A stretch of DNA of 64,000 nucleotides from Oscillospiraceae bacterium (GTDB taxonomy: Bacteria; Bacillota; Clostridia; Oscillospirales; Oscillospiraceae). The notes beneath the pieces are model-generated. The model searched no databases. It was given only the letters and a program-made list of their open reading frames with translations, and had not been told where the DNA came from. The stretch is taken from NCBI GenBank assembly GCA_902778275.1, contig CACYXE010000001.1:186001-250000 (forward strand), read 5' to 3'. Positions within the stretch are counted from its first letter, which is position 1. Every line of letters starts with the position of its first letter. Shown piece after piece: positions 1 to 64,000 of this stretch. The translations under genes and the position numbers were made by a program.

Positions 1-2
1 GG

Positions 3-434
3 CATCCGGCGATCGACTATGACGACGAAAATCTGCAAAACGCCATGGACCAAGTGACGGAATACTACCTCGAATACCACGCTAGGGTTTGCTGCGATTA
101 CTTTGACGGGACGGAATATCTGAAGGATCTGGCCTTCATGATCCAGGCGGAGCTGCAGGCCGGAGGGTTTGAGATCCCCCATTTGAAGCTGTTGGCCTGG
201 AACGCGGAGGGGGATTACGCCAAAGTCGACCTGCAGGGAGTGGAGCGTCCTATTGAGACGGAGCGTTGTTTCAAAGGACCTTGTACCGAGATCAGCGTAT
301 CTCTGAACGCAAATGCAGTCAGCCCGGCGGACAAGCTGGATGCGATCATTTCGGAAGCGGTGAAGGTGGCGGCCTTGATGCATCGTTTGGACTATACGGT
401 GTTCAAGAAGGAATGCTTCAATCTTGGTGAATGA
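3..434 (+). CDS. Hypothetical protein, 5'-partial at window edge
   Basis: The reading frame is open to the first bases of the window, so the gene begins upstream; an internal ATG at 45 is not needed as a start. The visible 143 residues form an acidic, mostly helical soluble protein with scattered cysteines (VCCDYF near the start, ERCFKGPC in the middle). There is no signal peptide or membrane segment. I do not recognise the family. It is followed by a 147-bp spacer holding only a small GGCAGC/GCTGCC inverted repeat at 483-503, so it may end an upstream operon. Confidence 0.6.
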   Translation, partial: HPAIDYDDENLQNAMDQVTEYYLEYHARVCCDYFDGTEYLKDLAFMIQAELQAGGFEIPHLKLLAWNAEGDYAKVDLQGVERPIETERCFKGPCTEISVSLNANAVSPADKLDAIISEAVKVAALMHRLDYTVFKKECFNLGE

Positions 435-581
435 GCCTTTTTGATCTTTTGCCGGGTTTTGTATGGTATAGCCCAGGATCTCGGCAGCCTTGGCAGAGCT
501 GCCGCCCTCGACGACTCTCCGTAAAACAACATATGGAAACAGAAAAAACATGGTGATCATTTCAGAAAGGATGAAAAGAAA

Positions 582-1514
582 ATGGCGACAGCGAATGAGG
601 AATTTGTAAAGAGATGGTACGGCAGCCCGACAGTGGGAAACTCAAATGTGATCTCGAGAAACTATCTGGACTCTCTGCTCATTGAGACAAGGTATATGAA
701 CTCCGGTACGCCGTCCACGGAATTTACGCTCTATGGGGAAACCTTTGCTTCGCCCATCATGTCAGCGGCCCTTTCGCATATCGATCATTTCATGTATGAA
801 GGTGCTGCTGACAGCCTGGTGCGCGGAGTAGTCGCCGCCAATGCGGCGTTCTGGTACGGCATGGCTCCCGATGAGGAAATCGAGCGCTTCGTGAGTGCGG
901 GGGCAAGGGTGATCGAAATCATCAAGCCCTTTGCCGACAGGGATAAAATCTATATGAAAATAGAGCATGCGGAAAAGTGCGGACTGCTGGCCGTGGGGAT
1001 CGATATCGACCATGTCTTCGCCAATGATGGGTCCCCGTGCATCTGTTTCGGCGAAGAGCTTCGCGCCTTAACAACGGCAGAATTGGCAGATATCTGCAGA
1101 GCATCAAAGCTGCCGGTCATCGCAAAGGGCGTTCTCAGCGCTTATGACGCGGAGGAAACTTTGAAAGCCGGCGTACAGGGTATGGCCCTTTCTCACCATC
1201 ATAACCGGATCGAATTTGCGGTTGCTCCGCTGCAGGTGCTGCCGGTCATTACCGAAATCGTAGAAGGAAGCATTCCTCTGTTTGTGGACTGCATGATACA
1301 AACCGGTATGGATGCCTTTAAAGCGCTTGCGTTGGGCGCAACGGCTGTGGGGATTGGTCGGCCGCTGATGACGGCGATCAAGAACGATCCCGAAAACGGC
1401 GTAAGAGATTACCTGCTGAAAGCCAACCAGGAGCTTGCCAAGGCAATGGCGTATACGGGGTGCACGGACTTGTCCAGGATAGATTCGAGTGTGATTCATT
1501 TCCGCGAACGGTAG
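582..1514 (+). CDS. FMN-dependent alpha-hydroxy-acid dehydrogenase family protein
   Basis: A TIM-barrel flavoprotein related to lactate and glycolate oxidases, which oxidise 2-hydroxy acids with FMN. Visible landmarks are the FMN-lysine strand PVIAKGVL, the active-site loop ALSHHHNR (canonical SNHGGR, catalytic histidine position kept) and the phosphate-binding end FKALALGATAVGIGRP. At 310 residues it is shorter than the usual 350-390. The canonical DGGVR segment reads DCMIQ, so a usual phosphate or substrate arginine is missing. Substrate specificity and even activity are therefore open. The ATG at 582 follows an AGAAAGGATG ribosome site. nagA starts 63 bases downstream on the same strand. 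Confidence 0.8.
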   Translation: MATANEEFVKRWYGSPTVGNSNVISRNYLDSLLIETRYMNSGTPSTEFTLYGETFASPIMSAALSHIDHFMYEGAADSLVRGVVAANAAFWYGMAPDEEIERFVSAGARVIEIIKPFADRDKIYMKIEHAEKCGLLAVGIDIDHVFANDGSPCICFGEELRALTTAELADICRASKLPVIAKGVLSAYDAEETLKAGVQGMALSHHHNRIEFAVAPLQVLPVITEIVEGSIPLFVDCMIQTGMDAFKALALGATAVGIGRPLMTAIKNDPENGVRDYLLKANQELAKAMAYTGCTDLSRIDSSVIHFRER

Positions 1515-1577
1515 ATCCCGCCCCGCCAGGCAAGACCGAGTGAATACCTGTGATTGGCGAGGGGAAAGGATTCGATT

Positions 1578-2720
1578 ATGCTGTTTTGTCACGCAAATGT
1601 GTTCACCCCGGATGGCTACGTTTACGGCGGCTTTCGGGTGGAGGACGGGCGCTTTACCGAGATTCTTCCCGGGCTAGACCGGGGAGACCTGGACCTGGGC
1701 GGCGCCAAGGTGCTGCCGGGCCTGGTGGATATCCATACCCACGGAAACTCCGGGGCGGACTTCTCAGACGGAAGTTTGGAAGGCCTGACCCTTATGGCCG
1801 GATATCTGGCCCAAAATGGTATCACCGGCTTTGCGCCTGCCTCCATGACCCTGCCCTATGAGAAGCTGGCCAAGGCTTTTGAGACGGCTGCGCGGCTGCG
1901 CCGTCAAAGCCCCACGGGCTGTGCCCGGATACAGGGCATCCACATGGAGGGGCCGTTCCTGGCTGAAAAGAAAAAAGGCGCCCAGAACGGCGATTATCTG
2001 CGCGGGCCGGATCATGCGGCTTTCCAGGCCCTGTATGAGAGCAGCGAAGGAATGATCCGGATCGTAGATATTGCGCCTGAACTGCCGGGAGCAATCGCTT
2101 TTATCGAAAAGGCAAAGGCCCTGTGTACGGTGTCTGTTGCCCATACGGATGCAGACTATGAACAGGCCGCCGCGGCCTTTGACGCCGGAGCTTCCCATCT
2201 GACGCATCTGTTCAACGCAATGTCGCCTATCCATCACCGCAGCCCCGGTGTGATCGGCGCGGCAAGCGAGCGGGACGGTGTGATCGCGGAACTCATCTGC
2301 GACGGACACCACATTCATCCCAGCGCCGTGCGCATGGCCTTCAAGCTGTTTCCCGGGCGGATCTGTCTCGTGTCGGACGCTTTGCGCTGCTGCGGGATGC
2401 CGGAAGGGGAATACGAGCTGGGCGGCCAGACTGTATATTTGAAAGCAGGGATCGCCAAGATGTCCGACGGGACCATAGCAGGTTCAGCCACGAATCTCTT
2501 TGACTGCATGCGAAATGCGATCCGCTTCGGGATCCCGGAGGAAGAGGCGATCCGTGCTGCGACGATCCTGCCGGCATGCCAGATCGGCGCGGCGGACAGC
2601 GTCGGCAGCATTGAGGCAGGGAAGTGTGCGGATTTTGTGGTTTGCGACCGGATGCTGAATCGAAAAGCAGTCTACATAGGGGGTACAAGAATCCAAGCTC
2701 GTGAAGATGAAAGTCCGTAA
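1578..2720 (+). CDS. nagA: N-acetylglucosamine-6-phosphate deacetylase
   Basis: Cytosolic amidohydrolase that removes acetate from GlcNAc-6-phosphate in amino-sugar and peptidoglycan recycling. Visible landmarks: PGLVDIHTHGNSGADF (metal-binding HxH near residue 58), IHMEGPF (metal-binding Glu), SVAHTDADYEQ, THLFNAMSPIHHRSPG, ELICDGHHIHP, and CLVSDALRCCGMPEG, whose Asp is the catalytic base. The start is taken at ATG 1578, with GGGGAAAGGA at 1561-1570 as ribosome site, rather than the in-frame TTG at 1554. The resulting 380 residues match the family length. It is probably cotranscribed with the upstream flavoenzyme and ends at a strong terminator. Confidence 0.93.
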   Translation: MLFCHANVFTPDGYVYGGFRVEDGRFTEILPGLDRGDLDLGGAKVLPGLVDIHTHGNSGADFSDGSLEGLTLMAGYLAQNGITGFAPASMTLPYEKLAKAFETAARLRRQSPTGCARIQGIHMEGPFLAEKKKGAQNGDYLRGPDHAAFQALYESSEGMIRIVDIAPELPGAIAFIEKAKALCTVSVAHTDADYEQAAAAFDAGASHLTHLFNAMSPIHHRSPGVIGAASERDGVIAELICDGHHIHPSAVRMAFKLFPGRICLVSDALRCCGMPEGEYELGGQTVYLKAGIAKMSDGTIAGSATNLFDCMRNAIRFGIPEEEAIRAATILPACQIGAADSVGSIEAGKCADFVVCDRMLNRKAVYIGGTRIQAREDESP

Positions 2721-2737
2721 TAAGTTTTCAACAGATA

Positions 2738-2782
2738 AAAAGACTCTGCTTCTGCCGTTACGGCAGGAACAGAGTCTTTTTT
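2738..2782. terminator. Bidirectional intrinsic terminator
   Basis: AGACTCTG and TCTGCCG arms pair with CGGCAGG and CAGAGTCT, flanked by A and T runs on both sides. It lies between convergent nagA and the radical-SAM gene and can serve both strands. Confidence 0.88.
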
Positions 2783-2798
2783 CATGATTCATATGTTT

Positions 2799-3941
2799 TT
2801 ACGGACATACCGCGAAGCCCTGTCCCCAGAGACAGCCGCCACAGGTCGGCGCAAGGGACCCGATGCAGTCCGTCTCGTTTTCTTCCAACAAGTCGCAGCC
2901 GCCGCAAAACAGACAGGGGGCATACTTGAATTCATGTACGCGTTGGCGAAAACAACGATAATCATCGCTGTTCCAGATCTCCCCGAGACTTTTTTCAAAG
3001 ATGTTCCCGAAGGCGTGGTGCCAGATCCTGCGTTTGTGATCACCCAGGTATGTATCCGCCGTGTGGAGCAGCCCCATGCAGGGAGAGACGTCCCCGTCCC
3101 AGCGGATGAAGCAGTGGCCTTCTTCGATGAAACGGCACCAGTTGGAGCGGCGGGTGACAGGCTTTCCCTTCCAGGAGAACAGCTCCGCCTCTTGAAGGCT
3201 CTCTTCATCAGGGAAAAGCAGATCCTTATAGCGTGTCGAGAATTTGAACATGGGGATCTGCGTCCCCATATCGAAGCCCTCAAAGCGCCAGGTATAGCCG
3301 ATCTTGTCGGTGACGGCCTTGATGGCTGCCACGTCGCACATGGGCCAGAGCGCCTGCTCAATATCCTCCGCGCGGTTGGGGATGATGTGGCTCAGGTTCA
3401 GATCGTCAGCTCCGAAATGTTCGGCAAATTCCCTGATACGGCGGAGGCTGGCGATATTGTCCCGCATGACGACAGCCGTCATGCCGAGACGGACATCCGA
3501 TCCCTGCCGGAGCTTATTGAAGGCCTCCAAATTTCCGAGAACCAGGCCAAAATCGCTGCCGATCTGGATCTTCCCATAATTCTCATACAGCTCGTCAATG
3601 GAGACCCAAATGCGAGAAACGCCCGCTTTCAGCAAGTCCCGGGCTTTCTCACGCGTCAGCAAGGTCCCGTTCGAAACAAGCTCAACTTTTTTCCCATGCG
3701 CTGCGGCAAGGGCCGCCATCTCAGCCAGGGCAGGATGAACGAGCGGTTCCCCCATGCCGCCGAAGAAGACCGTTTCGGTCTCTTTCAGTGCAGGATCATC
3801 CAATAAGCGCGCAAAGACCGCCGGATCGAGGTCCCCGAAGCGCTCGCCGAGCCAGCTGTGGCGGAAGCACATCTTGCATTTCAGGTTGCAGCGGGAGGAA
3901 ACTTCCACGTACAGTTTTTGAATCACATCTTCCATTTTCAC
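2799..3941 (-). CDS. Radical SAM/SPASM maturase of the tungsten aldehyde oxidoreductase
   Basis: Radical SAM enzyme with the CxxxCxxC cluster motif as CNLKCKMC (C18, C22, C25) and a C-terminal cysteine-rich SPASM region (SPCMG, CLFCGGC, CGGC) for auxiliary clusters. Proteins of this size and layout next to AOR-type genes are known as tungsten cofactor oxidoreductase radical SAM maturases (TIGR04317-like); their precise reaction is not settled. It is last in the minus-strand order AOR, MoaD-like, ThiF-like, radical SAM, 21 bases after the ThiF-like gene. That position strongly supports a role in AOR cofactor maturation. A different SPASM peptide-modifying role is possible, but no small precursor peptide is visible. 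Confidence 0.85.
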   Translation of the reverse strand: MKMEDVIQKLYVEVSSRCNLKCKMCFRHSWLGERFGDLDPAVFARLLDDPALKETETVFFGGMGEPLVHPALAEMAALAAAHGKKVELVSNGTLLTREKARDLLKAGVSRIWVSIDELYENYGKIQIGSDFGLVLGNLEAFNKLRQGSDVRLGMTAVVMRDNIASLRRIREFAEHFGADDLNLSHIIPNRAEDIEQALWPMCDVAAIKAVTDKIGYTWRFEGFDMGTQIPMFKFSTRYKDLLFPDEESLQEAELFSWKGKPVTRRSNWCRFIEEGHCFIRWDGDVSPCMGLLHTADTYLGDHKRRIWHHAFGNIFEKSLGEIWNSDDYRCFRQRVHEFKYAPCLFCGGCDLLEENETDCIGSLAPTCGGCLWGQGFAVCP

Positions 3942-3962
3942 CTCAAGCGTATGGTTATCAGA

Positions 3963-4628
3963 TCAGAATATACACTCCATTTCCATGTCCGAAAGGTCCG
4001 CCACATAGAGATGCCCGGTCTCCAGCGGCCGTCCTGTCAGAAGTCTGGTACAGAGCGCCACCTGCAAAGCGGCACAAAACGGAGGCGTGAAAGAGAGTGA
4101 GGCTTTACTGCGCAGACCGACTCCTTCAGGATAGATCCTGTCCAGGAGATCGTCACCCGGCAGGATGACAGCCGCCTGCGCGGTCCAGGCGCAGATCGCG
4201 CCATGGATCATTGGCACACCCTCCTCTGTGCATGCGTGGGCGAGAATACGGCGCGCCCGGATGTTATCCAGTGCGTCCAGTACGGCGTCGCAGCCCCGGA
4301 TCAGCTCCGCAGCGTTTTCTTCCGTCACGAATTCGGAAATCGGGATAAAACGGACGTCCGGATTCACCAGCGCGGCGCGCATGGCCGCCGCCTCTGCCTT
4401 GGACTCTCCCAGAATGGAAGGTGAGGAAAGAAGCTGGCGGTTCAGGTTCGAGGTTTCAAAAGTATCACCGTCGGCAGCGCGGATCGTCCCCACCCCGAGA
4501 CGCAGCAGCATCTCGATGAGATAGCCCCCGAGGCCGCCGCAGCCTGCTACGAATACAGTTTTTGTGCGTAAAATGGTGCATTCCTGCTCGGTCAGGGCTC
4601 CAAGGTTTCGGATATATCTCTCGTCCAT
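3963..4628 (-). CDS. ThiF/MoeB/HesA-family adenylyltransferase
   Basis: E1-like enzyme that adenylates the C-terminal glycine of a ubiquitin-like sulfur carrier. A Rossmann nucleotide loop VFVAGCGGLGG (residues 26-35) is followed by ADGDTFETSNLNRQLL, the conserved acid and arginine region of the family. At 221 residues it is compact and shows no C-terminal CxxC zinc pair. Its partner is almost certainly the MoaD-like protein whose gene ends two bases upstream. It likely supplies sulfur activation for the dithiolene of the tungstopterin used by AOR. It could instead be a generic MoeB, but the operon argues for dedicated use. Confidence 0.88.
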   Translation of the reverse strand: MDERYIRNLGALTEQECTILRTKTVFVAGCGGLGGYLIEMLLRLGVGTIRAADGDTFETSNLNRQLLSSPSILGESKAEAAAMRAALVNPDVRFIPISEFVTEENAAELIRGCDAVLDALDNIRARRILAHACTEEGVPMIHGAICAWTAQAAVILPGDDLLDRIYPEGVGLRSKASLSFTPPFCAALQVALCTRLLTGRPLETGHLYVADLSDMEMECIF

Positions 4629-4630
4629 GT

Positions 4631-4852
4631 TCAGCCGCCTCCCACCGGCGGGAAAAGGGAGATGACGTCGCCGTCCTTCACGGGATCTTCAGGCTTGGAG
4701 TGGAATCCGTTGATGAGGAGGATCGCGACCTCTTCGGGCTTGATCTCACAGAGACGGAGGATGTCCCCGGCGACAGCGGCTTTTTCCGCGTCGACTTGCA
4801 TGACTTTTCCCCGGCCGTCACGCAATGTTGCAAAAAAGCGTACTTCGATCAT
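4631..4852 (-). CDS. MoaD/ThiS-like sulfur carrier protein
   Basis: A 73-residue beta-grasp protein ending FPPVGGG. The terminal Gly-Gly is the site adenylated and thiocarboxylated in MoaD and ThiS. The N-terminal strand IEVRFFATLRDGRG and late GDVISLFPP are typical of MoaD. It lies two bases from the ThiF-like activating enzyme and just downstream of AOR, past an attenuator-like hairpin. Its likely role is sulfur donation in tungstopterin synthesis or AOR maturation. A moaE gene is absent from the window, so the house-keeping MoaD/MoaE pair may be elsewhere. Confidence 0.87.
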   Translation of the reverse strand: MIEVRFFATLRDGRGKVMQVDAEKAAVAGDILRLCEIKPEEVAILLINGFHSKPEDPVKDGDVISLFPPVGGG

Positions 4853-4877
4853 GAAATCACTTCCTTAGATATTCAAA

Positions 4878-4904
4878 AAGGGAGAGGCGGGCAGCCTCTC
4901 CCTT
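4878..4904 (-). terminator. Hairpin after AOR, terminator or attenuator
   Basis: On the minus strand AAGGGAGAGGC and GCCTCTCCCTT form an 11-bp stem with a 5-base loop followed by a T run. It sits between AOR and the MoaD-like gene, so it probably lowers expression of the maturation genes relative to the abundant enzyme. Confidence 0.75.
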
Positions 4905-4917
4905 ATTGCGTATTATC

Positions 4918-6735
4918 TTACTTTCCGACACACTCGTCAAGGCCCAGCTTCTTCAAAGTCTCGTCGGTGGGGAAGGCGTTGACCCAGCCGCGGGCTTCAT
5001 AGTACTGCGGCAGGGTGATATCGAGCTTGCTGACCATGCCCTTGGAAGGACCGTTGGAAATGGGCTCGGTCAGCAGGCGCTTGGGCAGGCGGTCATCCTC
5101 CGGCTTCATACCGGCGGCCTTGTTGAACATACGCTCGATGTTGAAGATGCGATCACCAACCTCCAGAAGCTCCTCCGGCGTATAGTTCGTGCCGGTGGCG
5201 GCATTGAGCAGGGAAGCATACTCGGGAGCGCCCAGAGCAAAGGAGGTGAACAGGCAGTTGCCCATGGAGTCGATAACAGCGGTCAAATCCTGGAAGGTCT
5301 TGGCCCAACCGGCTTTCTCTTCGGTCAGGGTGCGGTCCAGCTGGGCCGGAATACCGAGAACTTCGGGGGCGATCATATAGCCGCGGACGTGAGCAGCGCC
5401 GCAGTTGGCGGTGGCATAGTTGATGCCGATACCCTGAATGGCACGGGCGTCATAGGCGGGGATCTCCTGCTTTTTGACGCTCATGGAGAACTCGGGGTGA
5501 CCATAGGCCTCGCACAGACGGGCGGAGCCGGAGCTCATGAGCCATTCCAGCTCGGTCTGAGGATCGCCCATACGCTTGGTCCATTCGGTCAGTGCTTTCT
5601 TGCTGCCCCACTCCAGAGGAACGCCGCCGCAGTCCTCCTCCTTGATGTAGCCGCGCTGGTAAAGCTCCATGGCAGCGGCAATGGTGCAGGGCACGCCGAT
5701 GGCGTCCAAGCCGTACTCGTTGCAGAGACGGTTGGCCTCGTCGATGGTGTAGAGATCGTCGTTGCCGCAGTCGCTGCCGTAAGCCCACAGAGGCTCATAC
5801 TCGGGGCCGCCGACGATCTTGTCGTCATGCTTGATAATACGGCCGCAGGCGATGGGGCAGTGGTAGCAGGCGCCGGGCTTGACCAGATACTTCTCTGCCA
5901 GAGTCTCGCCGGAGAACTCGTCGGCGGTGGGGCAATAGCTCTCCTGCCAGTTCTTGGTGGGCAGGGCGCCGATGCCGTTGATGACGTTGACCAGGGAAGC
6001 GGTGCCCAGGGCGCGCAGACCTTCGCCGGTGAGGGGATTGGCGGTCATGATCTTCAGGCAGTTCTTGTTGGCCTCCTTCAGAGCTTCCACATCGGCGATG
6101 ACGTCCAGCTGCTTGCGGGTGGCGGTGACCACGATGGCCTTGAGCTTTTTGCTGCCCATGACGGCTCCGGTGCCGGAACGGCCGGCAGCGCGGTCCTTGT
6201 CGTTCATAACGGCGGCCAGCAGCACCTGCTTTTCACCGGCAGGGCCGATGTTCAGCACGGAACAGTTGGCGCCGTGTTTCTCCTTCAGCTTGTCGTCCAT
6301 CTCTTCACTCAGAACGCCCAGATACTCTCTGGCGTCCAGGATCTCGATCTTGTCGTCCTCGATGTTCAGGTAGCACCAGTCAGGGGCCTGGCCTTCGACG
6401 ATCAGCGCATCCCAGCCGGCGAACTTGAGCTTGGCGCCCCAGATGCCGCCGGAGTTGGCGCAGGCGATCATGCCGGTCAGAGGAGACTTGGTGACGACCA
6501 TGTAACGGCCGGAGGACGGGGAATTGGAGCCGGTCATGGGGCCAGTGATGTAAACGAGCTTGTTGTCCGGGGACAGGGGATCGACTGCGGCAACACCCTC
6601 ATCATAGAGGATCTTGGTGCCCAGACCACGGCCGCCGATGAACTTCTGGGCGACCTTCAGGTCCAGCGGTTCCGCTTTGATCTCGCCGGTGGTGAGATTG
6701 ATGCGGGCGATTTTTTCGTAGTATGCGCAGCTCAT
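4918..6735 (-). CDS. aor: Tungsten-containing aldehyde:ferredoxin oxidoreductase
   Basis: Cytosolic tungstopterin/[4Fe-4S] enzyme that oxidises aldehydes to acids and passes electrons to ferredoxin. The 605-residue length is standard for AOR. Cluster ligands are visible as C290-x2-C293-x3-C297 (CYHCPIAC) and C494 (SMGNCLF), the same pattern as in characterised archaeal AOR. The N-terminal domain carries FIGGRGLGTKILYDE and TGPMTGSNSPSSGRY, typical pterin-domain motifs. The ATG follows an AGGAGGT ribosome site six bases away and a good promoter at 6796-6824. Downstream genes encode the MoaD-like, ThiF-like and radical-SAM accessory proteins. The aldehyde specificity cannot be read from sequence. 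Confidence 0.95.
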   Translation of the reverse strand: MSCAYYEKIARINLTTGEIKAEPLDLKVAQKFIGGRGLGTKILYDEGVAAVDPLSPDNKLVYITGPMTGSNSPSSGRYMVVTKSPLTGMIACANSGGIWGAKLKFAGWDALIVEGQAPDWCYLNIEDDKIEILDAREYLGVLSEEMDDKLKEKHGANCSVLNIGPAGEKQVLLAAVMNDKDRAAGRSGTGAVMGSKKLKAIVVTATRKQLDVIADVEALKEANKNCLKIMTANPLTGEGLRALGTASLVNVINGIGALPTKNWQESYCPTADEFSGETLAEKYLVKPGACYHCPIACGRIIKHDDKIVGGPEYEPLWAYGSDCGNDDLYTIDEANRLCNEYGLDAIGVPCTIAAAMELYQRGYIKEEDCGGVPLEWGSKKALTEWTKRMGDPQTELEWLMSSGSARLCEAYGHPEFSMSVKKQEIPAYDARAIQGIGINYATANCGAAHVRGYMIAPEVLGIPAQLDRTLTEEKAGWAKTFQDLTAVIDSMGNCLFTSFALGAPEYASLLNAATGTNYTPEELLEVGDRIFNIERMFNKAAGMKPEDDRLPKRLLTEPISNGPSKGMVSKLDITLPQYYEARGWVNAFPTDETLKKLGLDECVGK

Positions 6736-6795
6736 GTGTATACCTCCTGAGTTTAGAAAGAATGAAATACAGTCTATTCAGATTTGCCTGATCAT

Positions 6796-6824
6796 ATTAT
6801 ATTTTATGCTTTTTTCCCCCACAA
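6796..6824 (-). promoter_or_regulatory. Promoter of the AOR operon
   Basis: Minus-strand TTGTGG (6824-6819), a 17-bp spacer and TATAAT (6801-6796) lie about 60 bases before the AOR start. The -10 is a perfect consensus; the -35 is weak, which fits a promoter needing an activator. The nearest ACGAAA-type site ends 20 bases beyond the -35. Confidence 0.72.
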
Positions 6825-6844
6825 GCTTTTGGGAGGATTTCCGT

Positions 6845-6870
6845 GTGAACTGATACGAAATGATATGATT
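6845..6870. promoter_or_regulatory. Operator-like site A, hexamers phased at 10 bp
   Basis: Three hexamers begin at 6845 (GTGAAC), 6855 (ACGAAA) and 6865 (ATGATT), exactly 10 bp apart. The same arrangement recurs at site B (6899) and, inverted, upstream of tupA (14020-14045). It lies 20 bp upstream of the AOR -35, pointing away from AOR. It is probably bound by the HTH regulator encoded at 7219. Confidence 0.6.
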
Positions 6871-6898
6871 CACATAATAGCCCCGCGTTTTTATGTGC

Positions 6899-6924
6899 GC
6901 GAAATGATACGAAACAGCATGAAA
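6899..6924. promoter_or_regulatory. Operator-like site B, hexamers phased at 10 bp
   Basis: GCGAAA at 6899, ACGAAA at 6909 and ATGAAA at 6919 repeat at an exact 10-bp step, about one helical turn. The centre of site B is 54 bp from that of site A, roughly five turns. It lies between the divergent AOR and regulator promoters. Confidence 0.65.
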
Positions 6925-6952
6925 ATGGATAAAGCTTCAGGGCGCCGAAGGC

Positions 6953-6981
6953 TTGTATCATGCGTTTAAAATCGTTATAAT
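6953..6981 (+). promoter_or_regulatory. Promoter of the regulator-moeA operon
   Basis: TTGTAT (6953-6958), a 17-bp spacer and TATAAT (6976-6981). If used, the transcript starts near 6988 and carries the whole hairpin island as its 5' UTR. The -10 lies inside the left copy of the 12-bp direct repeat. Confidence 0.6.
6970..6981. repeat. 12-bp direct repeat, left copy
   Basis: AATCGTTATAAT, identical to 7173-7184. The two copies bracket the hairpin island like a target-site duplication. This copy contains the -10 hexamer. Confidence 0.8.
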
Positions 6982-6993
6982 GATTATCGGAAG

Positions 6994-7165
6994 GCGAAAT
7001 CAATCGAGGCTTCGATTGATTTCGCTGCCAAACCTGTCGTTTGGCAGCGAATGATTCTTATAAATCATTCGCCCGATGCTCATTGCAATGCTTATATGGC
7101 AAAACAGCTGGGCTGTTTTGCTGCGCAGCAAAGCTGCGCGGCGAAAAGCTTTTTGGCTTTTCGCC
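6994..7165. repeat. Island of six perfect hairpins
   Basis: Consecutive perfect stem-loops: 6994-7025 (14-bp stem, 4-base loop), 7021-7051 (13 bp, 5), 7047-7072 (10 bp, 6), 7099-7121 (10 bp, 3), 7123-7139 (7 bp, 3) and 7140-7165 (10 bp, 6). There is also a loopless palindrome CATTGCAATG at 7081-7090. Neighbouring stems share GCGAA/TTCGC edges, and TTTGCTGCGCAGCAAA at 7117-7132 offers an alternative fold. The outer ends are inverted (GGCGAAA and TTTCGCC). The stems differ in sequence, so this is not a simple tandem repeat. It contains no credible gene and lies in the regulator's 5' UTR. Confidence 0.9.
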
Positions 7166-7172
7166 ATCATAT

Positions 7173-7184
7173 AATCGTTATAAT
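7173..7184. repeat. 12-bp direct repeat, right copy
   Basis: AATCGTTATAAT, second copy, 203 bp from the first. It lies just outside the right end of the hairpin island and 35 bp before the regulator start. Confidence 0.8.
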
Positions 7185-7218
7185 ACTGTTGCAAGTCAGA
7201 GAGAAAGGCGGCGGCTGC

Positions 7219-8160
7219 ATGGCACAGAACAAATCCCTCTCCACCCAGGAGGTGGCGGAGCTTCTGCACGTGAGCAAATCCACCATTTATGAGCTGATCC
7301 GCAGAGCTGAGATTAACTCTTATAAGATCGGACGCAAGGTGCGTTTCACCCAGGACGATGTGGACGCCTATATCGCGCGCTCCCGCCATGAGCAGAGCGT
7401 CCAGCCGGTAAAGCGGGTGGAGATCCACAGCGCCCTGCTCAAGCCTGAAACGATATCCGGTGATTCTCTTGTGATCTCCGGACAGGATGTGGTGCTGGAC
7501 ATCCTGACAAATTATCTGCACCAGTCCGGCGTCAGCGCCCAGCGATGCTATCTGAACAGCTTTGAGGGCCTGCTGGCCTTGTACGAGGGACGGGTAAACG
7601 CAGCGGCCTGCCATCTTTACGATGCGGAAGAAAAGACCTTCAATACGCCCTTTGTGAAAAAACTGCTGCCCGGCGTGCCGGTGGCTCTGATCAATATCTC
7701 CTATCGGAGCCAGGGCTTCTATGTGGCGGCCGGAAATCCCAAGGAGATCCGCGGCTGGAGGGATCTGGCAAGGCGGGACATTTCTATTCTCAACCGAAGT
7801 GTCGGATCCAGTGCGCGCATCCTGCTGGACGGGCAGCTGCACCGGCTGAGGCTGGACGCCGGAGAGATCAAAGGATATGACCGGGAAATGAGTTCTCATC
7901 TGACCATGGCTGCCGCCATCGCGGAAGGCGAGGCGGATCTTGCCATAGGGACCGAGCGGATCTCCCGTCAGATCGAGGGCCTGGACTTTATCCCGCTGCT
8001 GGAAGAGCGTTTTGACCTGGTCGTTCGGAAGGCTTTCCTGGAAAGCGAGAGCGGCGAAAAGCTGCTTGCCATTCTGCGTTCCGTGCCGTTCAAAAAGGAA
8101 ATCAGGCATTTTACCGGCAACGATTACCGGGATATGGGAAAAATTATGGCGGAGGTGTGA
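7219..8160 (+). CDS. HTH regulator with periplasmic-binding-protein-like domain
   Basis: An excisionase/MerR-type helix-turn-helix (residues 6-55: STQEVAELLHVSKSTIYELI, then a GRKVRF wing) is joined to a C-terminal periplasmic-binding-protein-like domain of about 230 residues (COG1910 type). This domain is seen in molybdate or tungstate responsive proteins and in MoeA fusions. It probably senses tungstate, molybdate or a pterin cofactor and controls the divergent AOR operon and tupABC through the ACGAAA sites. The start is ATG 7219, with an AGAAAGGCGG ribosome site; the longer open frame upstream runs through the hairpin island and is rejected. Its stop is three bases from moeA. Confidence 0.85.
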   Translation: MAQNKSLSTQEVAELLHVSKSTIYELIRRAEINSYKIGRKVRFTQDDVDAYIARSRHEQSVQPVKRVEIHSALLKPETISGDSLVISGQDVVLDILTNYLHQSGVSAQRCYLNSFEGLLALYEGRVNAAACHLYDAEEKTFNTPFVKKLLPGVPVALINISYRSQGFYVAAGNPKEIRGWRDLARRDISILNRSVGSSARILLDGQLHRLRLDAGEIKGYDREMSSHLTMAAAIAEGEADLAIGTERISRQIEGLDFIPLLEERFDLVVRKAFLESESGEKLLAILRSVPFKKEIRHFTGNDYRDMGKIMAEV

Positions 8161-8163
8161 GCC

Positions 8164-9378
8164 ATGCTGCAAGTGAAAACACCGGAAGAAGTACTGGCGC
8201 TGATTCAAAGCAAGTTTCAGCCTCTGCCGAATCATACGGAATCGGTGCCGCTGACGGAGGCCCTTGGGCGTGTGCTGGCGGAGCCGGTCACCGCAGAGGA
8301 GTATGTGCCGGACTTTGACCGTTCCACTGTGGACGGTTATGCCTGCCGGGCGTCTGATACCTTTGGATGCTCTGACGCCATCCCCGCCATCCTGACGCTT
8401 GCCGGACAGGTGCTGATGGGAGAAGGAGCGGATTATGGGCTCTCCCGCGACAGCTGCGTCTATGTGCCCACCGGCGGCGCGATCCCCAGGGGAGCGGACT
8501 GCGCGGTAATGATCGAATATACCGAGGACTATGGCGACGGCACCATCGGTGTGCTCAAGCCCGGAGCGCCGGGGATGAATCTGATCTTTCGGGGGGACGA
8601 TGTATTCCCGGGCAAGGTGGTCCTCCCGCCCGGGCGAGTTTTGACCGCCCAGGACATCGGCGCGCTGGCGGCCATCGGAAAGGTCACGGTTCCGGTGGCG
8701 CGCAGAGTGAGGGTCGGCGTGATCTCCACAGGAGACGAACTGGTGCCGCCCGAAAAGGCGCCGGGACCCGGCCAGGTGCGGGATGTGAATTCGCCCCTGC
8801 TGACAGCTATGTTGACGGATTTCGGCGCGGAGCCGGTCAATTACGGAATCGTCGTGGACGATGAGCAGCTCCTGCGGAAGAAGATGGAGACCGCGGCTGC
8901 AGAGTGCGACGCGGTGCTGATCTCCGGCGGCAGCAGTGTGGGCGTAAAGGACGCGGCCTGCCGCATCATCGAAAGTATGGGGGAGCTGCTGCTGCATGGC
9001 ATCGCCATTAAGCCCGGGAAACCCACCATCATAGGCAGGGCAGGCAACAAACCGCTGATCGGGCTACCGGGGCATCCTGTGGCCGCCTGTTTTGTGGCGC
9101 AGCTTTTTGTGCTGCCTTTGCTGGCTAGGCTCATGGGCAGGACGCAGGAAGCATACACAGTCACAGCGGAGCTGACGGAGAGCGTCGGCGCCAACCACGG
9201 CAGAGAACAGATCAACGCCTGCCACCTGCGCAGGGAGAACGGCAGACTGCTGGCGGCACCCATCCGCTCAAAATCCGGATTGATCACACAGCTGGCCGGG
9301 GCGGACGGGTATTTCATCATAGAACGCGACTGCGAAGGTTTGCCAAAAGGCGCACAGGTGCAGGTTACTTTATACTGA
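8164..9378 (+). CDS. moeA: Molybdopterin molybdenumtransferase MoeA
   Basis: MoeA inserts molybdate or tungstate into adenylated molybdopterin, the last common step of Mo/W cofactor synthesis. The 404 residues contain FDRSTVDGYACRA (domain II/III start), YVPTGGAIPRGADCAVM, VISTGDELV, VRDVNSPLL, LISGGSSVGVKD (catalytic subdomain) and GLPGHPVA. It lies in the regulator operon and opposite an AOR with tungstate import nearby, so tungsten insertion is the likely job. A second, fused MoeA follows directly; the two may divide Mo and W or form a heteromer. Confidence 0.94.
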   Translation: MLQVKTPEEVLALIQSKFQPLPNHTESVPLTEALGRVLAEPVTAEEYVPDFDRSTVDGYACRASDTFGCSDAIPAILTLAGQVLMGEGADYGLSRDSCVYVPTGGAIPRGADCAVMIEYTEDYGDGTIGVLKPGAPGMNLIFRGDDVFPGKVVLPPGRVLTAQDIGALAAIGKVTVPVARRVRVGVISTGDELVPPEKAPGPGQVRDVNSPLLTAMLTDFGAEPVNYGIVVDDEQLLRKKMETAAAECDAVLISGGSSVGVKDAACRIIESMGELLLHGIAIKPGKPTIIGRAGNKPLIGLPGHPVAACFVAQLFVLPLLARLMGRTQEAYTVTAELTESVGANHGREQINACHLRRENGRLLAAPIRSKSGLITQLAGADGYFIIERDCEGLPKGAQVQVTLY

Positions 9379-9393
9379 GAGAAGGACAAACAT

Positions 9394-11304
9394 ATGGGAT
9401 TTGAATATTTGACCAACGTACCGCTGGAGAAGGCAAGGAAAGAATATCTCTGGAAGCTGCAGGATCAGGGATTTGAAATGCAGACTGAGATCGTTTCCGT
9501 ACAGGATTCCTATGGGCGTATTACATCCCGGGCGGTCTATGCCGACATCAACGCCCCCCACTACGCGGCCAGCGCAATGGACGGCGTGGCTCTCCGGGCA
9601 AAGGACAGCTTTGGCGCTACGGAGACCACCCCGGTCACCCTGTCAGAGGACCAGTTCGTCGTAGTAGACACCGGCGACCCGGTCCCCGAGAACTGCGACG
9701 CGGTCATTATGGTGGAGGATATCGTCAAGAACGATGACGGCAGCATCACCATTCATGCGGCGGCTGCGCCCTGGCAGCACATCCGGCAGATCGGTGAGGA
9801 TATCTGTGCCGGGGAGATGATCCTGCCCAGCTTCATGGAGGTCACTCCCGCCGCCATCGGCGCCATGATCGCAGGCGGCGTACTCTCTCTTGAGGTCATC
9901 CGACGCCCTGTGGTTGGCATCATCCCCACAGGGGATGAGATCATCCCGCCCTGCGCCGATCCCAAGCCGGGGGATATCCTGGAATTCAATTCCTCCATCT
10001 TTTCCGCCATGCTGCTGGATTGGGGCGCGGAGCCGAAGACCTATCCCATCGTGCCGGACAGCTTTGCGGATATCCGGGACATGGTTGCCAAGGCCGCGGA
10101 TGAATGCGACATGGTGATCCTGAACGCCGGCTCCTCCGCCGGACGGGACGATTACTCCACCGCCGCGGTGCGTGAGATCGGCGAGGTCCTTTATCACGGC
10201 ATCGCCATCAAGCCCGGAAAGCCGGCGATCCTCGGTTACCGTGGGGCGAAGCCCATCCTGGGGGTACCTGGCTATCCGGTTTCCGGCATAATTGTGATCG
10301 AGGAATTCCTGCGGCCGTTGATCGACGCCTGGTACGGGCGGGAGCATGAGACCGGAAGCCGCACACGGGCAAAGCTGACCCGCCCGGTGGTCTCCGGCTT
10401 GAAGTATCAGGAATATGTGCGGCTTCGTATGGGCTATGTGGAAGGCCGGCTCATGGCCTCCCCGCTGCCGAGAGGAAGCGGCGTCGTCTCCTCCTTCATG
10501 AAAGCAGACGGCATGCTTGAAGTCCCCCAGGGCACGGAAGGCTATACGGCGGGCGAGGAGGTCCGCATCCGCCTGCTCAAGGAAAAGGGGCAGTTGAAAA
10601 ACACTCTGGTCGTGATCGGCAGCCACGATCCGCTGCTGGATGAGCTGGCGGATCTGATCCACCGTGAGGACCACCGTATTTTCCTTTCTTCCGCCCATGT
10701 GGGCTCTATGGGCGGCATCATGGCCATCCGCCGGGGCGAGGCCCATGCGGCGGGCATTCACCTGCTGGATACCGAGACAGGCGAGTACAACCGCCGGTAT
10801 ATCAGGAAATACTTCCCCAACGGCGGGGTCTATCTGGTGCGCTGCGTGGGCCGCCAGCAGGGGCTGATGCTGCAGAAGGGCAATCCGCTGGATATCAAGT
10901 GCTTTGCGGACATTGTGAGGGACGGCGTACGCTATGTGAACCGGCAGAAGGGTTCCGGCACACGAATCCTGACAGACTACCTGTGCCAGAAGAAAGGGGT
11001 GGATCCTGACCGGGTCTACGGCTATGAACGGGAGGAAATGACCCACAACGCGGTCGCTGTGCAGATTGCGGGCGGCAGTGCGGACGTAGGCATGGGTATC
11101 TATTCCGCGGCAAAGCTCTATGATCTGGATTTCCTGCCGATCTGTGTGGAGGAGTATGATCTCCTGATCCCGGAGAAGGTCTGGAATTCCGGTCTGGTGC
11201 GGCAGCTGATCCGTACGCTCAAGAGTTCGGAATTCAGCAGGCGCATCGAGGCTATGGGCGGCTACACCCTGGACCGTCCGGGTGAGATCATCGACGTGTT
11301 CTGA
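9394..11304 (+). CDS. MoeA fused to a periplasmic-binding-protein-like domain
   Basis: Residues 1 to about 405 are a full MoeA (SAMDGVALRA, VIMVEDIV, IIPTGDEII, LEFNSSIF, LNAGSSAGRDD, GVPGYPVSG). Residues 415-636 form a PBP-like domain (SHDPLLDELADLI, RGEAHAAGIHLLD, QKGSGTRILTDYL) related to the C-terminal domain of the regulator two genes upstream. Such fusions are known in anaerobes; the domain is thought to bind the oxyanion or a cofactor intermediate. It starts 15 bases after moeA with a GAGAAGGA ribosome site. Its stop overlaps the next start as TGATG, so translation is coupled to the FAD oxidoreductase. Confidence 0.9.
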   Translation: MGFEYLTNVPLEKARKEYLWKLQDQGFEMQTEIVSVQDSYGRITSRAVYADINAPHYAASAMDGVALRAKDSFGATETTPVTLSEDQFVVVDTGDPVPENCDAVIMVEDIVKNDDGSITIHAAAAPWQHIRQIGEDICAGEMILPSFMEVTPAAIGAMIAGGVLSLEVIRRPVVGIIPTGDEIIPPCADPKPGDILEFNSSIFSAMLLDWGAEPKTYPIVPDSFADIRDMVAKAADECDMVILNAGSSAGRDDYSTAAVREIGEVLYHGIAIKPGKPAILGYRGAKPILGVPGYPVSGIIVIEEFLRPLIDAWYGREHETGSRTRAKLTRPVVSGLKYQEYVRLRMGYVEGRLMASPLPRGSGVVSSFMKADGMLEVPQGTEGYTAGEEVRIRLLKEKGQLKNTLVVIGSHDPLLDELADLIHREDHRIFLSSAHVGSMGGIMAIRRGEAHAAGIHLLDTETGEYNRRYIRKYFPNGGVYLVRCVGRQQGLMLQKGNPLDIKCFADIVRDGVRYVNRQKGSGTRILTDYLCQKKGVDPDRVYGYEREEMTHNAVAVQIAGGSADVGMGIYSAAKLYDLDFLPICVEEYDLLIPEKVWNSGLVRQLIRTLKSSEFSRRIEAMGGYTLDRPGEIIDVF

Positions 11305-12743
11305 TGCAGAGCTTTGATGTCGTCGTCATCGGTGGCGGTTTGCTGGGCTGCTTTGCCGCCCGAAACCTAAGCCGATGGGATTTGCATATTGCGCTGATCG
11401 AGGCGCGGGAGGACGTCTGTACCGGTATCTCCCGCGCCAACACTGCTATCGTCTACCCGGGCTATGACCACAGGCCGGGGACGCTCAAGGCGAAGATGAC
11501 CGTCAGGGCCAATGGTTCTTTTGACAGCCTGTGCCGGGAGCTGGATGTGCCGTTCTGCCGTTGCGGCTCTCTGATGGTGAGCTATGGCGAGCAGGCTGAC
11601 GCGGTGCTGCGCAAAAAGTATGAAAACGGTTTGAGCATGGGAGTGTCTGAGCTGCGTTTATTGCGCGGTGAAGAGGCCGTGAAGATGGAGCCCTGTCTCG
11701 CGCCCGGCGTCACGTCGGCGCTATATGCGCCTACGGCCGGGACAGTGAATCCCTGGGAGCTTGGTATCGCCGCCTGTGAAAACGCAGTCGCCAACGGGAT
11801 AGCACTCTGCCTCAACACCCGCGTGTTCGCCATCAGCCATACAACGGACAGCTACCGGATCGAGACGAACCGGGATGTGTTTTCCGCGCGTGCGGTCATC
11901 AATTGCGCGGGGCTGTATGCTGACCGGGTACAGGAACTGGTTTTTCCCACATCGGTGCACATTGTTCCCGATGGGGCGGATTATCTGGTCCTGGATAAGG
12001 CGGCAGCAAACTTGCCGACCCATATCATCCAGTATGAGCCGGAGGACGGCGGCAAAGGCTTCAACGCTGTGCCCACGGTAGAGGGCAGCCTGCTGCTGGG
12101 CCCCTCAGAACGGGATAACGAGACCGATTTTGCCGTGAGCGAGAAGGGTATTTCCTTCGTTTATGGGCGGGCAGGGCGTATTTTGCCCGGACTGGATCTG
12201 AACGAAGTCATTCGCTCTTTTGCCGCGGTGCGGCCCAATCCCCGGCGGGAGGATGGAAGCAGCATCGGCAGCTTTGTGATCGAAAACCCGGCGCCGGGTT
12301 TCTGGAGCCTGATCGGGATCAAGACGCCGGGTCTCACCTGCGCCAATGAGCTGGGAAGCTACGTGGCGGAGAGAGCGGCTGAACAATTGGCTGCCGAACG
12401 CAACGAGAGCTTTGACCCGTGCAGAAAGGGGATTAAAAAAGTTCGCGGTATACCTTTGGAGCGGAGAAACGCGGCCATCCAGGCAGATCCGAACTTCGGC
12501 GAGGTGATCTGCTGCTGCGAGGATGTGACCAAGGCTGAAGTACTCGATGCAATCCGCAGAGGGGCGACGACTCTGGACGGCGTCAAGCGCAGGACCGGAA
12601 CTGGAATGGGGCGCTGCCAGGGCAGCCGCTGCCAGCAGAAGCTGATCACGCTATTGGCGCAGGAGCTGGGCATTTCCGAAGAAGAGGTCACAAAGGACGG
12701 TAAGGGTTCTGAGATCCTGGGAGGCGGCCGGGATGAAAACTGA
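11304..12743 (+). CDS. FAD-dependent oxidoreductase with BFD-type [2Fe-2S] domain
   Basis: A GlpA/DAO-family flavoprotein: N-terminal FAD loop VVIGGGLLGCFAARNL, then a C-terminal BFD-like iron-sulfur domain (ICCCEDVTKAEVLDAIRRG, and MGRCQGSRCQ with paired cysteines). Relatives oxidise glycerol-3-phosphate or 2-hydroxyglutarate and work with a GlpB-like partner. Here the partner is the next gene, which overlaps by 11 bases. Location in the AOR/moeA operon suggests the pair passes electrons to or from AOR, or handles an AOR-linked metabolite. Start and preceding stop overlap as TGATG. Substrate is unknown. Confidence 0.85.
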   Translation: MQSFDVVVIGGGLLGCFAARNLSRWDLHIALIEAREDVCTGISRANTAIVYPGYDHRPGTLKAKMTVRANGSFDSLCRELDVPFCRCGSLMVSYGEQADAVLRKKYENGLSMGVSELRLLRGEEAVKMEPCLAPGVTSALYAPTAGTVNPWELGIAACENAVANGIALCLNTRVFAISHTTDSYRIETNRDVFSARAVINCAGLYADRVQELVFPTSVHIVPDGADYLVLDKAAANLPTHIIQYEPEDGGKGFNAVPTVEGSLLLGPSERDNETDFAVSEKGISFVYGRAGRILPGLDLNEVIRSFAAVRPNPRREDGSSIGSFVIENPAPGFWSLIGIKTPGLTCANELGSYVAERAAEQLAAERNESFDPCRKGIKKVRGIPLERRNAAIQADPNFGEVICCCEDVTKAEVLDAIRRGATTLDGVKRRTGTGMGRCQGSRCQQKLITLLAQELGISEEEVTKDGKGSEILGGGRDEN

Positions 12744-13614
12744 ATTGTTGATCATCGGCGCGGGTGCAGCCGGAATAGCTGCGGCGACCGCTGCCTGGGA
12801 CGCAGGGTGCCGGGACATCGTGCTGGCGGACCGAAGAGAACGACCCGGCGGCATCCTGCCCCAGTGCCTGCACGAGGGCTTTGGTCATGCGCAGTACGGC
12901 AGAGAACTGACCGGACCGGAATATGCCCAGCAGATCGCGCAGAAGCTGAATCAGACCGGTGTGCGTCTTGTTTTAGGCACAGAGGTGCTGGCAGTCTACG
13001 GGAATAAATCCGCCGTTTTGTCTGACCGCAGCGGTTTGACGCAGCTGCATTTTGAGCGCTTGATCCTGGCTTCTGGCTGCCGGGAAAAAAGCATAGGATC
13101 GCTTCCTGTCGTGGGTACACGGCCGGCCGGGATCTTTACCGCCGGGCAGGCCCAGGAGATGATAAATCTCCACGGGCAGGACCTGGGGAAAGAGATCCTG
13201 ATCCTGGGCAGCGGCGATCTGGGCTTTATCATGGCCCGGCAGTTCGCGCAGTCCGGGAAGCACGTGATCGCTCTTGTGGAAAAAGAAGCCCACTATGGCG
13301 GCATGGCTCGCAATTACCACCGCTGTGTTGAACCCTACAAGATTCCGATCCTTTATCATACGACAGTCGCGGAGATCCATGGCTCTGGCCGGATCACCGG
13401 TGTGACGCTGCGGCATCTGGACGGCGGCGGGGAAGAGGAGATCCCCTGCGATACGCTCATCACCGCTCTGGGCTTGCTCCCGGAACGGGATCTGGTGCGC
13501 GGTCTGGGCGAGCCCGAATGGCTCTTTTTCGCCGGGAATTGTCACCGGGTGCATGACCTGGTGGACTCGGCTGTAAGCGAGGCCGAAAGGATAGGGCGCG
13601 CTGCGGCAGAATGA
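12733..13614 (+). CDS. NAD(P)/FAD-dependent oxidoreductase, partner flavoprotein
   Basis: Pyridine nucleotide-disulfide oxidoreductase-type protein with an FAD loop IIGAGAAGIAAATAA at the N terminus, a second dinucleotide loop ILILGSGDLGFIMARQ near residue 155 and a late DTLITALGLLPERDL motif. No redox-active CxxC is seen. It overlaps the GlpA-like gene by 11 bases, so the two probably form one complex, as GlpA and GlpB or two-subunit amino-acid dehydrogenases do. The third small subunit often found with such pairs (DUF1667 type) is absent. It ends at a strong hairpin. Confidence 0.85.
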   Translation: MKTELLIIGAGAAGIAAATAAWDAGCRDIVLADRRERPGGILPQCLHEGFGHAQYGRELTGPEYAQQIAQKLNQTGVRLVLGTEVLAVYGNKSAVLSDRSGLTQLHFERLILASGCREKSIGSLPVVGTRPAGIFTAGQAQEMINLHGQDLGKEILILGSGDLGFIMARQFAQSGKHVIALVEKEAHYGGMARNYHRCVEPYKIPILYHTTVAEIHGSGRITGVTLRHLDGGGEEEIPCDTLITALGLLPERDLVRGLGEPEWLFFAGNCHRVHDLVDSAVSEAERIGRAAAE

Positions 13615-13618
13615 GGCC

Positions 13619-13656
13619 AAAAAAAGGGCCTGGCAGCTCGCACAAGCTGCCAGGCC
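13619..13656. terminator. Bidirectional terminator with 12-bp stem
   Basis: GGCCTGGCAGCT (13627-13638) pairs with AGCTGCCAGGCC (13645-13656) around a 6-base loop. The minus strand has a run of seven T after the stem, giving strong termination for the 84-aa gene; on the plus strand the T tract is weak. Confidence 0.82.
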
Positions 13657-13675
13657 TGCATTTTGGCTTTTTCGC

Positions 13676-13930
13676 TTATCCGCCGGCGGAGAGAAAGCGT
13701 AGTTTGAAAGCCCTGTGGATTCTTTCGGTTTTTTCTTCTTCCCCTGAAAAATGGACTTGTGTACGGCAGATGGGATACCTGCCGATCATCCTGTCTGGCA
13801 GCACGGTCAGACCTACCTGACAGCCGTCAAAAGAATATGCCCCCGCATCTTCCAGGGGAATACCGCCGATCGCAAGCAGAAATTCATTGATCCGCTCCTG
13901 TGAAATGCTCCAAATCTCCGTGATCTCCAT
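13676..13930 (-). CDS. Small conserved-looking protein of unknown function
   Basis: An 84-residue soluble protein opposite the tungsten genes, between the FAD pair and tupA. Residues 30-60 (AYSFDGCQVGLTVLPDRMIG, then PICRTQVHF) form a beta-rich centre with two cysteines, and the rest is helical. I do not recognise it. It has its own strong terminator and lies back to back with the tup promoter, so it may be expressed from the same control region. A role in tungsten or aldehyde metabolism is suggested only by position. Confidence 0.6.
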   Translation of the reverse strand: MEITEIWSISQERINEFLLAIGGIPLEDAGAYSFDGCQVGLTVLPDRMIGRYPICRTQVHFSGEEEKTERIHRAFKLRFLSAGG

Positions 13931-14019
13931 GATGCTTACTCCCGGTTTTGTTTGTCTGGTCTTATACAGTCATTATTTTAAACGAATACGGAAGCTTTTC
14001 CCAGAGGGAAAATATATTA

Positions 14020-14045
14020 TTTCGTGTTGTTTCGTATAGTTTGGC
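14020..14045. promoter_or_regulatory. Operator-like site C upstream of tupA
   Basis: Read on the minus strand: GCCAAA (14045-14040), ACGAAA (14035-14030) and ACGAAA (14025-14020), again at a 10-bp step. It ends 21 bp before the tupA -35. Orientation and distance match site A at AOR almost exactly. Confidence 0.68.
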
Positions 14046-14066
14046 ACAATTCCGTAAAAGCGCGAA

Positions 14067-14095
14067 TTGAATCACAGCGAAAAATGTGATACACT
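14067..14095 (+). promoter_or_regulatory. Promoter of tupABC
   Basis: TTGAAT (14067-14072), a 17-bp spacer and TACACT (14090-14095). A transcript from here would carry a leader of about 125 bases before tupA. Confidence 0.62.
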
Positions 14096-14101
14096 TGCAT
14101 C

Positions 14102-14205
14102 CAGTCGAATACGCTTCCGAGTAAGCGGTGGACGAGCCTCTTTCCGGGAACAAAAAGCGGCGCAGGATTACTGTGTCCGTATTGTTCTGGACAGAGGTTT
14201 TTTAA
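14102..14205 (+). ncRNA. Candidate structured leader (riboswitch or attenuator) of tupA
   Basis: The leader contains a GCTT-CCGAGT-AAGC stem-loop at about 14112-14125 and a G-rich core around GGTGGACGAGCC and CCGGGAAC. These are followed by a TGTCC/GGACA stem and a TTTTTT run just before the tupA ribosome site CTGGAGG. A conserved-looking core plus a terminator-like hairpin ahead of a tungstate transporter suggests metal-cofactor control, such as the Moco/Tuco riboswitch class. I cannot match it to that consensus by eye. Confidence 0.45.
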
Positions 14206-14226
14206 TTTAAATCTGGAGGAGAAAAA

Positions 14227-15285
14227 ATGAAAAAGACAATATCCCTGTTGCTTGCACTGGTCATGATCTTTGCCCTTGCCGCCTGCGGCAGCCAGACCGC
14301 CGCCCCCGCGGCGACGGAAGCTCCCGCGCCGGCGGAAGAGCCCGCTGCCGAGCCCGCGGCTGAGCCGGTTGCTGAAGAGCCTGCTGAACCGGAAGCCGAC
14401 GCCCTTGTGGTCGATACCACGATCCTCAAGGAAGCCGACGACAACATGATCAACACCTACACGCTGCTGGCTGTCAATCCCGACGCGCCCTTCGTGGACG
14501 CTGACGGCAACGCGGTCGCGGATGTGGAGCTGAACACCGTGGGCGCTGCTGCTCTTATCAACTGGCTGCTGAGCGAGGAAGGCCAGGACATGGCCGCAAA
14601 CTATGGCTTTGCCGAGTATGGCGAGTACCTGTTCTACCTGAAGGACGACCGGCCCATCTCCACGGCTGAGATCCCCGCCGCCACCGAAGAGACCAAGCTG
14701 ATCCGCCTGTCCACCACCACCTCCGTCAATGACTCCGGCCTGCTGGGCTACCTGCTGCCGGTCTTTGAAGAGAAATACGGCTATGAGGTGGAGGTCTACT
14801 CCGCCGGCACGGGCAAGGCCATTGCCAACGCAAAGATGGGCAATGCCGACCTGATCCTGGTCCATTCCAAAAAGCAGGAGGAAGCTTTTGTGGAAGAAGG
14901 CTTCGCCTATGTGCTGGAGGGCATGGAAGCTGAGCGCATGAGCTACATGTACAACTACTTCGTACTCTGCGGCCCCTCTGCCGACCCTGCCGGCGTGAAG
15001 GATGCTGCCGACGTGCTGGAGGCCTTCAAGGCCATTGCTGACGGCAAGTACACCTTCATCTCCCGCGGCGACGGTTCCGGCACTCACACCAAGGAGCTGG
15101 CCCTCTGGCCTGAGGACCTGGGCATCACTGCTGAAGCAGACAGCTTTGCCGATTACACCGATTGGTACGTCTCTGCCAATGCCGGCATGGGCGCATGCCT
15201 GGTCATGGCTGAGGAGATGGGCGCCTATATCCTCACTGACAAGGCCACCTTCCTGACCTTCGTTGCCAACGACGGCGTCATGTAA
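14227..15285 (+). CDS. tupA: Tungstate-binding lipoprotein TupA, circularly permuted
   Basis: Extracellular lipoprotein that captures tungstate for TupBC. A signal peptide ends at the lipobox LAAC (C20), followed by an Ala/Pro/Glu-rich tether to about residue 60. The TupA core is clear: STTTSVNDSGLL (162-173; oxyanion TTS motif), SAGTGKAIA, DLILVHS, SRGDGSGTHTKE (279-290) and YILTDKATF (334-342). In ordinary TupA this last motif is followed by about 80 residues (N-x-Y-x-hydrophobic-AVNP, then a WL-S-EGQ helix). Here that segment is absent from the C terminus and occurs before the core, at residues 76-140 (NTYTLLAVNP, INWLLSEEGQ). The protein is therefore a circular permutant. Its ribosome site is CTGGAGG. 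Confidence 0.93.
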   Translation: MKKTISLLLALVMIFALAACGSQTAAPAATEAPAPAEEPAAEPAAEPVAEEPAEPEADALVVDTTILKEADDNMINTYTLLAVNPDAPFVDADGNAVADVELNTVGAAALINWLLSEEGQDMAANYGFAEYGEYLFYLKDDRPISTAEIPAATEETKLIRLSTTTSVNDSGLLGYLLPVFEEKYGYEVEVYSAGTGKAIANAKMGNADLILVHSKKQEEAFVEEGFAYVLEGMEAERMSYMYNYFVLCGPSADPAGVKDAADVLEAFKAIADGKYTFISRGDGSGTHTKELALWPEDLGITAEADSFADYTDWYVSANAGMGACLVMAEEMGAYILTDKATFLTFVANDGVM

Positions 15286-15314
15286 GCCTTGATTTACAGA
15301 GCGTTTTCGATTAA

Positions 15315-15349
15315 GATAGCCTTGGGAGTCCTCTCCCAAGGCTATCGTT
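15315..15349 (+). terminator. Hairpin between tupA and tupB
   Basis: A perfect 14-bp stem (15315-15328 with 15333-15346) with a TCCT loop and only three T after it. It is more likely a partial terminator or mRNA-stabilising structure that keeps TupA in excess over the membrane components. Confidence 0.7.
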
Positions 15350-15362
15350 TCATGAGGTTGCC

Positions 15363-16049
15363 ATGGGTTCTTCGATTCAAAAAGCCATAGCCCTGATCCT
15401 CTCGGCGGATCGGGAACTGCTGAATATCCTGGGCACCACCGCACGGGTCAGCCTTAGCAGTTCCGTGATCGCGCTGCTGATCGGTGTGCCCATCGGCATC
15501 TGGCTGGGGACCTGCCGTTTTCACGGACGCGGCACCCTGGTGGTCATCAACCGTACGCTTATGGGTATGCCGCCGGTGGTCTGCGGCCTGCTGTTTTATA
15601 TGCTCTTTTCCGGCATTGGGCCCTTCAGGCACCTGAAGCTGCTGTTCACCGTGAAGCTCATGATCCTGGCCCAAGTGGTACTGATCACGCCCATCGTTGT
15701 CGGCAATATGGAGACCTATGTCTCGGACATCGCCCCCGCTATGCGGGAGACGTCAAAGGGGCTGGGCTTTGGCCCGGGAAAGCGATTCCTGCTCTTGCTC
15801 AATGAATGCGTGTATTCCATTTTCTCCGTTTATCTGCTGGCCTTCGCCCGCGCCATCGCGGAGGTGGGAGCCGTATCCATGGTAGGTGGTGCGATCGCAT
15901 GGAAGACCAACGTGATGACCACAGCCATCATGCAGTATACCAACCGGGGCAACTTTACCCTGGGTATCGCGCTGGGGCTGATCCTGATGAGTCTGTCGCT
16001 GGTCGTGAACGTGGTGATGAGTCTGATGCAGAGGAGGATGAGCCGATGA
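15363..16049 (+). CDS. tupB: Tungstate ABC transporter permease
   Basis: A 228-residue inner-membrane permease of the TupB/ModB type with about five membrane helices. It carries a recognisable ATPase-coupling region (MRETSKGLGFGPGKRFLLLL) and AFARAIAEVGAVSMVGGAI, the family signature. It forms the channel for tungstate delivered by TupA. ATG 15363 follows ATGAGG. The stop overlaps the tupC start as ATGA, so the two are translationally coupled. TupB rather than ModB is chosen because of the TupA-type binding protein. Confidence 0.92.
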   Translation: MGSSIQKAIALILSADRELLNILGTTARVSLSSSVIALLIGVPIGIWLGTCRFHGRGTLVVINRTLMGMPPVVCGLLFYMLFSGIGPFRHLKLLFTVKLMILAQVVLITPIVVGNMETYVSDIAPAMRETSKGLGFGPGKRFLLLLNECVYSIFSVYLLAFARAIAEVGAVSMVGGAIAWKTNVMTTAIMQYTNRGNFTLGIALGLILMSLSLVVNVVMSLMQRRMSR

Positions 16050-16699
16050 AGATCCTCCCCCTGAAAAAGACCTATGCCGGGAAGAAAGTGCTGGATCTGC
16101 CGGAGATCGAACTGCCGGAGGGACAGATCACCGCAGTAATTGGCGCAAACGGCAGCGGAAAGTCCACCCTGGCAAAGCTGCTTGCCGGGATCGAGCGCCC
16201 GGATCAAAAGAACTGGAAGGCCCCGGAGGTCAGTGTGGGCTACATGCCGCAGAAGAGCTATGCTTTTCGCATGAGCACTGCGCGCAACATCGCCATGAAC
16301 GGCGCCGATCTGGAGCGCATTGGACGATTGATGAAAGCGCTGCAGCTGGAGCCGCTTGCAAAGCAGCGGGCAAAGAAGCTCTCCGGCGGGGAGACGGCCC
16401 GAATGGCACTGGCAAGACTCCTGATGGGGAGCTATGAGCTCTTGATCCTGGATGAAACGACCGCAGCCATGGATATGGAATCCACGCTCGCAGCGGAAAA
16501 GCTGGTACAAGACTATTGTCAGGAGACCGGCTGTGCTGTGCTGCTGATCACCCACAGCATCCAGCAGGCCCGACGGCTTGCGGAGCACGTCCTTTTCCTC
16601 CACGGCGGCGAGTTGGTGGAAGAGGGGAGGACCGAACAACTTCTGACTGCCCCGATCCGGGATGAGACGAAACAGTTCCTGGAGTTTTACGGGGTATAG
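16046..16699 (+). CDS. tupC: Tungstate ABC transporter ATP-binding protein
   Basis: A 217-residue ABC ATPase with Walker A GANGSGKST (33-41), signature LSGGETARMALAR, Walker B LLILDETT and H-loop LLITHSIQQ. It is short, without the C-terminal oxyanion-sensing domain of ModC, as usual for TupC. The start is ATG 16046 overlapping the tupB stop; the open frame further upstream runs inside tupB and is discarded. It energises tungstate import and ends the operon before a strong terminator. Confidence 0.92.
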   Translation: MKILPLKKTYAGKKVLDLPEIELPEGQITAVIGANGSGKSTLAKLLAGIERPDQKNWKAPEVSVGYMPQKSYAFRMSTARNIAMNGADLERIGRLMKALQLEPLAKQRAKKLSGGETARMALARLLMGSYELLILDETTAAMDMESTLAAEKLVQDYCQETGCAVLLITHSIQQARRLAEHVLFLHGGELVEEGRTEQLLTAPIRDETKQFLEFYGV

Positions 16700-16747
16700 C
16701 ATATGGATCGGAGGGGGCAAGCCCAAATCGGCTTTCCTCAACCTCTA

Positions 16748-16818
16748 ATAAAACGGACCCAATATCGTGTACATCATGATGGATGTACAAAGGATATTGA
16801 GTCCGTTTTCTTTTTTTC
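16748..16818 (+). terminator. Terminator of tupABC
   Basis: A long stem (AAAACGGAC with GTCCGTTTT, then CAATATC with GATATTG, and an inner GTACATC/GGATGTAC) followed by a C and a run of seven T. Confidence 0.85.
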
Positions 16819-16846
16819 AAGAAGCTGTCAGTCCGGCGAAAGGGAA

Positions 16847-16993
16847 TCACTCGTTCTGTATCCGCTCTTTATATGCTTTTCCCCGGTCCTCCATGGCCTT
16901 GAGGATCGGACGTATGGATTCGCCCGGCTCGGTCAGCGCATATTCTACCCGGGGAGGGATCTCCGGGTAGGCGGTGGGGAGGATCTCGCTTCT
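16847..16993 (-). pseudogene. C-terminal remnant of an HxlR-family regulator
   Basis: Minus-strand codons give about 47 residues containing [20 protein letters not shown] and [15 protein letters not shown], the wing and C-terminal helix of HxlR winged-helix regulators. It ends at a TGA at 16847. Upstream in frame there is a stop inside the end of the cyclophilin-like gene, so the HTH half and start are gone. HxlR genes often sit beside flavodoxin-type reductases, which fits the neighbours. Confidence 0.7.
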
Positions 16994-17536
16994 TTACTCG
17001 CAGAAGATCGTCAGTGAAATATTGCCGTTGCCGAGTCGATCGGTCAGTTCCTGTAAAGTCAGATCCATGACCTTTCCAAGCCTCGTATAGGCCCACGAGT
17101 TGGAGCCGTAGAAGATGACGATCTGATTTCCGCCATAGAGGACGATATCTCCAGCCTCTGTGACAATCTGCACATCGTCCCGCGGCAGGTTCGTTCCGAT
17201 GGACCCGACCTGCTCAAAACCGCCGTACATAGACATGGCGATCGTCAGCGGTTCATCCGCTGCAAGCTCCCGCAGGGCGGCAACGCTCTCATTGTCTTCC
17301 CATTGGACAGCGACCTCTGTCTCTCCGATCAGCAGCTTCAATTCTGTTTCCCCCTCATTTTCGATTTGTGTGCTCTCTGTGCTTTCCATAACTGCAGGCA
17401 CCTGTGTGGGAACAGATGCAGACGCTGCATTTGGCGTCTGCGCTGTATTTGCGTCTGGGTGTGTCGAACTGCTCCCGCAGGCAGAGAGCAAGACAGAGCA
17501 AATCAGCGACAGTAAGATGAGCCGTTTATTCCTCAT
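16994..17536 (-). CDS. Cyclophilin-like fold lipoprotein
   Basis: A signal peptide with lipobox LLSAC (C20) and a Ser/Thr/Pro-rich tether are followed by a cyclophilin-like domain of about 110 residues. The domain carries AMSMYGGFEQVGSIGTNLPR, DIVLYGGNQIVIFYGSNSW and YTRLGK. Such domains often occur alone or beside flavodoxins; their substrate is unknown and proline isomerase activity is not implied. The start overlaps the preceding flavodoxin-like gene's stop by four bases, indicating one operon of four genes transcribed away from the LysR gene. Confidence 0.85.
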   Translation of the reverse strand: MRNKRLILLSLICSVLLSACGSSSTHPDANTAQTPNAASASVPTQVPAVMESTESTQIENEGETELKLLIGETEVAVQWEDNESVAALRELAADEPLTIAMSMYGGFEQVGSIGTNLPRDDVQIVTEAGDIVLYGGNQIVIFYGSNSWAYTRLGKVMDLTLQELTDRLGNGNISLTIFCE

Positions 17537-18072
17537 ACCGCCCTGCCCATTTCGTATGCCTTATCCAGTGCGGGGCTGCCCTGGATCTCACCCGCCTCTG
17601 TCACGCCGCCGCCAAAGACTGTGCCGGCAAATCGGGCCTTTTCAAAGCACTCGATCCAACCCTCCAGTCCGCTTTGCGCTCTCTGAGGTACATAGTCCGC
17701 AGCCTCCGCGGCGGAGGAAAGGAAGTATACGTCCCGGAAGCGATAGTCCGCTATGAACAGGGGATTGGCCCGATCCAGCAGCGTCTTCATCTGGCCGCTC
17801 ATTTCGTAGTAGTAAATGGGCGTGGCGAAAACAAGCACGTCGGCTTGCTCCATCTTGGGAACGATCGCAGCCATGTCGTCCTTGATGACGCACTTGCCCG
17901 TTTTCTGACAGGCAAAGCAGCCCAGGCAGAAGCGAATGTTCTTTTCGCGCATGCGAATGATCTCCACATCGTTGTTGGCTTCGTTTGCGCCGCTGGCAAA
18001 AGCCTCGGCTAAGGCTTCGGAGTTGCTGTTTTTGCGGGGGCTGGTGGAGAGAATCAGTACTTTTTTATTCAT
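17533..18072 (-). CDS. Flavodoxin-family NAD(P)H-dependent FMN reductase
   Basis: An iron-sulfur flavoprotein/WrbA-type reductase. It shows an FMN phosphate loop STSPRKNSNSEAL at the N terminus, a CLGCFACQKTGKC cysteine cluster near residue 50, and TPIYYYEMSGQMKTLLDR, the conserved flavin-ring region. It probably reduces quinones or carries electrons in the cytosol. It overlaps its neighbours on both sides (74-aa protein upstream, cyclophilin-like lipoprotein downstream). The LysR regulator transcribed divergently probably controls it. Confidence 0.88.
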   Translation of the reverse strand: MNKKVLILSTSPRKNSNSEALAEAFASGANEANNDVEIIRMREKNIRFCLGCFACQKTGKCVIKDDMAAIVPKMEQADVLVFATPIYYYEMSGQMKTLLDRANPLFIADYRFRDVYFLSSAAEAADYVPQRAQSGLEGWIECFEKARFAGTVFGGGVTEAGEIQGSPALDKAYEMGRAV

Positions 18073-18289
18073 ACGTATCGCCCTTTCTTAATGTGTATTC
18101 CAGATAATCCAGGCAGCTGATCTTTCGTTCTTCTGCGTGAATGCCGTCCAGAAGTTCCTTCCGGTGTTGGGACAGGAGCCTTTTCGCTTTCGCAGTCTGT
18201 CCTTTCGTATAGAGCTTCATGAACTCTTTTGCTGCCGCATCATCACAGCCGGCGTCCCGCAGGGCCCGGGAAAGCTCCTCGCCGCTCAT
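18065..18289 (-). CDS. Small helical protein of unknown function
   Basis: A 74-residue charged, helical, cytosolic protein (SGEELSRALRDAGCDDAAAK at the N terminus). I know no function; similar small proteins often sit in Firmicute redox operons. It overlaps the flavin reductase start by eight bases and the hydrolase stop by four, so it is a real translated member of this operon. Confidence 0.75.
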   Translation of the reverse strand: MSGEELSRALRDAGCDDAAAKEFMKLYTKGQTAKAKRLLSQHRKELLDGIHAEERKISCLDYLEYTLRKGDTYE

Positions 18290-19239
18290 TTCAGATTGTC
18301 CTTGAAGAAGCGCTCCAGTTTGCCAAAGGGAATGCGATCCACCCGGTCATAGAGGTCGATGTGCTCGGCGTCCTCCACGATGTACAGCTCCTTGGGCTCG
18401 GCAGCCATGTCGTAGGCCCTCTGGCTGAATCCGAGAGAGTGAGCGCGGTCGCCGGCGATAAAGAGAATGGGCCGGGGGCTGATCTCCTGGATATAATCCA
18501 GGGCGAAGAAGTTCATCATGGAGAGCATGGAAGTGGTGGTAAAGCCGCCGCTGGCGTTGGGGTGATGGCCGCGCGGTACTGCATAAAAGCGGTTCCACTC
18601 GTCGGTGAGCGGATCGACCTGCGGGCGCTTGTCGTACTCGTAGGGCTCCTCTGGAAAGGTAGGGATGTATTCGGGCGTGCCGTTTTCAAAGTCCGCCCAG
18701 CGCTGCAGGGAAAGCTGCTGCTTCATTCCTTCGATTACGGCCCTGTCCTCGCCAAACATTTTGCGGCCGTCGGTGATGTTGTACATGCTGGTGGTGGCAA
18801 TAGCCTTGATGCGGGTGTCTACCTGAGCGGCGCTGATGGCAAAGCCGCCGGAGCCGCAGATGCCGATGACGCCGATCTTCTCCCGGTCCACATAGGGAAG
18901 CTTCACGCCCAGAAAATCCACCGCGGCGGAGAAGCTCTCCGCGAAGAGATCCGGGCTGGAGACATGCCGGGGTTCTCCGCCGGATTCACCCATATAGACC
19001 TGATCGAAGGTCAACACCACAAAGCCGCGCCGGGCCAGCTCATTGGCATAGACGCAGGGCCCCTGCTCCTTCACCCCGCCGTAGGGTGCGCCCACGATCA
19101 GCGCAGGATGTTTTTGACTTTTATTCAGGTTTTTAGCGGTATAGACGTCTGCCGCGATAGCGATGCCATAGCGGTTGTTGTAGCGCACATGCCGGCGCTC
19201 AACATTTTCGTTCAGCCTGGTGATATATCCGTAAGACAT
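18286..19239 (-). CDS. Alpha/beta hydrolase of the dienelactone hydrolase/YcjY type
   Basis: A 317-residue cytosolic alpha/beta hydrolase. The nucleophile elbow reads VIGICGSGGFAIS, so the nucleophile could be Cys (as in dienelactone hydrolase) or Ser. An acid (PRPILFIAGDRAHS) and His (EDAEHIDLYD) follow in the right order. VVLTFDQVYMGESGG is the usual strand after the oxyanion region. The substrate is unknown, probably an ester or lactone. It is the first gene of a four-gene operon divergent from the LysR regulator. Confidence 0.85.
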   Translation of the reverse strand: MSYGYITRLNENVERRHVRYNNRYGIAIAADVYTAKNLNKSQKHPALIVGAPYGGVKEQGPCVYANELARRGFVVLTFDQVYMGESGGEPRHVSSPDLFAESFSAAVDFLGVKLPYVDREKIGVIGICGSGGFAISAAQVDTRIKAIATTSMYNITDGRKMFGEDRAVIEGMKQQLSLQRWADFENGTPEYIPTFPEEPYEYDKRPQVDPLTDEWNRFYAVPRGHHPNASGGFTTTSMLSMMNFFALDYIQEISPRPILFIAGDRAHSLGFSQRAYDMAAEPKELYIVEDAEHIDLYDRVDRIPFGKLERFFKDNLK

Positions 19240-19292
19240 TATGAATTCCTCCGTTTCATGGATGTCTCAATTATAGCGAAGAAATAAAATAT

Positions 19293-19314
19293 TATCAAAT
19301 ACTTATATTTGATA
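19293..19314. promoter_or_regulatory. LysR-type operator in divergent promoter region
   Basis: A perfect 9-bp inverted repeat, TATCAAATA and TATTTGATA, separated by four bases lies between the hydrolase operon and the LysR gene. It has the AT-rich dyad form expected for LysR regulators. Confidence 0.72.
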
Positions 19315-19354
19315 GGAAAGTATGCTATACTTGTATGGAAAGGAGGCCTGTACA

Positions 19355-20215
19355 ATGGATATACGACTCATGCAATACTACCTGGCCGTGGTACGCGAGG
19401 GCAACATCTCTGCCGCAGCTGAGGCGCTTCATGTGTCGCAGCCTGCACTCTCCCGGCAGATGAAAGACCTTGAAGAGGAGTTGGGCGTCACCTTGTTCCG
19501 GCGCGGAAGCCGGAGGATTACTTTGACAGAGGAAGGCATGATCCTGCGCAAACGTGCGGAGGAGATGCTGCGGCTCATGCAGCTGACTGAGGCAGAACTG
19601 ACGCAGGCACGCGATACGGTCACGGGCGAGATACATATAGGCGCCGGGGAATCACACGCCTTTCATTTCCTTTCTCGTGCGGCGGGGCAGCTCATGCAGG
19701 AGCATCCCGGCATCCGCTTCCATGTGGTCAGCGGGGACACGGCGGATCTGATGGATCAGCTTGGGAACGGGCTTCTGGATTTTGCACTCATCTTCAGTGA
19801 GTTTGATCACGCATTGTATCACAGCGTTGTTTTGCCCCAGGAGGATCGCTTTGGCGTTCTCATGCGGCGGGACAGTGAGTTGGCAAAAAAAGAAGTCATC
19901 TCGATGGACGATCTGATCGGTAAACCGCTTCTGATCTCTCGCGCGGCGGACAGGCAGCTGTGGAACGGGGACGAAACGCAGCAAATGAACGTGGTCGGAA
20001 CCTATAATCTGATCTATAATGCTTCGCTGATGGTGGAGGACGGCCTTGGCTATGCGCTCTGCTTTGATAAGCTCATCAATGTTTCCGGCGACAGCGTCTT
20101 ATGCTTTCGTCCACTGATACCGGAGATCCGTGTTCAGGGTACACTGATCTGGAAGCGGTATCAGGTTTTGCCGCCGGTGGTGAGGATGTTCGTATCACTT
20201 TTACGCGAATCATGA
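19355..20215 (+). CDS. LysR-family transcriptional regulator
   Basis: A 286-residue LysR protein with an N-terminal winged HTH (MQYYLAVVREGNISAAAEAL, SQPALSRQMKDLEEELGVTL) and an effector-binding domain with IHIGAGESHAFHFL. The start is ATG 19355 with AAGGAGG at 19340; an earlier in-frame ATG at 19322 is less likely. It probably regulates the divergent hydrolase and flavin reductase operon through the dyad at 19293. The effector is unknown. Confidence 0.9.
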   Translation: MDIRLMQYYLAVVREGNISAAAEALHVSQPALSRQMKDLEEELGVTLFRRGSRRITLTEEGMILRKRAEEMLRLMQLTEAELTQARDTVTGEIHIGAGESHAFHFLSRAAGQLMQEHPGIRFHVVSGDTADLMDQLGNGLLDFALIFSEFDHALYHSVVLPQEDRFGVLMRRDSELAKKEVISMDDLIGKPLLISRAADRQLWNGDETQQMNVVGTYNLIYNASLMVEDGLGYALCFDKLINVSGDSVLCFRPLIPEIRVQGTLIWKRYQVLPPVVRMFVSLLRES

Positions 20216-20264
20216 ACTCTTGTGTGAATGAGAATAACCGGCAAACGCAGGCGTCGTGTAAGCC

Positions 20265-20315
20265 AAAATGCCTCATTCATGGTCAGTGCAGTTGAGACCA
20301 TGTATGAGGCATTTT
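20265..20315. terminator. Terminator between convergent genes
   Basis: AAAATGCCTCAT pairs with ATGAGGCATTTT, with an inner ATGGTC/GACCAT pair. It lies between the LysR gene and the VWA gene and can act on both strands; the T run is short. Confidence 0.72.
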
Positions 20316-20335
20316 GTATCTGTTGCTTTGGGGCG

Positions 20336-21913
20336 TTACATCGAGTAGTTTTTCATCTGCTCAATGATCAGCTTGCCGACGGTATCGGCGAAAAGGGAAA
20401 AGTCACGGATCCTGATAAAGTCCTGGCCGTATACCATCCTTGCGGAGGGAAGATTCTCATCCTCACCCGTAAAGATGCAGACGACGGAGACCCCGTCGGA
20501 CCGCAAGCGGCGGACTTCATGCGCCGTATCGGTAAGCGCCCGGATCGCATCATAGCTGACGCCTACGTCCCGCTCGTCTTTCCGGATCTTTGCCACGTCC
20601 AAGGGTTTGACATCGGAGAGAACGATGAGCATTTTATGTTCATATGGAGCCCGGGACATCAGATTTGCCGCGGCCCGGATGGCGAGGCCGTCCCGGTTGC
20701 AGCCCTCTGTGTAATAATCAAATATGCTGGAGTTGTCGCTGGCGGATGCATAGTCGTTGAACGAGCGCATGATCGTAAATCCGCTCATGGAGCAGAAACT
20801 CATCACCCTGCAAGGAACATGGCAGCGGGAAAGCGCCTCCGCAACGATATAGGCCTGCGAGGAGATTTTGGCCGCCCTGTCGGTTTGAGAGTGGGAGGCG
20901 TCCAGGAGGATATCCACGCTCATGTCCCCGGCGTTCTCGTTCTCGATCTTTTTGAAAAACTTTTCATCATCCAGTCTGGCAGCTCTCCATGCAAGTGCCG
21001 GATCGATCCTGCCCGAATTGGCTTTCACATGTGCGGGCTGCATATGCAGGAGAACGGAATTCATGATATTGGTACTGAGCTTGGAGATGAGAAGCCTGTT
21101 CTGCAGCAGGTTTTTCTGATAGTAGGCGCGGTTGTTGGCAACGAGCTCTTCCCTGCGTTTTCTCTGATGAAGCTCAAAGGTGTTGTAGATCCCGCGCAGC
21201 TCACCGATCTCGCCCTTCGTATAGAAGAGATGCGTAAATTTGTGATTGCCGGTACATAGCTGCTTTTCCAACTGTGTGACCTGCTCCGGCGAATAGATCG
21301 ATTTCCCGAATTTCGTTTCCAGAAAGTCGCGGAGTTCTGATTCGGTCAGCTTTGTGCTGAGAGAAAAGTCCCCGTCCCAGCCGGGCACGTCGCCGTGATA
21401 CAGCCCCTTATCATGCATAACGAACAGGCCCCTCTGCAGGAAGCTGTCAACCGACATCCTTCTGAGATGGGGCAGTCTGTTCTTCAGGCGGATTTTGCCA
21501 TCCCCATACAGACCATAGTGCTCAAAGAAATACTGCCTTGCGCTTTCGACGATCTCATCCGTCGTCATGCCGGCGTCGAACAGCAGATCCGTTTGGGCGG
21601 GGGAGGGTCGGATTCGCGCCAGAACAGGGCGGCTGGAAAGCTCTCTCTGGAAGAGAACGGGTTCGAGCGACCTCCAGAAGATGGTCTCATAAACAGCAGC
21701 GTTTTTATACTTGTCAAGCATGGCAAACAGCTTTTCCAGCTTCCCATACTCACAGTGGCGTCTTGCGGAACCGAAGATGATGTTCCAATAGATGTCCACA
21801 TCGCCGTTGCTGTCATAGGCCTTGAAGTCCGGCGCGAAGGAATAGTCCCCGGCACAGTTCCATATGATGTTGTCAGCACGCCTTTTCTGAAGGTCTGTGA
21901 TATTCTGATCCAT
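20336..21913 (-). CDS. VWA-domain protein, partner of the MoxR ATPase
   Basis: A 525-residue cytosolic protein whose C-terminal von Willebrand A domain shows the MIDAS metal motif DASHS (in VDILLDASHSQTD), a later conserved threonine region and LIVLSDVKPLD. The N-terminal 300 residues are helical and charged. Paired with a MoxR-type AAA ATPase encoded 23 bases upstream, it resembles NorQ/NorD and CbbQ/CbbO, which remodel or insert cofactors into a client enzyme. No client lies beside it here, so the target is unknown. Confidence 0.85.
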   Translation of the reverse strand: MDQNITDLQKRRADNIIWNCAGDYSFAPDFKAYDSNGDVDIYWNIIFGSARRHCEYGKLEKLFAMLDKYKNAAVYETIFWRSLEPVLFQRELSSRPVLARIRPSPAQTDLLFDAGMTTDEIVESARQYFFEHYGLYGDGKIRLKNRLPHLRRMSVDSFLQRGLFVMHDKGLYHGDVPGWDGDFSLSTKLTESELRDFLETKFGKSIYSPEQVTQLEKQLCTGNHKFTHLFYTKGEIGELRGIYNTFELHQRKRREELVANNRAYYQKNLLQNRLLISKLSTNIMNSVLLHMQPAHVKANSGRIDPALAWRAARLDDEKFFKKIENENAGDMSVDILLDASHSQTDRAAKISSQAYIVAEALSRCHVPCRVMSFCSMSGFTIMRSFNDYASASDNSSIFDYYTEGCNRDGLAIRAAANLMSRAPYEHKMLIVLSDVKPLDVAKIRKDERDVGVSYDAIRALTDTAHEVRRLRSDGVSVVCIFTGEDENLPSARMVYGQDFIRIRDFSLFADTVGKLIIEQMKNYSM

Positions 21914-21936
21914 AGTGTGGGGGGCGGCCTTTGCCG

Positions 21937-22869
21937 TCAGCTGTTTTCCTTAACGAAAATATCCTCTTTCTTCAGCTTGCCGTCAATGCGGGCGGAGACG
22001 ATGTCTTCGACCAGTGTTCTCTCAAATTCATCAAAGCTCTTGTTGATGATTGCGATGTTCAGCGCATCCCGCATGGACAGGCCGTGCGCAACGAGATTGA
22101 CCGAAGCCAGAAGGCCGCGCAGATCCAGCGCTTTCGTTGAGATTTCAGAGCTTTCACATTTCTTTCGGATCTCTTCAAAGAGCGCTGTGAGCTGGGAGGC
22201 ATACTCCGTCTTGAGCGTCGGATGCTGCTGGATCAGGAGCTTTTCAAGATTGGCGCCGGAGATAATGGGCATGTTGATGACCATGAATCGAGAGGTGAGA
22301 GCCTCGTTGAGCTCCCGCGTTCCGGCGTAACCGTAGTTCATGGTGGCGATGAAGCGGGTCGAGGGGGCGAGACTGATCCTGCTGTAGCCGGGGACATCGA
22401 TGATCCGTCTGAAGTCCAGCGTCGCGTGAAGGACGGCGAGGGACTCATTCTTCGCCATGTTGATCTCGTCCAGAACACCGAAGCCGCCGGCCTCGGCACA
22501 GGCATAAATCGGGCCCTTTCGGAAGGAGACCTCACCGTTTTTAAAGGTGTCGGTACCGATCAGGCTCGAGGCGTCGGTGTTCAGGTAAAAGGAGACGTCC
22601 CACTCGGGCCTGCCGAAAACCGCGGAAAGGTTTTCCGCAAGCACGTTTTTGCCGGTCGCCTTAGGCCCGACAAGAAGAATGTTTTCCCCGGACAAAATGG
22701 CGGTGATCGCCAATTGCCAAATCTCATTGCCATAGTATTTGAACTTCGGGGAAGGGATCCTGATCCTGTCGTTTTCAGCGACGGGAAAATCTTTCCGATA
22801 TTGTTCTATGCGGGCGATCAGCTTTTCCTCAATGCCCTCTTGCCTTAAAAAATCAAGCATGCTTATCAA
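21937..22869 (-). CDS. MoxR-family AAA+ ATPase
   Basis: A 310-residue AAA+ protein with Walker A GPKATGKN (68-75), Walker B GFGVLDEINMA, sensor 1 RFIATMNYGYAGTREL and arginine finger LTSRF. The MoxR/CbbQ subgroup works as a chaperone with a VWA partner, here the next gene. The final K-S/T of Walker A reads KN, an unusual change that could weaken ATP or magnesium binding. The ribosome site is GGAGG at about seven bases. It forms a two-gene operon. Confidence 0.87.
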   Translation of the reverse strand: MISMLDFLRQEGIEEKLIARIEQYRKDFPVAENDRIRIPSPKFKYYGNEIWQLAITAILSGENILLVGPKATGKNVLAENLSAVFGRPEWDVSFYLNTDASSLIGTDTFKNGEVSFRKGPIYACAEAGGFGVLDEINMAKNESLAVLHATLDFRRIIDVPGYSRISLAPSTRFIATMNYGYAGTRELNEALTSRFMVINMPIISGANLEKLLIQQHPTLKTEYASQLTALFEEIRKKCESSEISTKALDLRGLLASVNLVAHGLSMRDALNIAIINKSFDEFERTLVEDIVSARIDGKLKKEDIFVKENS

Positions 22870-22969
22870 TCCTCCTGACCAAAGACTGGCTTGTTTATCA
22901 GTTTATTCTTACGGCGTTCTTCTGTCAACTGAGATCGAAAAAAATGCGATCGGATTCATTATAAGGATA

Positions 22970-23024
22970 GAAAACGAAACGCAGCTTCAGGATCCTTTGA
23001 AACCGGGCATCCCTGAGCTGCGTT
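22970..23024 (-). terminator. Terminator after glutathione peroxidase
   Basis: AACGCAGCTCAGG and CCTGAAGCTGCGTT pair with one bulge, followed on the minus strand by TCGTTTTC. It ends the flavodoxin-peroxidase operon. Confidence 0.65.
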
Positions 23025-23054
23025 CCGCTTGTTATGTCTGATTGACTCCGTTTC

Positions 23055-23600
23055 TTACAGCAGGGCTTTGACGCAGGCTTCCACATCCGCCATGTCGGCA
23101 GTGGGCTCAAATCGTGCCACCACGTTTCCTTCCCGGTCGATGACGAACTTGGTGAAGTTCCATTTGATATCAGACTTCTTGTCCCAATCGGGATCGGCCT
23201 CGGCAAACATCTTTTCCAGCAGCTCCTTGTACGGATGCGCCTGGAAGCCCTCAAAGCCTTTCTGGGACTTCAGATAGGTGTAGAGCGGCAGCTCATTTTT
23301 GCCGTTGACCTCCGCTTTCTTCATCTGCGGGAAGGTGGTGTTGAAGTGCATGGTGCAAAACGCATGGATCTCTTCATCCGAACCGGGCGCCTGGCCGCCG
23401 AACTGGTTGCAGGGGATATCCAGGATCTCCAGCCCCTGCTCATGGTAATCCTTGTACAGCTGCTCAATGGGCGCATACTGAGGCGTGAAGCCGCAGCCGG
23501 TGGCTGTGTTGACGACAAGAATGACCTTGCCCTTGTAGTCGGAGAGCTTCAGTTCCTCGCCCTTGCCGGTGGTAACAGAATAATCGTAAATCATGCTCAC
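23055..23600 (-). CDS. Glutathione peroxidase-like thiol peroxidase
   Basis: A 181-residue GPx-family protein with active-site NTATGCGFTPQY (peroxidatic Cys36, no selenocysteine), LDIPCNQFGGQ (resolving Cys and Gln) and WNFTKFVIDREG (Trp/Asn of the tetrad). In bacteria without glutathione such enzymes use thioredoxin. Role: reduction of peroxides in an anaerobe. It is last in a minus-strand group with a flavodoxin and a small cysteine-rich protein, suggesting an oxidative-stress operon. Confidence 0.92.
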   Translation of the reverse strand: MSMIYDYSVTTGKGEELKLSDYKGKVILVVNTATGCGFTPQYAPIEQLYKDYHEQGLEILDIPCNQFGGQAPGSDEEIHAFCTMHFNTTFPQMKKAEVNGKNELPLYTYLKSQKGFEGFQAHPYKELLEKMFAEADPDWDKKSDIKWNFTKFVIDREGNVVARFEPTADMADVEACVKALL

Positions 23601-23605
23601 TTCTC

Positions 23606-23773
23606 CTAATTGATGAATTTAAAGCACTTCTTATGCCATTCCGGGGCATCCGGCATCGGACTGCCTGTGAGGACAGCGGAAATGACGTGCCGATAGATGG
23701 TCAGCAGAACGCCGCAGCAAACAACGCAGCATTCGATGATCGCCTTACAATAGTTTTTGATTTTTGCGAACAT
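23606..23773 (-). CDS. Small cysteine-rich protein, 55 residues
   Basis: An unannotated short frame from ATG 23773 to TAG 23606. The product has one hydrophobic stretch rich in cysteine (IIECCVVCCGVLLTIY) and a basic, cysteine-containing tail (EWHKKCFKFIN). The ribosome site AAAGGAG is well placed, and the stop lies five bases before the glutathione peroxidase start, supporting translation. The CCVVCC pattern could bind metal or thiols at the membrane. I know no family for it. Confidence 0.6.
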   Translation of the reverse strand: MFAKIKNYCKAIIECCVVCCGVLLTIYRHVISAVLTGSPMPDAPEWHKKCFKFIN

Positions 23774-23803
23774 AATGGAACGCTCCTTTTCTTGTGCTGC
23801 GGC

Positions 23804-24286
23804 TCAAAGGCCAAGAAGCTCCGTCCAGGTTTTGACTTCTTCCTCGCTGCCATCGGCACCCAGGCGTTTCCCCGCATCCACGGTCACATCGTCACCGACA
23901 AGGCCCTTGATGTGCGCGGAGGCATTTTCCACACCGCTGATGCCGGAGGTGCAGAAGGGGATGATTTTCTTCCCGGAGAAGTTGTGGGCATCCAGAAAAG
24001 TGTCGACGATAGCGGTCTCACGGCCCCACCAGATCGGCGTACCAACAAAAACCACGTCATACTGTTCCATATTCTCCACCTTGCCGATCATGGCCGGGCG
24101 GCAGCTCTCGTCCTGCATCTCTCGGTTGGCGCGGCAGTCCTTCACGTTAAAGTTGAGATCCTCCGCAGTATAGGGAACCTCGGGCTTGATCTCAAACAGA
24201 TCGGCGTTTTCGAGCCGGGCAAGCTCCTCTGCGACCTTCGCGGTGTTGCCGGTAGCGGAAAAATAGGCGACCAATACTTTGCTCAT
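23804..24286 (-). CDS. Flavodoxin
   Basis: A 160-residue flavodoxin: FMN phosphate loop YFSATGNTAKVA at the N terminus, GTPIWWGRETAIVDTFL near the flavin ring, and FCTSGISGVENA as third loop. It is a low-potential electron carrier in the cytosol. It heads an operon with the cysteine-rich small protein and glutathione peroxidase, so it may supply electrons for peroxide detoxification. The ribosome site is GGAGG before ATG 24286. Confidence 0.92.
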   Translation of the reverse strand: MSKVLVAYFSATGNTAKVAEELARLENADLFEIKPEVPYTAEDLNFNVKDCRANREMQDESCRPAMIGKVENMEQYDVVFVGTPIWWGRETAIVDTFLDAHNFSGKKIIPFCTSGISGVENASAHIKGLVGDDVTVDAGKRLGADGSEEEVKTWTELLGL

Positions 24287-24373
24287 AGTTCATAACCTCC
24301 ATTTATGATTCTGTACACGGTATCCCGTGCGGTAATACGAAAAATGTTTTGGAATGATCCAGCCTGGAATATT

Positions 24374-24745
24374 TCAGGCAGAAGCTTCCCCTTCGACAAA
24401 GCCTGTGGTGACGCCATGGGACGCGATCTCGGCCAGCGCAGCATCCATGATCGATTCTTTTTCGCTCAGGATGTCGGCAAATTCCTTACCGTCATGAACG
24501 AATACCATGCGGAAGTAGTCAAAGTTTGCCTGCCCGCAGCACATACGCGCCTGGGTTTGCTGGACCCGGATAAAGGCGCGGTCCATCTCGCTGTAGGGAA
24601 TATATTTTACGCGCAAACCATCGCGAAAATAAACCCCGAGAGAACCGATGCGAAGTTTATCAAAAACCTTGGCATTATCATAATCGGTATTAACTTCCGG
24701 CGTATCCACAGTACCGCCTGTCGTTGAGAATTTTTTATCGGCCAT
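24374..24745 (-). CDS. Hypothetical protein, 123 residues
   Basis: Not recognised. The start is ATG 24745 behind AGGAGGAG; the longer open frame upstream crosses the promoter and is rejected. The product is soluble, with LGVYFRDGLRVKYIPYSEMD and a CCGQANFDYFRMVF centre, and a beta-rich layout that looks like a small PH-like domain. It is monocistronic with a consensus promoter at 24803-24831, so it is probably well expressed. Confidence 0.7.
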   Translation of the reverse strand: MADKKFSTTGGTVDTPEVNTDYDNAKVFDKLRIGSLGVYFRDGLRVKYIPYSEMDRAFIRVQQTQARMCCGQANFDYFRMVFVHDGKEFADILSEKESIMDAALAEIASHGVTTGFVEGEASA

Positions 24746-24802
24746 TTTATGCTCCTCCTGAAAGATTACAGAAAGCGAACAATTAAATTTTGAACAATTT
24801 AA

Positions 24803-24831
24803 ATTATACACATGTTTCATAAGATTTGCAA
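24803..24831 (-). promoter_or_regulatory. Promoter of the 123-aa gene
   Basis: Minus-strand TTGCAA (24831-24826), a 17-bp spacer and TATAAT (24808-24803). Downstream, two direct copies of GAACAATT (24777-24784, 24792-24799 on the plus strand) could be an operator. Confidence 0.75.
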
Positions 24832-24927
24832 TAAGAAAAACGTTCTGTTTTTCAAATAATGAGACAAATGGGGCATATTCTCTCGTCTTTCGCAATCTGC
24901 ATGGTGGAATGGATGAGAAGGGCTGAC

Positions 24928-24975
24928 AAAAAGCAATGCTCGAAACTGTTATTACGTTTCGAGCATTGCTTTTTT
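24928..24975 (-). terminator. Terminator after flavin reductase gene
   Basis: A 19-bp perfect stem (AAAAAGCAATGCTCGAAAC with its complement) around a 9-base loop, with T runs on both strands. Confidence 0.88.
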
Positions 24976-24987
24976 GCTCCATGGGGC

Positions 24988-25557
24988 CTACTTTTTCAGA
25001 AGCGGTGCGCCGGAATGCCAGGCTTTTCCACAGATCTCGCCCACCGCATAATAGTCGTTTCGCATCTGGTCAAAGAGGAAAGTGTTGAGTTTACCGCAGT
25101 CGATACGGCCCAGCTCATCCAACACCTTCTCGTCGGCCAGCACATTCACGATCTCTCCCAGCACGCGCAGGCCGTAGGGCTGCTCTTGCATCTCAAGCAC
25201 CTTGCATTCCAGTGTCAGCGGATACTCGGTGATGATGGGCGCATCCACGCGCTCACTCTTCACTGCGTGCAGCCCGGTGCGTTCAAACTTGTCGGCAACC
25301 TTGACGGCACTGGCGATCCCCATATAATCGGATTCTGCCAGTGTATCGATACCGGGCACGGACAGTGTGAAGGCGCCCCTCGCTCTGAGATTTGCGACGG
25401 TCTTGTGCTCGTCCTCCAGATTGAGGGCCACCATATTCTCCGCGCAGATCCCGCCCCAGGCCATGGGCATAGAGTCTACGGTGCCGTCCTCGTTATAAGT
25501 CCCGATCATATAAACGGGCATGGGAAACAGATAGGGCTTCACGCCAAAGTCTTTCAT
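24988..25557 (-). CDS. Flavin reductase-like domain protein (flavoredoxin type)
   Basis: A 189-residue FMN-binding split-barrel protein: VYMIGTYNEDGTVDSMPMAWG, MVALNLEDEHKTVANLRARG, FTLSVP and DYMGIASA are typical of the flavin reductase/flavoredoxin family. It probably transfers electrons between NAD(P)H or ferredoxin and an unknown acceptor. It is monocistronic; the ribosome site is AGGAGG before ATG 25557. The ferredoxin-nitroreductase upstream on the same strand is a plausible functional neighbour. Confidence 0.88.
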   Translation of the reverse strand: MKDFGVKPYLFPMPVYMIGTYNEDGTVDSMPMAWGGICAENMVALNLEDEHKTVANLRARGAFTLSVPGIDTLAESDYMGIASAVKVADKFERTGLHAVKSERVDAPIITEYPLTLECKVLEMQEQPYGLRVLGEIVNVLADEKVLDELGRIDCGKLNTFLFDQMRNDYYAVGEICGKAWHSGAPLLKK

Positions 25558-25674
25558 TTCGTTTTCCTCCTGAATTCTTACGGTATGAAAGTTTGCTTTT
25601 TGTGCTTATTATAGCTATTAATGATTCACAATACAAAGTACTTGCCGCATACGCAATCACATAAAGAGACAAGT

Positions 25675-26463
25675 TCAACGCCATTGGATCTGCGCTTTTT
25701 TCCGCGGCGGGGTGCGCAGATAGCTCACATCGGGATATCCGACCGCGAGGCAGGTTACAACGTGATCCTCATCCCGCAACCCGAGGAATGCCCTCAGTGG
25801 GATGCTGGTTTCCGCAAGTCGGGTCAAGAAGCCCACATATAAGACGCCGAGTCCCATGGCGGCCGCCTGCATCTCCATATTGCAGGAGGCAATGGCGGCG
25901 TTGACGGGATTTGGTGAAAGCGTCAGGATCACCGCGGGCGCGCCTTTAAAGAGAAAATCATTGTCGTCAAAATGGACCCGGCTGAGACTCATGGGTGGGG
26001 GAAAAACTCGATAAAAAGCCGCCTCGTCATATTGGAGACTGCGCAATTCGCGCATAGCAAGATCACGAAGCACTTCCGTCTCCTGGGTGAAAACGAGATA
26101 AGATACGTTCTGCGCGTTGCTGGCGGTGGGGCTGAAGCGCCCGGCCTCCAGCATGGTCAGCAGTTCCTTTTCGGAAGGACAGGCCCGTTTGAAATGACGA
26201 ACGGATCGCCTGGTTTTGATCGCATGGAGCAAAGCCTCGGCAGTGATACCAAAGCCGCTGCCAATCGGCTCCACGTCGGACATATCATATGTCCCGCCTT
26301 CGATCCGCACCGAGTCAGTGGGACAGACGGCGATGCAGTGGCCGCAGTGAAAACAGTCTTTGGTGATCTCGGCCTTTCCCGCTGTGATCGAGATCGCCTG
26401 AGCCAGGCAGTCGTCTCTGCAATGCCCGCATCCGATACAGGTTTCTTTATCGATAATGACCAT
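25675..26463 (-). CDS. Ferredoxin-nitroreductase fusion protein
   Basis: Residues 1-60 hold two [4Fe-4S] motifs (CIGCGHCRDDC and CFHCGHCIAVCP). Residues 75-262 form an FMN nitroreductase domain (KTRRSVRHFKR, FSPTASNAQNVSYLVF, AAIASCNMEMQAAAMGLG). Such fusions are common in clostridia and reduce nitro compounds, quinones or flavins using ferredoxin electrons. The divergent ogt promoter region holds an ACTTGC/GCAAGT dyad that may control both genes. Confidence 0.92.
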   Translation of the reverse strand: MVIIDKETCIGCGHCRDDCLAQAISITAGKAEITKDCFHCGHCIAVCPTDSVRIEGGTYDMSDVEPIGSGFGITAEALLHAIKTRRSVRHFKRACPSEKELLTMLEAGRFSPTASNAQNVSYLVFTQETEVLRDLAMRELRSLQYDEAAFYRVFPPPMSLSRVHFDDNDFLFKGAPAVILTLSPNPVNAAIASCNMEMQAAAMGLGVLYVGFLTRLAETSIPLRAFLGLRDEDHVVTCLAVGYPDVSYLRTPPRKKAQIQWR

Positions 26464-26503
26464 GTACGCACCACCTTTCCGTGCAACAATACTATAACGA
26501 ATG

Positions 26504-26521
26504 ACTTGCTGTTATGCAAGT
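26504..26521. promoter_or_regulatory. Inverted repeat operator candidate
   Basis: ACTTGC-TGTTAT-GCAAGT lies in the 143-bp divergent region between the ferredoxin-nitroreductase and ogt. Its form suits a MarR or HxlR dimer, possibly redox-responsive. Confidence 0.5.
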
Positions 26522-26606
26522 GAAAATAATATTCAAATAGGGAGAGCCTTTTTATCGGAAGTATGCTATCATAAGCGATGAGAAAAAAACGAAAGAAGAT
26601 AAAAAT

Positions 26607-27089
26607 ATGTACGATTACATTCACTATGATTCCCCGCTGGGGATGTTGACGGTAGCTGCCGAGGGCGATGCTCTGATCGCCTTGGTGATCCGGGGACAAA
26701 AGTATGAAGAACGGCACCTGGCAGGTGAGCGGCGGGAGTTGGAGACACCGGTTTTGCATCAGGCGAAAATATGGCTTGATCGTTATTTCGCGGGTGACCG
26801 GCCGGATTCAGAAGAATTGCCGCTGGACCCCAAAGGCACCGCCTTTCAGCTGCGGGTGTGGCGGACGCTGCTGCAGATCCCCTATGGGCAGACGGAGAGT
26901 TACGGCGCCATTGCCGCGCGTTTGGGAAGCTCAGCACGGGCGGTGGGCAGCGCTGTGGGGCGCAATCCCTTAACGATCATTGTGCCTTGCCATCGGGTGC
27001 TGGGCAGTGACGGCAGCCTGTGCGGCTATGCCGGCGGGTTGGAGAACAAGAAAAAACTCTTAACGCTGGAGGGCTGGTACAAATCGTAG
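26607..27089 (+). CDS. ogt: Methylated-DNA-protein-cysteine methyltransferase
   Basis: Suicide DNA-repair protein that takes alkyl groups from O6-alkylguanine. The 160-residue protein has the acceptor motif IIVPCHRVLG (Cys128), the helix-turn-helix YGAIAARLGSSARAVGSAVG, whose arginine flips the base, and the C-terminal YAGGLENKKKLLTLEG. It is complete and has no Ada-type N-terminal domain. Being divergent from the nitroreductase, it may be jointly controlled with it. Confidence 0.95.
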   Translation: MYDYIHYDSPLGMLTVAAEGDALIALVIRGQKYEERHLAGERRELETPVLHQAKIWLDRYFAGDRPDSEELPLDPKGTAFQLRVWRTLLQIPYGQTESYGAIAARLGSSARAVGSAVGRNPLTIIVPCHRVLGSDGSLCGYAGGLENKKKLLTLEGWYKS

Positions 27090-27296
27090 AGAGAGTAACG
27101 TGCACCGGCATGGGCAGCCTCATCCACGCCTCGGCGTGGTGCAGCATGGCAATATTCGCATTGTTAAATGTGACAGGCTTGCGTATGGGCCAAATTCACA
27201 GTAAAATATTTTTTAAAAATGGGCAGCTCCAAATATGGCAGCGGACTTCCGCTGAGGATGCTTAAGACGGGGAATCCGTGTAAGGAGGAGAGCTGA

Positions 27297-27833
27297 ATGA
27301 AGCATATCCTGATCCACGGTCGCCGCGGGGCGGGGAAAAGCACGATGATCGAAAAGCTGGTATCGGAGTTAGATGTTCCGATCTATGGCTTCTATACCCG
27401 CACAGTGCAAACCAATGATGCGGGCTATCATCAGATCTATATGTACCCGGCGGGCAGAGTGAAGCGGCATACCAGCGAGGATAACCATGTGGGCGACTGC
27501 AATACCCGGGAGCGTACCGTTAACCTTCAGGTTTTCGATACCCTGGGAGTGGAATACCTGCAGGCCCAGCCTGGCGGGATCCTGGTCATGGATGAGATCG
27601 GGTTTATGGAGCAGGATTCCGAACTCTTTTGCAAAGCGGTCCTGCGAGCCCTGGACGGGGATATCCCGGTGCTGGCCGGGGTCAAAGCGGGTGTGGACGT
27701 CCCTTTCCTGCGTCAGGTTATGGGACATCCAAAGGTGGAAGTGTATGAATTGAATCCGGATAAGCGGCAGGAGATCTATGAGCAGATCCTGCCCCAGGTC
27801 CGTGCCTGGAACGAGGCGCTGCGCGGATGCTGA
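27297..27833 (+). CDS. NTPase of the THEP1 family
   Basis: A 178-residue P-loop NTPase: Walker A HGRRGAGKSTMI, TRTVQTNDAGYHQIYM, and Walker B GGILVMDEIGFME. The THEP1 (NTPase_1) family hydrolyses nucleoside triphosphates; its cellular role is unclear. Members often occur with molybdenum-cofactor or radical-SAM genes, though here the gene stands apart from the tungsten island. The ribosome site is AAGGAGGAG. The 207-base spacer upstream holds only small inverted repeats and no gene. Confidence 0.85.
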   Translation: MKHILIHGRRGAGKSTMIEKLVSELDVPIYGFYTRTVQTNDAGYHQIYMYPAGRVKRHTSEDNHVGDCNTRERTVNLQVFDTLGVEYLQAQPGGILVMDEIGFMEQDSELFCKAVLRALDGDIPVLAGVKAGVDVPFLRQVMGHPKVEVYELNPDKRQEIYEQILPQVRAWNEALRGC

Positions 27834-27870
27834 AGCACTTCGGGTTTACCCGGACTGGCTGGTTCCGGCA

Positions 27871-27919
27871 AAAAACAACCGGTTTCTAATCAACTCCTGA
27901 TCAGAAACCGGTTGTTTTT
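27871..27919 (+). terminator. Terminator after the NTPase gene
   Basis: AAAAACAACCGGTTTCT pairs with AGAAACCGGTTGTTTTT around a 15-base loop, giving A and T runs on both strands. Confidence 0.9.
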
Positions 27920-27971
27920 GTCTATTGCTTATCTCAACAGATCCAATGCGCTGTCAGTCTACAGCAGGGCC

Positions 27972-28072
27972 TCAGCCGTTTCGGGCAGGGCGCTTATACT
28001 TGGCATAACGACGGGGGATGAAGTCGTCTGCCTCTGAGAAGATCTGCTCAGCTTTGACGCATAAGGAGAACC
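27972..28072 (-). pseudogene. Possible C-terminal gene remnant
   Basis: A minus-strand frame ending at TGA 27972 reads KAEQIFSEADDFIPRRYAKY then KRPARNG, which looks like a real protein tail, but no start or body is present upstream. It may be left from a gene once following the Fe-S protein. Family not recognised. Confidence 0.3.
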
Positions 28073-28945
28073 TTATGCTTTTTTCAAGCGGATGGGATTT
28101 TGCGATTCACACGGTACGCCGGTCTGGCATAAACCGCAGCCATATCGGGGCGCATGCACTGCGCGGGATGCCGTGATGTGAGCGCCGCAGATCATATGAT
28201 TTTTCCCGTGGATGGGATCGATCGCCTTTGCCGGGCAGCGCCTTACGCAGGCAAGACAGTGGATGCAATTATCGTAAATGCCGGTAAAAGGTCTGGGGTC
28301 AGGCTCCAAAGCAGCGCTGACCAGAACGCTGCCGAAACGTCCCGCCATGCCTTTTTCGGTAATAAATCCCTTGGACAGCCCGAAGGTCCCCATTGCGCAC
28401 ACGTAGGCGGCATGCCGCTCCGACCAACGGCTTCCGAAGCTGTCTTCCTGAATCTCCGAATAGCCTTCGATCCCTTTTCCCGCGGTCAGCTGCTGCCAGC
28501 GGGGATCGGCGGAGGGAACGCAGGCTTCATAACCCCACTCCCGAAACCAGGCAGCCATGGCTTCCGTATAGGCGAGGATATAATTCTGACCCTCGATCCG
28601 AGCGTAGGCCCAAAGCGTCGATGCGATTTGTTCTTCCTGCCGATTGCTCTTTCGGATTTCTTCGCTTGTCGGGAAAAAGAATGAGATCACCGTCTGCGCT
28701 TCCGGGAGCCACTCATTCGGGCTCATATGCCATGGTCCGATGACGTCCGGCGCCTTATATGTCTGAAACAGGGGATCGTTCGCCGACCCAAAGCCTACAA
28801 GCGGGGCGTCGTACATCCGTATACCGGAATACCTGGGGTCGATTCCCATATCTTCGCTGAGTATATTACCGGGAACGCGGCTCCAGAGCTCCTTTGCGTA
28901 CGCTCTAATGGTTTCCTTGTTTATTGTTTTCAAAGCTCGATCCAT
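28073..28945 (-). CDS. 4Fe-4S double-cluster protein related to epoxyqueuosine reductase
   Basis: A 290-residue protein with a C-terminal ferredoxin-like module CIHCLACVRRCPAKAI and a second cysteine set (CGAHI, CGLCQTGVPC). Its body resembles QueG-like reductases (VISFFFPTSEEIRKSN, EWGYEACVPSADPRWQQ, GTFGLSKGFITEKGMAGRFG). True QueG has extra C-terminal repeats and a cobalamin site, which are not clear here. It is better called a QueG-like iron-sulfur protein of unknown substrate. It lies beside a degraded lipase gene. Confidence 0.8.
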   Translation of the reverse strand: MDRALKTINKETIRAYAKELWSRVPGNILSEDMGIDPRYSGIRMYDAPLVGFGSANDPLFQTYKAPDVIGPWHMSPNEWLPEAQTVISFFFPTSEEIRKSNRQEEQIASTLWAYARIEGQNYILAYTEAMAAWFREWGYEACVPSADPRWQQLTAGKGIEGYSEIQEDSFGSRWSERHAAYVCAMGTFGLSKGFITEKGMAGRFGSVLVSAALEPDPRPFTGIYDNCIHCLACVRRCPAKAIDPIHGKNHMICGAHITASRAVHAPRYGCGLCQTGVPCESQNPIRLKKA

Positions 28946-28949
28946 GATT

Positions 28950-29255
28950 TCACATCTCCTTATCCGCCAAACTGTTTATTATCTTCAGCAGCTTCAGATA
29001 AAAGGGACGAATGTTGTTGATTTTTATGATCCCACCCTGCAAGGATATGTGATCCCCGTGATAGGTGGGCATAAGCTGCCAAATACCGGGTCGGACGCGG
29101 TCGGGATCATAAGCAATACCGGGGGCGTCCATGGGCGCCATGGCGGAAACAGTGTTGACCAATCCGTCATTTTCCCGCCATTCAGGGCCGATCAAAAGAC
29201 CTCCCACAGTCGAGCCCGTGTACCTTCCCATGCGCAGAGAGCTTCTGCAAAACAA
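28950..29255 (-). pseudogene. C-terminal remnant of a lipase-type alpha/beta hydrolase
   Basis: About 90 residues include GPEWRENDGLVNTVSAMAPM, GIWQLMPTYHGDHISLQGG and NNIRPFYLKLLKIINSL. In staphylococcal-type lipases this end carries the catalytic Asp (NDGLVN) and His (GDHI). The nucleophile-bearing N-terminal two-thirds are missing upstream, so the gene is 5'-deleted. Confidence 0.75.
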
Positions 29256-29570
29256 TTGTATAAATCATATCATGCGAATAGATTGTTTTCAATCAATATA
29301 TAATATGACTTTTAACCGGCTTGCCAATTCAATCGAAAGCACCTGCGTGCCTGCAATGCGGAATTTTTGTGAGCCTTGGCAACAAGAGCCCTTTGCAGCG
29401 GACCTTATCGATGATATACTGAAACAAATCAGCAGAGTGATTTTTCATGATTTGGAACACAGATTGAAAGATGTTGGAGCGCGTTCGGAGCATTGTCCGG
29501 TTTTAGGGACAGCGCTTGTGTCAATATGATCATATGATCCAAAAACGCCGAGAAAGCAGGTATTTGCAAA
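29256..29570. other. Low-complexity spacer without a clear gene
   Basis: AT-rich sequence between the lipase remnant and the helicase operon. A 74-codon plus-strand frame at 29305-29529 exists (FAADLIDDILKQISRVIFHD) but has no ribosome site and no family I recognise. It may be another remnant. Confidence 0.5.
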
Positions 29571-29750
29571 ATGGACTTCAAGCCGGAACATACAGAGTGG
29601 GAAACCATGACCCGGGAAGAAAAGAACCACCAATTATATCTGAATCAAAAGAACATGTTGGATATGTTTCTGGAGCATGGCGCGATCTCCCAGGCTCAGC
29701 ACGACAAAAGCCTGCGGGATCTGACGGAGAAGATGGGAGAGACGGCATGA
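29571..29750 (+). CDS. Small helical protein, first of the helicase operon
   Basis: A 59-residue charged protein (MDFKPEHTEWETMTREEKNH at the start, a MLDMFLEHGAISQAQHDKSL helix pair). It has the look of the small proteins found beside recombination or plasmid genes in Firmicutes; function unknown. Its stop overlaps the next mini-ORF as ATGA, and that one overlaps the helicase, so all three are translationally linked. The family-like composition and the coupling make it credible. Confidence 0.65.
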   Translation: MDFKPEHTEWETMTREEKNHQLYLNQKNMLDMFLEHGAISQAQHDKSLRDLTEKMGETA

Positions 29751-29818
29751 GCGCCGCTCGCAGAAAAAACAAATCTTCTCAACCGGGGAAATTACCACAT
29801 GAGGAGTGGAGCATATGA
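29747..29818 (+). CDS. 23-codon coupling ORF
   Basis: MSAARRKNKSSQPGKLPHEE and three more residues; it overlaps the 59-aa gene as ATGA and the helicase start as ATGA. It may serve mainly to carry ribosomes from the first gene to the helicase. Confidence 0.45.
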   Translation: MSAARRKNKSSQPGKLPHEEWSI

Positions 29819-31965
29819 CTTTTGAACATCTGAACCAGGCCCAGTTGGATGCGGTCACTACGACAGAGGGCTTTGTCCGGGTCATTGCCGGAGCAGGCTC
29901 CGGAAAGACGCGGGCGCTGTCCAACCGCTTTGCGTTCCTGGTCAATGAAATGGGTATCTTACCGGGGAACATCCTCTGCGTCACGTTTACAAACAAGGCT
30001 GCCAATGAGATGCGGCAGAGGATCCATAATCTGACCGGCGACAACGATACCGGCTATATCAATACCTTCCACGGCTTCTGCGTCTCAGTCCTGCAGGAGG
30101 ACAGCTGCGCCGTACAATATCCAAAGCGCTTTCTGGTGCTGGATAATTCCGATATTGATTCCATGCTGAAGATCATTTACGAGGAGCGGGGCCTGACTCT
30201 TAGGGATATGACCTTTTCCAATGCCCGGGATATGATCGAGATCCAGAAGCTTTTCAAAAAGCCGGAATACTATCTGGATATGATCACCATGTCTCTCGAC
30301 ACCCTGCATGAGAAATACCTGCAGGCTGCGTCCACCAATGATATCATTTTCTACGGATATCTGTACCAGGAGAAAAAGTGCTTCGGCCTCGACTATAACG
30401 ATCTGATCAAGTTCTCGCTGTATATCTTCCGGGAGAATCCGGAGATCCGTCTCAAGTGGCAGCAGCGGCTGGAGTATATCATGATCGATGAATTCCAGGA
30501 CATCGACCTGCTGCAGTATCAGTTGATGGAGGTGTTGTGCGATTATCACAAGAACCTGTTTATCGTAGGCGATCCGGATCAGACCGTCTATACCTGGCGG
30601 GGCGCCAATGTGAAGTATCTTTTGGACTTTGATAAGCAGTACCCCGCAGCAAGAACGATCATGATGATGCAGAACTACCGCTCCACGCCCCAGATCCTCT
30701 CTGCAGCCAACTCCCTGATCGACAAAAACCGCAGCCGGATCAAGAAGGAGCTGATCCCTGTTTTGCCCGGCGGAGAGAGCGTACTCTGTCACCATGCGGC
30801 CAATGCCGAAAAGGAGGCTGAGTGGATCGCTTTTCAGATGCAGGAGCTCCATGACAGGGGAGTGCCTTTCCGGGAGATGACCGTACTCTACCGTGCCCAC
30901 TATGTGACGCGCATTCTCGAAGAGATCTTGCAGAAGCGAAAGGTCCCGTATGCCATCTACAGCGGCGTTCCTTTTTTCGGACGGATGGAGATCAAGGACG
31001 CCCTGAGCTATCTGCGGATGATCGCCTATAAAGATGATCTGTCCTTTCGCCGTATCGTCAACACGCCCAAACGCAATATGGGCCAGCGCCGCATGCGGTT
31101 TCTGGAGGAATATGCGGCAAAGCACGCTTGCTCTCTCTACGATGCCCTCTGCCGCAGGCTGGAGGATGAGATATTCAAGGGGACAAAAGCTGCGGGTTTT
31201 ATAAAGCTGATCGAAGCCTTCGCATCAGACTACTCGGAGCGCCCTGTTTCCGAAGTGCTCTCGGATCTCCTGAATGCCAGCCGTTATGAGGAAATGCTGC
31301 GCACAGAGGGAAGCCAGGAGCGCCTTGACAATCTGGCGGAGCTGAAGCAGTCGGTATACGAGTACGAAACCAGCTGTGGGGAAGAGGCGACCTTGGAGCA
31401 TTATCTGGCCCATGTAGCGCTCTTCACCAACAGCGATGCGGAAAGCAGCGCCGATAAGGTCAAGCTGATGACGGTTCACGCCGCAAAAGGCTTGGAATTC
31501 CCTTACGTTTTTCTTTGCGAGATGAACGAAGGGATCTTTCCTTCAAGAAAGACCAGCACTCTGCCCGGTATGGAAGAAGAACGGCGGCTGGCTTTTGTGG
31601 CTATGACCCGGGCGGAAAAACGCCTGTTCCTCTCCGAGGCTGAGGGGCGAAATATTGACGGTTCCCCGCGTTATCCCTCCCGATTTCTCCTGGATATTTC
31701 TCCGAAGCTCCTGGAGTATACGGAGCCGCCCCGGGAGGGGCTCATCCGGGACGCACGGGATTATATCGCCGCCAACGAAAAGCGTTTGCCGGAGGCGGAG
31801 CCGGAGACCTTTGCCATCGGTCAGCGGGTCAGGCATTCGATCATGGGCCCCGGAACGGTTGTGGATATCGACACGGTCAAAGGGGCGCATATCGTTCAGT
31901 TCGACGGTATCGCAACGCCGCGGGCGATCTCTTTCCGCGCCAGGCTTGAACCGGCAGGAGATTGA
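29815..31965 (+). CDS. UvrD/PcrA-type superfamily 1 DNA helicase
   Basis: A 716-residue ATP-dependent 3'-5' helicase. Motifs in order: Q-motif LNQAQLDAV, Walker A GAGSGKTRAL, FTNKAANEM (Ia), MIDEFQDIDLLQ (II), GDPDQTVYTWRGA (III), QNYRSTPQIL (IV), MTVHAAKGLEFPYVFL (V) and VAMTRAEKRLFL (VI). A C-terminal SH3-like region (IGQRVRHSIMGPGTVVDI) matches PcrA-type ends. The start is ATG 29815 with GAGGAG rather than GTG 29806. Role: DNA repair or replication-fork clearing. It could be a second UvrD paralogue rather than the main PcrA. Confidence 0.92.
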   Translation: MTFEHLNQAQLDAVTTTEGFVRVIAGAGSGKTRALSNRFAFLVNEMGILPGNILCVTFTNKAANEMRQRIHNLTGDNDTGYINTFHGFCVSVLQEDSCAVQYPKRFLVLDNSDIDSMLKIIYEERGLTLRDMTFSNARDMIEIQKLFKKPEYYLDMITMSLDTLHEKYLQAASTNDIIFYGYLYQEKKCFGLDYNDLIKFSLYIFRENPEIRLKWQQRLEYIMIDEFQDIDLLQYQLMEVLCDYHKNLFIVGDPDQTVYTWRGANVKYLLDFDKQYPAARTIMMMQNYRSTPQILSAANSLIDKNRSRIKKELIPVLPGGESVLCHHAANAEKEAEWIAFQMQELHDRGVPFREMTVLYRAHYVTRILEEILQKRKVPYAIYSGVPFFGRMEIKDALSYLRMIAYKDDLSFRRIVNTPKRNMGQRRMRFLEEYAAKHACSLYDALCRRLEDEIFKGTKAAGFIKLIEAFASDYSERPVSEVLSDLLNASRYEEMLRTEGSQERLDNLAELKQSVYEYETSCGEEATLEHYLAHVALFTNSDAESSADKVKLMTVHAAKGLEFPYVFLCEMNEGIFPSRKTSTLPGMEEERRLAFVAMTRAEKRLFLSEAEGRNIDGSPRYPSRFLLDISPKLLEYTEPPREGLIRDARDYIAANEKRLPEAEPETFAIGQRVRHSIMGPGTVVDIDTVKGAHIVQFDGIATPRAISFRARLEPAGD

Positions 31966-32059
31966 GCCGCAACAAAAGAAATGATCTGCCCGGAGTGCGG
32001 TGTTCACAAACTGAATGAAGATGAATCAGAAGCGCGATTGAAATGTGAGGTAAGAGAAC

Positions 32060-32374
32060 ATGCAGAAGGTACGAATCACAGTAAAAAAGATCGCCCGGTA
32101 CGACGATCTGATGGAGCAATATGAAAATCCCATTGAGCATGCCTGCATGATGCGGCTCGGTCAGACCTTTATCTGTAATGGCTGGGAGCGGCCGAAGGAC
32201 TTCTGCGGCAGCGCCTGGGATACGGTTTCACCCTTTGTCATGACGCTGGCCCACGGCGGGGAGAACTTCTATGACGGCTGGATGAAGAATCCGAAGTCCG
32301 CTATGATCTCCTGCAACGACGGCTTTCGACCGGTGAGTTTTTTGTTGGAGACGATGGACGAGAATGCAGAATGA
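32060..32374 (+). CDS. TIGR04076 family protein
   Basis: A 104-residue protein with the family pattern VRITVKKIARYDDL, a GQTFICNG strand, PKDFCGSAWDTVSPFVMTL and NDGFRPVSFLLE. The family is widespread in anaerobes with no known function; the conserved cysteine in FCGSAW may bind metal. It stands alone after the helicase, with a GAGG ribosome site. A short zinc-ribbon-like frame (CPECG) overlaps its start and is not called. Confidence 0.85.
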   Translation: MQKVRITVKKIARYDDLMEQYENPIEHACMMRLGQTFICNGWERPKDFCGSAWDTVSPFVMTLAHGGENFYDGWMKNPKSAMISCNDGFRPVSFLLETMDENAE

Positions 32375-32428
32375 AGGTAATTAACTGATCAATGTGATCA
32401 AATAGCCGCCGGTGAGGCAAAAGACGGA

Positions 32429-32475
32429 AGCCATCCAAGGGGGCGCAAATGTGCGCCTGTCTTGGATGGCTCTTC
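32429..32475 (+). terminator. Long hairpin after TIGR04076 gene
   Basis: AGCCATCCAAG pairs with CTTGGATGGCT and GGCGCA with TGCGCC inside. The T run is poor, so it may be a terminator remnant. Confidence 0.45.
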
Positions 32476-32502
32476 TATGTCCAAATCCTGTTTTGCAAGG
32501 AA

Positions 32503-32556
32503 TTATCGGCGATATACGATCTGGCCGTTTATGATGGTGATGTATGCCTGTTTTTT
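32503..32556 (-). pseudogene. C-terminal tail of an amidohydrolase
   Basis: Minus-strand codons end AKKQAYITIINGQIVYRR before a TAA at 32503, the typical last strand of amidohydrolases. The rest is cut off where the truncated permease begins. A larger internal piece of an amidohydrolase, same strand, lies at 38751-39002. Confidence 0.5.
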
Positions 32557-33047
32557 GGCTGGGCTTGCTGCTCATCCTCTTTTTCTCTGTGAAGCTCGGC
32601 TGGTTTCCACCGTCAGGCCTCACCAGCTTCCGTCATGTTGTTCTGCCCGCTTTCACGCTGGGCACACAGTCGATCGCTGTTTTCGCCCGCATGACACGTT
32701 CCAGTATGCTCGAAGTGATTCGGCAGGACTATATCCGTACCGTCAGAGCCAAAGGGCAGTCAGAGACACGTATTACGATGGATCACGTGCTCAGAAACGC
32801 GCTTGTCCCCATTGTCACCGTAGTGGGAATTCAATTTGGCAATCTGTTGGGCGGTGCGGTGCTCTGTGAGACAATCTTCTCCATCAATGGTGTTGGCCGT
32901 CTGATGGTTGATGCGATCAAACAGCGTGATTTTCCCGTGGTCCAGGGCGGTGTTCTGTTCATTTCTCTGGCTTTCTGCCTGATCAATCTGATCATTGATA
33001 TCGTGTATGCATTTCTTGATCCGAAGATCAAATCTCAATATAAGTAG
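32544..33047 (+). pseudogene. DppB-type peptide permease lacking its N-terminal half
   Basis: The 167 residues match the C-terminal half of DppB/OppB permeases: PVFWLGLLLILFF, the EAA coupling loop YIRTVRAKGQSETRI, and AVLCETIFSINGVGRLM. Complete proteins have about 305-340 residues, so the first membrane helices and the periplasmic loop are missing. The substrate-binding protein gene that normally precedes it is absent too. The break coincides with an amidohydrolase remnant on the other strand. The transporter is probably non-functional unless a short protein starting at ATG 32544 is made. Confidence 0.85.
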
Positions 33048-33062
33048 GGAGAGGGTGAGGAA

Positions 33063-33926
33063 ATGAAGCAGACAAAAGAAAAACGTTACAGCTTTGCTAA
33101 AGAGACAATCGCGCGCCTTTTGAAAAACAAACTGGCAGTGTTCGGTATGCTTGTTCTCTGCGTGTTGGTATTGACCGCTGTCTTTGCGGACCATATTGCA
33201 CCCTATGCCTACGATGAGATGGATCTGCTTAACGCTTATCAGTCACCCAACAGTGAGCATATCTTCGGCACAGACGAGTTCGGCCGTGATATTTTCAGCC
33301 GCGTGGTCTATGGATCCCGCATCTCTCTGAAGGTCGGATTCATTGCCGTGGGCATCTCCGTGGTCGCTGGCGGGCTTCTTGGCGCTGTTGCCGGTTACTA
33401 TGGCGGTTGGACGGATAATCTGATCATGCGTGCTATGGACGTGATCATGTCCATTCCTGCAACGCTGCTGGCTATCTCCATTGCAGCTGCCTTGGGCGCC
33501 GGACTTACAAATCTGATGATTGCAACAGGCATAGCTTCGATACCCACTTACGCCCGTATCGTCCGCGCCTCTGTACTTGGGATCAAGGAACAGGAGTTCG
33601 TGGAGGCGGCAAGGGCTGTGGGGACACGGGACTTTACCATTTTGTGCAAGCATATCCTGCCCAACTGCCTGGCGCCGATCATTGTGCAGGCGACCCTGGG
33701 CGTTGCGTTTGCCATCCTGACTGCGGCGGGACTGAGCTTTATTGGCCTTGGCATTGAGCCGCCCACTCCGGAGTGGGGCGCTATGCTCTCCAATGCCCGG
33801 ACCTATATTCGCGACTACTCTTATATGTGCCTGTTCCCGGGACTCGCCATCGCCATCACGATATTCAGTCTGAATGTGCTGGGCGACGGACTTCGGGACG
33901 CACTGGATCCGAAGCTCAGACAGTAA
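33063..33926 (+). CDS. Oligopeptide ABC transporter permease, DppC type
   Basis: A 287-residue permease with six membrane helices and a cytosolic N terminus. It carries HIFGTDEFGRDIFSRVVYGS (family signature) and the coupling loop EFVEAARAVGTRD. It would pair with DppB, but the adjacent dppB is truncated. It is followed closely by two ATPases and two peptide-degrading enzymes, so the unit once served peptide uptake and breakdown. The ribosome site is GAGGGTGAGG. Confidence 0.9.
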   Translation: MKQTKEKRYSFAKETIARLLKNKLAVFGMLVLCVLVLTAVFADHIAPYAYDEMDLLNAYQSPNSEHIFGTDEFGRDIFSRVVYGSRISLKVGFIAVGISVVAGGLLGAVAGYYGGWTDNLIMRAMDVIMSIPATLLAISIAAALGAGLTNLMIATGIASIPTYARIVRASVLGIKEQEFVEAARAVGTRDFTILCKHILPNCLAPIIVQATLGVAFAILTAAGLSFIGLGIEPPTPEWGAMLSNARTYIRDYSYMCLFPGLAIAITIFSLNVLGDGLRDALDPKLRQ

Positions 33927-33944
33927 AGAAAGGTCACAGAGCGT

Positions 33945-34925
33945 ATGAAAGATTTTTTGAGGATAGATGGCCTGACTGTGGAATATCGCTCCGGCAATCG
34001 CCGCGTTCACGCGGTGAACGAACTTGACCTGCAGGTAGGCGAGGGTGAAGTGCTTGGCTTTGTAGGAGAAACCGGCGCAGGAAAAACGACAACGGCGCTG
34101 AGTATTCTTCGCATTCTCCCCGATCCACCGGCTAAGGTGCTGGGCGGAAAAGTGATATTTAAGGATAGGGATATTTTTCAGCTGAGCGAGCGGGAAATGC
34201 GCGCGATCCGCGGCGAAGAGATCGCTATGATTTTTCAGGACCCCATGACTTCTCTGGATCCTGTGAAGACCGTCGGCGATCAGATTTGTGAAATGATCCT
34301 CCTCCATCAGCATTGTTCCAGAAAAGAAGCCTGGCAAAAGGCGGGGGACATGCTGGAGACTGTTGGGATCGACCGTGAACGGGCGAGTGAATATCCTCAC
34401 CAGTTTTCAGGCGGTATGAAACAGCGGGTGGTCATTGCCATCGCGCTTTCCTGCAAGCCGGCGCTTCTCATCGCGGACGAGCCGACTACCGCGCTGGATG
34501 TAACGATTCAGGCGCAAATCCTGGAACTCATGAAAGAACTGAAAAAAGAATACCAGTCTTCCATGATCCTGATTACCCATGACCTTGGGATCGTTGCCGA
34601 GATTTGCGATAACGTCGCCATCATGTATGCGGGCGGTGTGGTGGAATACGGAAATGTTTATGATATCTATAAGGATCCGCGCCATCCCTACACCCAGGCA
34701 TTATTTGATTCCATCCCGGATGTGCACCGGATCCAGGATCGGCTGAAGGTGATCACCGGACTTCCGCCGGATCCCACCGATATTCCTTCCGGCTGCCCCT
34801 TCCATCCCCGCTGCCCCCATTGTACCGAGCGGTGCAAAACAGAGAAACCGGAGGCTGTGTATCTGAATGAAACGCACTGGGCCAAATGCTTCCATGCCCG
34901 GGAGGGGAGGAACGACAATGGGTGA
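33945..34925 (+). CDS. Oligopeptide ABC transporter ATPase, DppD type
   Basis: A 326-residue ABC ATPase with Walker A GETGAGKTT, Q-loop MIFQDPMTSLDP, signature FSGGMKQRVVIAIAL, Walker B LLIADEPTTALD and H-loop LITHDLGIV. The C-terminal oligopeptide-type extension has the cysteine set CPFHPRCPHCTERC, which in some relatives binds an Fe-S cluster. All catalytic residues are present. It overlaps the next ATPase gene by eight bases. Confidence 0.93.
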   Translation: MKDFLRIDGLTVEYRSGNRRVHAVNELDLQVGEGEVLGFVGETGAGKTTTALSILRILPDPPAKVLGGKVIFKDRDIFQLSEREMRAIRGEEIAMIFQDPMTSLDPVKTVGDQICEMILLHQHCSRKEAWQKAGDMLETVGIDRERASEYPHQFSGGMKQRVVIAIALSCKPALLIADEPTTALDVTIQAQILELMKELKKEYQSSMILITHDLGIVAEICDNVAIMYAGGVVEYGNVYDIYKDPRHPYTQALFDSIPDVHRIQDRLKVITGLPPDPTDIPSGCPFHPRCPHCTERCKTEKPEAVYLNETHWAKCFHAREGRNDNG

Positions 34926-35877
34926 ACCGCTGCTGGAGGTTCGGCATCTTAAAAAGTATTTCCCGACCAAAAAGGGCTTGCTCTATGCCGTCGACGATGT
35001 GAGCTTCTCCATCGAAGAAGGAAAAACATTGGGGCTCGTTGGAGAATCCGGCTGCGGAAAATCCACGACCGGCCGTGTGATCCTGCGTCTCCATGAGGCC
35101 ACCGGTGGGGAAGTGCTGTACCGGGGGAAAAACATCCTGGAGCTCAGTTCGCGTGAAATGCGTGAAATGCGCAAAAAAATGCAGATCGTGTTTCAGGATC
35201 CGTATTCTTCTCTAAACCCGAGGCTGAGTGTAAAGGGCCTGATTGAGGAATCTTTGCTTCAACAGAGCCGCGGCATGAGTTCCGCCGAGAGAGAAAAAAA
35301 GGTGCTGGAGATCATGGACATGGTGGGCCTGGAGCGAAGACTTGCCCATTCTTACCCCCATGAGTTGGATGGCGGCCGCCGGCAGCGCATCGGCATTGCG
35401 CGGGCCCTGATTCTGGAACCTGAGTTCGTCGTGCTGGATGAGCCGGTATCCGCTTTGGATGTATGCGTTCAGGCACAGATCTTGAATCTGCTCATGGATC
35501 TTCAAAAAGAGCTGAAGCTTACCTATCTGTTTATCTCCCACAATTTGAGCGTGGTGAAACATATCAGCGATCAGATCGCGGTGATGTATCTGGGCAAGCT
35601 GGTGGAGATGGCCGATCATGAGACCATCTTCAACGCGCCTCAGCATCCCTATACCAAAGCGCTGCTTTCTGCAATCCCCATTCCCGATCCCACGGCCCAA
35701 ACAGACAGGATCATTCTTGAGGGCGATGTGACAAGCCCCATCAATCCGCCTCCCGGCTGCAGGTTCCGCAGCCGCTGCCGTTGGGCCATGCCGGAATGTG
35801 CGCAGTGCGCTCCGGAGCTTATGCAGGTGGGAAATAGTACCGTGGCCTGTCATTTGTGCCGTGGGGAACAGAAATAA
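34918..35877 (+). CDS. Oligopeptide ABC transporter ATPase, DppF type
   Basis: A 319-residue ABC ATPase, second motor of the peptide transporter: Walker A GESGCGKSTT, IVFQDPYSSLNPR, Walker B VVLDEPVSALD and H-loop FISHNLSVV. The signature reads LDGGRRQRIGIARAL in place of SGGQ, a variant found in a known clostridial and archaeal subgroup. The start is ATG 34918 with GGAGGGGAGG, overlapping the previous gene. The peptidase gene starts three bases after its stop. Confidence 0.93.
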   Translation: MGEPLLEVRHLKKYFPTKKGLLYAVDDVSFSIEEGKTLGLVGESGCGKSTTGRVILRLHEATGGEVLYRGKNILELSSREMREMRKKMQIVFQDPYSSLNPRLSVKGLIEESLLQQSRGMSSAEREKKVLEIMDMVGLERRLAHSYPHELDGGRRQRIGIARALILEPEFVVLDEPVSALDVCVQAQILNLLMDLQKELKLTYLFISHNLSVVKHISDQIAVMYLGKLVEMADHETIFNAPQHPYTKALLSAIPIPDPTAQTDRIILEGDVTSPINPPPGCRFRSRCRWAMPECAQCAPELMQVGNSTVACHLCRGEQK

Positions 35878-35880
35878 ACA

Positions 35881-37374
35881 ATGAACACCAATGTAGAACA
35901 ACAATTCAAAGCGCTCATGCAGAAGATCGACTATCTCACCAATATCAGTCAGACGCTCTCCTGGGACATGCGGGTTACGATGCCAAAGGGGGTGGCTGAA
36001 TATCGTGGGGCTGAGATGGGTTTTCTGGCTGGACAGATCCACGCGCTGGAGACTTCGCCGGAAATGGGAACGCTGATACGGGAATTGGAGTTATCACCAT
36101 CGTCGGATCCCTTGCTGCAGGCAATGGTGAAAAAGGCGCGTAAAAATTTTGATAAGCTTTCCAGGGTGCCGGAGGAGCTCTATGCCGCCTATGCGGATCA
36201 CAATTTAAAAACGGAGCATGTGTGGGCGGAAGCAAGAGAGAAGCATGATTTCCGGATGGTCCTTCCTTATTTGAAGCAGGAGTTCGCTTACAAGAAGGAA
36301 CTGATCAGCTGCGCAGGTTTCGCAGACGACCCGGTGACAGGCCTCATGGACGAATGGGAAGAGGGCACTACGCGGCAGCAGATCAATTGTTTGTATGAGG
36401 AACTTAAGGCCTATCTGGTGCCGTTTGTTCAGCGCCTTCGCGAGGAACCGCAGCCGGATCCCACGCCCCTGCAAGGAGCCTTTCCCAAGGAAAAGCAAAA
36501 GGCATTCTGCCGTGAGGTCCTTCAGACAGTAGGATATGATTTCGACAAAGGCCGCGTGGATGAAGGGGCACACCCCTATACCACGTTCAACTTCCGAAAT
36601 GATATCCGCTTTACCTGCCGTTACTTTGAGGATGATTTCACCCGTGCCGTACTGTCCAGTTTACATGAGGGCGGGCATGCCATTCATTGGCAGAATATGG
36701 ACCCTGCTTTGGACGGGACAACGCTTGCAGTATCGACCTCACTGCCGATCGATGAGTCGCAGGCGCGTTTTCAGGAAAATATGTTGGGGCGCAGCCTGCC
36801 ATTTTGGGAGCATTTCCTGCCGGCGGCGGAGAAGTATTTCCCCGAGCTGAAGGGTATGTCTCCGGAGCGATTCTATCGTGCTTTGAACGCGCTCCGTATT
36901 TCACCCCTGCGCCTCACGTCGGATGAGCTCAGTTATAATCTACACCTCATTTTGCGGTATGAGTTGGAGAAGGCGCTTTTGGACGGAAGCCTGGCTTTTG
37001 AGGAGCTTCCGGCGGCCTGGAACGAGCTTTCAAGCTCCTATCTTGGCGTATGTCCTCAAAATGACACGGAAGGCGTGCTGCAGGATATGCATTGGTTCAG
37101 CGGCTATATCTGCTATTTCCAGAGCTATATGCTTGGCAATTGCTACGACGGTCATTTCCTTTACGCCATGAAGAAAGACGTTCCCGCTATGTTCGATCAA
37201 ATCCGGCACGGAGATTTTTCGCAGATATTGAATTGGAATGTGTCCCATATCCATCGCTTCGCGTCCACAAAGACGCCCCATCAGGTGCTGTGGGATGCAG
37301 CAGGCGAGGAGCTTTCGGCCGGACCCTATCTGCGGTACTTAACAGAAAAATATACAGATATTTACAGACTGTAA
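35881..37374 (+). CDS. M32 family metallocarboxypeptidase
   Basis: A 497-residue thermostable carboxypeptidase 1-type enzyme that removes C-terminal residues from peptides. It shows the zinc motif LHEGGHAIHWQN (HEGGH), a later SQARFQENMLGRS glutamate ligand, and SPLRLTSDELSYNLH (the family's DELTYNLH-like motif). It is cytosolic. Lying three bases after the peptide transporter ATPase, it probably digests imported peptides. It appears complete. Confidence 0.92.
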   Translation: MNTNVEQQFKALMQKIDYLTNISQTLSWDMRVTMPKGVAEYRGAEMGFLAGQIHALETSPEMGTLIRELELSPSSDPLLQAMVKKARKNFDKLSRVPEELYAAYADHNLKTEHVWAEAREKHDFRMVLPYLKQEFAYKKELISCAGFADDPVTGLMDEWEEGTTRQQINCLYEELKAYLVPFVQRLREEPQPDPTPLQGAFPKEKQKAFCREVLQTVGYDFDKGRVDEGAHPYTTFNFRNDIRFTCRYFEDDFTRAVLSSLHEGGHAIHWQNMDPALDGTTLAVSTSLPIDESQARFQENMLGRSLPFWEHFLPAAEKYFPELKGMSPERFYRALNALRISPLRLTSDELSYNLHLILRYELEKALLDGSLAFEELPAAWNELSSSYLGVCPQNDTEGVLQDMHWFSGYICYFQSYMLGNCYDGHFLYAMKKDVPAMFDQIRHGDFSQILNWNVSHIHRFASTKTPHQVLWDAAGEELSAGPYLRYLTEKYTDIYRL

Positions 37375-37398
37375 TTCGGCTATATTCAGGAGTATGAA

Positions 37399-38667
37399 AT
37401 GAACGGGAAATATACACGTATTCGATGCGGCCGCTTGTATGACGGTGTGACAGAGGAGTGGAAGAACGATCAACAGATCCTTGTAGAGGATGATCGCATC
37501 GTCGCTGTTGGCTCATCGGTCCCGGTACCCGAAGGGACCGGAGAGATCGATCTGAGCGCCTATCAGGTGACGCCCGGCTTGATCGACGCCCATATGCATA
37601 TGGACTTTCTGGACTGGCATACGATCCGGGAAGAGGTCTATTCCACTTCCGAAGAGGCAAAAACCTTAGCCATTGCACACTGCGCCAAAAAAGCGCTGCT
37701 GCGAGGCTTTACAACGGTTCGCCATGTGGGCGGCATCACCAGCAAGGGTTACGGTGTGCTGGATGTTAAACGGGCGATCGCGGCAGGGTATCTGGAAGGA
37801 GCGCGCATCGTAGCGGCTCCGCTGTTTTTGTGCTCGCCGGGCAGCCACGGAGATCTCTCCCAAGGGTTTTCCAGGAATCCTGAACTGTCTGCGCTGCTCC
37901 AACAGCAAAGAACGACACTTGGAAACGGCAAGGATTTTTTTGTTGGCGCTGTTCGGGAACAGATCAAGTATGGGAGCGACTTTATCAAGATCATGGCCAC
38001 AGGAGGCTTTTTTACTCCCAATGACACGCCTGTGCAGCAGCAACTCAATGACGAGGAGCTGGAAGCCATCATCCGCACAGCGCATGAGCTTGGCAAGACT
38101 GTGACTGCTCATGTATATACCCCGGCGCTCATGCAGAAGCTCATCCGTTTTGGTATTGACGGCATGGAACACGGCTCCCTTATGGACGATGAGACGGCGG
38201 CCATGTTCGAGGAAAAAGGCTTGTATCTGGTGCCGACCTTTTCGCCCTATGAGGAGGCGGTCCATTATGATCCGGAAGCGCTGAAAGATAAGCAGCCGGA
38301 GTTCCGTCAGAAGCTGGAATTGTACAAGGACGCGCTTCAGGCCGCCCGCGAGGTCATTTGCAGAAGCAACATCAAATTGGGATATGGAACAGACTTCGTA
38401 GCCAATCATCAGAACTACGAAAGCGGCTATGAGTTCATGGCCTGGATGAACAGCGGGATGGACCCCTTCCGGGCGCTGAAAGCCGCCACCCGTATCAATG
38501 CTGAGATTTTGGGGCTTTCTGATGAGATCGGTTCCATCGAGCCGGGAAAAGTAGCAGACATTTCCGCATGGCGTCGGGACATTATGCACGATCCGAAAGC
38601 ACTGCTTGATTGCGCGTTTGTCATGAAGTCCGGTAAGACATATGAGACCGAGTCTTGTCTTGCATGA
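37399..38667 (+). CDS. Amidohydrolase of the prolidase/imidazolonepropionase-like type
   Basis: A 422-residue metal-dependent amidohydrolase: GLIDAHMHMDFLDW (HxH), GFTTVRHVGG, DFIKIMATGGFF (carbamylated Lys position), TVTAHVYTPALMQKLIRFG, GMEHGSLMDDE and LGYGTDFVANH (catalytic Asp). Relatives of this type cleave Xaa-Pro or Xaa-Arg dipeptides. Together with the M32 peptidase it fits final breakdown of peptides. It is last in its operon, ending at a strong terminator. Confidence 0.87.
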   Translation: MNGKYTRIRCGRLYDGVTEEWKNDQQILVEDDRIVAVGSSVPVPEGTGEIDLSAYQVTPGLIDAHMHMDFLDWHTIREEVYSTSEEAKTLAIAHCAKKALLRGFTTVRHVGGITSKGYGVLDVKRAIAAGYLEGARIVAAPLFLCSPGSHGDLSQGFSRNPELSALLQQQRTTLGNGKDFFVGAVREQIKYGSDFIKIMATGGFFTPNDTPVQQQLNDEELEAIIRTAHELGKTVTAHVYTPALMQKLIRFGIDGMEHGSLMDDETAAMFEEKGLYLVPTFSPYEEAVHYDPEALKDKQPEFRQKLELYKDALQAAREVICRSNIKLGYGTDFVANHQNYESGYEFMAWMNSGMDPFRALKAATRINAEILGLSDEIGSIEPGKVADISAWRRDIMHDPKALLDCAFVMKSGKTYETESCLA

Positions 38668-38696
38668 GCAATGAATTTGAAGAGAAGATTAGTAAA

Positions 38697-38744
38697 GAGA
38701 CGGTATCTGTATTGCTGCAGATACCGTCTCATTAAGCATTTTTT
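38697..38744 (+). terminator. Terminator of the first peptide operon
   Basis: GAGACGGTATCTG pairs with CAGATACCGTCTC around an 8-base loop, followed after a short gap by six T. Confidence 0.85.
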
Positions 38745-38750
38745 CTTGAG

Positions 38751-39002
38751 ATCTTTTATCGGTGCAACTGCGAAATGGACAAGGTTGTGTCGATGATCGG
38801 CCCCGGGATGCTCTTTCAGCGCACGCACAATGGTGTCCGGTCCCTGATCCAGGCAGGCGTCCCCTCTGGTATGGATCGTGATCTGCATACCATGAGTATG
38901 GGCATAAAAGACCGGAGCATTCAGATCCTCATCGAGGAACAGAGAGAACCCGCAATTGCCTTTGTCGTCCGTACAGGGGACGCTCAGATGCGTGCATCCA
39001 AC
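38751..39002 (-). pseudogene. Internal fragment of an amidohydrolase_3 (YtcJ-like) gene
   Basis: Minus-strand residues include KGNCGFSLFLDEDLNAPVFY, AHTHGMQITIHTRGDACLDQ and LKEHPGADHRHNLVHF, the metal-ligand region of YtcJ-type amidohydrolases. Neither N nor C terminus is present. It abuts the terminator of the peptide operon at one side. With the C-terminal tail at 32503 it suggests one gene broken by a 6.2-kb segment. Confidence 0.72.
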
Positions 39003-39170
39003 ACGAATGAATATGTATAATGTTGCAAATGCACCGATCATTTTGCAGCATATCTTGTCGGTATTTCCAATTGCGTTTTGCTGTTTAGCGTGATAAAGTA
39101 TACACATGATTGAGGTGCGCCTGCGATGAATCCGCGCAGACAACGGGCAATCGCTGTGCGGAAAAGGCAA

Positions 39171-39306
39171 AGGCGCCGAAATCCATGAAAGGCGCCTGAA
39201 CTTTCATGGGTTGGGACACAGCAGAACATGCTGTGTACTGTCGCGTAAAGCGGAGCGCAGTCCAATACGATTTCGTTGTATGGCACGCGCGAAAGCGCGT
39301 GTTTTT
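39171..39306 (+). promoter_or_regulatory. Structured leader with attenuator before second peptide operon
   Basis: Successive stems: AGGCGCC/GGCGCCT (39171-39197) and CCATGAAAG/CTTTCATGG (39183-39209), which exclude each other; ACACAGCA/TGCTGTGT (39216-39236); ATACGA/TTGTAT (39265-39281). Finally CACGCGC-GAAA-GCGCGTG (39284-39301) is followed by five T, a terminator-like hairpin 63 bases before the binding-protein gene. The bases 39003-39170 before it show no gene. Confidence 0.55.
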
Positions 39307-39369
39307 GTTTACACACAGTGCCGGGCGGGAAATGCAGTCCGGTGAACAAAAAAAGAAAGAGGGACAAAC

Positions 39370-40971
39370 ATGAAGAAGCTACTCTCCATCGCATTGGTTC
39401 TGGTACTGGCCCTGGGCTTGCTGGCCGGCTGCGGCAGCAGCAACAGCGGCGCCGCCTCCAGCGGTACAGCGCCTGCGGCAGATACCAAGATCCTGTACCA
39501 TGTGCACAACACATCTCCTTATGTGACGTTGGACCCCAGTATCGAATACTCCAACGGCATGATGGTATTGCAGAACGTCTATGAGACACTGACCCATTAC
39601 AATCCCGAGACCGGCGACGTGGATCCCATGCTGGCCACTTCCTGGACACCTAACGACGACGGTACCGTTTGGGTCTTCCAGATCCGGGACGACGTGGTCT
39701 TCCACGACGGCAGCAAGCTGACCGCTCAGCAGGTGGTCAATTCCATTAAGCGTTCCATGGATCTGGGACAGGGCGGCGCCTATGTCTGGGATGCGGTCCT
39801 GGAGGAAAATGGCGGCAGCATCGAGGCTACCGGCGAGTATGAGGTCACCATCAGCTGCGGTTATCCCTGCGCCATGGATCTGGTCGCTTCCTCGGCCTAT
39901 GCGGCCTATATCATGTCCGACAGCGTGATCGACAAGGACACCGCCTGGTTCAATGAGGGCCATGACGGCGGCTCCGGCCCCTATGTGATCACTCAGGCTA
40001 ACGGCGACAGCGTGGTGCTCCAGGCCTTTGCGGATTACCGCGGCGGCTGGAATGACAATCAGTATCAGAACGTGATCATCCGCGAGGTCGCGGAGTCCAG
40101 CGCCCGTCGCCAGATGCTGGAGACCGGTGAGGCCCAGCTCTCCTGCGAGTTCTCCGCCACGGATCTGGAGGCTTTGGAGGCCCAGACCGGCAAAGTCCAT
40201 GCTTACAAGGCGGAGACCTTCAACAACGTCATTATGTTTATCAATTCTGAGACTGAGCCGGGCAGCAACGTGGACTTCCGCCGTGCATTGGCTTACGCCT
40301 TCCCCTATGACGAGACGGTCAGCCAGGTCCTCAACGGAAATGCCGAGCAGTCTGTGGGTACCGTCCCCACCGGCCTCTGGGGCCACAGCGATGAAATTTT
40401 CCAGTACAGCCTGGATATGGACAAAGCGAAGGAGTATCTGGATAAGTCCGGCGTGAATACCGACGGGCTGAAGCTGACAGTCACCTATATGAGCGGCGAC
40501 GATGCTTACGCCAGCATGCTGCAGCTCTACCAGGTTAATCTCCGTCAGCTCGGTATCGACCTGGAGCTCAAGAGCATGGAGTGGGATCAGCAGTGGGCCC
40601 AGGCTCAGAACACCGATCCCGCCAACCGGCAGGATATGTTTCTCTTTATCTGGTGGCCCGATTACGCCGATCCTGTCAGCTGGTTTACCTCCCTGCTGCA
40701 CAGCGAGGATGAAATTACCTATAACCTGTCCTATCTGCATGACGAGCAGTTGGATGCACTGATCGACGACGCGGTAGCCTTGACCGTTACTGACCGCGAC
40801 GCGGCAGAGGCCAACTATATCGAAGCGCAGAAGCTGGTAGCCGATCAGGCATACTATCTGAATCTCTACGATCAGATGCACACCTATATCATCAGCAACA
40901 GCATCGACGGTGTGGCGGAGAACCCCTCCTACTCCTATGCCATCGACTACTACAAGGTAATCGCCAAGTAA
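39370..40971 (+). CDS. Oligopeptide-binding lipoprotein (SBP family 5)
   Basis: A 533-residue extracellular lipoprotein with signal peptide and lipobox LLAGC, then a Ser/Ala tether. The family-5 binding domain is clear: YSNGMMVLQNVYETLTHYNP, LATSWTPNDDGTVWVFQIRD, VFHDGSKLTAQQVVNSI and FRRALAYAFPYDETV. It captures peptides for the permeases that follow. It is separated from the first permease by 151 bases with two hairpins, as usual when binding protein is made in excess. Confidence 0.95.
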   Translation: MKKLLSIALVLVLALGLLAGCGSSNSGAASSGTAPAADTKILYHVHNTSPYVTLDPSIEYSNGMMVLQNVYETLTHYNPETGDVDPMLATSWTPNDDGTVWVFQIRDDVVFHDGSKLTAQQVVNSIKRSMDLGQGGAYVWDAVLEENGGSIEATGEYEVTISCGYPCAMDLVASSAYAAYIMSDSVIDKDTAWFNEGHDGGSGPYVITQANGDSVVLQAFADYRGGWNDNQYQNVIIREVAESSARRQMLETGEAQLSCEFSATDLEALEAQTGKVHAYKAETFNNVIMFINSETEPGSNVDFRRALAYAFPYDETVSQVLNGNAEQSVGTVPTGLWGHSDEIFQYSLDMDKAKEYLDKSGVNTDGLKLTVTYMSGDDAYASMLQLYQVNLRQLGIDLELKSMEWDQQWAQAQNTDPANRQDMFLFIWWPDYADPVSWFTSLLHSEDEITYNLSYLHDEQLDALIDDAVALTVTDRDAAEANYIEAQKLVADQAYYLNLYDQMHTYIISNSIDGVAENPSYSYAIDYYKVIAK

Positions 40972-41001
40972 GCCGGTGCCCGGGACGCAAACGCACCTCG
41001 G

Positions 41002-41100
41002 AAGGCGGACGCCGTCTGCCTTTCATAGGGAGCCACACATCCCTGCCCCAGTAAATCAGACCAAAATGGCTGCCCCGGATCCCGGGGTGGGCCATTTTGG
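41002..41100 (+). terminator. Two hairpins between binding protein and permease
   Basis: GGCGGAC/GTCTGCC with TTT (41004-41023) and a strong CCAAAATGGC/GCCATTTTGG stem with an inner CCCCGG/CCGGGG (41061-41100). There is no long T run, so partial termination or mRNA protection is likely. Confidence 0.6.
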
Positions 41101-41122
41101 CGCATGATGGGAGAACAACGGA

Positions 41123-42133
41123 ATGCTCAAGTATATCATCAAACGAATCCTCAGCAGCATCATCGTGCTGCTGGGCGTCATTACGATCACCTTTTTTATC
41201 GCCCGGGTGATCCCCTCCAATCCGGAAGTGAAGTGGGCCGGACAGCGAGCCACCCAAGAACAGCTGGAGGCCGCCCGGATCGAGCTGGGCCTGGACAAGT
41301 CCCTGCCGGAGCAGTATGTGATCTACCTGCGGGATCTGCTCCACGGCAATCTGGGCATGAGCCTGAACACACACCAGCCCGTCGCGACGGAACTCAAGCG
41401 CTACATGCCCGCCACTCTGGAGCTGGTGCTGCTGGCCTTTCTGCTGGCGGTTTTGATCGGTATCCCGTTGGGCATCTACTCAGCCAAGAAGAAGGATAAG
41501 ATGCTGGACCATGTGAGCCGCTTTTTCTCCATCGGCGCGGTGTCCCTGCCCACCTTCTGGGTGGCGCTGTTTCTGCAGCTGATCTTCTACAAGAGTCTGA
41601 GCCTGCTGCCCATCGGCGGCCGGATCAGTGTGGAAGCCACCATCTTCCAGTCCATGCCCAAGATCACGGGGCTGCTGTTGCTGGACTGCCTGCTCACCGG
41701 CAACTTCGCTCTGATGGGCGACGCCTTCCGGCACATCATCTTGCCCTGCATCACCATTTCCCTGTATCCCATCGGCCTGGTGGCCCGCATGACCCGCAGC
41801 GCCCTGCTGGAGATCCTGGGTGAAGACTACATCACCGCCGGCCACAGCTACGGCCTGCGGGACAGCAAGATGCTCTGGAAGTACGCGCTGAAAAACAGCC
41901 TGGGTACCACCGCCACGGACGTGGCGCTGTCCATGGGCTATACGCTGACCGACACCTTTCTGGTGGAGGCCATCTTCTCCTGGCCCGGCATCGGCAGCTA
42001 TATCGCCAATGCTGTCACTTCACTGGACTATCCCGCCATCATCGGCGTGACCTTGTTCGGCGCCTGCTGTTACATCATCCTGAACCTGCTGGCGGACATC
42101 ATCATCGCGTCCGATCCGCGGGTGCGTCTGTAA
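41123..42133 (+). CDS. Oligopeptide ABC transporter permease, DppB type
   Basis: A full-length 336-residue permease: N-terminal helix IIVLLGVITITFFIARVIPSN, the LGLDKSLPEQYVIYLRDLLH motif, the coupling loop YITAGHSYGLRDSKM and EAIFSWPGIGSYIANAV. It pairs with the DppC-type protein that starts 12 bases later. It offers a complete comparison for the truncated dppB at 32544. Confidence 0.94.
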   Translation: MLKYIIKRILSSIIVLLGVITITFFIARVIPSNPEVKWAGQRATQEQLEAARIELGLDKSLPEQYVIYLRDLLHGNLGMSLNTHQPVATELKRYMPATLELVLLAFLLAVLIGIPLGIYSAKKKDKMLDHVSRFFSIGAVSLPTFWVALFLQLIFYKSLSLLPIGGRISVEATIFQSMPKITGLLLLDCLLTGNFALMGDAFRHIILPCITISLYPIGLVARMTRSALLEILGEDYITAGHSYGLRDSKMLWKYALKNSLGTTATDVALSMGYTLTDTFLVEAIFSWPGIGSYIANAVTSLDYPAIIGVTLFGACCYIILNLLADIIIASDPRVRL

Positions 42134-42145
42134 GGGGGTGGGACG

Positions 42146-43030
42146 GTGAACAATCTGATCCAGACCCTCAAGCCCAGGATCGAGAGCTTCCGGGAAAGCA
42201 TGTACCTGCTGGCGCGCAACAAGCTGAGCCTGCTGGCGCTTATCGTGCTGGTGCTGCTGGTGCTGTCGGCCATCTTCGCAAAAGTCCTTATTCCTTACCC
42301 CCAGGATATTGCCGATGCCAGCCATATTGAGATCAAGCTCCAGCCCCCAAGCGCCGAACACTGGATGGGCACCGATGAGTTGGGCCGTGATATTTTCAGC
42401 CGTGTGGTATACGGGGCAAGGGTGTCCCTCAGCTCCGCGCTGGGTGCCGTGGGCCTTTCCTTGCTGATTGGGATCCCTCTGGGCGCTATCGCCGGCAGCT
42501 TCGGCGGCTGGGTAGATAACGTGATCATGCGGCTGACGGATATCTTCCTCAGCTTTCCGCCGCTGCTGCTGGCTATCGCCATGGTGGCCATTATGGGCAG
42601 CGGGCTCAACAACGCCATTCTGGCCATCTCGCTTTCCTGGTGGCCCTGGTATACCCGTTTGCTGCGCGGCCAGGCCATCTCTGTCAAGGAGCGCAAATTC
42701 GTGCAGGCGGCGGAGACCATTGGCACCAGCCGGCTGAAAATCATTTTCAAGCATATCATCCCCAACTGCATCAGCCCTGTCATTGTGCAGGCCTCCATGG
42801 ATATCGGCGGCGTCATCCTGACGCTGGCAAGCTTGTCTTTCCTGGGTCTGGGCGCTCAATTGCCCACACCGGAATGGGGGCTTATGATTTCTATGGGCCG
42901 GACCTATTTCCCGGACAAATGGTGGTACTGTATTTTCCCGGGCGTGGCCATCTTCATTACCGTACTGTGCTTCAACCTTCTGGGCGACGCGATCCGTGAG
43001 ATCCTGGATCCCAAGACCCGGAAAAAGTGA
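42146..43030 (+). CDS. Oligopeptide ABC transporter permease, DppC type
   Basis: A 294-residue permease beginning with GTG 42146 behind AAGGGGGTGG. It has the DppC signature HWMGTDELGRDIFSRVVYGA and coupling loop KFVQAAETIGTSRLK. Six membrane helices are expected. It is complete and adjacent to its DppB partner and the fused ATPase gene, 12 bases downstream. Confidence 0.94.
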   Translation: MNNLIQTLKPRIESFRESMYLLARNKLSLLALIVLVLLVLSAIFAKVLIPYPQDIADASHIEIKLQPPSAEHWMGTDELGRDIFSRVVYGARVSLSSALGAVGLSLLIGIPLGAIAGSFGGWVDNVIMRLTDIFLSFPPLLLAIAMVAIMGSGLNNAILAISLSWWPWYTRLLRGQAISVKERKFVQAAETIGTSRLKIIFKHIIPNCISPVIVQASMDIGGVILTLASLSFLGLGAQLPTPEWGLMISMGRTYFPDKWWYCIFPGVAIFITVLCFNLLGDAIREILDPKTRKK

Positions 43031-43042
43031 GGAGGCTGGACG

Positions 43043-44839
43043 ATGGCATATTTTGAAATCAACAATCTGCACATTACCCATAAGTCCTACGAGGGCGAAA
43101 AAGATGTGCTGCAGATCGATCATCTGGAGATCCAGCGCGGTGAGACCTATGGCCTGGTGGGCGAATCCGGCCAGGGCAAGACCGTCTTGGCTTTGGCTGT
43201 TCAGCAGCTGCTGGCCTGCCCGCCGGGGAAGATCGTATCCGGTGAGGTACTGCTGGACGGGCAGGACCTGCTGAAACTGAACCAGAAGCAGATGCAGCGG
43301 AGTATCCGCGGCAGCAAGATGGCCATGATCTTCCAAGATCCCATGAGCTGCCTCAACCCGGTGTTTACCGTAGGCAGCATCATGACCGATGTGCTGCATA
43401 CCAGAAGGCAGGGACTGGGGCGAAAGGAAGCGACGCGGGAAGCGGTGTCACTTCTGCAGGAGGTTAAGCTGGCCGATGCGGAGAGCATCCTTTCCAAGTA
43501 TCCCCACCAGCTGTCCGGCGGGCAGCGGCAGCGTGTGATCATCGCTTTGGCGCTTGCCTGCGGCGCGGAGTTTCTGATCGCGGACGAACCGACGAGAAAT
43601 CTGGATGTGACGATCCAGGCCAGCATCCTGAAACTTCTGAAGGAGCTGCAGCTAAAGCGCGGCATGACAGTTCTTTTTATCGCCAACAACCTGAGTCTGG
43701 TCTCCGCCTTCTGTGACCGCGTGGGCATCCTCTATGGCGGCAGGATCATTGAGGAGAACGACACCGCCGCTCTGATCCAAAACCCGCAGCAGGAGTATAC
43801 CCGAGTTCTGCTGGAGGCAGTGAATACGGAGAGCCGTATCGCCGATCCCGTGGAGAGTGGGGAAGAACTGCTGCGCGTGGATCATCTGAAAAAATATTTC
43901 GATATCAACGACGATATCAAGCATCAGAAACACCTGTGTCTCAAAGCTGTGGATGATGTGAGCTTCACCCTGAATAAGGGCGAGGTGCTGGGCATTGTGG
44001 GCGAATCCGGCTGCGGAAAGTCCACGCTTGTCAACACCATCCTCAACCTCTTTGAGCCCACCGAGGGTGAGGTTTGGTTTGAAGGCCAGCAAGCCCTGGG
44101 GGGCGGGAAGAAAGGCGGCAACGCCTTTAAGAAAAACGTGCAGATCGTTTTCCAGGATCCTTACTGGTCGCTCAATCCCCGCTGGCTCATCAAAGACATC
44201 GTAGCTGAACCCATCGAGGTCTATGAGCATCTTGGAGAGGCGGAGAAACTCACACGTGTCAAGGAACTGCTTGCCATGGTCGGCATCGGGGAGGACGCCT
44301 GCTACAAGTATCCGCATGAGTTTTCCGGCGGCCAGCGCCAGCGTATCGCCATTGCGCGCTCCCTGGCCTCCCAACCTAAACTCGTGGTTCTGGATGAGCC
44401 CACCAGCTCCATTGATGTGTTCAGCCAGGAGCAGATCCTGGCCCTTATCAAGGATCTGAAAAAGCGTTTTGGCCTGACCAATATCCTGATCAGCCATGAC
44501 CTGGGCGTGGTTCACGAGCTGGCCAACAAGATCGCCGTCATGTATCTGGGCAAGATCGTGGAGTTCGGCTCGGCCGAGGATGTGTTCCGCCACCCTATCC
44601 ACCCCTATACCCGGGCGCTGTTCGATTCCATCCCCACGCTGACGACACGGGGCATGGACGCCCTCAAGACGCTGGAAGGGCAGATCCCCAGCCCCATCAA
44701 CCCGCCTCCCGGCTGCGCCTTTCACGAGCGCTGCGCCTATGCCTGCGATAAATGCAGCCAGTGCGCACCACAGCCGGAGGATATGGGCGGCGGGCGCATG
44801 GTGAGCTGCCTGCGTGCCCGTGAGTTGGCTGAAGGCTGA
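43043..44839 (+). CDS. Fused double ABC ATPase for peptide import
   Basis: DppD and DppF in one 598-residue chain. Domain 1 (1-265): Walker A GESGQGKT (40-47), IFQDPMSCLNP, LSGGQRQRV, LIADEPTRNLD. Domain 2 (275-598): Walker A GESGCGKS (320-327), FQDPYWSLNPR, FSGGQRQRIAIARSL, LVVLDEPTSSID, LISHDLGVV. In domain 1 the switch region reads FIANNLSLV, so the usual catalytic His is Asn215 and the next Asp is Asn216; this site is probably weak or regulatory. The C-terminal cysteines (CAYACDKCSQC) match the oligopeptide-type extension. Confidence 0.93.
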   Translation: MAYFEINNLHITHKSYEGEKDVLQIDHLEIQRGETYGLVGESGQGKTVLALAVQQLLACPPGKIVSGEVLLDGQDLLKLNQKQMQRSIRGSKMAMIFQDPMSCLNPVFTVGSIMTDVLHTRRQGLGRKEATREAVSLLQEVKLADAESILSKYPHQLSGGQRQRVIIALALACGAEFLIADEPTRNLDVTIQASILKLLKELQLKRGMTVLFIANNLSLVSAFCDRVGILYGGRIIEENDTAALIQNPQQEYTRVLLEAVNTESRIADPVESGEELLRVDHLKKYFDINDDIKHQKHLCLKAVDDVSFTLNKGEVLGIVGESGCGKSTLVNTILNLFEPTEGEVWFEGQQALGGGKKGGNAFKKNVQIVFQDPYWSLNPRWLIKDIVAEPIEVYEHLGEAEKLTRVKELLAMVGIGEDACYKYPHEFSGGQRQRIAIARSLASQPKLVVLDEPTSSIDVFSQEQILALIKDLKKRFGLTNILISHDLGVVHELANKIAVMYLGKIVEFGSAEDVFRHPIHPYTRALFDSIPTLTTRGMDALKTLEGQIPSPINPPPGCAFHERCAYACDKCSQCAPQPEDMGGGRMVSCLRARELAEG

Positions 44840-44896
44840 GAGATAACGGATATACGGATATGGCTTATTGATATTGGAAGAGAAGGAGATGCGGAT

Positions 44897-45994
44897 ATGA
44901 GAGTTTTGACGCGTGAAGAATTGTTGGATATCCTGTGGGGCTGCACCATCCTAGGTACAGGCGGCGGCGGCAGCCTTGAAGAGGGGATCAAACAGATCGA
45001 CGAGGCTTTGGCAGCAGGGAAGCAGTTCAAGCTGGTTAGCTTTGACGAGCTGCCGGACGACGCCGTGATCGGGACCCCCTATGCCTGCGGCGCGATCAGC
45101 CCGCTAACCGAGGAAGAGACCAAGAAATACGCCCGCCTGAAGGAATTGGAGGAGAGCTTCTATCTGGCCAATATGCGCCAGCTGGAGAGCTTCCTCGGTA
45201 AAGAAGTGTCCGCTGTGATCTCCACAGAGCTGGGCGGCGGCAACACCGCTACAGCCTTTTACGTGGGCGCTATGACGGATCGGTTGATCGTGGACGGCGA
45301 TCCGGCCGGGCGCAGCGTGCCCGCGCTGCAGCACTCCACTTACTACCTGAAGGGCGTTCCCATGTGCCCTATGGCGGTGATGAATGAGTTTGGTGAGGGC
45401 GCAGTGTTCACGAACGTGTTTGACGACGAGCGGGGCGAGGACCTGGTCCGGGCTCTGGCTGTGGTCAGCCGAAATACGATCGCGGTCATGGATCACGTCA
45501 ATACTGCGGCGGTGCTGAAGGATGCCGTGATCCGCGGCGCCATCAGCTATGCGGAAGCCATCGGGAAGGCCTATCGTCGAACTCTTGCACAGGGCGGGGA
45601 CTATGTCCAGGCTGTCACTGACACGGGAAAAGGTAAGCTGATGTTCTGCGGTATGGTGACAGAGAGCGCCTTTGAGACCCGGGACGGCTATACCTACGGT
45701 GACACCCTTATCGAGGGCGAGGGCAACTGGGCCGGTCACAAGCTGCATCTCTGGTATCAGAACGAGAACATCATCAGCTGGCTGGACGGCGAGATCTTCG
45801 TCACGGTGCCGGATCTGATCTGCCTGTTCAACCTGGACAAGGCCGAGCCGCAGCTCAATCCCTATGCCGTCGTTGGCGAGCATGTGGCCGTCACGGCCCT
45901 GCCGGCCCCGGCGGAGTGGACCACGCAGCGCGGGCTTGAGGTCTTCGGCCCCCGCAGCTTCGGCTTTGACGTGGACTACGTCCCTTATTGCTGA
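44897..45994 (+). CDS. DUF917 family protein
   Basis: A 365-residue protein with the family start LLDILWGCTILGTGGGGSLEE, then ISTELGGGNTATAFYVGA and VFDDERGEDLVRALAVVSRN. DUF917 members relate to hydantoinase-type and S-methylthiohydantoin desulfurase-like proteins and usually sit beside transporters or amidohydrolases. Here it lies between a peptide transporter and two peptidases, suggesting action on cyclic or modified peptides. The reaction is not known. The ribosome site is AAGGAG. Confidence 0.88.
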   Translation: MRVLTREELLDILWGCTILGTGGGGSLEEGIKQIDEALAAGKQFKLVSFDELPDDAVIGTPYACGAISPLTEEETKKYARLKELEESFYLANMRQLESFLGKEVSAVISTELGGGNTATAFYVGAMTDRLIVDGDPAGRSVPALQHSTYYLKGVPMCPMAVMNEFGEGAVFTNVFDDERGEDLVRALAVVSRNTIAVMDHVNTAAVLKDAVIRGAISYAEAIGKAYRRTLAQGGDYVQAVTDTGKGKLMFCGMVTESAFETRDGYTYGDTLIEGEGNWAGHKLHLWYQNENIISWLDGEIFVTVPDLICLFNLDKAEPQLNPYAVVGEHVAVTALPAPAEWTTQRGLEVFGPRSFGFDVDYVPYC

Positions 45995-46072
45995 GGGCAG
46001 CCGACGATCCTTATCCCGTCCGCCGTCTCGTCGGCGGAGACGCCGGGAAAAACGAATCAGGAGTGTACGGTT

Positions 46073-47356
46073 TTGGACAGAGAAGAATTTTTGAGAGACC
46101 TGCGGGGCCTGATGGCCATCGAGAGCGTGGCCATGCTGGACCCGGACGAGGCGCATCCCTACGGCAGCGCCCCGGCGGCGGCTCTGGACTATGTGCTGGC
46201 GCTGTGCGAGCGCTTCGGCATCCGCACCGAGAACCGCGGCGGCAAGGTAGCCTGGGCCGAGATCGGTCAAGGTGAGGAGATCGTTGGGATTCTGGGCCAC
46301 CTGGACGTGGTGCCCGCGGGAGACGGCTGGCAGCATGACCCCAGGGGCGAGATCTGCGGCGACCGGCTCTACGGCCGGGGCGCAGTGGACGACAAGGGTC
46401 CCACCCTGGCGGCGCTCTATGCCATGAAGGAGCTCCAGGACGCGGGAGCGCCCCTGAAGCGCCGGGTACGGCTGGTTTTCGGCCAAAGCGAAGAGACCGG
46501 CGGCTGGGACGATATGGAGTACTACAAATCCCATGAACAGCTTCCGGTGTTTGGCTTTACGCCGGATGCTGATTTCCCCGCAATCTATGGGGAAAAAGGG
46601 ATTCTGAACTATGAACTGCGCTTGCCCCTGGCGGGCAGCGGACTGCTGCAGGTATCCGGCGGCGACGCCTCCAACATGGTGCCGTCCTGGGCGGAGGCAG
46701 TGCTGGACAGCGCCGAGGGCCCGGTGACTCTGCACACCGAGGGGCGTTCCGCCCACGCCAGTACCCCGGAAAAAGGGCTGAACGCAATCAGCCTGCTGAT
46801 GGAGAGGCTGGCCGACGAGGGCGCCGACAGCCCGCTGGTCCGCTTTTATCAGGAGCATATCGGCTTTGACAGCACCGGCGGAAAAATGGGCTGCGGCTTT
46901 GCCGACGCGCAGAGCGGCCCCCTGACTCTGAACGCGGGGCTGCTGCGCACCGAGGGGGATCAGATCGTCCTGACCCTGGATATCCGCAGCCCGGTAACGA
47001 CAGCGGAGGCGCAGGTGCGCGCCGCCATTGAGGCGGCTTGCGCGCCCTACGGCATGGAGCTTCAATGCCGGGAGGCCATGGAGCCTATTTACATGGACAA
47101 GGACGGCCAGGTCATTCAGACCATGCTGGAGGTATACCGCCAGGTGACGGGGGACCATTCGGAGCCGACCGTGATCGGCGGCGGTACCTATGCGCGGGCT
47201 ATGCCGGGGATCGTGGCTTTTGGCCCCATGCAGCCCGGGCGAGAGTGTACCGAGCATCAGAAGGATGAATATATCCTGCTGGAGGATCTGTTCCAGGCAG
47301 AAGAAATCTATCGTATGACTATTGAGAAGCTGGCCAATCTGGAGGCAACGCCATGA
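46073..47356 (+). CDS. M20 family dipeptidase (PepV/Sapep-like)
   Basis: A 427-residue zinc peptidase: GHLDVVPAGDGW (metal His and Asp), GRGAVDDKGPTLAAL (bridging Asp), GQSEETGGWDDMEYY (catalytic Glu pair), a lid domain with TEGRSAHASTPEKGLNAI, and a terminal ECTEHQKDEYI His. It cleaves dipeptides in the cytosol. The start is TTG 46073 with CAGGAG nine bases upstream; no better ATG fits. It overlaps the next gene by four bases (ATGA). Confidence 0.92.
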   Translation: MDREEFLRDLRGLMAIESVAMLDPDEAHPYGSAPAAALDYVLALCERFGIRTENRGGKVAWAEIGQGEEIVGILGHLDVVPAGDGWQHDPRGEICGDRLYGRGAVDDKGPTLAALYAMKELQDAGAPLKRRVRLVFGQSEETGGWDDMEYYKSHEQLPVFGFTPDADFPAIYGEKGILNYELRLPLAGSGLLQVSGGDASNMVPSWAEAVLDSAEGPVTLHTEGRSAHASTPEKGLNAISLLMERLADEGADSPLVRFYQEHIGFDSTGGKMGCGFADAQSGPLTLNAGLLRTEGDQIVLTLDIRSPVTTAEAQVRAAIEAACAPYGMELQCREAMEPIYMDKDGQVIQTMLEVYRQVTGDHSEPTVIGGGTYARAMPGIVAFGPMQPGRECTEHQKDEYILLEDLFQAEEIYRMTIEKLANLEATP

Positions 47357-48381
47357 ATATCGAACTGAAACAGGCAGCGGACAAGCTGATTTGTGAGATT
47401 TTCGCCGTAAAGCCCGGCGAGACCGTGACCATCACCACCGATTACGACAGCAATATGAATGTCACCCGGGCCGTGGCGGATGCCGTGCAGGAGGCCGGTG
47501 GTTTTCCATTGATCCTGCAGCATCCCACGCCAGGCAGCGTAGGTAAAGCAGCAGACCCGGATCTGCCGGTGGACGTGTTGAGCGCCGCCCTCAGCGTCAC
47601 AGATGTATGGATCGAATTCAATCATCAGTGGCTGCTGTATTCCACACCTTATGAGCGGGCCAGCGCTGAGAACAAAAAACTGCGCTACATGTGCCTGGTG
47701 GATTTTAACGAGGATCTTCTGATTCGCACTGTGGGGCATGTAGACACCCCGCGGCTTCAGGTTTTCATGCGCCGTGTTGCGGATCTTACCCGTCAAGCGA
47801 AAACGATGCATGTGACTACACCTGCGGGGACGGACGTCCATTTTGAAATCGATCCGATCCACTATGTGGCCTGTGACTGCGGCGACGCTTCTTCCCCGGC
47901 GATTCATATGCTTACGGGGCAGATCAATGTGGTGCCCCGCTTTGGCAGTATCCAGGGGAAGATCGTGTTTGACGGCTGTGTTACACCACCCTTTGGGCGG
48001 GTGCCAGACAAGCCTGTGGAGTTGACCGTTGAGGACGGCGTTATCACCGCTGTAACAGGCGGAGAGGATGCCCGTATCTATGAGGCATATCTGCGGCAGT
48101 TCAATGACCCTGGCATGCTGAAGATGGCCCATATTTCCTATGGTTTTAATCCTGGCGCCCGGCTGACAGGCAACATCGTTGAGGATGAACGGGTCTGGGG
48201 TGCTACCGAATGGGGCATCGGCTATGTGAGCGATGTGGACGCGCCGCCCTGCGGGCAGGATGCGGTCAGCCACAGCGACGGGATTTGCCTTCGTTCCACG
48301 GTATGCTTGGATGATCGCTGCATCATGCGTGACGGCGTGATCATCGATCCGGAGCTTGTCGTCCTGGATCCGACAAGATAA
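47353..48381 (+). CDS. M29-like aminopeptidase/leucyl aminopeptidase family protein
   Basis: A 342-residue protein with family features such as KPGETVTITTDYDSN, RRVADLTRQAKTMHVTTPAG, NVVPRFGSIQGKIVFDG, IEDERVWG-like (NIVEDERVWGATEWGIGYV) and AVSHSDGICLRSTVCLDD. Relatives are aminopeptidase T-like metallopeptidases, though some act on other amide substrates. It is translationally coupled to the M20 dipeptidase and ends the second peptide operon. The metal ligands are not obvious by eye, so the exact activity is uncertain. Confidence 0.75.
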   Translation: MNIELKQAADKLICEIFAVKPGETVTITTDYDSNMNVTRAVADAVQEAGGFPLILQHPTPGSVGKAADPDLPVDVLSAALSVTDVWIEFNHQWLLYSTPYERASAENKKLRYMCLVDFNEDLLIRTVGHVDTPRLQVFMRRVADLTRQAKTMHVTTPAGTDVHFEIDPIHYVACDCGDASSPAIHMLTGQINVVPRFGSIQGKIVFDGCVTPPFGRVPDKPVELTVEDGVITAVTGGEDARIYEAYLRQFNDPGMLKMAHISYGFNPGARLTGNIVEDERVWGATEWGIGYVSDVDAPPCGQDAVSHSDGICLRSTVCLDDRCIMRDGVIIDPELVVLDPTR

Positions 48382-48419
48382 AGGGACCATTATCATCAAT
48401 CCGAGTTGCTGAAAAAACG

Positions 48420-48465
48420 AAATGAGACAGTGCCTGCATGAAAAGCAGATGCTGTCTCATTTTGT
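48420..48465. terminator. Bidirectional terminator between convergent operons
   Basis: AAATGAGACAG pairs with CTGTCTCATTT, with an inner CTGC/GCAG pair. A run upstream and TTTT downstream serve both the peptide operon and the molybdopterin operon. Confidence 0.8.
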
Positions 48466-48491
48466 TTATGTCTTGTATGCAGGGTTTTCTG

Positions 48492-49907
48492 TCAGGCAAG
48501 GATGCGGATCGCGTCAGCTTCATCCAAATGTTCGATTGCCTTTTTTGCCTCAAGCAGATTGGGGCAGAGAAGCCCCCGATAGCTATGCCCTTTTTTGCTG
48601 AGTTCCATCTCCGTCAAGCTGCCGTGTATGCTCCAGACCGATTCGGAGAGAAAGTCTTTATATAGAGCGGATATGGGCTCCACAGGAATGTGTTTCACTT
48701 TGACTGGATGTCGACGAGACGGCGCGCCGCCTGTGCGGAGGAAGATCCGGTACAGCTCGCGGGGATTGATGAAATAGTCCACCGCTCCGGTTTCCAAGGC
48801 CTCTGCTCCGCAGCCGTTTTCTGCGCTGATATAAATCAGCTTTGCGTCGGGGAACTTTGCCTTTGCAAAGTCCGAAAAGCACTTGAGCGGTGAATCATAG
48901 AAAGCAAACCGCTCAGATAAGTCCGGAAAACGGGTTTGCAGATAAGATTTGGCTGCATATTTTTCCGACAGCAGCAGCGGGGCTTTCCCAAGACGCCCGT
49001 TCAGAAGCTCCACAGCTTTTTCTTGTGACAGAGCTTCCGCATCCCGACCGTCAAAGACGTGGTCGATCCCGATCTTTTTCAGCGCTGCGGCCACCTGTTC
49101 GAAGCTGAAGCCTGCGCCGTATAGCTTCTCCAGCGGTTCCACTGCATCAGGACAGAGGAGCGCCACGGTTTGCGTCCCATACTGATGAGCATAATACAGG
49201 ATCTCGTCTTTATGCTCTGCCATGAACAGCGCGCCCGTGGGGCAGACCTCCACGCAGCGGCCGCAGCGAATGCAGCCATCGTTGCGCATATCCGTTTTCG
49301 CGCCCACAGTTTGGCCCTTTTCCCGTTTGCGCAGTCCGAGGATTCCCACACCCTGGCGCTCGCAGACCTCCACGCAGCGGCGGCACTTGATACACTTGTC
49401 CATGTTGCGGATCACCGAACCGGTGGAGCTATCCATCCCGAAATCATGTTCCTGTATTTCAAAGGGCAGTTTGTCAACACCGAAGCGAAGGGCAAGACTC
49501 TGCAGCTCGCAGAAGCCGTCCCGTACACAGTCGCAGAAAAAGCAGCTCTCACAGAACTTGGGATCGAAATGCTCTGCTTTCGTGGAGCCGATGCGCAGGC
49601 AATGGTGGCAGTCCACCGTGTGCTGACGGAACATTTCTTCGATCAGCGCCTTGCGCTTGGAAAACAGGGAAGGGGAATCCGTGGCAATACACATGCCGGG
49701 CTTTACCTTTGTGGCGCAGGCCAGCTTTTCCTGCTCCTCACCCTCAATTTCTACCATACAGAGTTTGCAGGCCGCCTTGGGCTTCAGACCCTCCACGGCA
49801 CACAGGGTGGACATCTCGATCCCGTTCAGACGAGCCGCTTCCAGAATCGTCGAGCCTTCGGGGGCTACGACATGTTTGCCATTAATGATCAATTCCACTT
49901 CGTTCAT
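48492..49907 (-). CDS. Multi-cluster iron-sulfur subunit, NuoG/[FeFe]-hydrogenase-like
   Basis: A 471-residue electron-transfer subunit. The N-terminal [2Fe-2S] domain has C36, C47, C50 and C64. A HTVDCHHC segment and a CESCFFCDCVRDGFC region follow, replacing the usual His-Cys3 cluster motif. Then come two [4Fe-4S] motifs, CIKCRRCVEVC and CIRCGRCVEVCP. The remaining 240 residues resemble the start of the hydrogenase large domain but lack the H-cluster cysteines, so hydrogenase activity is unlikely. It lies 13 bases after the molybdopterin oxidoreductase gene and probably links it to NAD(P)H or ferredoxin. Confidence 0.85.
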   Translation of the reverse strand: MNEVELIINGKHVVAPEGSTILEAARLNGIEMSTLCAVEGLKPKAACKLCMVEIEGEEQEKLACATKVKPGMCIATDSPSLFSKRKALIEEMFRQHTVDCHHCLRIGSTKAEHFDPKFCESCFFCDCVRDGFCELQSLALRFGVDKLPFEIQEHDFGMDSSTGSVIRNMDKCIKCRRCVEVCERQGVGILGLRKREKGQTVGAKTDMRNDGCIRCGRCVEVCPTGALFMAEHKDEILYYAHQYGTQTVALLCPDAVEPLEKLYGAGFSFEQVAAALKKIGIDHVFDGRDAEALSQEKAVELLNGRLGKAPLLLSEKYAAKSYLQTRFPDLSERFAFYDSPLKCFSDFAKAKFPDAKLIYISAENGCGAEALETGAVDYFINPRELYRIFLRTGGAPSRRHPVKVKHIPVEPISALYKDFLSESVWSIHGSLTEMELSKKGHSYRGLLCPNLLEAKKAIEHLDEADAIRILA

Positions 49908-49920
49908 GTCCGCCCCTCCC

Positions 49921-52215
49921 TTAAACCGCCTCTACCCGGCAGGGCGTATAGCGCCAGCGGGCGTTGCCGGTCAGCGTGTCGATATCCTTGTGGTCAGTCA
50001 GAAAGTTGATATGCGTGCCGTAGGTTCTCCCCTCATAGGTCAGGCCCATGTGATGAGGGATCAGGCAGTAGCCTCTGCAGGTCTGCCATGTGGTTTCTAC
50101 GGGAATGGTCAGCGAGCCCTTGCTGGTGCTGACACGAACCAGTTGCCCGTCTGTAAAGCCAAGTTCTTTAGCGTCCTCCGGGTTCATGGCCAGTGTATAC
50201 GTCTCGCGGTATCGGTGGGTGGCGGGATTTCTCATGGAGGTGTTCATGCCGCCGTCCGAGTGCCTGCCGGCGGAGAGGATCATGTTGAAGCCATCTTTCA
50301 GGCGCAGAGCCTCCGCTTCTTTCTCCGGTGTGATATCCTTGAGAGCGCTATCGATCTCTTCGCACCACAGGTGGAACTTGCCATCTTTGTGTTTGATGTG
50401 TCGCCGCATCAGGTGCTCCGTATCACTGTAAGCGATGACTGCTCCCTCCGGGTGCTCGTCCACCATCTGGAAGGCTGCGTCATAGATGCAGAAATCCTTG
50501 AGCATTGGTATTTTTGAAAGCAGCGGATGCTGCTTTGTGTCCGGTCCTACGGCCATGATAGCACGATTGGACAGCTTGGAGATCATAAGGGCAGCCCAGT
50601 TCATAGCATGTCCGGCAGATCCCATAGCCTTACCCAGGGTCAGAGCAATAACGGTGGCAGCCTGATCAAAGTATTTCATGCCACCCGCTGCGATCCAGCC
50701 GACGACTTTCATGAAATATTTGATCCGGTCGCCCGTGCGGACGGATTCCTCAGCCGCATCATAGAGAAACTGTGGGATCTTGGGGATCAATCCCATGGCC
50801 TGGGTCAGCTCCGCATAAATCATGGCGTCTTCTTTCGCTTCACCAGGCGCCTTGACGACCGCTCTGCGGGAGGCATACATCACTTCCGGATAGTGAAAAG
50901 CGAACACATCAAAATCACCTCCTACTTCATACACGCTGGGACTGGGCAGCACATAATCCGCAATACGAGTGGTTTCCGTTTCCTGACAGTCAATGGCCAC
51001 AAAAAGCTCCAGCTTTTTCAGAGCCTCCTCCATTTTTTGAGAGTCCGGATAGCTGCGCAGGGGGTTTGAGAGATTGCAGGCAGCAAAGCGGATGCGATCC
51101 GGGTTGTCGCCCAGGATTTCATCCGGCAGCGCGCCCTCCGGGTACATTCCCGCAACAGGAAAGCGCTTTGTGACAGGAAGCCGCCACACCTTGGGATCGT
51201 GTTCGTCGGAGTTTTCCAGCGTCACGATCCGCACCGGCGGGACATTGCCGCTGGGCACTAAAAGTGTGCCGCACACAGCCATCAGCACCAGACAGAGGTA
51301 ACTCGACAGCGTGGATTGCCGCCCGAAAAAGAGCCCCAAATCCTGATGCATGCCCCATTTCTTCGTTGTGAGAATATACGCGAATTCCTCGGCCTGGCCG
51401 CGGGGAATGCCGCAAATACGCAATGCGCCGTCTATGTCAAAGTCCGCAAACCAGCCGCGCGTCTGTGTCCAGTCCTTTGTATATCGGTATAGAAAGTCTC
51501 GATCCTGCCAGCCCTTTTCCAAAATGAGTGCGATCAAAGCACGCAGGAATAGTACGTCCGATCCCGGCACCGGCATGATGTGCATATCCGCCATGCGAGC
51601 CGTTTCCGAAAGACGCGGATCGACAACAATGACCATCTTCTCGGGACTCTCAGAGAACGCCCTGATGATTTTCTTCGCGTTTGGGATCTGGTGGCTGACG
51701 TAGGAGTTGCTTCCCCAATAGATGATGACCTCGCAGTTTTTGTCGTCCGGCTCAAGAGGGTGGAACTGGTCGCCGAAGATACGGCCGCAGCTCCAGTAAA
51801 AGCCCATGAATTCCACGCCGATCGGATTAAAAATATTTTGGGTCCCGATGGCTTTCATAAAGGACAGCACCGGTGCGGCTGCTGCGCCTGTGGCGCCTCC
51901 ACCTCCGCCGATGATGGCAGCGGAGCGGGGACCATGGGCCTTAAGGATTGCGTTGGCCTTTGCGGCAATTTCCGCATAGGCCTGTTCCCAGCTGATGCGT
52001 TCGTAATGATCGCCGACCCTTTTCTGCGGGTACAGGAGCCTCTCGCTGCTTTCCACAAAGTATTTTGCTGTCCTGCCCTTGCGGCAGCAATAGCATTCAC
52101 TGCTGGGGCTGTCAGGATCCGGGCGGACACTGATAATTATGTTGTCCTCCACTTCCATTTCCAAACCGCAGGTCATAGCGCACAGATTGCATAATGTTTT
52201 CTTCCATTCACCCAT
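49921..52215 (-). CDS. Molybdopterin oxidoreductase, DMSO reductase family
   Basis: A 764-residue bis-MGD enzyme. The N-terminal [4Fe-4S] motif is C9-x2-C12-x3-C16 with C41 to C44 after it. YWGSNSYVSHQIPNAKKI, MVIVVDPRLSETARMADMHI and the C-terminal cofactor domain (LGFTDGQLVRVSTSKGSLTI, TGNARWRYTPCRVEAV) are typical. There is no Tat signal, so it is cytosolic. The substrate is unknown; formate dehydrogenase and acetylene hydratase-like relatives are possible, and the metal may be tungsten given tupABC in the same window. It overlaps mobA by eight bases. Confidence 0.9.
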   Translation of the reverse strand: MGEWKKTLCNLCAMTCGLEMEVEDNIIISVRPDPDSPSSECYCCRKGRTAKYFVESSERLLYPQKRVGDHYERISWEQAYAEIAAKANAILKAHGPRSAAIIGGGGGATGAAAAPVLSFMKAIGTQNIFNPIGVEFMGFYWSCGRIFGDQFHPLEPDDKNCEVIIYWGSNSYVSHQIPNAKKIIRAFSESPEKMVIVVDPRLSETARMADMHIMPVPGSDVLFLRALIALILEKGWQDRDFLYRYTKDWTQTRGWFADFDIDGALRICGIPRGQAEEFAYILTTKKWGMHQDLGLFFGRQSTLSSYLCLVLMAVCGTLLVPSGNVPPVRIVTLENSDEHDPKVWRLPVTKRFPVAGMYPEGALPDEILGDNPDRIRFAACNLSNPLRSYPDSQKMEEALKKLELFVAIDCQETETTRIADYVLPSPSVYEVGGDFDVFAFHYPEVMYASRRAVVKAPGEAKEDAMIYAELTQAMGLIPKIPQFLYDAAEESVRTGDRIKYFMKVVGWIAAGGMKYFDQAATVIALTLGKAMGSAGHAMNWAALMISKLSNRAIMAVGPDTKQHPLLSKIPMLKDFCIYDAAFQMVDEHPEGAVIAYSDTEHLMRRHIKHKDGKFHLWCEEIDSALKDITPEKEAEALRLKDGFNMILSAGRHSDGGMNTSMRNPATHRYRETYTLAMNPEDAKELGFTDGQLVRVSTSKGSLTIPVETTWQTCRGYCLIPHHMGLTYEGRTYGTHINFLTDHKDIDTLTGNARWRYTPCRVEAV

Positions 52216-52789
52216 TCTTGCTTTCCCTCGTTTTCAGCTCCAGCAGCATAATATAATCTTCGGGCGTGTTGCAGTTGGTCAGCAACGCTGCTTCACCCTC
52301 GTAAACCAGTGATGCATAGCTTATCTCTTGACAGAAGCGGCGCACGGATACTTTACCGCTTCGGAGCGCCTCCTCACAGACTCCGGCCAAGGATTTGTCG
52401 TAGACGCCGATCAGCGGTTCCGGCTCATCAGCGCAGGTGACGAGCGTGATCCCCGCCGTGTGGGTATCGATCAGTTCCCGCAGCAGCTCCAAAGGCACCA
52501 GCGGCGTGTCCACGGCCAGGACAAGGGCGGCATCTTCCTTGATCGTCAACAGCCCTGCGTGAATCCCGCTGAGCGGACCGCGGTGGGGATAGATATCCGG
52601 CACGCTTCGGCAGCCCGCCGGTGCATCCACACTGCCGGCGACGACGATATCTTCAATGCCAAGGCTGCGCAGCTTGTTGATTTGATGCTGCAAAAAACTC
52701 ACACCGTGAAAATCAAGCCCCGCTTTGCAGCACCCCATGCGGGAACTGAAGCCGCCGGCCAACAGGACGGCGGATGCTGGTTTGTCCAT
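52208..52789 (-). CDS. mobA: Molybdenum cofactor guanylyltransferase MobA
   Basis: MobA adds GMP to molybdopterin to give the dinucleotide cofactor used by DMSO reductase-family enzymes. The 193 residues show LLAGGFSSRMGCCKAGLDF (GTP loop, with Lys), PDIYPHRGPLSGIHAGL and VLAVDTPLVPLELL (metal Asp). It is first in the operon and overlaps the oxidoreductase gene, which needs the cofactor it makes. AOR uses the non-dinucleotide form, so MobA serves only this enzyme here. Confidence 0.93.
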   Translation of the reverse strand: MDKPASAVLLAGGFSSRMGCCKAGLDFHGVSFLQHQINKLRSLGIEDIVVAGSVDAPAGCRSVPDIYPHRGPLSGIHAGLLTIKEDAALVLAVDTPLVPLELLRELIDTHTAGITLVTCADEPEPLIGVYDKSLAGVCEEALRSGKVSVRRFCQEISYASLVYEGEAALLTNCNTPEDYIMLLELKTRESKNG

Positions 52790-52840
52790 TGCAATCCTCT
52801 CGCTGCAGTCAGAAATGCTGCCGCTTTCATCGTTTTGATT

Positions 52841-52869
52841 AGAATACCAAATTCCGTAATCTCTCTCAA
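52841..52869 (-). promoter_or_regulatory. Promoter of the mobA operon
   Basis: Minus-strand TTGAGA (52869-52864), a 17-bp spacer and TATTCT (52846-52841), about 50 bases before the mobA start. Confidence 0.62.
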
Positions 52870-52985
52870 TCTGATATAGGGTAATTCTGCAAAATGCACA
52901 AAAAAGCCGTCATTTATTTGGCAGCTTTTCGATTTGAGAAGGATGAAATGGGGCAGTAACTGCAGCCCCTGATTCGGTAAAGCAG

Positions 52986-54446
52986 CTACACCTTCCAGAA
53001 AACCTCTGCAGAATCATTGCCCACATCGATCCTACGGATGAACTGTGCGGCAACGATTTTTTTATCCTCAAAAGAGAGGACATTGAAAATGATTTTGCCG
53101 GGAAGGGCTGGATGTGCCGCATGCCTTTTCCTTGCCTCCAGAATCTCCTGGCGTTCCCATTCAAGGCGGGAAAGCGCGCGTTGAAGGTATGCCGTGTTCA
53201 AATTCACACTTTCAGAGAAGGCGTCGATCAAACGGTCAACTCGCCGATCGATCTCATCCAGTTGGCTGGCATAGTTGTCTATCGTCGCCTCAACGGCTTC
53301 TTCGGGCGCTTCATCCAACAACCTCTGGATCTGTGCGGCAATCTCAGCTTCCAAAGCACTCAGGTCAGCGGCTATCGCAGCACCGCACTTTGCCGCATTA
53401 TATTTTCCGCTGCACTGCAGATATCGTTTGCCGCTCTCTTTATAGGCGATTTTAAGCGCGTATCCGCAGGATGCGCATTTCAGCAGCCCGGAAAGCCAGG
53501 TGTGCGAACCCTTGCCGCTGTTGCCGATCTGAGCGTTTCTGAGCAGCTTGTCCTGGCACGTGAGCCAAAGATCGGAGGATATGAAGCCGACGCTGTTTAA
53601 AACGGAAACACAATGATCCTTGACATCTGTATACTTTCTTTCAGACTTGTCCCGTTTTCCAACGACCAGAACACCGTGCACACCGTCAAAATCTTCAGGT
53701 GGTGAAGATATGACCGCCCCCAGTCCCTGGTAATGCAGCCGGACCTGCTCATCAGCCTGCACATAGCAGGGAGTATGCAGCAAACGCGAGAGGGAGACAT
53801 TGTCCCAGGTTTCCCTCTTAGGCCCGGCTATGCCTTCCCGGTTAAGCGTTTTGGCTATCGAGCCAAGAGAAGCTCCTTTTTCCGCATACGCCTGAAATAT
53901 TTTCCGGACGACCTCAGCTTTCTCCGGATCAATGTCCAGGGTGGGGACAGCCCTCCCGGTCTTGTCCATGCAGCGGCCAATGGTGAAACCGTATGGGGCT
54001 GCCCCGCCAGGCCAGGAACCGAGGCTTGCCCGGCGGTAATAGTTGTCCTTTACCCGTTCGGCCGTAGTTTCCCGCTCCAACTGGGCAAAGACCATGATGA
54101 TATGCAGCATGGCACGACCCATAGGCGTGGAAGTATCAAAGTTTTCGTTGATGCTGACGAACTCCACGTTGTGGGATCGCAGGGTATCCCACAGCTTTCC
54201 AAAGTCCGCTACCGAGCGGGAAAAACGATCCAGGCGGTAGACATAGAGCTTTTCAATTTTATCGTCCTGGATATCCTTGAAAAGCCTTTGAAAGTCTGGA
54301 CGCTGGGTATTCTTTCCGGAATACCCGCAGTCCAAATACGTTTTGAGTTCCTGGCCCGCAGCCTTTTGACAGAATTCGATCTGACTTTCGATGGAGATGC
54401 TGTTCTTTTTCTCCACGGATTGCCGGGCGTATACGGCCCATGCCAT
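52986..54446 (-). CDS. Large serine recombinase
   Basis: A 486-residue site-specific recombinase. The N-terminal resolvase domain has YARQSVEKKNSISIESQ (catalytic Ser10) and YVYRLDRFSRSVADF (catalytic arginines). A recombinase domain follows (VRKIFQAYAEKGASLGSIAK), then a zinc-ribbon with CASCGYALK and CSGKYNAAKC, and a coiled coil near the C terminus. Such proteins integrate phages or transposons. No phage or transposon cargo is evident, so it may be the orphan integrase of a decayed element. It is coupled to a 40-aa upstream gene by TGATG. Confidence 0.93.
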   Translation of the reverse strand: MAWAVYARQSVEKKNSISIESQIEFCQKAAGQELKTYLDCGYSGKNTQRPDFQRLFKDIQDDKIEKLYVYRLDRFSRSVADFGKLWDTLRSHNVEFVSINENFDTSTPMGRAMLHIIMVFAQLERETTAERVKDNYYRRASLGSWPGGAAPYGFTIGRCMDKTGRAVPTLDIDPEKAEVVRKIFQAYAEKGASLGSIAKTLNREGIAGPKRETWDNVSLSRLLHTPCYVQADEQVRLHYQGLGAVISSPPEDFDGVHGVLVVGKRDKSERKYTDVKDHCVSVLNSVGFISSDLWLTCQDKLLRNAQIGNSGKGSHTWLSGLLKCASCGYALKIAYKESGKRYLQCSGKYNAAKCGAAIAADLSALEAEIAAQIQRLLDEAPEEAVEATIDNYASQLDEIDRRVDRLIDAFSESVNLNTAYLQRALSRLEWERQEILEARKRHAAHPALPGKIIFNVLSFEDKKIVAAQFIRRIDVGNDSAEVFWKV

Positions 54447-54568
54447 CAGCCGACCCTCTTTTCGGAGTTCTTGGGCTGAATCTGCTTTGCGCAGATTTTT
54501 TTGATGTCCTTCAAACGTTCCATGCGCTCCTCAGCAGAAGCGGCAGGGTGTGTATGTATTACTTTCAT
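54446..54568 (-). CDS. 40-residue protein coupled to the recombinase
   Basis: Short frame ATG 54568 to TGA 54446: MKVIHTHPAASAEERMERLK then DIKKICAKQIQPKNSEKRVG. It is basic and helical with a GGGAGGG ribosome site. Its stop shares a base with the recombinase start (TGATG), indicating translational coupling. Small genes in this place are common before serine recombinases; it might be a recombinase accessory or simply a leader. Confidence 0.6.
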   Translation of the reverse strand: MKVIHTHPAASAEERMERLKDIKKICAKQIQPKNSEKRVG

Positions 54569-54651
54569 CGTATTCCCTCCCTGCTCAAAGCTATGAACCT
54601 GTCCGGCGGAAGATTCTTCCTAAGAAGCAAGGGACGTTTTAAGAACATAAC

Positions 54652-54681
54652 TTGCGAAGAATCTTTGCTTTGGTGTATACT
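54652..54681 (+). promoter_or_regulatory. Promoter of the PHP gene
   Basis: TTGCGA (54652-54657), an 18-bp spacer and TATACT (54676-54681). Confidence 0.58.
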
Positions 54682-54726
54682 GTCGGCAGAAAAAGCTTGA
54701 ATCAGCAACAGGAGAAAAAGCCTTCC

Positions 54727-55602
54727 ATGAAACAGCATGCTGCAATCGATTTGCATATTCATACCACTGTATCCGATGGTACGGAACCGCCGGAAGTCGT
54801 ACTCGGACGCGTAAAGGCAAAAAGTCTCAAACTTTTTTCCGTTACGGATCATGACGCTATCAAGGGCTGCCAGATCATGCAGGAGCTGCTGCGGCCCGAA
54901 GACCCCCAATTCATTTGCGGCGTGGAGTTTTCCTGCAAGGATGAGCAGGGGCAGTATCATATTATGGGCTACAATTATGATCCGATGGCGGCGTCCATGC
55001 AGCAGATCATTCAACTTGGGCATTCCTATCGAATGAAGAAAGTCAAGGCCCGACTTGACTTTCTGAAAGAGCGCTTCCATATTGAATTCCCTGATTTTGA
55101 GCTGGAACATCTGTATTCCCTGGACAATCCAGGCAAGCCGCATATTGGGAATCTGATGGTCAAATACGGGTATGTGAAAACCAAGGAAGAGGCCTTTAAA
55201 TATTATATGGACAAGATCTCTTTCCGGAATGAGTATGTCCGCCCGGAGGAGGCTATTATGGGCATCCTGAATGGCGGCGGGATCCCGGTCCTGGCGCATC
55301 CTTCCTATGGAAGCGGCGAGCAGCTGATCATAGGGGAGGAGATGGATCGTCGCCTCCGCCGGCTGATGGATTTTGGCCTGCAGGGTGTGGAGGCATTTTA
55401 CTCCGGGTTTACTCCAAGCCTGCAGGCGGAAATGCTGGCCTTCGCGGAAAAATATGATCTGTTTGTAACTGCCGGGAGCGATTATCACGGGACAAATAAA
55501 CCGGTTATCCTCGGCGAGACCAACCTGAGCTCAGATACTCCAATTCCGGACGGACTCCTGCGTTTCCTGGAAAAGGTCGGATTTCAAGCCAGAACGCTAT
55601 AA
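54727..55602 (+). CDS. PHP-domain phosphoesterase
   Basis: A 291-residue PHP metalloenzyme of the YciV/RNase AM-like type. DLHIHTTVSDG (residues 8-18, metal His pair), FSVTDHDAIKGC, FICGVEFSCKDEQGQYHIMG, IPVLAHPSYG and TAGSDYHGTNKP place the metal ligands. Relatives hydrolyse 3',5'-nucleoside bisphosphates or trim 5' RNA ends. The start is ATG 54727 with GGAGAAA; an upstream in-frame ATG overlaps the promoter. It is monocistronic. Confidence 0.9.
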   Translation: MKQHAAIDLHIHTTVSDGTEPPEVVLGRVKAKSLKLFSVTDHDAIKGCQIMQELLRPEDPQFICGVEFSCKDEQGQYHIMGYNYDPMAASMQQIIQLGHSYRMKKVKARLDFLKERFHIEFPDFELEHLYSLDNPGKPHIGNLMVKYGYVKTKEEAFKYYMDKISFRNEYVRPEEAIMGILNGGGIPVLAHPSYGSGEQLIIGEEMDRRLRRLMDFGLQGVEAFYSGFTPSLQAEMLAFAEKYDLFVTAGSDYHGTNKPVILGETNLSSDTPIPDGLLRFLEKVGFQARTL

Positions 55603-55651
55603 TCCATAATTCAATAAGCAAGGTGTGCTAAGAAAATATCGCACGATTTAA

Positions 55652-55695
55652 CCCTCCTGATTGTTTTTTGAAACACAAGCAGGAGGGGCTGTTTT
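55652..55695 (+). terminator. Terminator after the PHP gene
   Basis: CCCTCCTG pairs with CAGGAGGG around a 20-base loop, followed by GCTGTTTTT. Confidence 0.72.
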
Positions 55696-55859
55696 TATAG
55701 ACACAGCGGCAAAACGGTATCCCGCAGCGACAAATCTTAAAAGTTCTTAAATCTGCATGCTGTCAGGTTCCATTCTGAATGTCGTGTGATATAATACAGC
55801 AAACAACAATCAGACCATTTTAGATATAAACTGACAGATGGGTTCAAGGAGAATATGCA

Positions 55860-57212
55860 ATGAAGAATGTGATCAGCAAGAGGGTATTGCCCATTTTATT
55901 GGCAGGGATGCTGCTGCTTAGCGGCTGCGGATCCAGACCAAATGGGGGAAAGGCGGACGTCGTAGTTGTAATGCCGACTCCGGAGGTGAGCGCGAATCCG
56001 GCGGCCTCTGCGCAGATCGTGCCTGAAACCACAGCGACGACGGCACCCACGAATACACCCGCCCCAACTTCGACGGCGACTCAACAGCAGGCCCCTGCGG
56101 CTGCGACAACTCCTGCGCCTACACCCGCGCCTACTCCGGCGCCCACGCCCGCCCCCACACCCAAGCCTACGCCTGCACCTACTCAGGCTCCAAGCAACAA
56201 GCCGGTGGTGACGAAGAACCCTACGGACGAAAAGGTGATTGTTGGCGGCTCCTGTTGGTTCGTGGCCAAGTATGAAAACGCAGTCTGGGCCGAATGGCAT
56301 TTTGTAAGCCCGGACGGGTCCCGAGACATCAATTACGCCGATGCGGAGAAAGAATTTTCCACCATGGAGATCGTCAAGGGTTATGCCAGCACCATGCAGC
56401 TCAAGAACATACCGGAAGCTCTTAACGGGTGGAAAGTATACTGCCGCTTCAGCAACAACAACGGTGCCATGACCACAACGAAAGCAACCATTACGGTCAC
56501 CAACTCCACAGACGGTTCGCCGAGGGTGACCAAAAGCCCAACCGGAGAGACGGTGGATGCCGGGGGCAGCTGTTCCTTTGTTGCCCGGCACGAAGACGCC
56601 ATCTGGGCCGAGTGGCACTTTGTCAGCCCTGACGGCTCCCGGGACATCAATTACGCCGATGCGGCAAAGGAATTCGCCGGGGTGGAGATCATCAACGGCA
56701 ACACTGGCACCTTGCAACTGAAAAACATCTCAGTTAGTTTAAACGGCTGGAAGGTGTATTGCAAGTTCAGCAATAACATAGGGTCGGTAAAGACCTCTTC
56801 CGCCCAGATCACCGTAAGCGGACAGAAGGATCCCGGGACGGCGGTCGTGACCGTATCCGACCAGGACGCTTCTTACTCGGCGCTTTATAATGGATCGTAT
56901 GTTGAGAGTGTCGCCAAGAAAGGGACTATGACCATCTCCGGCGGGCCGGACATATTCAATGTTTCCGTCCGTTGGCCAAACAGTGCGTCGGAGTATTCCA
57001 CCTGGACTTTCAGCGGATCCTTTGATGGAAGGGCGGTCATGCACTACAGCAACTGCACCATGAAAACGGTCACTGTGGATGAAAAGGGGAATGAGACCAG
57101 CCTTATGAACTATAACAACGGCACTGGATATCTCCAGATGACGGATTCCGGGCTTACTTGGGCGGACGACGGCCGCAGCGCAAGCGGCGCCGCTTCGTTT
57201 GTAAAATCATAA
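55860..57212 (+). CDS. Lipoprotein with two Ig-like repeats
   Basis: A 450-residue surface lipoprotein: signal peptide with lipobox LLSGC (C23), a Thr/Pro/Ala spacer including a run of AlaProThrPro units (about residues 55-112), and two near-identical Ig-like repeats (114-214 and 220-320). Both repeats contain WAEWHFVSPDGSRDINYAD and end in an ITV strand. A beta-rich C-terminal domain follows (330-450). It probably acts as a wall-spanning adhesin or binding protein; ligand unknown. A weak promoter with TATAAT at 55790 lies upstream. Repeat similarity implies recent duplication. Confidence 0.85.
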   Translation: MKNVISKRVLPILLAGMLLLSGCGSRPNGGKADVVVVMPTPEVSANPAASAQIVPETTATTAPTNTPAPTSTATQQQAPAAATTPAPTPAPTPAPTPAPTPKPTPAPTQAPSNKPVVTKNPTDEKVIVGGSCWFVAKYENAVWAEWHFVSPDGSRDINYADAEKEFSTMEIVKGYASTMQLKNIPEALNGWKVYCRFSNNNGAMTTTKATITVTNSTDGSPRVTKSPTGETVDAGGSCSFVARHEDAIWAEWHFVSPDGSRDINYADAAKEFAGVEIINGNTGTLQLKNISVSLNGWKVYCKFSNNIGSVKTSSAQITVSGQKDPGTAVVTVSDQDASYSALYNGSYVESVAKKGTMTISGGPDIFNVSVRWPNSASEYSTWTFSGSFDGRAVMHYSNCTMKTVTVDEKGNETSLMNYNNGTGYLQMTDSGLTWADDGRSASGAASFVKS

Positions 57213-57225
57213 GCGCGTAATGAAC

Positions 57226-57258
57226 TGCGGGATGCGAACCGGCATCCCGCATGTTTTT
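57226..57258 (+). terminator. Terminator of the Ig-like lipoprotein gene
   Basis: TGCGGGATGC pairs with GCATCCCGCA around a 6-base loop, followed by six T. Confidence 0.88.
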
Positions 57259-57675
57259 TGCAATCAATAGGAGCAGTAAGTCAATTATTTTCGACTTAAT
57301 CCGAAAAAGACTGGATTATTGAGGCGCTTTAAGATATAATATTCAACTATGATACCAGTCAAGTTGAAATGATATAGAATCGTTTTGGTTCGGATAAATC
57401 ACGACTGTATTGATGTTTGGAAATCTTGAGACTGAGGGGAACTGCTAAAGCTGAAAAGTCATGAATAATTCCATTCCGTCAACGGAAAGAGACAAATCCT
57501 GATCGCAGACGATGACGTCGCGCTCTACCGTGTAAAAGAGGCCGGCAGAACTGTCTGCGCGATCTATGAATAAACAAATCTCCGATCCCGGCTGCTGAAG
57601 GAAGTACGGATGACTGAAGCTTAACGCCGGAAGATCGGATTTGGATAGGAGTTGGATAGGAGAGGGGAGTTTGCC
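57259..57675. other. Spacer with a possible minus-strand remnant
   Basis: An inverted repeat TTCAACT/AGTTGAA at 57342-57368 is visible. On the minus strand, about 57445-57640, codons give coding-like sequence (SHPYFLQQPGSEICLFIDRA, GLFYTVERDVIVCDQDLSLS) ending at 57445, but no start or family is recognised. It may be the tail of a lost gene. Confidence 0.35.
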
Positions 57676-58203
57676 GTGGATTTGATCGAAAGGCTTTCTG
57701 AAGGCAACAGGCAGTATATCGAACGGAGCGACCAGGCGGTGAGGGAAGATACCGCCGTCAACGGCCAGCATCCATATGCTATTGTGATCTGCTGCGCTGA
57801 TTCCCGTGTAATTCCCGAGCAAATTTTTAACGTGGGCATAGGAGAATTGTTTGTGATACGCGTGGCGGGCAACGTGCTTGATAAGCATCAGCTTGGAAGT
57901 GTTGAGTATGCCGCCGCCCACCTGCATTGCAAGCTGGTCGTAATACTGGGCCATACGGGCTGCGGCGCAGTAGACGCCGCTGTCAACGGTCATGGCGACG
58001 GTTTTATTTCTTATATCACGGAGGATATCCTTGAGGCCGTGGGGGAAGAACGGGATTTGCTGCAGGCCTGTAAAAAGAATGTACGGCACGGCGTGAACAG
58101 GATCCAAAACGAGTTCCATAAGCACCCGGAGAACGGGGATATCGACATACGCGGCGCTGTCTATGATGTTTTCACCGGCAAGGTCGAGTGGCTGACGGTA
58201 TAG
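57676..58203 (+). CDS. Beta-class carbonic anhydrase
   Basis: A 175-residue zinc enzyme interconverting CO2 and bicarbonate. Zinc ligands are C40 (CADSR, with the Asp-Arg dyad), H93 and C96 (GHTGCG). GELFVIRVAGN and SVEYAAAHL are family motifs. The start is GTG 57676 behind AGGAGAGGGGAG; an earlier TTG at 57652 overlaps that ribosome site. It is cytosolic and probably supplies bicarbonate to carboxylases. Its 3' end overlaps the truncated deacetylase on the other strand. Confidence 0.92.
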   Translation: MDLIERLSEGNRQYIERSDQAVREDTAVNGQHPYAIVICCADSRVIPEQIFNVGIGELFVIRVAGNVLDKHQLGSVEYAAAHLHCKLVVILGHTGCGAVDAAVNGHGDGFISYITEDILEAVGEERDLLQACKKNVRHGVNRIQNEFHKHPENGDIDIRGAVYDVFTGKVEWLTV

Positions 58204-58864
58204 GGATCCAATACAGGGAAAGAGGGAAGCGGTGAGCATCCCTCTTTCCCTGTATCAGTTCGGTATTCATTTTTCGTATAACAGAGCTTTCTTCATAGGT
58301 TTCAGCCGTATGGGAACGCTCCACGTTCCACTGGATCGGTTCCATCCCCATACCGCGCACCGCCGCGATCACATGGTCGTCATACTCCCCGTAAGGACAG
58401 CGGAAGAGAGTAGGGCGCACACCGGTAATGGCTTCGATCCTTTCGTTGCAGGATGTGATATCAGCGACGATCTGATCCCTGGTAAGAGCAGAGAAGTGGG
58501 CGTGGCTGGATGAATGGTTCATTACTTCGTTCCCGGCGTCCGCAAGAGCTTTTACGGATTCCGGATAACGGTCGACCCAATCGCCAACAACGAAAAAGGT
58601 GGTGTTCACCTTATACTTGTTGAGGATATCGATAAGCGCTTGGGTGTCCTCATTGCCCCAGGCCGCATCAAAGGACAGCGCGACCACTTTGTCCTCCCTC
58701 TGTACGGAATAGATCGGCAGCTGCCGCTGCGTGGCGGAAGCCCCAACGATCATGGGACTGTTGACGGTCCAGAAAATGGCCGCCACGATCATAATCATGC
58801 CGATCGCTGAAATCAGTTTTCTGTATTTCAACATAAAACTTCTTACGTCAATCAAGTTCATCAC
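58172..58864 (-). CDS. Polysaccharide deacetylase, C-terminally truncated
   Basis: An N-terminal membrane anchor (ISAIGMIMIVAAIFWTV) is followed by a NodB-like domain: ALSFDAAWGNEDTQALIDIL (motif 1 Asp), NHSSSHAHFSAL (motif 2 metal His) and LFRCPYGEYDDHV (motif 3 Arg). After PIQWNVE the sequence departs from the family, and the GSIVLxH region (motif 5) is missing; the frame runs on into the carbonic anhydrase 3' end. Similar PdaB-type proteins act in spore development or wall remodelling. It is probably inactive or recently frameshifted. Confidence 0.75.
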   Translation of the reverse strand: MMNLIDVRSFMLKYRKLISAIGMIMIVAAIFWTVNSPMIVGASATQRQLPIYSVQREDKVVALSFDAAWGNEDTQALIDILNKYKVNTTFFVVGDWVDRYPESVKALADAGNEVMNHSSSHAHFSALTRDQIVADITSCNERIEAITGVRPTLFRCPYGEYDDHVIAAVRGMGMEPIQWNVERSHTAETYEESSVIRKMNTELIQGKRDAHRFPLSLYWIPIPSATRPCR

Positions 58865-58926
58865 TCCTTTGTACAGCCTATGGCAGGCGCATTGTCATTA
58901 TGTGCAAGACCGTCGCGCACTTCGCC

Positions 58927-58955
58927 TTGATTTGTTCACAATTACACGGTATACT
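58927..58955 (+). promoter_or_regulatory. Promoter of the CYTH gene
   Basis: TTGATT (58927-58932), a 17-bp spacer and TATACT (58950-58955). Confidence 0.65.
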
Positions 58956-59003
58956 ATTTTCAACAAATCAGGGAATGATATATTGACTGATAAGGTGATC
59001 GAC

Positions 59004-59513
59004 ATGAAAAACATCCCTTATGAGATCGAACGCAAATACCTGATCCGATATCCGGATCCGGACTGGCTGGAGAGAGCTGCGGACAAGTCGGAGATCACAC
59101 AGACCTATTTGCATGCGGCTGACGGCGTCACCGCCAGAGTAAGAAAGCGCGCGTGGAAAAGCAAGTGTGTTTATACCCATACGGTGAAACAAAAAATATC
59201 CGATCTGCGTCGTATTGAGCATGAATCGGAAATATCGGAAGCGGAGTACAACAGACTTTTGAAGAAAGCAGATCCCCGTCGAAATACGATCCGGAAGACC
59301 CGATATTGTCTGCCTTATGAAGGACAGCTTTTTGAGATCGACGTCTTTCCTTTTTGGCAGGATCGTGCATACCTGGAGATCGAACTGAAAAACGAGGATC
59401 AAAGCATTTGCTTCCCGCCGGAGATCGAACTGATCCGCGAGGTGACAGAGGACCCGCGTTACACCAACGCGGCGCTTTCCCTGCAGATCCCAATGGATGA
59501 TATAGATCCCTGA
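59004..59513 (+). CDS. CYTH-domain triphosphatase-like protein
   Basis: A 169-residue CYTH (triphosphate tunnel) protein. The hallmark ExExK appears as EIERKYLI (residues 6-13), followed by RVRKRAW, HTVKQKI, RRIEHESEISEAEY, NTIRKTRYCL, FEIDVFPFW and YLEIELKNED, giving the charged tunnel residues in order. Bacterial members hydrolyse tripolyphosphate or, less often, make cAMP. The start is ATG 59004 with AAGGTGAT. It may be cotranscribed with the lipoprotein 29 bases downstream. Confidence 0.88.
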   Translation: MKNIPYEIERKYLIRYPDPDWLERAADKSEITQTYLHAADGVTARVRKRAWKSKCVYTHTVKQKISDLRRIEHESEISEAEYNRLLKKADPRRNTIRKTRYCLPYEGQLFEIDVFPFWQDRAYLEIELKNEDQSICFPPEIELIREVTEDPRYTNAALSLQIPMDDIDP

Positions 59514-59542
59514 CGGAAGCCGCCCCAGAAAGGATGATGACA

Positions 59543-60874
59543 ATGAAAAGATGGTTTTCCATTTTGCTGTGCCTGGCGCTGGTCTTTGCTCTGGGCGCCT
59601 GTTCGGCGGTCGATAAGATCCAGAATGTGGACCTGCCCCCATTGCCGGAGGTAACAGAGGAGCCGGTGGCGCCTGAAGCTACCGAGGCGCCTGCTGTTGA
59701 CAGCGGAGAAGCGGTATCCACGCCTGAGCCTGTGCAGCCCACAGTCGATGAGACCGCGGCAAACCGCGTGGTAGTCAACTTTGTGACCACCAGTTACGAG
59801 CGCTTCGACCCCCCCTCTGGTCTGCAGAGGATCCTTACGTTTTCTTACGTGACGCCCAAGATCCGTATTGATGGACGGGATGAGGCTGCGGATAAGATCA
59901 ACGAATATATTGCCATGCTGGATGAGACCTATTATACCGGCAATGATTACGGCGACGGCCCGGCCTGGGGCTTTAACGGCATTCTGGAAGCTGCGGAGGA
60001 TAACTACGCGTATGCCGTCACCATGGGGGACAGAAGCCTGCCCCTTGAATACTCCGCATCCCGTTCGGCGAAAGTCGGAAGGGTGGATGACCGCTTGATC
60101 AACCTGGTATTCGAGGCCTACGAATACACCGGCGGCGCTCATGGCAATTACGAGGGGCGTGCCTACGTATTCGACGCTGAGACAGGGGAGCGTGTGCGCT
60201 TGGCGGATCTGAGCGAGGACCAGGAGGCTTTCAAGGAGGCCATGGTTGCCGCTATGCTTCGCCTTGCAGGCACGGAAACGGAATACTATCAGGAGCATAT
60301 CGATCCCAGCTTTATTGAGAATGAAGACTACGAGGGCGCCTTCGGCAAACTGCTGCGCGACGGTTCCTGGTATTTCGATAATGACGGCCTCGTGGTTTTC
60401 TCCTCGTTATATGAGTTGGCCTCTTATGCCGCCGGCCTTACGGAATTTCATATTCCCTATGGGGAGCTGGAGGGGCTGATTCCCGAAAAGTATCTGCCGG
60501 CTGAAAGAAAAGGCGCAGGAGAATTCAGTGTTATCCCCCTGGAGGACATCGAAAACGGCAGCGTGACGCTTCTCGATAAGATTACCGTCAGCGACGGGCA
60601 GGAGCTTTGCCTGATGGCCAATGGAACGATTTATGACGTATATCTGTCTGAGGTCACCTATGCGGGCCGCTTCTACGAAAAGGATCAGCTCTGGGCCAGC
60701 AGCTTTATGACAGATGGCGCGATCCAGATTGTGACCACGGTGCCGGAGGGCATTCCGAACTTGATGATCAGCTATACCACAGCCGATGGTCAGCGCGTCG
60801 GGAAACTACTCTCCCAGAGCGGACTGGACGGCAGATATCTGCTGATCGATGACCAGATCGAGGTGCTGGGATAA
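59543..60874 (+). CDS. DUF3298/DUF4163-type lipoprotein (RsiV-like)
   Basis: A 443-residue secreted lipoprotein: lipobox LGAC, a Pro/Glu/Ala/Thr-rich linker to about residue 75, then a DUF4163 region (LTFSYVTPKIRIDGRDEAAD, SLPLEYSASRS) and a DUF3298 region (FEAYEYTGGAHGNYEGRAYV, FDAETGERVRLADL, DGLVVFSSLYELASYAAG). The C-terminal 120 residues are an extra beta domain. Such proteins resemble the extracellular part of anti-sigma factor RsiV, which binds lysozyme. No sigma factor is adjacent. The start is ATG 59543, nine bases after AAAGG. Confidence 0.82.
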   Translation: MKRWFSILLCLALVFALGACSAVDKIQNVDLPPLPEVTEEPVAPEATEAPAVDSGEAVSTPEPVQPTVDETAANRVVVNFVTTSYERFDPPSGLQRILTFSYVTPKIRIDGRDEAADKINEYIAMLDETYYTGNDYGDGPAWGFNGILEAAEDNYAYAVTMGDRSLPLEYSASRSAKVGRVDDRLINLVFEAYEYTGGAHGNYEGRAYVFDAETGERVRLADLSEDQEAFKEAMVAAMLRLAGTETEYYQEHIDPSFIENEDYEGAFGKLLRDGSWYFDNDGLVVFSSLYELASYAAGLTEFHIPYGELEGLIPEKYLPAERKGAGEFSVIPLEDIENGSVTLLDKITVSDGQELCLMANGTIYDVYLSEVTYAGRFYEKDQLWASSFMTDGAIQIVTTVPEGIPNLMISYTTADGQRVGKLLSQSGLDGRYLLIDDQIEVLG

Positions 60875-60919
60875 GCTCCGGGTTTGGTGAAAAAAACTGA
60901 AAAAACTCCAGAAAAATTG

Positions 60920-60948
60920 TTGACATTGTTGCATTGACGTGGTATCCT
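60920..60948 (+). promoter_or_regulatory. Promoter of rplU-rpmA
   Basis: TTGACA (60920-60925, perfect), a 17-bp spacer and TATCCT (60943-60948). Confidence 0.82.
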
Positions 60949-60954
60949 TTTAAG

Positions 60955-61025
60955 GCCGCATTGAAGGGGTCTCCAAGACGGAGCTATTCCGCACCCCAAG
61001 AGCGAGACCTGTAAAGAGGGAGGAT
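60955..61025 (+). ncRNA. L21-type ribosomal leader
   Basis: The 5' UTR contains GGTCTC pairing with GAGACC, and GGGGT that can pair with ACCCC, ahead of the AGAGGGAGG ribosome site. A structured leader in this position autoregulates rplU in many Firmicutes; agreement with the known consensus is not checked. Confidence 0.5.
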
Positions 61026-61031
61026 ATGTTC

Positions 61032-61346
61032 ATGAAGCATGCAATCATCGTGACTGGCGGCAAGCAGTACCGTGTAGCCGAGGGCGACGTGATCTTCGTT
61101 GAGAAGCTTGACGTTGCTGCCGGTGACTCTGTGAAGTTCGACCAGGTTCTGGCTGTTGTTGACGGCGAGACCGCAGTGTTCGGCGCACCTGTCATCGAAG
61201 GCGCGACTGTTACGGCCAACGTGGTGAAGAACGGCAAGAGCGCTAAGGTTCGGGTCTACAAGATGAAGCCGAAAAAGGGCTATCGCAGGACTCAGGGCCA
61301 CAGACAGCCGTATACCAAGGTCCAGATCGAGACCATCAACGCTTGA
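61032..61346 (+). CDS. rplU: 50S ribosomal protein L21
   Basis: A 104-residue L21 with [30 protein letters not shown] and the C-terminal [20 protein letters not shown] rRNA-binding tail. The start is ATG 61032, nine bases after the ribosome site, giving standard length; ATG 61026 is too close to it. It precedes rpmA by only 39 bases. The prp (ysxB) gene that lies between them in most Firmicutes is absent. Confidence 0.97.
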
Positions 61347-61385
61347 TTTTCCGCAACTGATTATGACTAATGGAGGTGTAACCTA

Positions 61386-61649
61386 ATGGCACATAAAAAA
61401 GGTATGGGTTCTACCAAGAACGGCCGCGACAGCGAGTCCAAGCGTCTTGGTACCAAGAGAGCCGATGGACAGTTTGTCCTGGCCGGTAACATCCTTGTCA
61501 GACAGCGCGGAACCAAAATCCACCCGGGTACCAATGTTGGTAAGGGGAAGGACGACACTCTGTTCGCCCTCGTGGACGGCACTGTGAAGTTCGAGCGCAT
61601 GGGCAAGGACCGCAAGAAGGTCTCTGTTTACGAAGAAATCGCACAGTAA
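61386..61649 (+). CDS. rpmA: 50S ribosomal protein L27 without N-terminal extension
   Basis: An 87-residue L27 beginning directly with [20 protein letters not shown] after the initiator Met. Most Firmicute L27 proteins start with an extra nine residues (LxLQLF type) that Prp protease removes; here both the extension and the prp gene are missing. The mature N terminus can therefore be made simply by Met removal, as in Gram-negative bacteria. The ribosome site is GGAGGTG. Confidence 0.97.
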
Positions 61650-61660
61650 ATGACCAACCA

Positions 61661-61686
61661 AGGCCGGACAAGCGTCCGGCCTTTTT
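61661..61686 (+). terminator. Terminator between rpmA and obg
   Basis: AGGCCGGAC-AAGC-GTCCGGCCT followed by TTTT. It separates the ribosomal genes from obg, perhaps with readthrough. Confidence 0.87.
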
Positions 61687-61727
61687 CATGTATCAGCAGC
61701 CGTGGATTCGGCAGGAGGGAGGCATCT

Positions 61728-63011
61728 ATGGCCACATCCTTTGTAGATAAGGCGCGCATCAGCATCCATGCCGGTAAAGGCGGCGATGGTGCGGTCGCGT
61801 TCCATAGAGAGAAGTATGTTGCGGCAGGCGGCCCGGATGGGGGCGACGGCGGCCGCGGCGGGGATATCGTATTTGTCGTGGATGACAACATGTCCACGCT
61901 GATGGACTTTCGCTACAAGCGCAAGTACGTCGCCGGCAACGGCGCCAACGGGCAGGGAAAGCGCTGTTATGGTAAGGACGGTGAGACCCTGTACATCCGC
62001 GTGCCCCGCGGAACATTGGTACGGGATACCGAGACCAACGCCATTATCCATGATATGTCTACCGGAGAAAACTGGGTTGCCGCAAAAGGAGGCCGCGGCG
62101 GCTGGGGCAACATGCATTTTGCTACGCCCACACGCCAGGTCCCGCGTTTTGCCAAGCCGGGCCTGCCTGGGGAGAGCCATGATATCACCCTGGAGCTGAA
62201 GCTGCTGGCAGATGTTGGCCTCGTCGGATTTCCCAACGTGGGCAAATCCACGCTTCTTTCCGTGGTCAGCAAAGCCCATCCCAAGATCGCCAATTATCAC
62301 TTTACGACCCTGTTTCCCAATTTGGGCGTGGTCTATGTGGACGAAGGGTCGTCCTTCGTCATGGCGGATATCCCCGGTATCATCGAAGGCGCGTCCGAGG
62401 GGGCCGGCCTTGGACATGATTTTCTGCGGCATATCGACCGCTGCCGCCTGCTGATCCATCTGGTGGACGTATCCGGCAGCGAGGGGAGAGATCCCATTGC
62501 CGATTTCGACGCCATCAATGCGGAACTGCATGAATATAATCCTGAGCTTGCTCAGCGTCCGCAGATCGTCGCCGCGAATAAATGCGATCTGCTCTACGGC
62601 GACCGGGAGAATATCGAAAAACTGAAAGCACATGTGGAGGCCTTGGGCTACAGCTTCTTTGAAATGAGCGCCGTGACCCATGAGGGCACCCGAGCGCTGG
62701 TACAGGAATGTGCCCGTAGATTGGCCGACCTTCCGCCGATAGCCCATTTTGAGGCTGATTATGTGCCGCCGGAGCCTGTGGTGGATACTTCCGAGGAACT
62801 GAAGATCGAGCACTTTGACGATATCTGGATCGTGGAGGGACCCTGGCTTCAGCGCCTGGTGGCCACCGTCAACTTCTCCGATTACGAGAGCCGTATGTTC
62901 TTTGACAGGGTGCTGCGGGAAGCCGGCGTCTTCACCAGGATGGAAGAGATGGGCGTCAAGGACGGAGACACCGTCAGCATGTATGATCTGATGTTCGAGT
63001 ACAAAGAATAG
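61728..63011 (+). CDS. obg: GTPase Obg/CgtA
   Basis: A 427-residue ribosome-associated GTPase needed for growth and, in spore formers, sporulation. The glycine-rich Obg fold (SIHAGKGGDGAVAFHREKYV, GPDGGDGGRGGDIVF) is followed by G-motifs GFPNVGKST (G1), TTLFPN, DIPGIIEGA (G3) and NKCD (G4), and by a C-terminal OCT domain (IVEGPWLQRLVATVNFSDYE). The start is ATG 61728 with GGAGGGAGG; the open frame upstream covers the terminator. rplU-rpmA-obg is the classical gene order. Confidence 0.96.
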   Translation: MATSFVDKARISIHAGKGGDGAVAFHREKYVAAGGPDGGDGGRGGDIVFVVDDNMSTLMDFRYKRKYVAGNGANGQGKRCYGKDGETLYIRVPRGTLVRDTETNAIIHDMSTGENWVAAKGGRGGWGNMHFATPTRQVPRFAKPGLPGESHDITLELKLLADVGLVGFPNVGKSTLLSVVSKAHPKIANYHFTTLFPNLGVVYVDEGSSFVMADIPGIIEGASEGAGLGHDFLRHIDRCRLLIHLVDVSGSEGRDPIADFDAINAELHEYNPELAQRPQIVAANKCDLLYGDRENIEKLKAHVEALGYSFFEMSAVTHEGTRALVQECARRLADLPPIAHFEADYVPPEPVVDTSEELKIEHFDDIWIVEGPWLQRLVATVNFSDYESRMFFDRVLREAGVFTRMEEMGVKDGDTVSMYDLMFEYKE

Positions 63012-63024
63012 AGCAAGAATAGAA

Positions 63025-63058
63025 AAATTGCAGGAGAGCATGTGCTTTCCTGCAATTT
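63025..63058. terminator. Bidirectional terminator between obg and the spore protein gene
   Basis: AAATTGCAGGA pairs with TCCTGCAATTT around a 12-base loop, with A-rich and T-rich flanks. Confidence 0.78.
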
Positions 63059-63077
63059 CTTATACTTCGCCTGCGGC

Positions 63078-63278
63078 TTACTTCATGCCGTTCTCGTAGG
63101 CCTCGATCATCTTCTTGACCATCTGGCCGCCCACGGAACCGGCCTGACGGCTGGTCAGATCGCCGTTGTAACCGTTCTTCAGGTTGACACCGACCTCAGA
63201 AGCGGCTTCCATCTTGAACTTATCCATTGCCTCACGGGCAGCGGGGTTCACAAGCTGGTTGTTGGAACTGGTAGACAT
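63078..63278 (-). CDS. Alpha/beta-type small acid-soluble spore protein
   Basis: A 66-residue SASP that coats spore DNA. NQLVNPAAREAMDKFKMEAA and NLKNGYNGDLTSRQAGSVGG match the two conserved SASP regions; the second motif helix GGQMVKKMIEAYE follows. It is evidence that the organism forms spores or descends from a spore former. The ribosome site is AAGGAGAT. The gene is monocistronic and probably read by the forespore sigma factor. Confidence 0.95.
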   Translation of the reverse strand: MSTSSNNQLVNPAAREAMDKFKMEAASEVGVNLKNGYNGDLTSRQAGSVGGQMVKKMIEAYENGMK

Positions 63279-63467
63279 AGATTACATCTCCTTTTCATGA
63301 ATTGGGTTTTGACCCGTGCTTATCTTTTGCCAAAGCATCAGAGATATGCAAACGGAAAAGAGGTAATTATTTGCAGTCGATCGTTTTATGATCCGAAACA
63401 GCAGCCTTGCATTCATTGCTATGAAGAGTATAATGAATCATGAAAAGCAAAGGAAAGAGTCAAAGGC

Positions 63468-63959
63468 ATGAAGGATAAAAAACACAAAAGAAGACTCATC
63501 CTGTACGCAGTGCTGACGTTTGCCGTCATGTGCTTTATTTTTGCCATGTCCGCACAGGACGGAGAAAAATCCGGCAGCTTGAGCAACAGTTTTTTGGGCA
63601 GCCTTCTGGGCAGCTTTTTGGAAAAGGTTCTTCCGCACTTGAGTGATAAGGGAGCTGCTTATGATATTCGAAAGTATGCTCATATGTTTGAGTATCTATG
63701 CCTCGGCATCAGCAGCTGCCTGCTGATGGCAGAATGGTTTTTACCGCAAAAGAGCAGGAAAATCAAAGCCCCGGCCGCCGCATACCTGTTCTGCTTTCTG
63801 TACGCCTGTTCCGACGAATGGCATCAGAGTTTTGTGCCCGGGCGCGTGGGGAAGTTTGCTGATGTCCTTGTGGATTCCGCGGGCTTTTTCCTGGGGATCC
63901 TCACAATATCTTGTGTTTTTTTGGCAAAGTCGCTTGACAAGAGGAAGGAGAAAGGGTAA
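63468..63959 (+). CDS. VanZ-like membrane protein
   Basis: A 163-residue membrane protein with four predicted helices. Family features: FIFAMSAQDGEKSGSLSN, DIRKYAHMFEYLCLGI, YACSDEWHQSFVPGRVGKFA and DVLVDSAGFFLGIL. VanZ proteins occur widely in Firmicutes, and only a few are linked to teicoplanin resistance, so resistance is not implied. The last 40 bases of the window after it show nothing. Confidence 0.9.
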   Translation: MKDKKHKRRLILYAVLTFAVMCFIFAMSAQDGEKSGSLSNSFLGSLLGSFLEKVLPHLSDKGAAYDIRKYAHMFEYLCLGISSCLLMAEWFLPQKSRKIKAPAAAYLFCFLYACSDEWHQSFVPGRVGKFADVLVDSAGFFLGILTISCVFLAKSLDKRKEKG

Positions 63960-64000
63960 CCTTTCTATAGAATGGATCGTTTAAGATTTACTATATAGAG

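Follow-up and report, generated by a model that had tools for sequence, protein, structure and literature searches.

A conserved, circularly permuted TupA-type binding protein encoded with tupBC in an Oscillospiraceae bacterium

The tungstate-binding protein TupA of Desulfovibrio alaskensis is folded into two lobes, with lobe A made of A2-R76 together with Y201-E251 and lobe B of A91-Q200. The oxyanion-site residues named for the Desulfovibrio protein are T9-11, S12, H59, R118, T124 and D170, of which R118 (the counterpart of R280 in the protein described here) affects oxyanion selectivity (accessible part of PMC5517513). Published cases of natural circular permutation in the binding proteins of ABC importers appear to be few. 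The only relevant case returned by our literature search on permuted binding proteins is Tp0684 (MglB-2) of Treponema pallidum, a naturally permuted glucose-binding lipoprotein of an ABC importer, classed as Type Ic / Cluster Bc and related to proteins of Gram-positive bacteria, many of which live as gut commensals (available excerpt of PMC4990184). That search found no description of a permuted TupA, in agreement with what the initial annotation of this DNA had supposed, and Tp0684, the nearest precedent, belongs to another fold class. A study of tungsten metabolism in the gut tallies TupA by orthology; the portion of its text available to us says nothing of chain order, and the string 'permut' is absent from the paper (PMC11980592).

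In this study, we analyzed a tupA gene (14227..15285, + strand) within the window, i.e., the whole 64,000-nucleotide stretch of Oscillospiraceae DNA. The gene has an ATG start just downstream of a GGAGGAG site and encodes 352 residues, all parts of which are given here on the + strand. A lipoprotein signal (residues 1-20, 14227..14286), with the lipobox LAA-C20 read from the sequence and Cys20 also found by script, is followed by a tether that is rich in Ala, Glu, and Pro by sequence (residues 21-59, 14287..14403). Next are the moved segment (residues 60-140, 14404..14646), assigned from profile and PDB-chain matches and a profile-profile comparison, and a connector from the former C-terminus to the former N-terminus (residues 141-157, 14647..14697), conserved in a 72-row alignment. 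The TupA core (residues 158-352, 14698..15282) contains TTTS 163-166, H213, R280, T286, and D338. The core motifs are placed as first annotated (TTTS at 163, SRGDGSGTH at 279, YILTDKATF at 334), and the core runs to the protein end, with 10 residues remaining past the last motif. The same annotation had located the moved piece ahead of the core at residues 76-140; its position stands, but its extent is about residues 60-140. Within it, residues 60-77 correspond to the last lobe-B strand, N76-x-Y78 to the lobe crossing, and 78-140 to the C-terminal part of lobe A, by alignment, with strands and helices from AlphaFold2 and lobe limits from the accessible part of PMC5517513. The circular permutation of the window TupA is real in the sequence, conserved, and of single origin. 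Its signal-and-linker part is the sole part matched at 29 other places of the same genome.

A separate alignment of the two parts to ordinary TupA had been proposed; here the segment falls on its C-terminus and the core on the part before it. In profile searches with the NCBIfam TupA model NF041772, residues 158-348 match positions 16-192, and residues 60-158 alone match positions 199-253 (E 3.5e-4). The window protein obtains 138.6 bits and does not reach the curated cut-off of 400, and it does not follow the motif order of that family (TTTS, SRGD, TDRxT, then N-x-Y...VNP and the end helix). The 400-bit cut-off is passed by 0/197 order, 0/391 class, 0/398 phylum, and 0/300 family genomes, and it is not discriminating here because the ordinary TupAs of the phylum sample fail too. 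Pfam gave clear matches on the core and, for the segment alone, one weak match to the last 24 positions of SBP_bac_11 (E 0.11). Against the chains 3muq, 3lr1, 5my5, and 3kn3 the core aligns strongly, ending at chain position 178-203, and residues 62-66 to 87-126 pair with the part of each chain that follows the core, in alignments that are weak and non-significant alone.

A profile of the moved segment (78 rows) compared with 66 ordinary TupAs gave a probability of 99.3 and an E value of 3.7e-20 over columns 175-245 of 254. Three proteins without TTTS were not used among the ordinary TupAs, and L154_41, L155_14, L157_40, and L156_1 were dropped, three with an extra regulator-like N-terminal region and one divergent. 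In the controls, the segment gave E 0.19 against ordinary TupA minus its end and E 0.62 against the permuted core, five column-shuffled segments gave E 0.012 to 0.52, and a comparison of the permuted core with ordinary C-terminal segments returned E 0.0042, the alignment spanning 13 columns right at the cut, in the overlap of the pieces. Measured against these controls, the homology of the segment is therefore far beyond chance.

In the alignment to D. alaskensis TupA, using TTTS-based numbering, T163 corresponds to Thr9, residue 348 to 180, residue 66 to 189, and Y78 to Y201. The new break falls at D. alaskensis residues 181-188, within lobe B and ahead of its last strand, and the moved piece comprises that strand and the end of lobe A (Y201-E251; lobe limits from the accessible part of PMC5517513). 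The earlier statement that the last part of lobe 1 was moved is thus incomplete, since the last lobe-B strand moved too and the cut is inside lobe B. Both new termini therefore lie on lobe B. Judged from the alignment, the chain should begin and finish in lobe B with two crossings retained, whereas ordinary TupA has both ends in lobe A.

An AlphaFold2 monomer of residues 58-352, built with 72 sequences, has a pLDDT of 93.0 and a pTM of 0.87, connector included, with strands at model positions 7-11 and 18-26; the connector reaches pLDDT 96-97 in the covering blocks. The core alone, modelled with 45 sequences and so at an alignment depth that differs from the full job (72), has a pLDDT of 87.1 and a pTM of 0.69. 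The central strand has 13 residues in the full model and 4 in the core-only model, a shrinkage that one would anticipate were the moved strand its normal neighbor, the differing alignment depth being a further variable. The best six Foldseek matches are chains of four TupA-type structures, each aligned over 189-199 columns in one sequential block, with TM by target of 0.39 to 0.63 and rmsd of 3.0 to 8.8 from a sequential aligner that is blind to permutation. These low scores would fit a partial alignment and differing lobe closure, and are no proof. The structure prediction suggested earlier as a check thus yielded a single confident fold that is weaker without the moved piece, while its comparison with known structures is limited to the sequential Foldseek block.

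The tether of the window protein, which follows lipobox Cys20, is about 40 residues long. By script, the median tether is 37.5 residues in 54 permuted relatives with a lipobox (range 13-101, the longest possibly false as the script read stop to stop) and 19.5 residues in 58 ordinary TupAs. The script flagged 23 of 77 permuted proteins as having no lipobox; L037 has the Cys, L039 and L041 are cut at a contig edge, and L056 contains unknown bases, which leaves about 19. In these about 19 of 77, a rule of thumb rather than a trained predictor places a signal-peptidase-I-like end 2-15 residues ahead of the domain. L011, L014, L019, and L024 are among the permuted TupAs without a lipobox. Lipid anchoring is probably not universal in the permuted clade, and the missing lipobox of about 19 proteins speaks against such permutations serving membrane anchoring alone, an idea raised for Tp0684. 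The suggestion that the tether geometry is altered is strengthened, since by alignment both termini and the tether shift from lobe A to lobe B, and docking to TupB may have changed as well.

The permuted order is not peculiar to this locus. A scan of one genome per species yielded 75 loci with a permuted TupA from other assemblies, of which 71 provided usable open reading frames (L010 is cut at a contig edge, and L073, L080, and L083 have short frames). Together with the second copy of the window's genome, L088, L089, L151-L153, and the window itself, they make up 78 aligned rows, 74 of them distinct, as some genomes are duplicated or nearly so across both collections. A search for homologues of the same order had been proposed, and in this alignment all 78 proteins have the segment ahead of the core, with I66, N76, and Y78 present in 78/78.

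A TupA match was obtained in 42 of the 300 genomes sampled from the window's family; the sequences of eight are of the ordinary kind, and in the remaining 34 the match is truncated, as is typical of permuted TupA. Among these 34, the window's genome and 21/21 fetched loci are permuted by sequence (six of the 21 being the same protein as rows already aligned), G1190, G1028, and G1029 show a whole permuted match in loci found through the leader RNA described below, and in G974, G1071, and G1183 the match of the end segment precedes that of the core. No TupA match was obtained in five further genomes of the window's genus. In the wider samples, TupA matches were found in 5/197 genomes of the order, 50/391 of the class, and 188/398 of the phylum; besides the window's genome, G101 and G114 (order) and G236, G392, and G549 (class) carry the permuted form. 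Most of the other matches listed in these three samples span the ordinary profile, and some were read by sequence. Eight phylum-sample genomes with weak matches were rechecked and no permuted TupA was found, five being of ordinary order and G628, G822, and G603 having broken or partial pieces.

Judging by these sequences, the permuted form is frequent in the window's family and looks rare outside it. It is what looks like the family's main TupA form, and a full-length TupA model recognizes just the core of that form. The relatives of the window bacterium are mostly from animal guts. Among plasmids, none of 116 matching records covers 80% of the query, and the 40 listed of these 116 match the core only; phages gave no match to the permuted TupA. 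G114 also carries an ordinary-order TupA-like protein, L086 (G114:C285), with a part that by eye is LysM-like N-terminal to the TupA-like domain, and L094, L096, L097, L102, and L103 are ordinary-order TupA-like proteins with N-terminal parts that are SH3-like by eye.

In a tree rooted on haloarchaeal TupAs, all 33 permuted rows retained after thinning the 78 group in a single clade with 100/100 support, nested inside the ordinary TupAs (98/83 at the first fork showing the nesting), and the stem of this clade has 1.29 changes per column. On this sequence tree, the window TupA is a descendant from within TupA. The outgroup additions were TupAs of haloarchaea, Proteobacteria, and Cetobacterium, six of eight of which entered (L166 and L171 were dropped, having no TTTS by script); in an earlier tree without an outgroup, the midpoint fell on the permuted stem and was uninformative on polarity. 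When the eight ordinary TupAs of the family were added, in a tree built without L086, L170, and roughly half of the permuted rows, the sister of the permuted clade was L213 (99/95) and the next branch L120 (99/95). L213 (G997) is an ordinary-order protein of the same family on a fairly long branch, and it is an orphan, with no tupBC in the 14 kb read around it. L086 was considered as sister and rejected, having a very long branch, and L213 takes that place in the family tree.

Duplication, fusion, and loss are a usual route to a circular permutation. The permuted gene may have originated from an in-frame tandem duplication of tupA, after which the first core and the last C-terminal segment would have been lost and a new signal peptide acquired. 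We found no intermediate with the segment at both ends, so no remnant stands behind the duplication route. A 720-aa frame of G625 was examined as a tandem-fusion intermediate and rejected, as it has one ordinary-order TupA domain, and three other frames read with it are also ordinary. This frame (L159, G625:C59, base 1218) has by eye GGDEF- and HD-GYP-like regions before its TupA domain, and is perhaps an oxyanion-responsive cyclic-di-GMP enzyme.

The neighborhood of the gene is that of a TupABC system. Behind tupA on the + strand are tupB (15363..16049), a permease collinear with the TupB model (NF041773, E 5.1e-44, 150.8 bits, below the cut-off of 320), and the ATPase gene tupC (16046..16699; ABC_tran). 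Ahead of it lie an HTH_17 + PBP-like regulator (7051..8160, +), two MoeA genes, the second with a PBP-like domain (8164..11304, +), all from the domain search, and two FAD/NAD oxidoreductases. The minus strand encodes an aldehyde:ferredoxin oxidoreductase (4918..6735; AFOR_N, AFOR_C), which we take to be a likely tungsten user, tungsten being the family's general metal, as well as ThiF and radical-SAM genes. In 71 of 74 loci, tupB starts 5-424 bases past tupA, and the contigs of the other three end about 100-145 bases past it. TupC is present in 68/74 loci, and in the stretches examined a MoeA2 homologue is found in 53 of 74 relatives and an aldehyde oxidoreductase in 28. Both TupAs found in the window's genome (84% complete) are permuted, each near TupBC and an aldehyde oxidoreductase. 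The second copy (L172, G000:C24:7000-24000) is accompanied by TupB, TupC, two MoeA, the same oxidoreductases, and its own aldehyde oxidoreductase, one of four in the genome. Elsewhere in the window, a lysine riboswitch (39102-39268, +) lies just before a gene at 39370 whose product resembles, by eye, an oligopeptide-type binding lipoprotein.

The TupBs beside permuted TupAs also form one clade (SH-aLRT 100, stem 1.15) in a quick tree of 32 permuted and 40 ordinary rows, 17 ordinary and one permuted rows having no usable TupB in the stretch. The parallel long stems of TupA and TupB would fit a joint re-fitting of receptor and permease, and also a simple long separation.

A conserved leader RNA precedes the permuted gene (14099..14196, +; model R1, 92.4 bits, the window being among the model's 14 sequences). 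It consists of a conserved stretch ending about 30 nt before tupA, with a near-invariant AAGCGGUGGACGAGCCUCUUUCC and a variable hairpin. At E 1e-6 the model matches in 51/82 sources, always before permuted tupA; the other 31 have no match at this threshold, and L151 and L076, on the deepest branches, have none at 0.1. Over 47 distinct rows, 90.7% of cells pair and 13/20 pairs changed on both sides, values favored by a structure-fitted alignment and related rows; 0/500 shuffles are as good, and sliding the partner destroys the pairing. A family scan gave matches in 22/300 genomes at E 0.01, and of 20 of these loci examined, 11 precede a permuted tupA and no TupA is seen at the remaining nine (E 9e-6 or weaker). 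The core string GGTGGACGAGCC occurs in 0/71 ordinary TupA loci in a string test, and the model has no match in eight of these loci. Rfam gave two weak, unrelated matches only (E 0.48 and 2). A Moco riboswitch as the leader was rejected, the window having no such Rfam match; among 12 relatives scanned, a Moco RNA was seen in L151 only, about 2 kb from tupA. The leader is a candidate tungstate or tungsten-cofactor riboswitch or attenuator.

Farther upstream, tandem TTTCGT repeats with a 10-bp period lie about 200 bp before tupA (14019..14045, +). The repeated unit, TTTCGTNNNN, is found at 14019-14045 (+) and again at 6899-6925 (-), between the aldehyde oxidoreductase and the HTH-PBP regulator. 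Repeats of this kind are present in 14 of 74 relatives, in 11 of them about 200 bp before tupA. It is possible that the repeats are the operator of the HTH-PBP regulator.

Taken together, the sequence data suggest, with a probability of roughly 0.88, that the protein is a working tungstate-binding receptor of a TupABC importer that arose by one ancient circular permutation of ordinary TupA. The moved segment (residues 60-140) would sit in its usual place, where it would form the final strand of lobe B, cross between the lobes for the second time, and complete lobe A, leaving the two-lobed fold with its two crossings unchanged. The protein would close on tungstate between TTTS in lobe A and R280, T286, and D338 in lobe B and pass it to TupB, the metal being destined for aldehyde oxidoreductases, and the lipid anchor (Cys20 and the linker of about 40 residues) would hold lobe B instead of lobe A. 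None of the named oxyanion-site positions is in the moved segment; T163, T164, S166, H213, R280, T286, and D338 are present in 78/78 permuted rows and T165 in 76/78. This conservation makes it improbable that the permuted protein now binds another ligand, such as molybdate or another oxyanion, or acts as a sensor. The stem of 1.29 and three clade-specific inserts do indicate much change at the origin; however, the site residues were kept, R280 included, and the operon has TupB, TupC, MoeA, and often an aldehyde oxidoreductase. There is one ModA in the window's genome, and molybdate, and perhaps tungstate, can therefore enter otherwise.

More improbable still, in our view, is an N-terminal segment that leaves the core of its own chain incomplete, whether as an extra domain or through exchange between two protomers. 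Homology alone leaves the packing of the piece unfixed, and the AlphaFold2 model is of a monomer only. However, the core has no other copy of the segment, the complete permuted relatives listed ending within a few residues of ANDGVM; the monomer model is confident and becomes less so without the piece; and the 17-residue connector combines sequence conservation with high model confidence. That pieces of two genes were joined by mistake during assembly or binning is a negligible prospect even for a fragmented genome of 59 contigs and 84% completeness, given the 75 loci in other assemblies, the second copy in the same genome, and the permuted order of all 21 family loci retrieved because their profile match was truncated. 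A rearrangement of the assembly at this locus, which had been named as a possible refutation, is ruled out by the recurrence in independent assemblies.

Beyond the preferred reading of a permuted tungstate receptor, we tentatively entertain a broader one, for which the case is still the weaker side of the balance, in which these loci represent a distinct tungstate-uptake lineage in gut Clostridia. Its receptor and permease would have been re-fitted together, with tether and docking on lobe B, and most members would be equipped with a dedicated and so far undescribed cis-regulatory RNA, a possible sensor of tungstate or its cofactor. The permuted TupA is common in its bacterial family, and with its anchor on the other lobe by alignment and its ordinary-order sisters at hand, it could directly test whether the anchored side matters for delivery.

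Compared with ordinary TupA (D. alaskensis 5my5, Geobacter 3lr1, and the TupA-type 3muq and 3kn3), the permuted form shares a homologous binding domain, the site residues, and the operon partners, but has a rotated segment order, termini on lobe B by alignment, and three inserts of about 7, 7, and 11 residues. L213 resembles the permuted clade in having IRLSTTTSVNDSGLL at the core start, and differs from it in its ordinary order, the lack of the long insert after the AVNP-like motif, and the absence of tupBC from the 14 kb around it. The likeness to Tp0684 lies in the natural circular permutation of an ABC-importer binding lipoprotein. Tp0684 has a Type I sugar-binding fold in which the first three N-lobe strands are at the C-terminus and a fourth crossing is added (available excerpt of PMC4990184). 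In contrast, the permuted TupA moves a C-terminal part to the N-terminus, has two crossings by alignment, and finds its six best structural matches in TupA-type proteins; by its fold matches and the direction of its permutation, it falls outside Type Ic / Cluster Bc.
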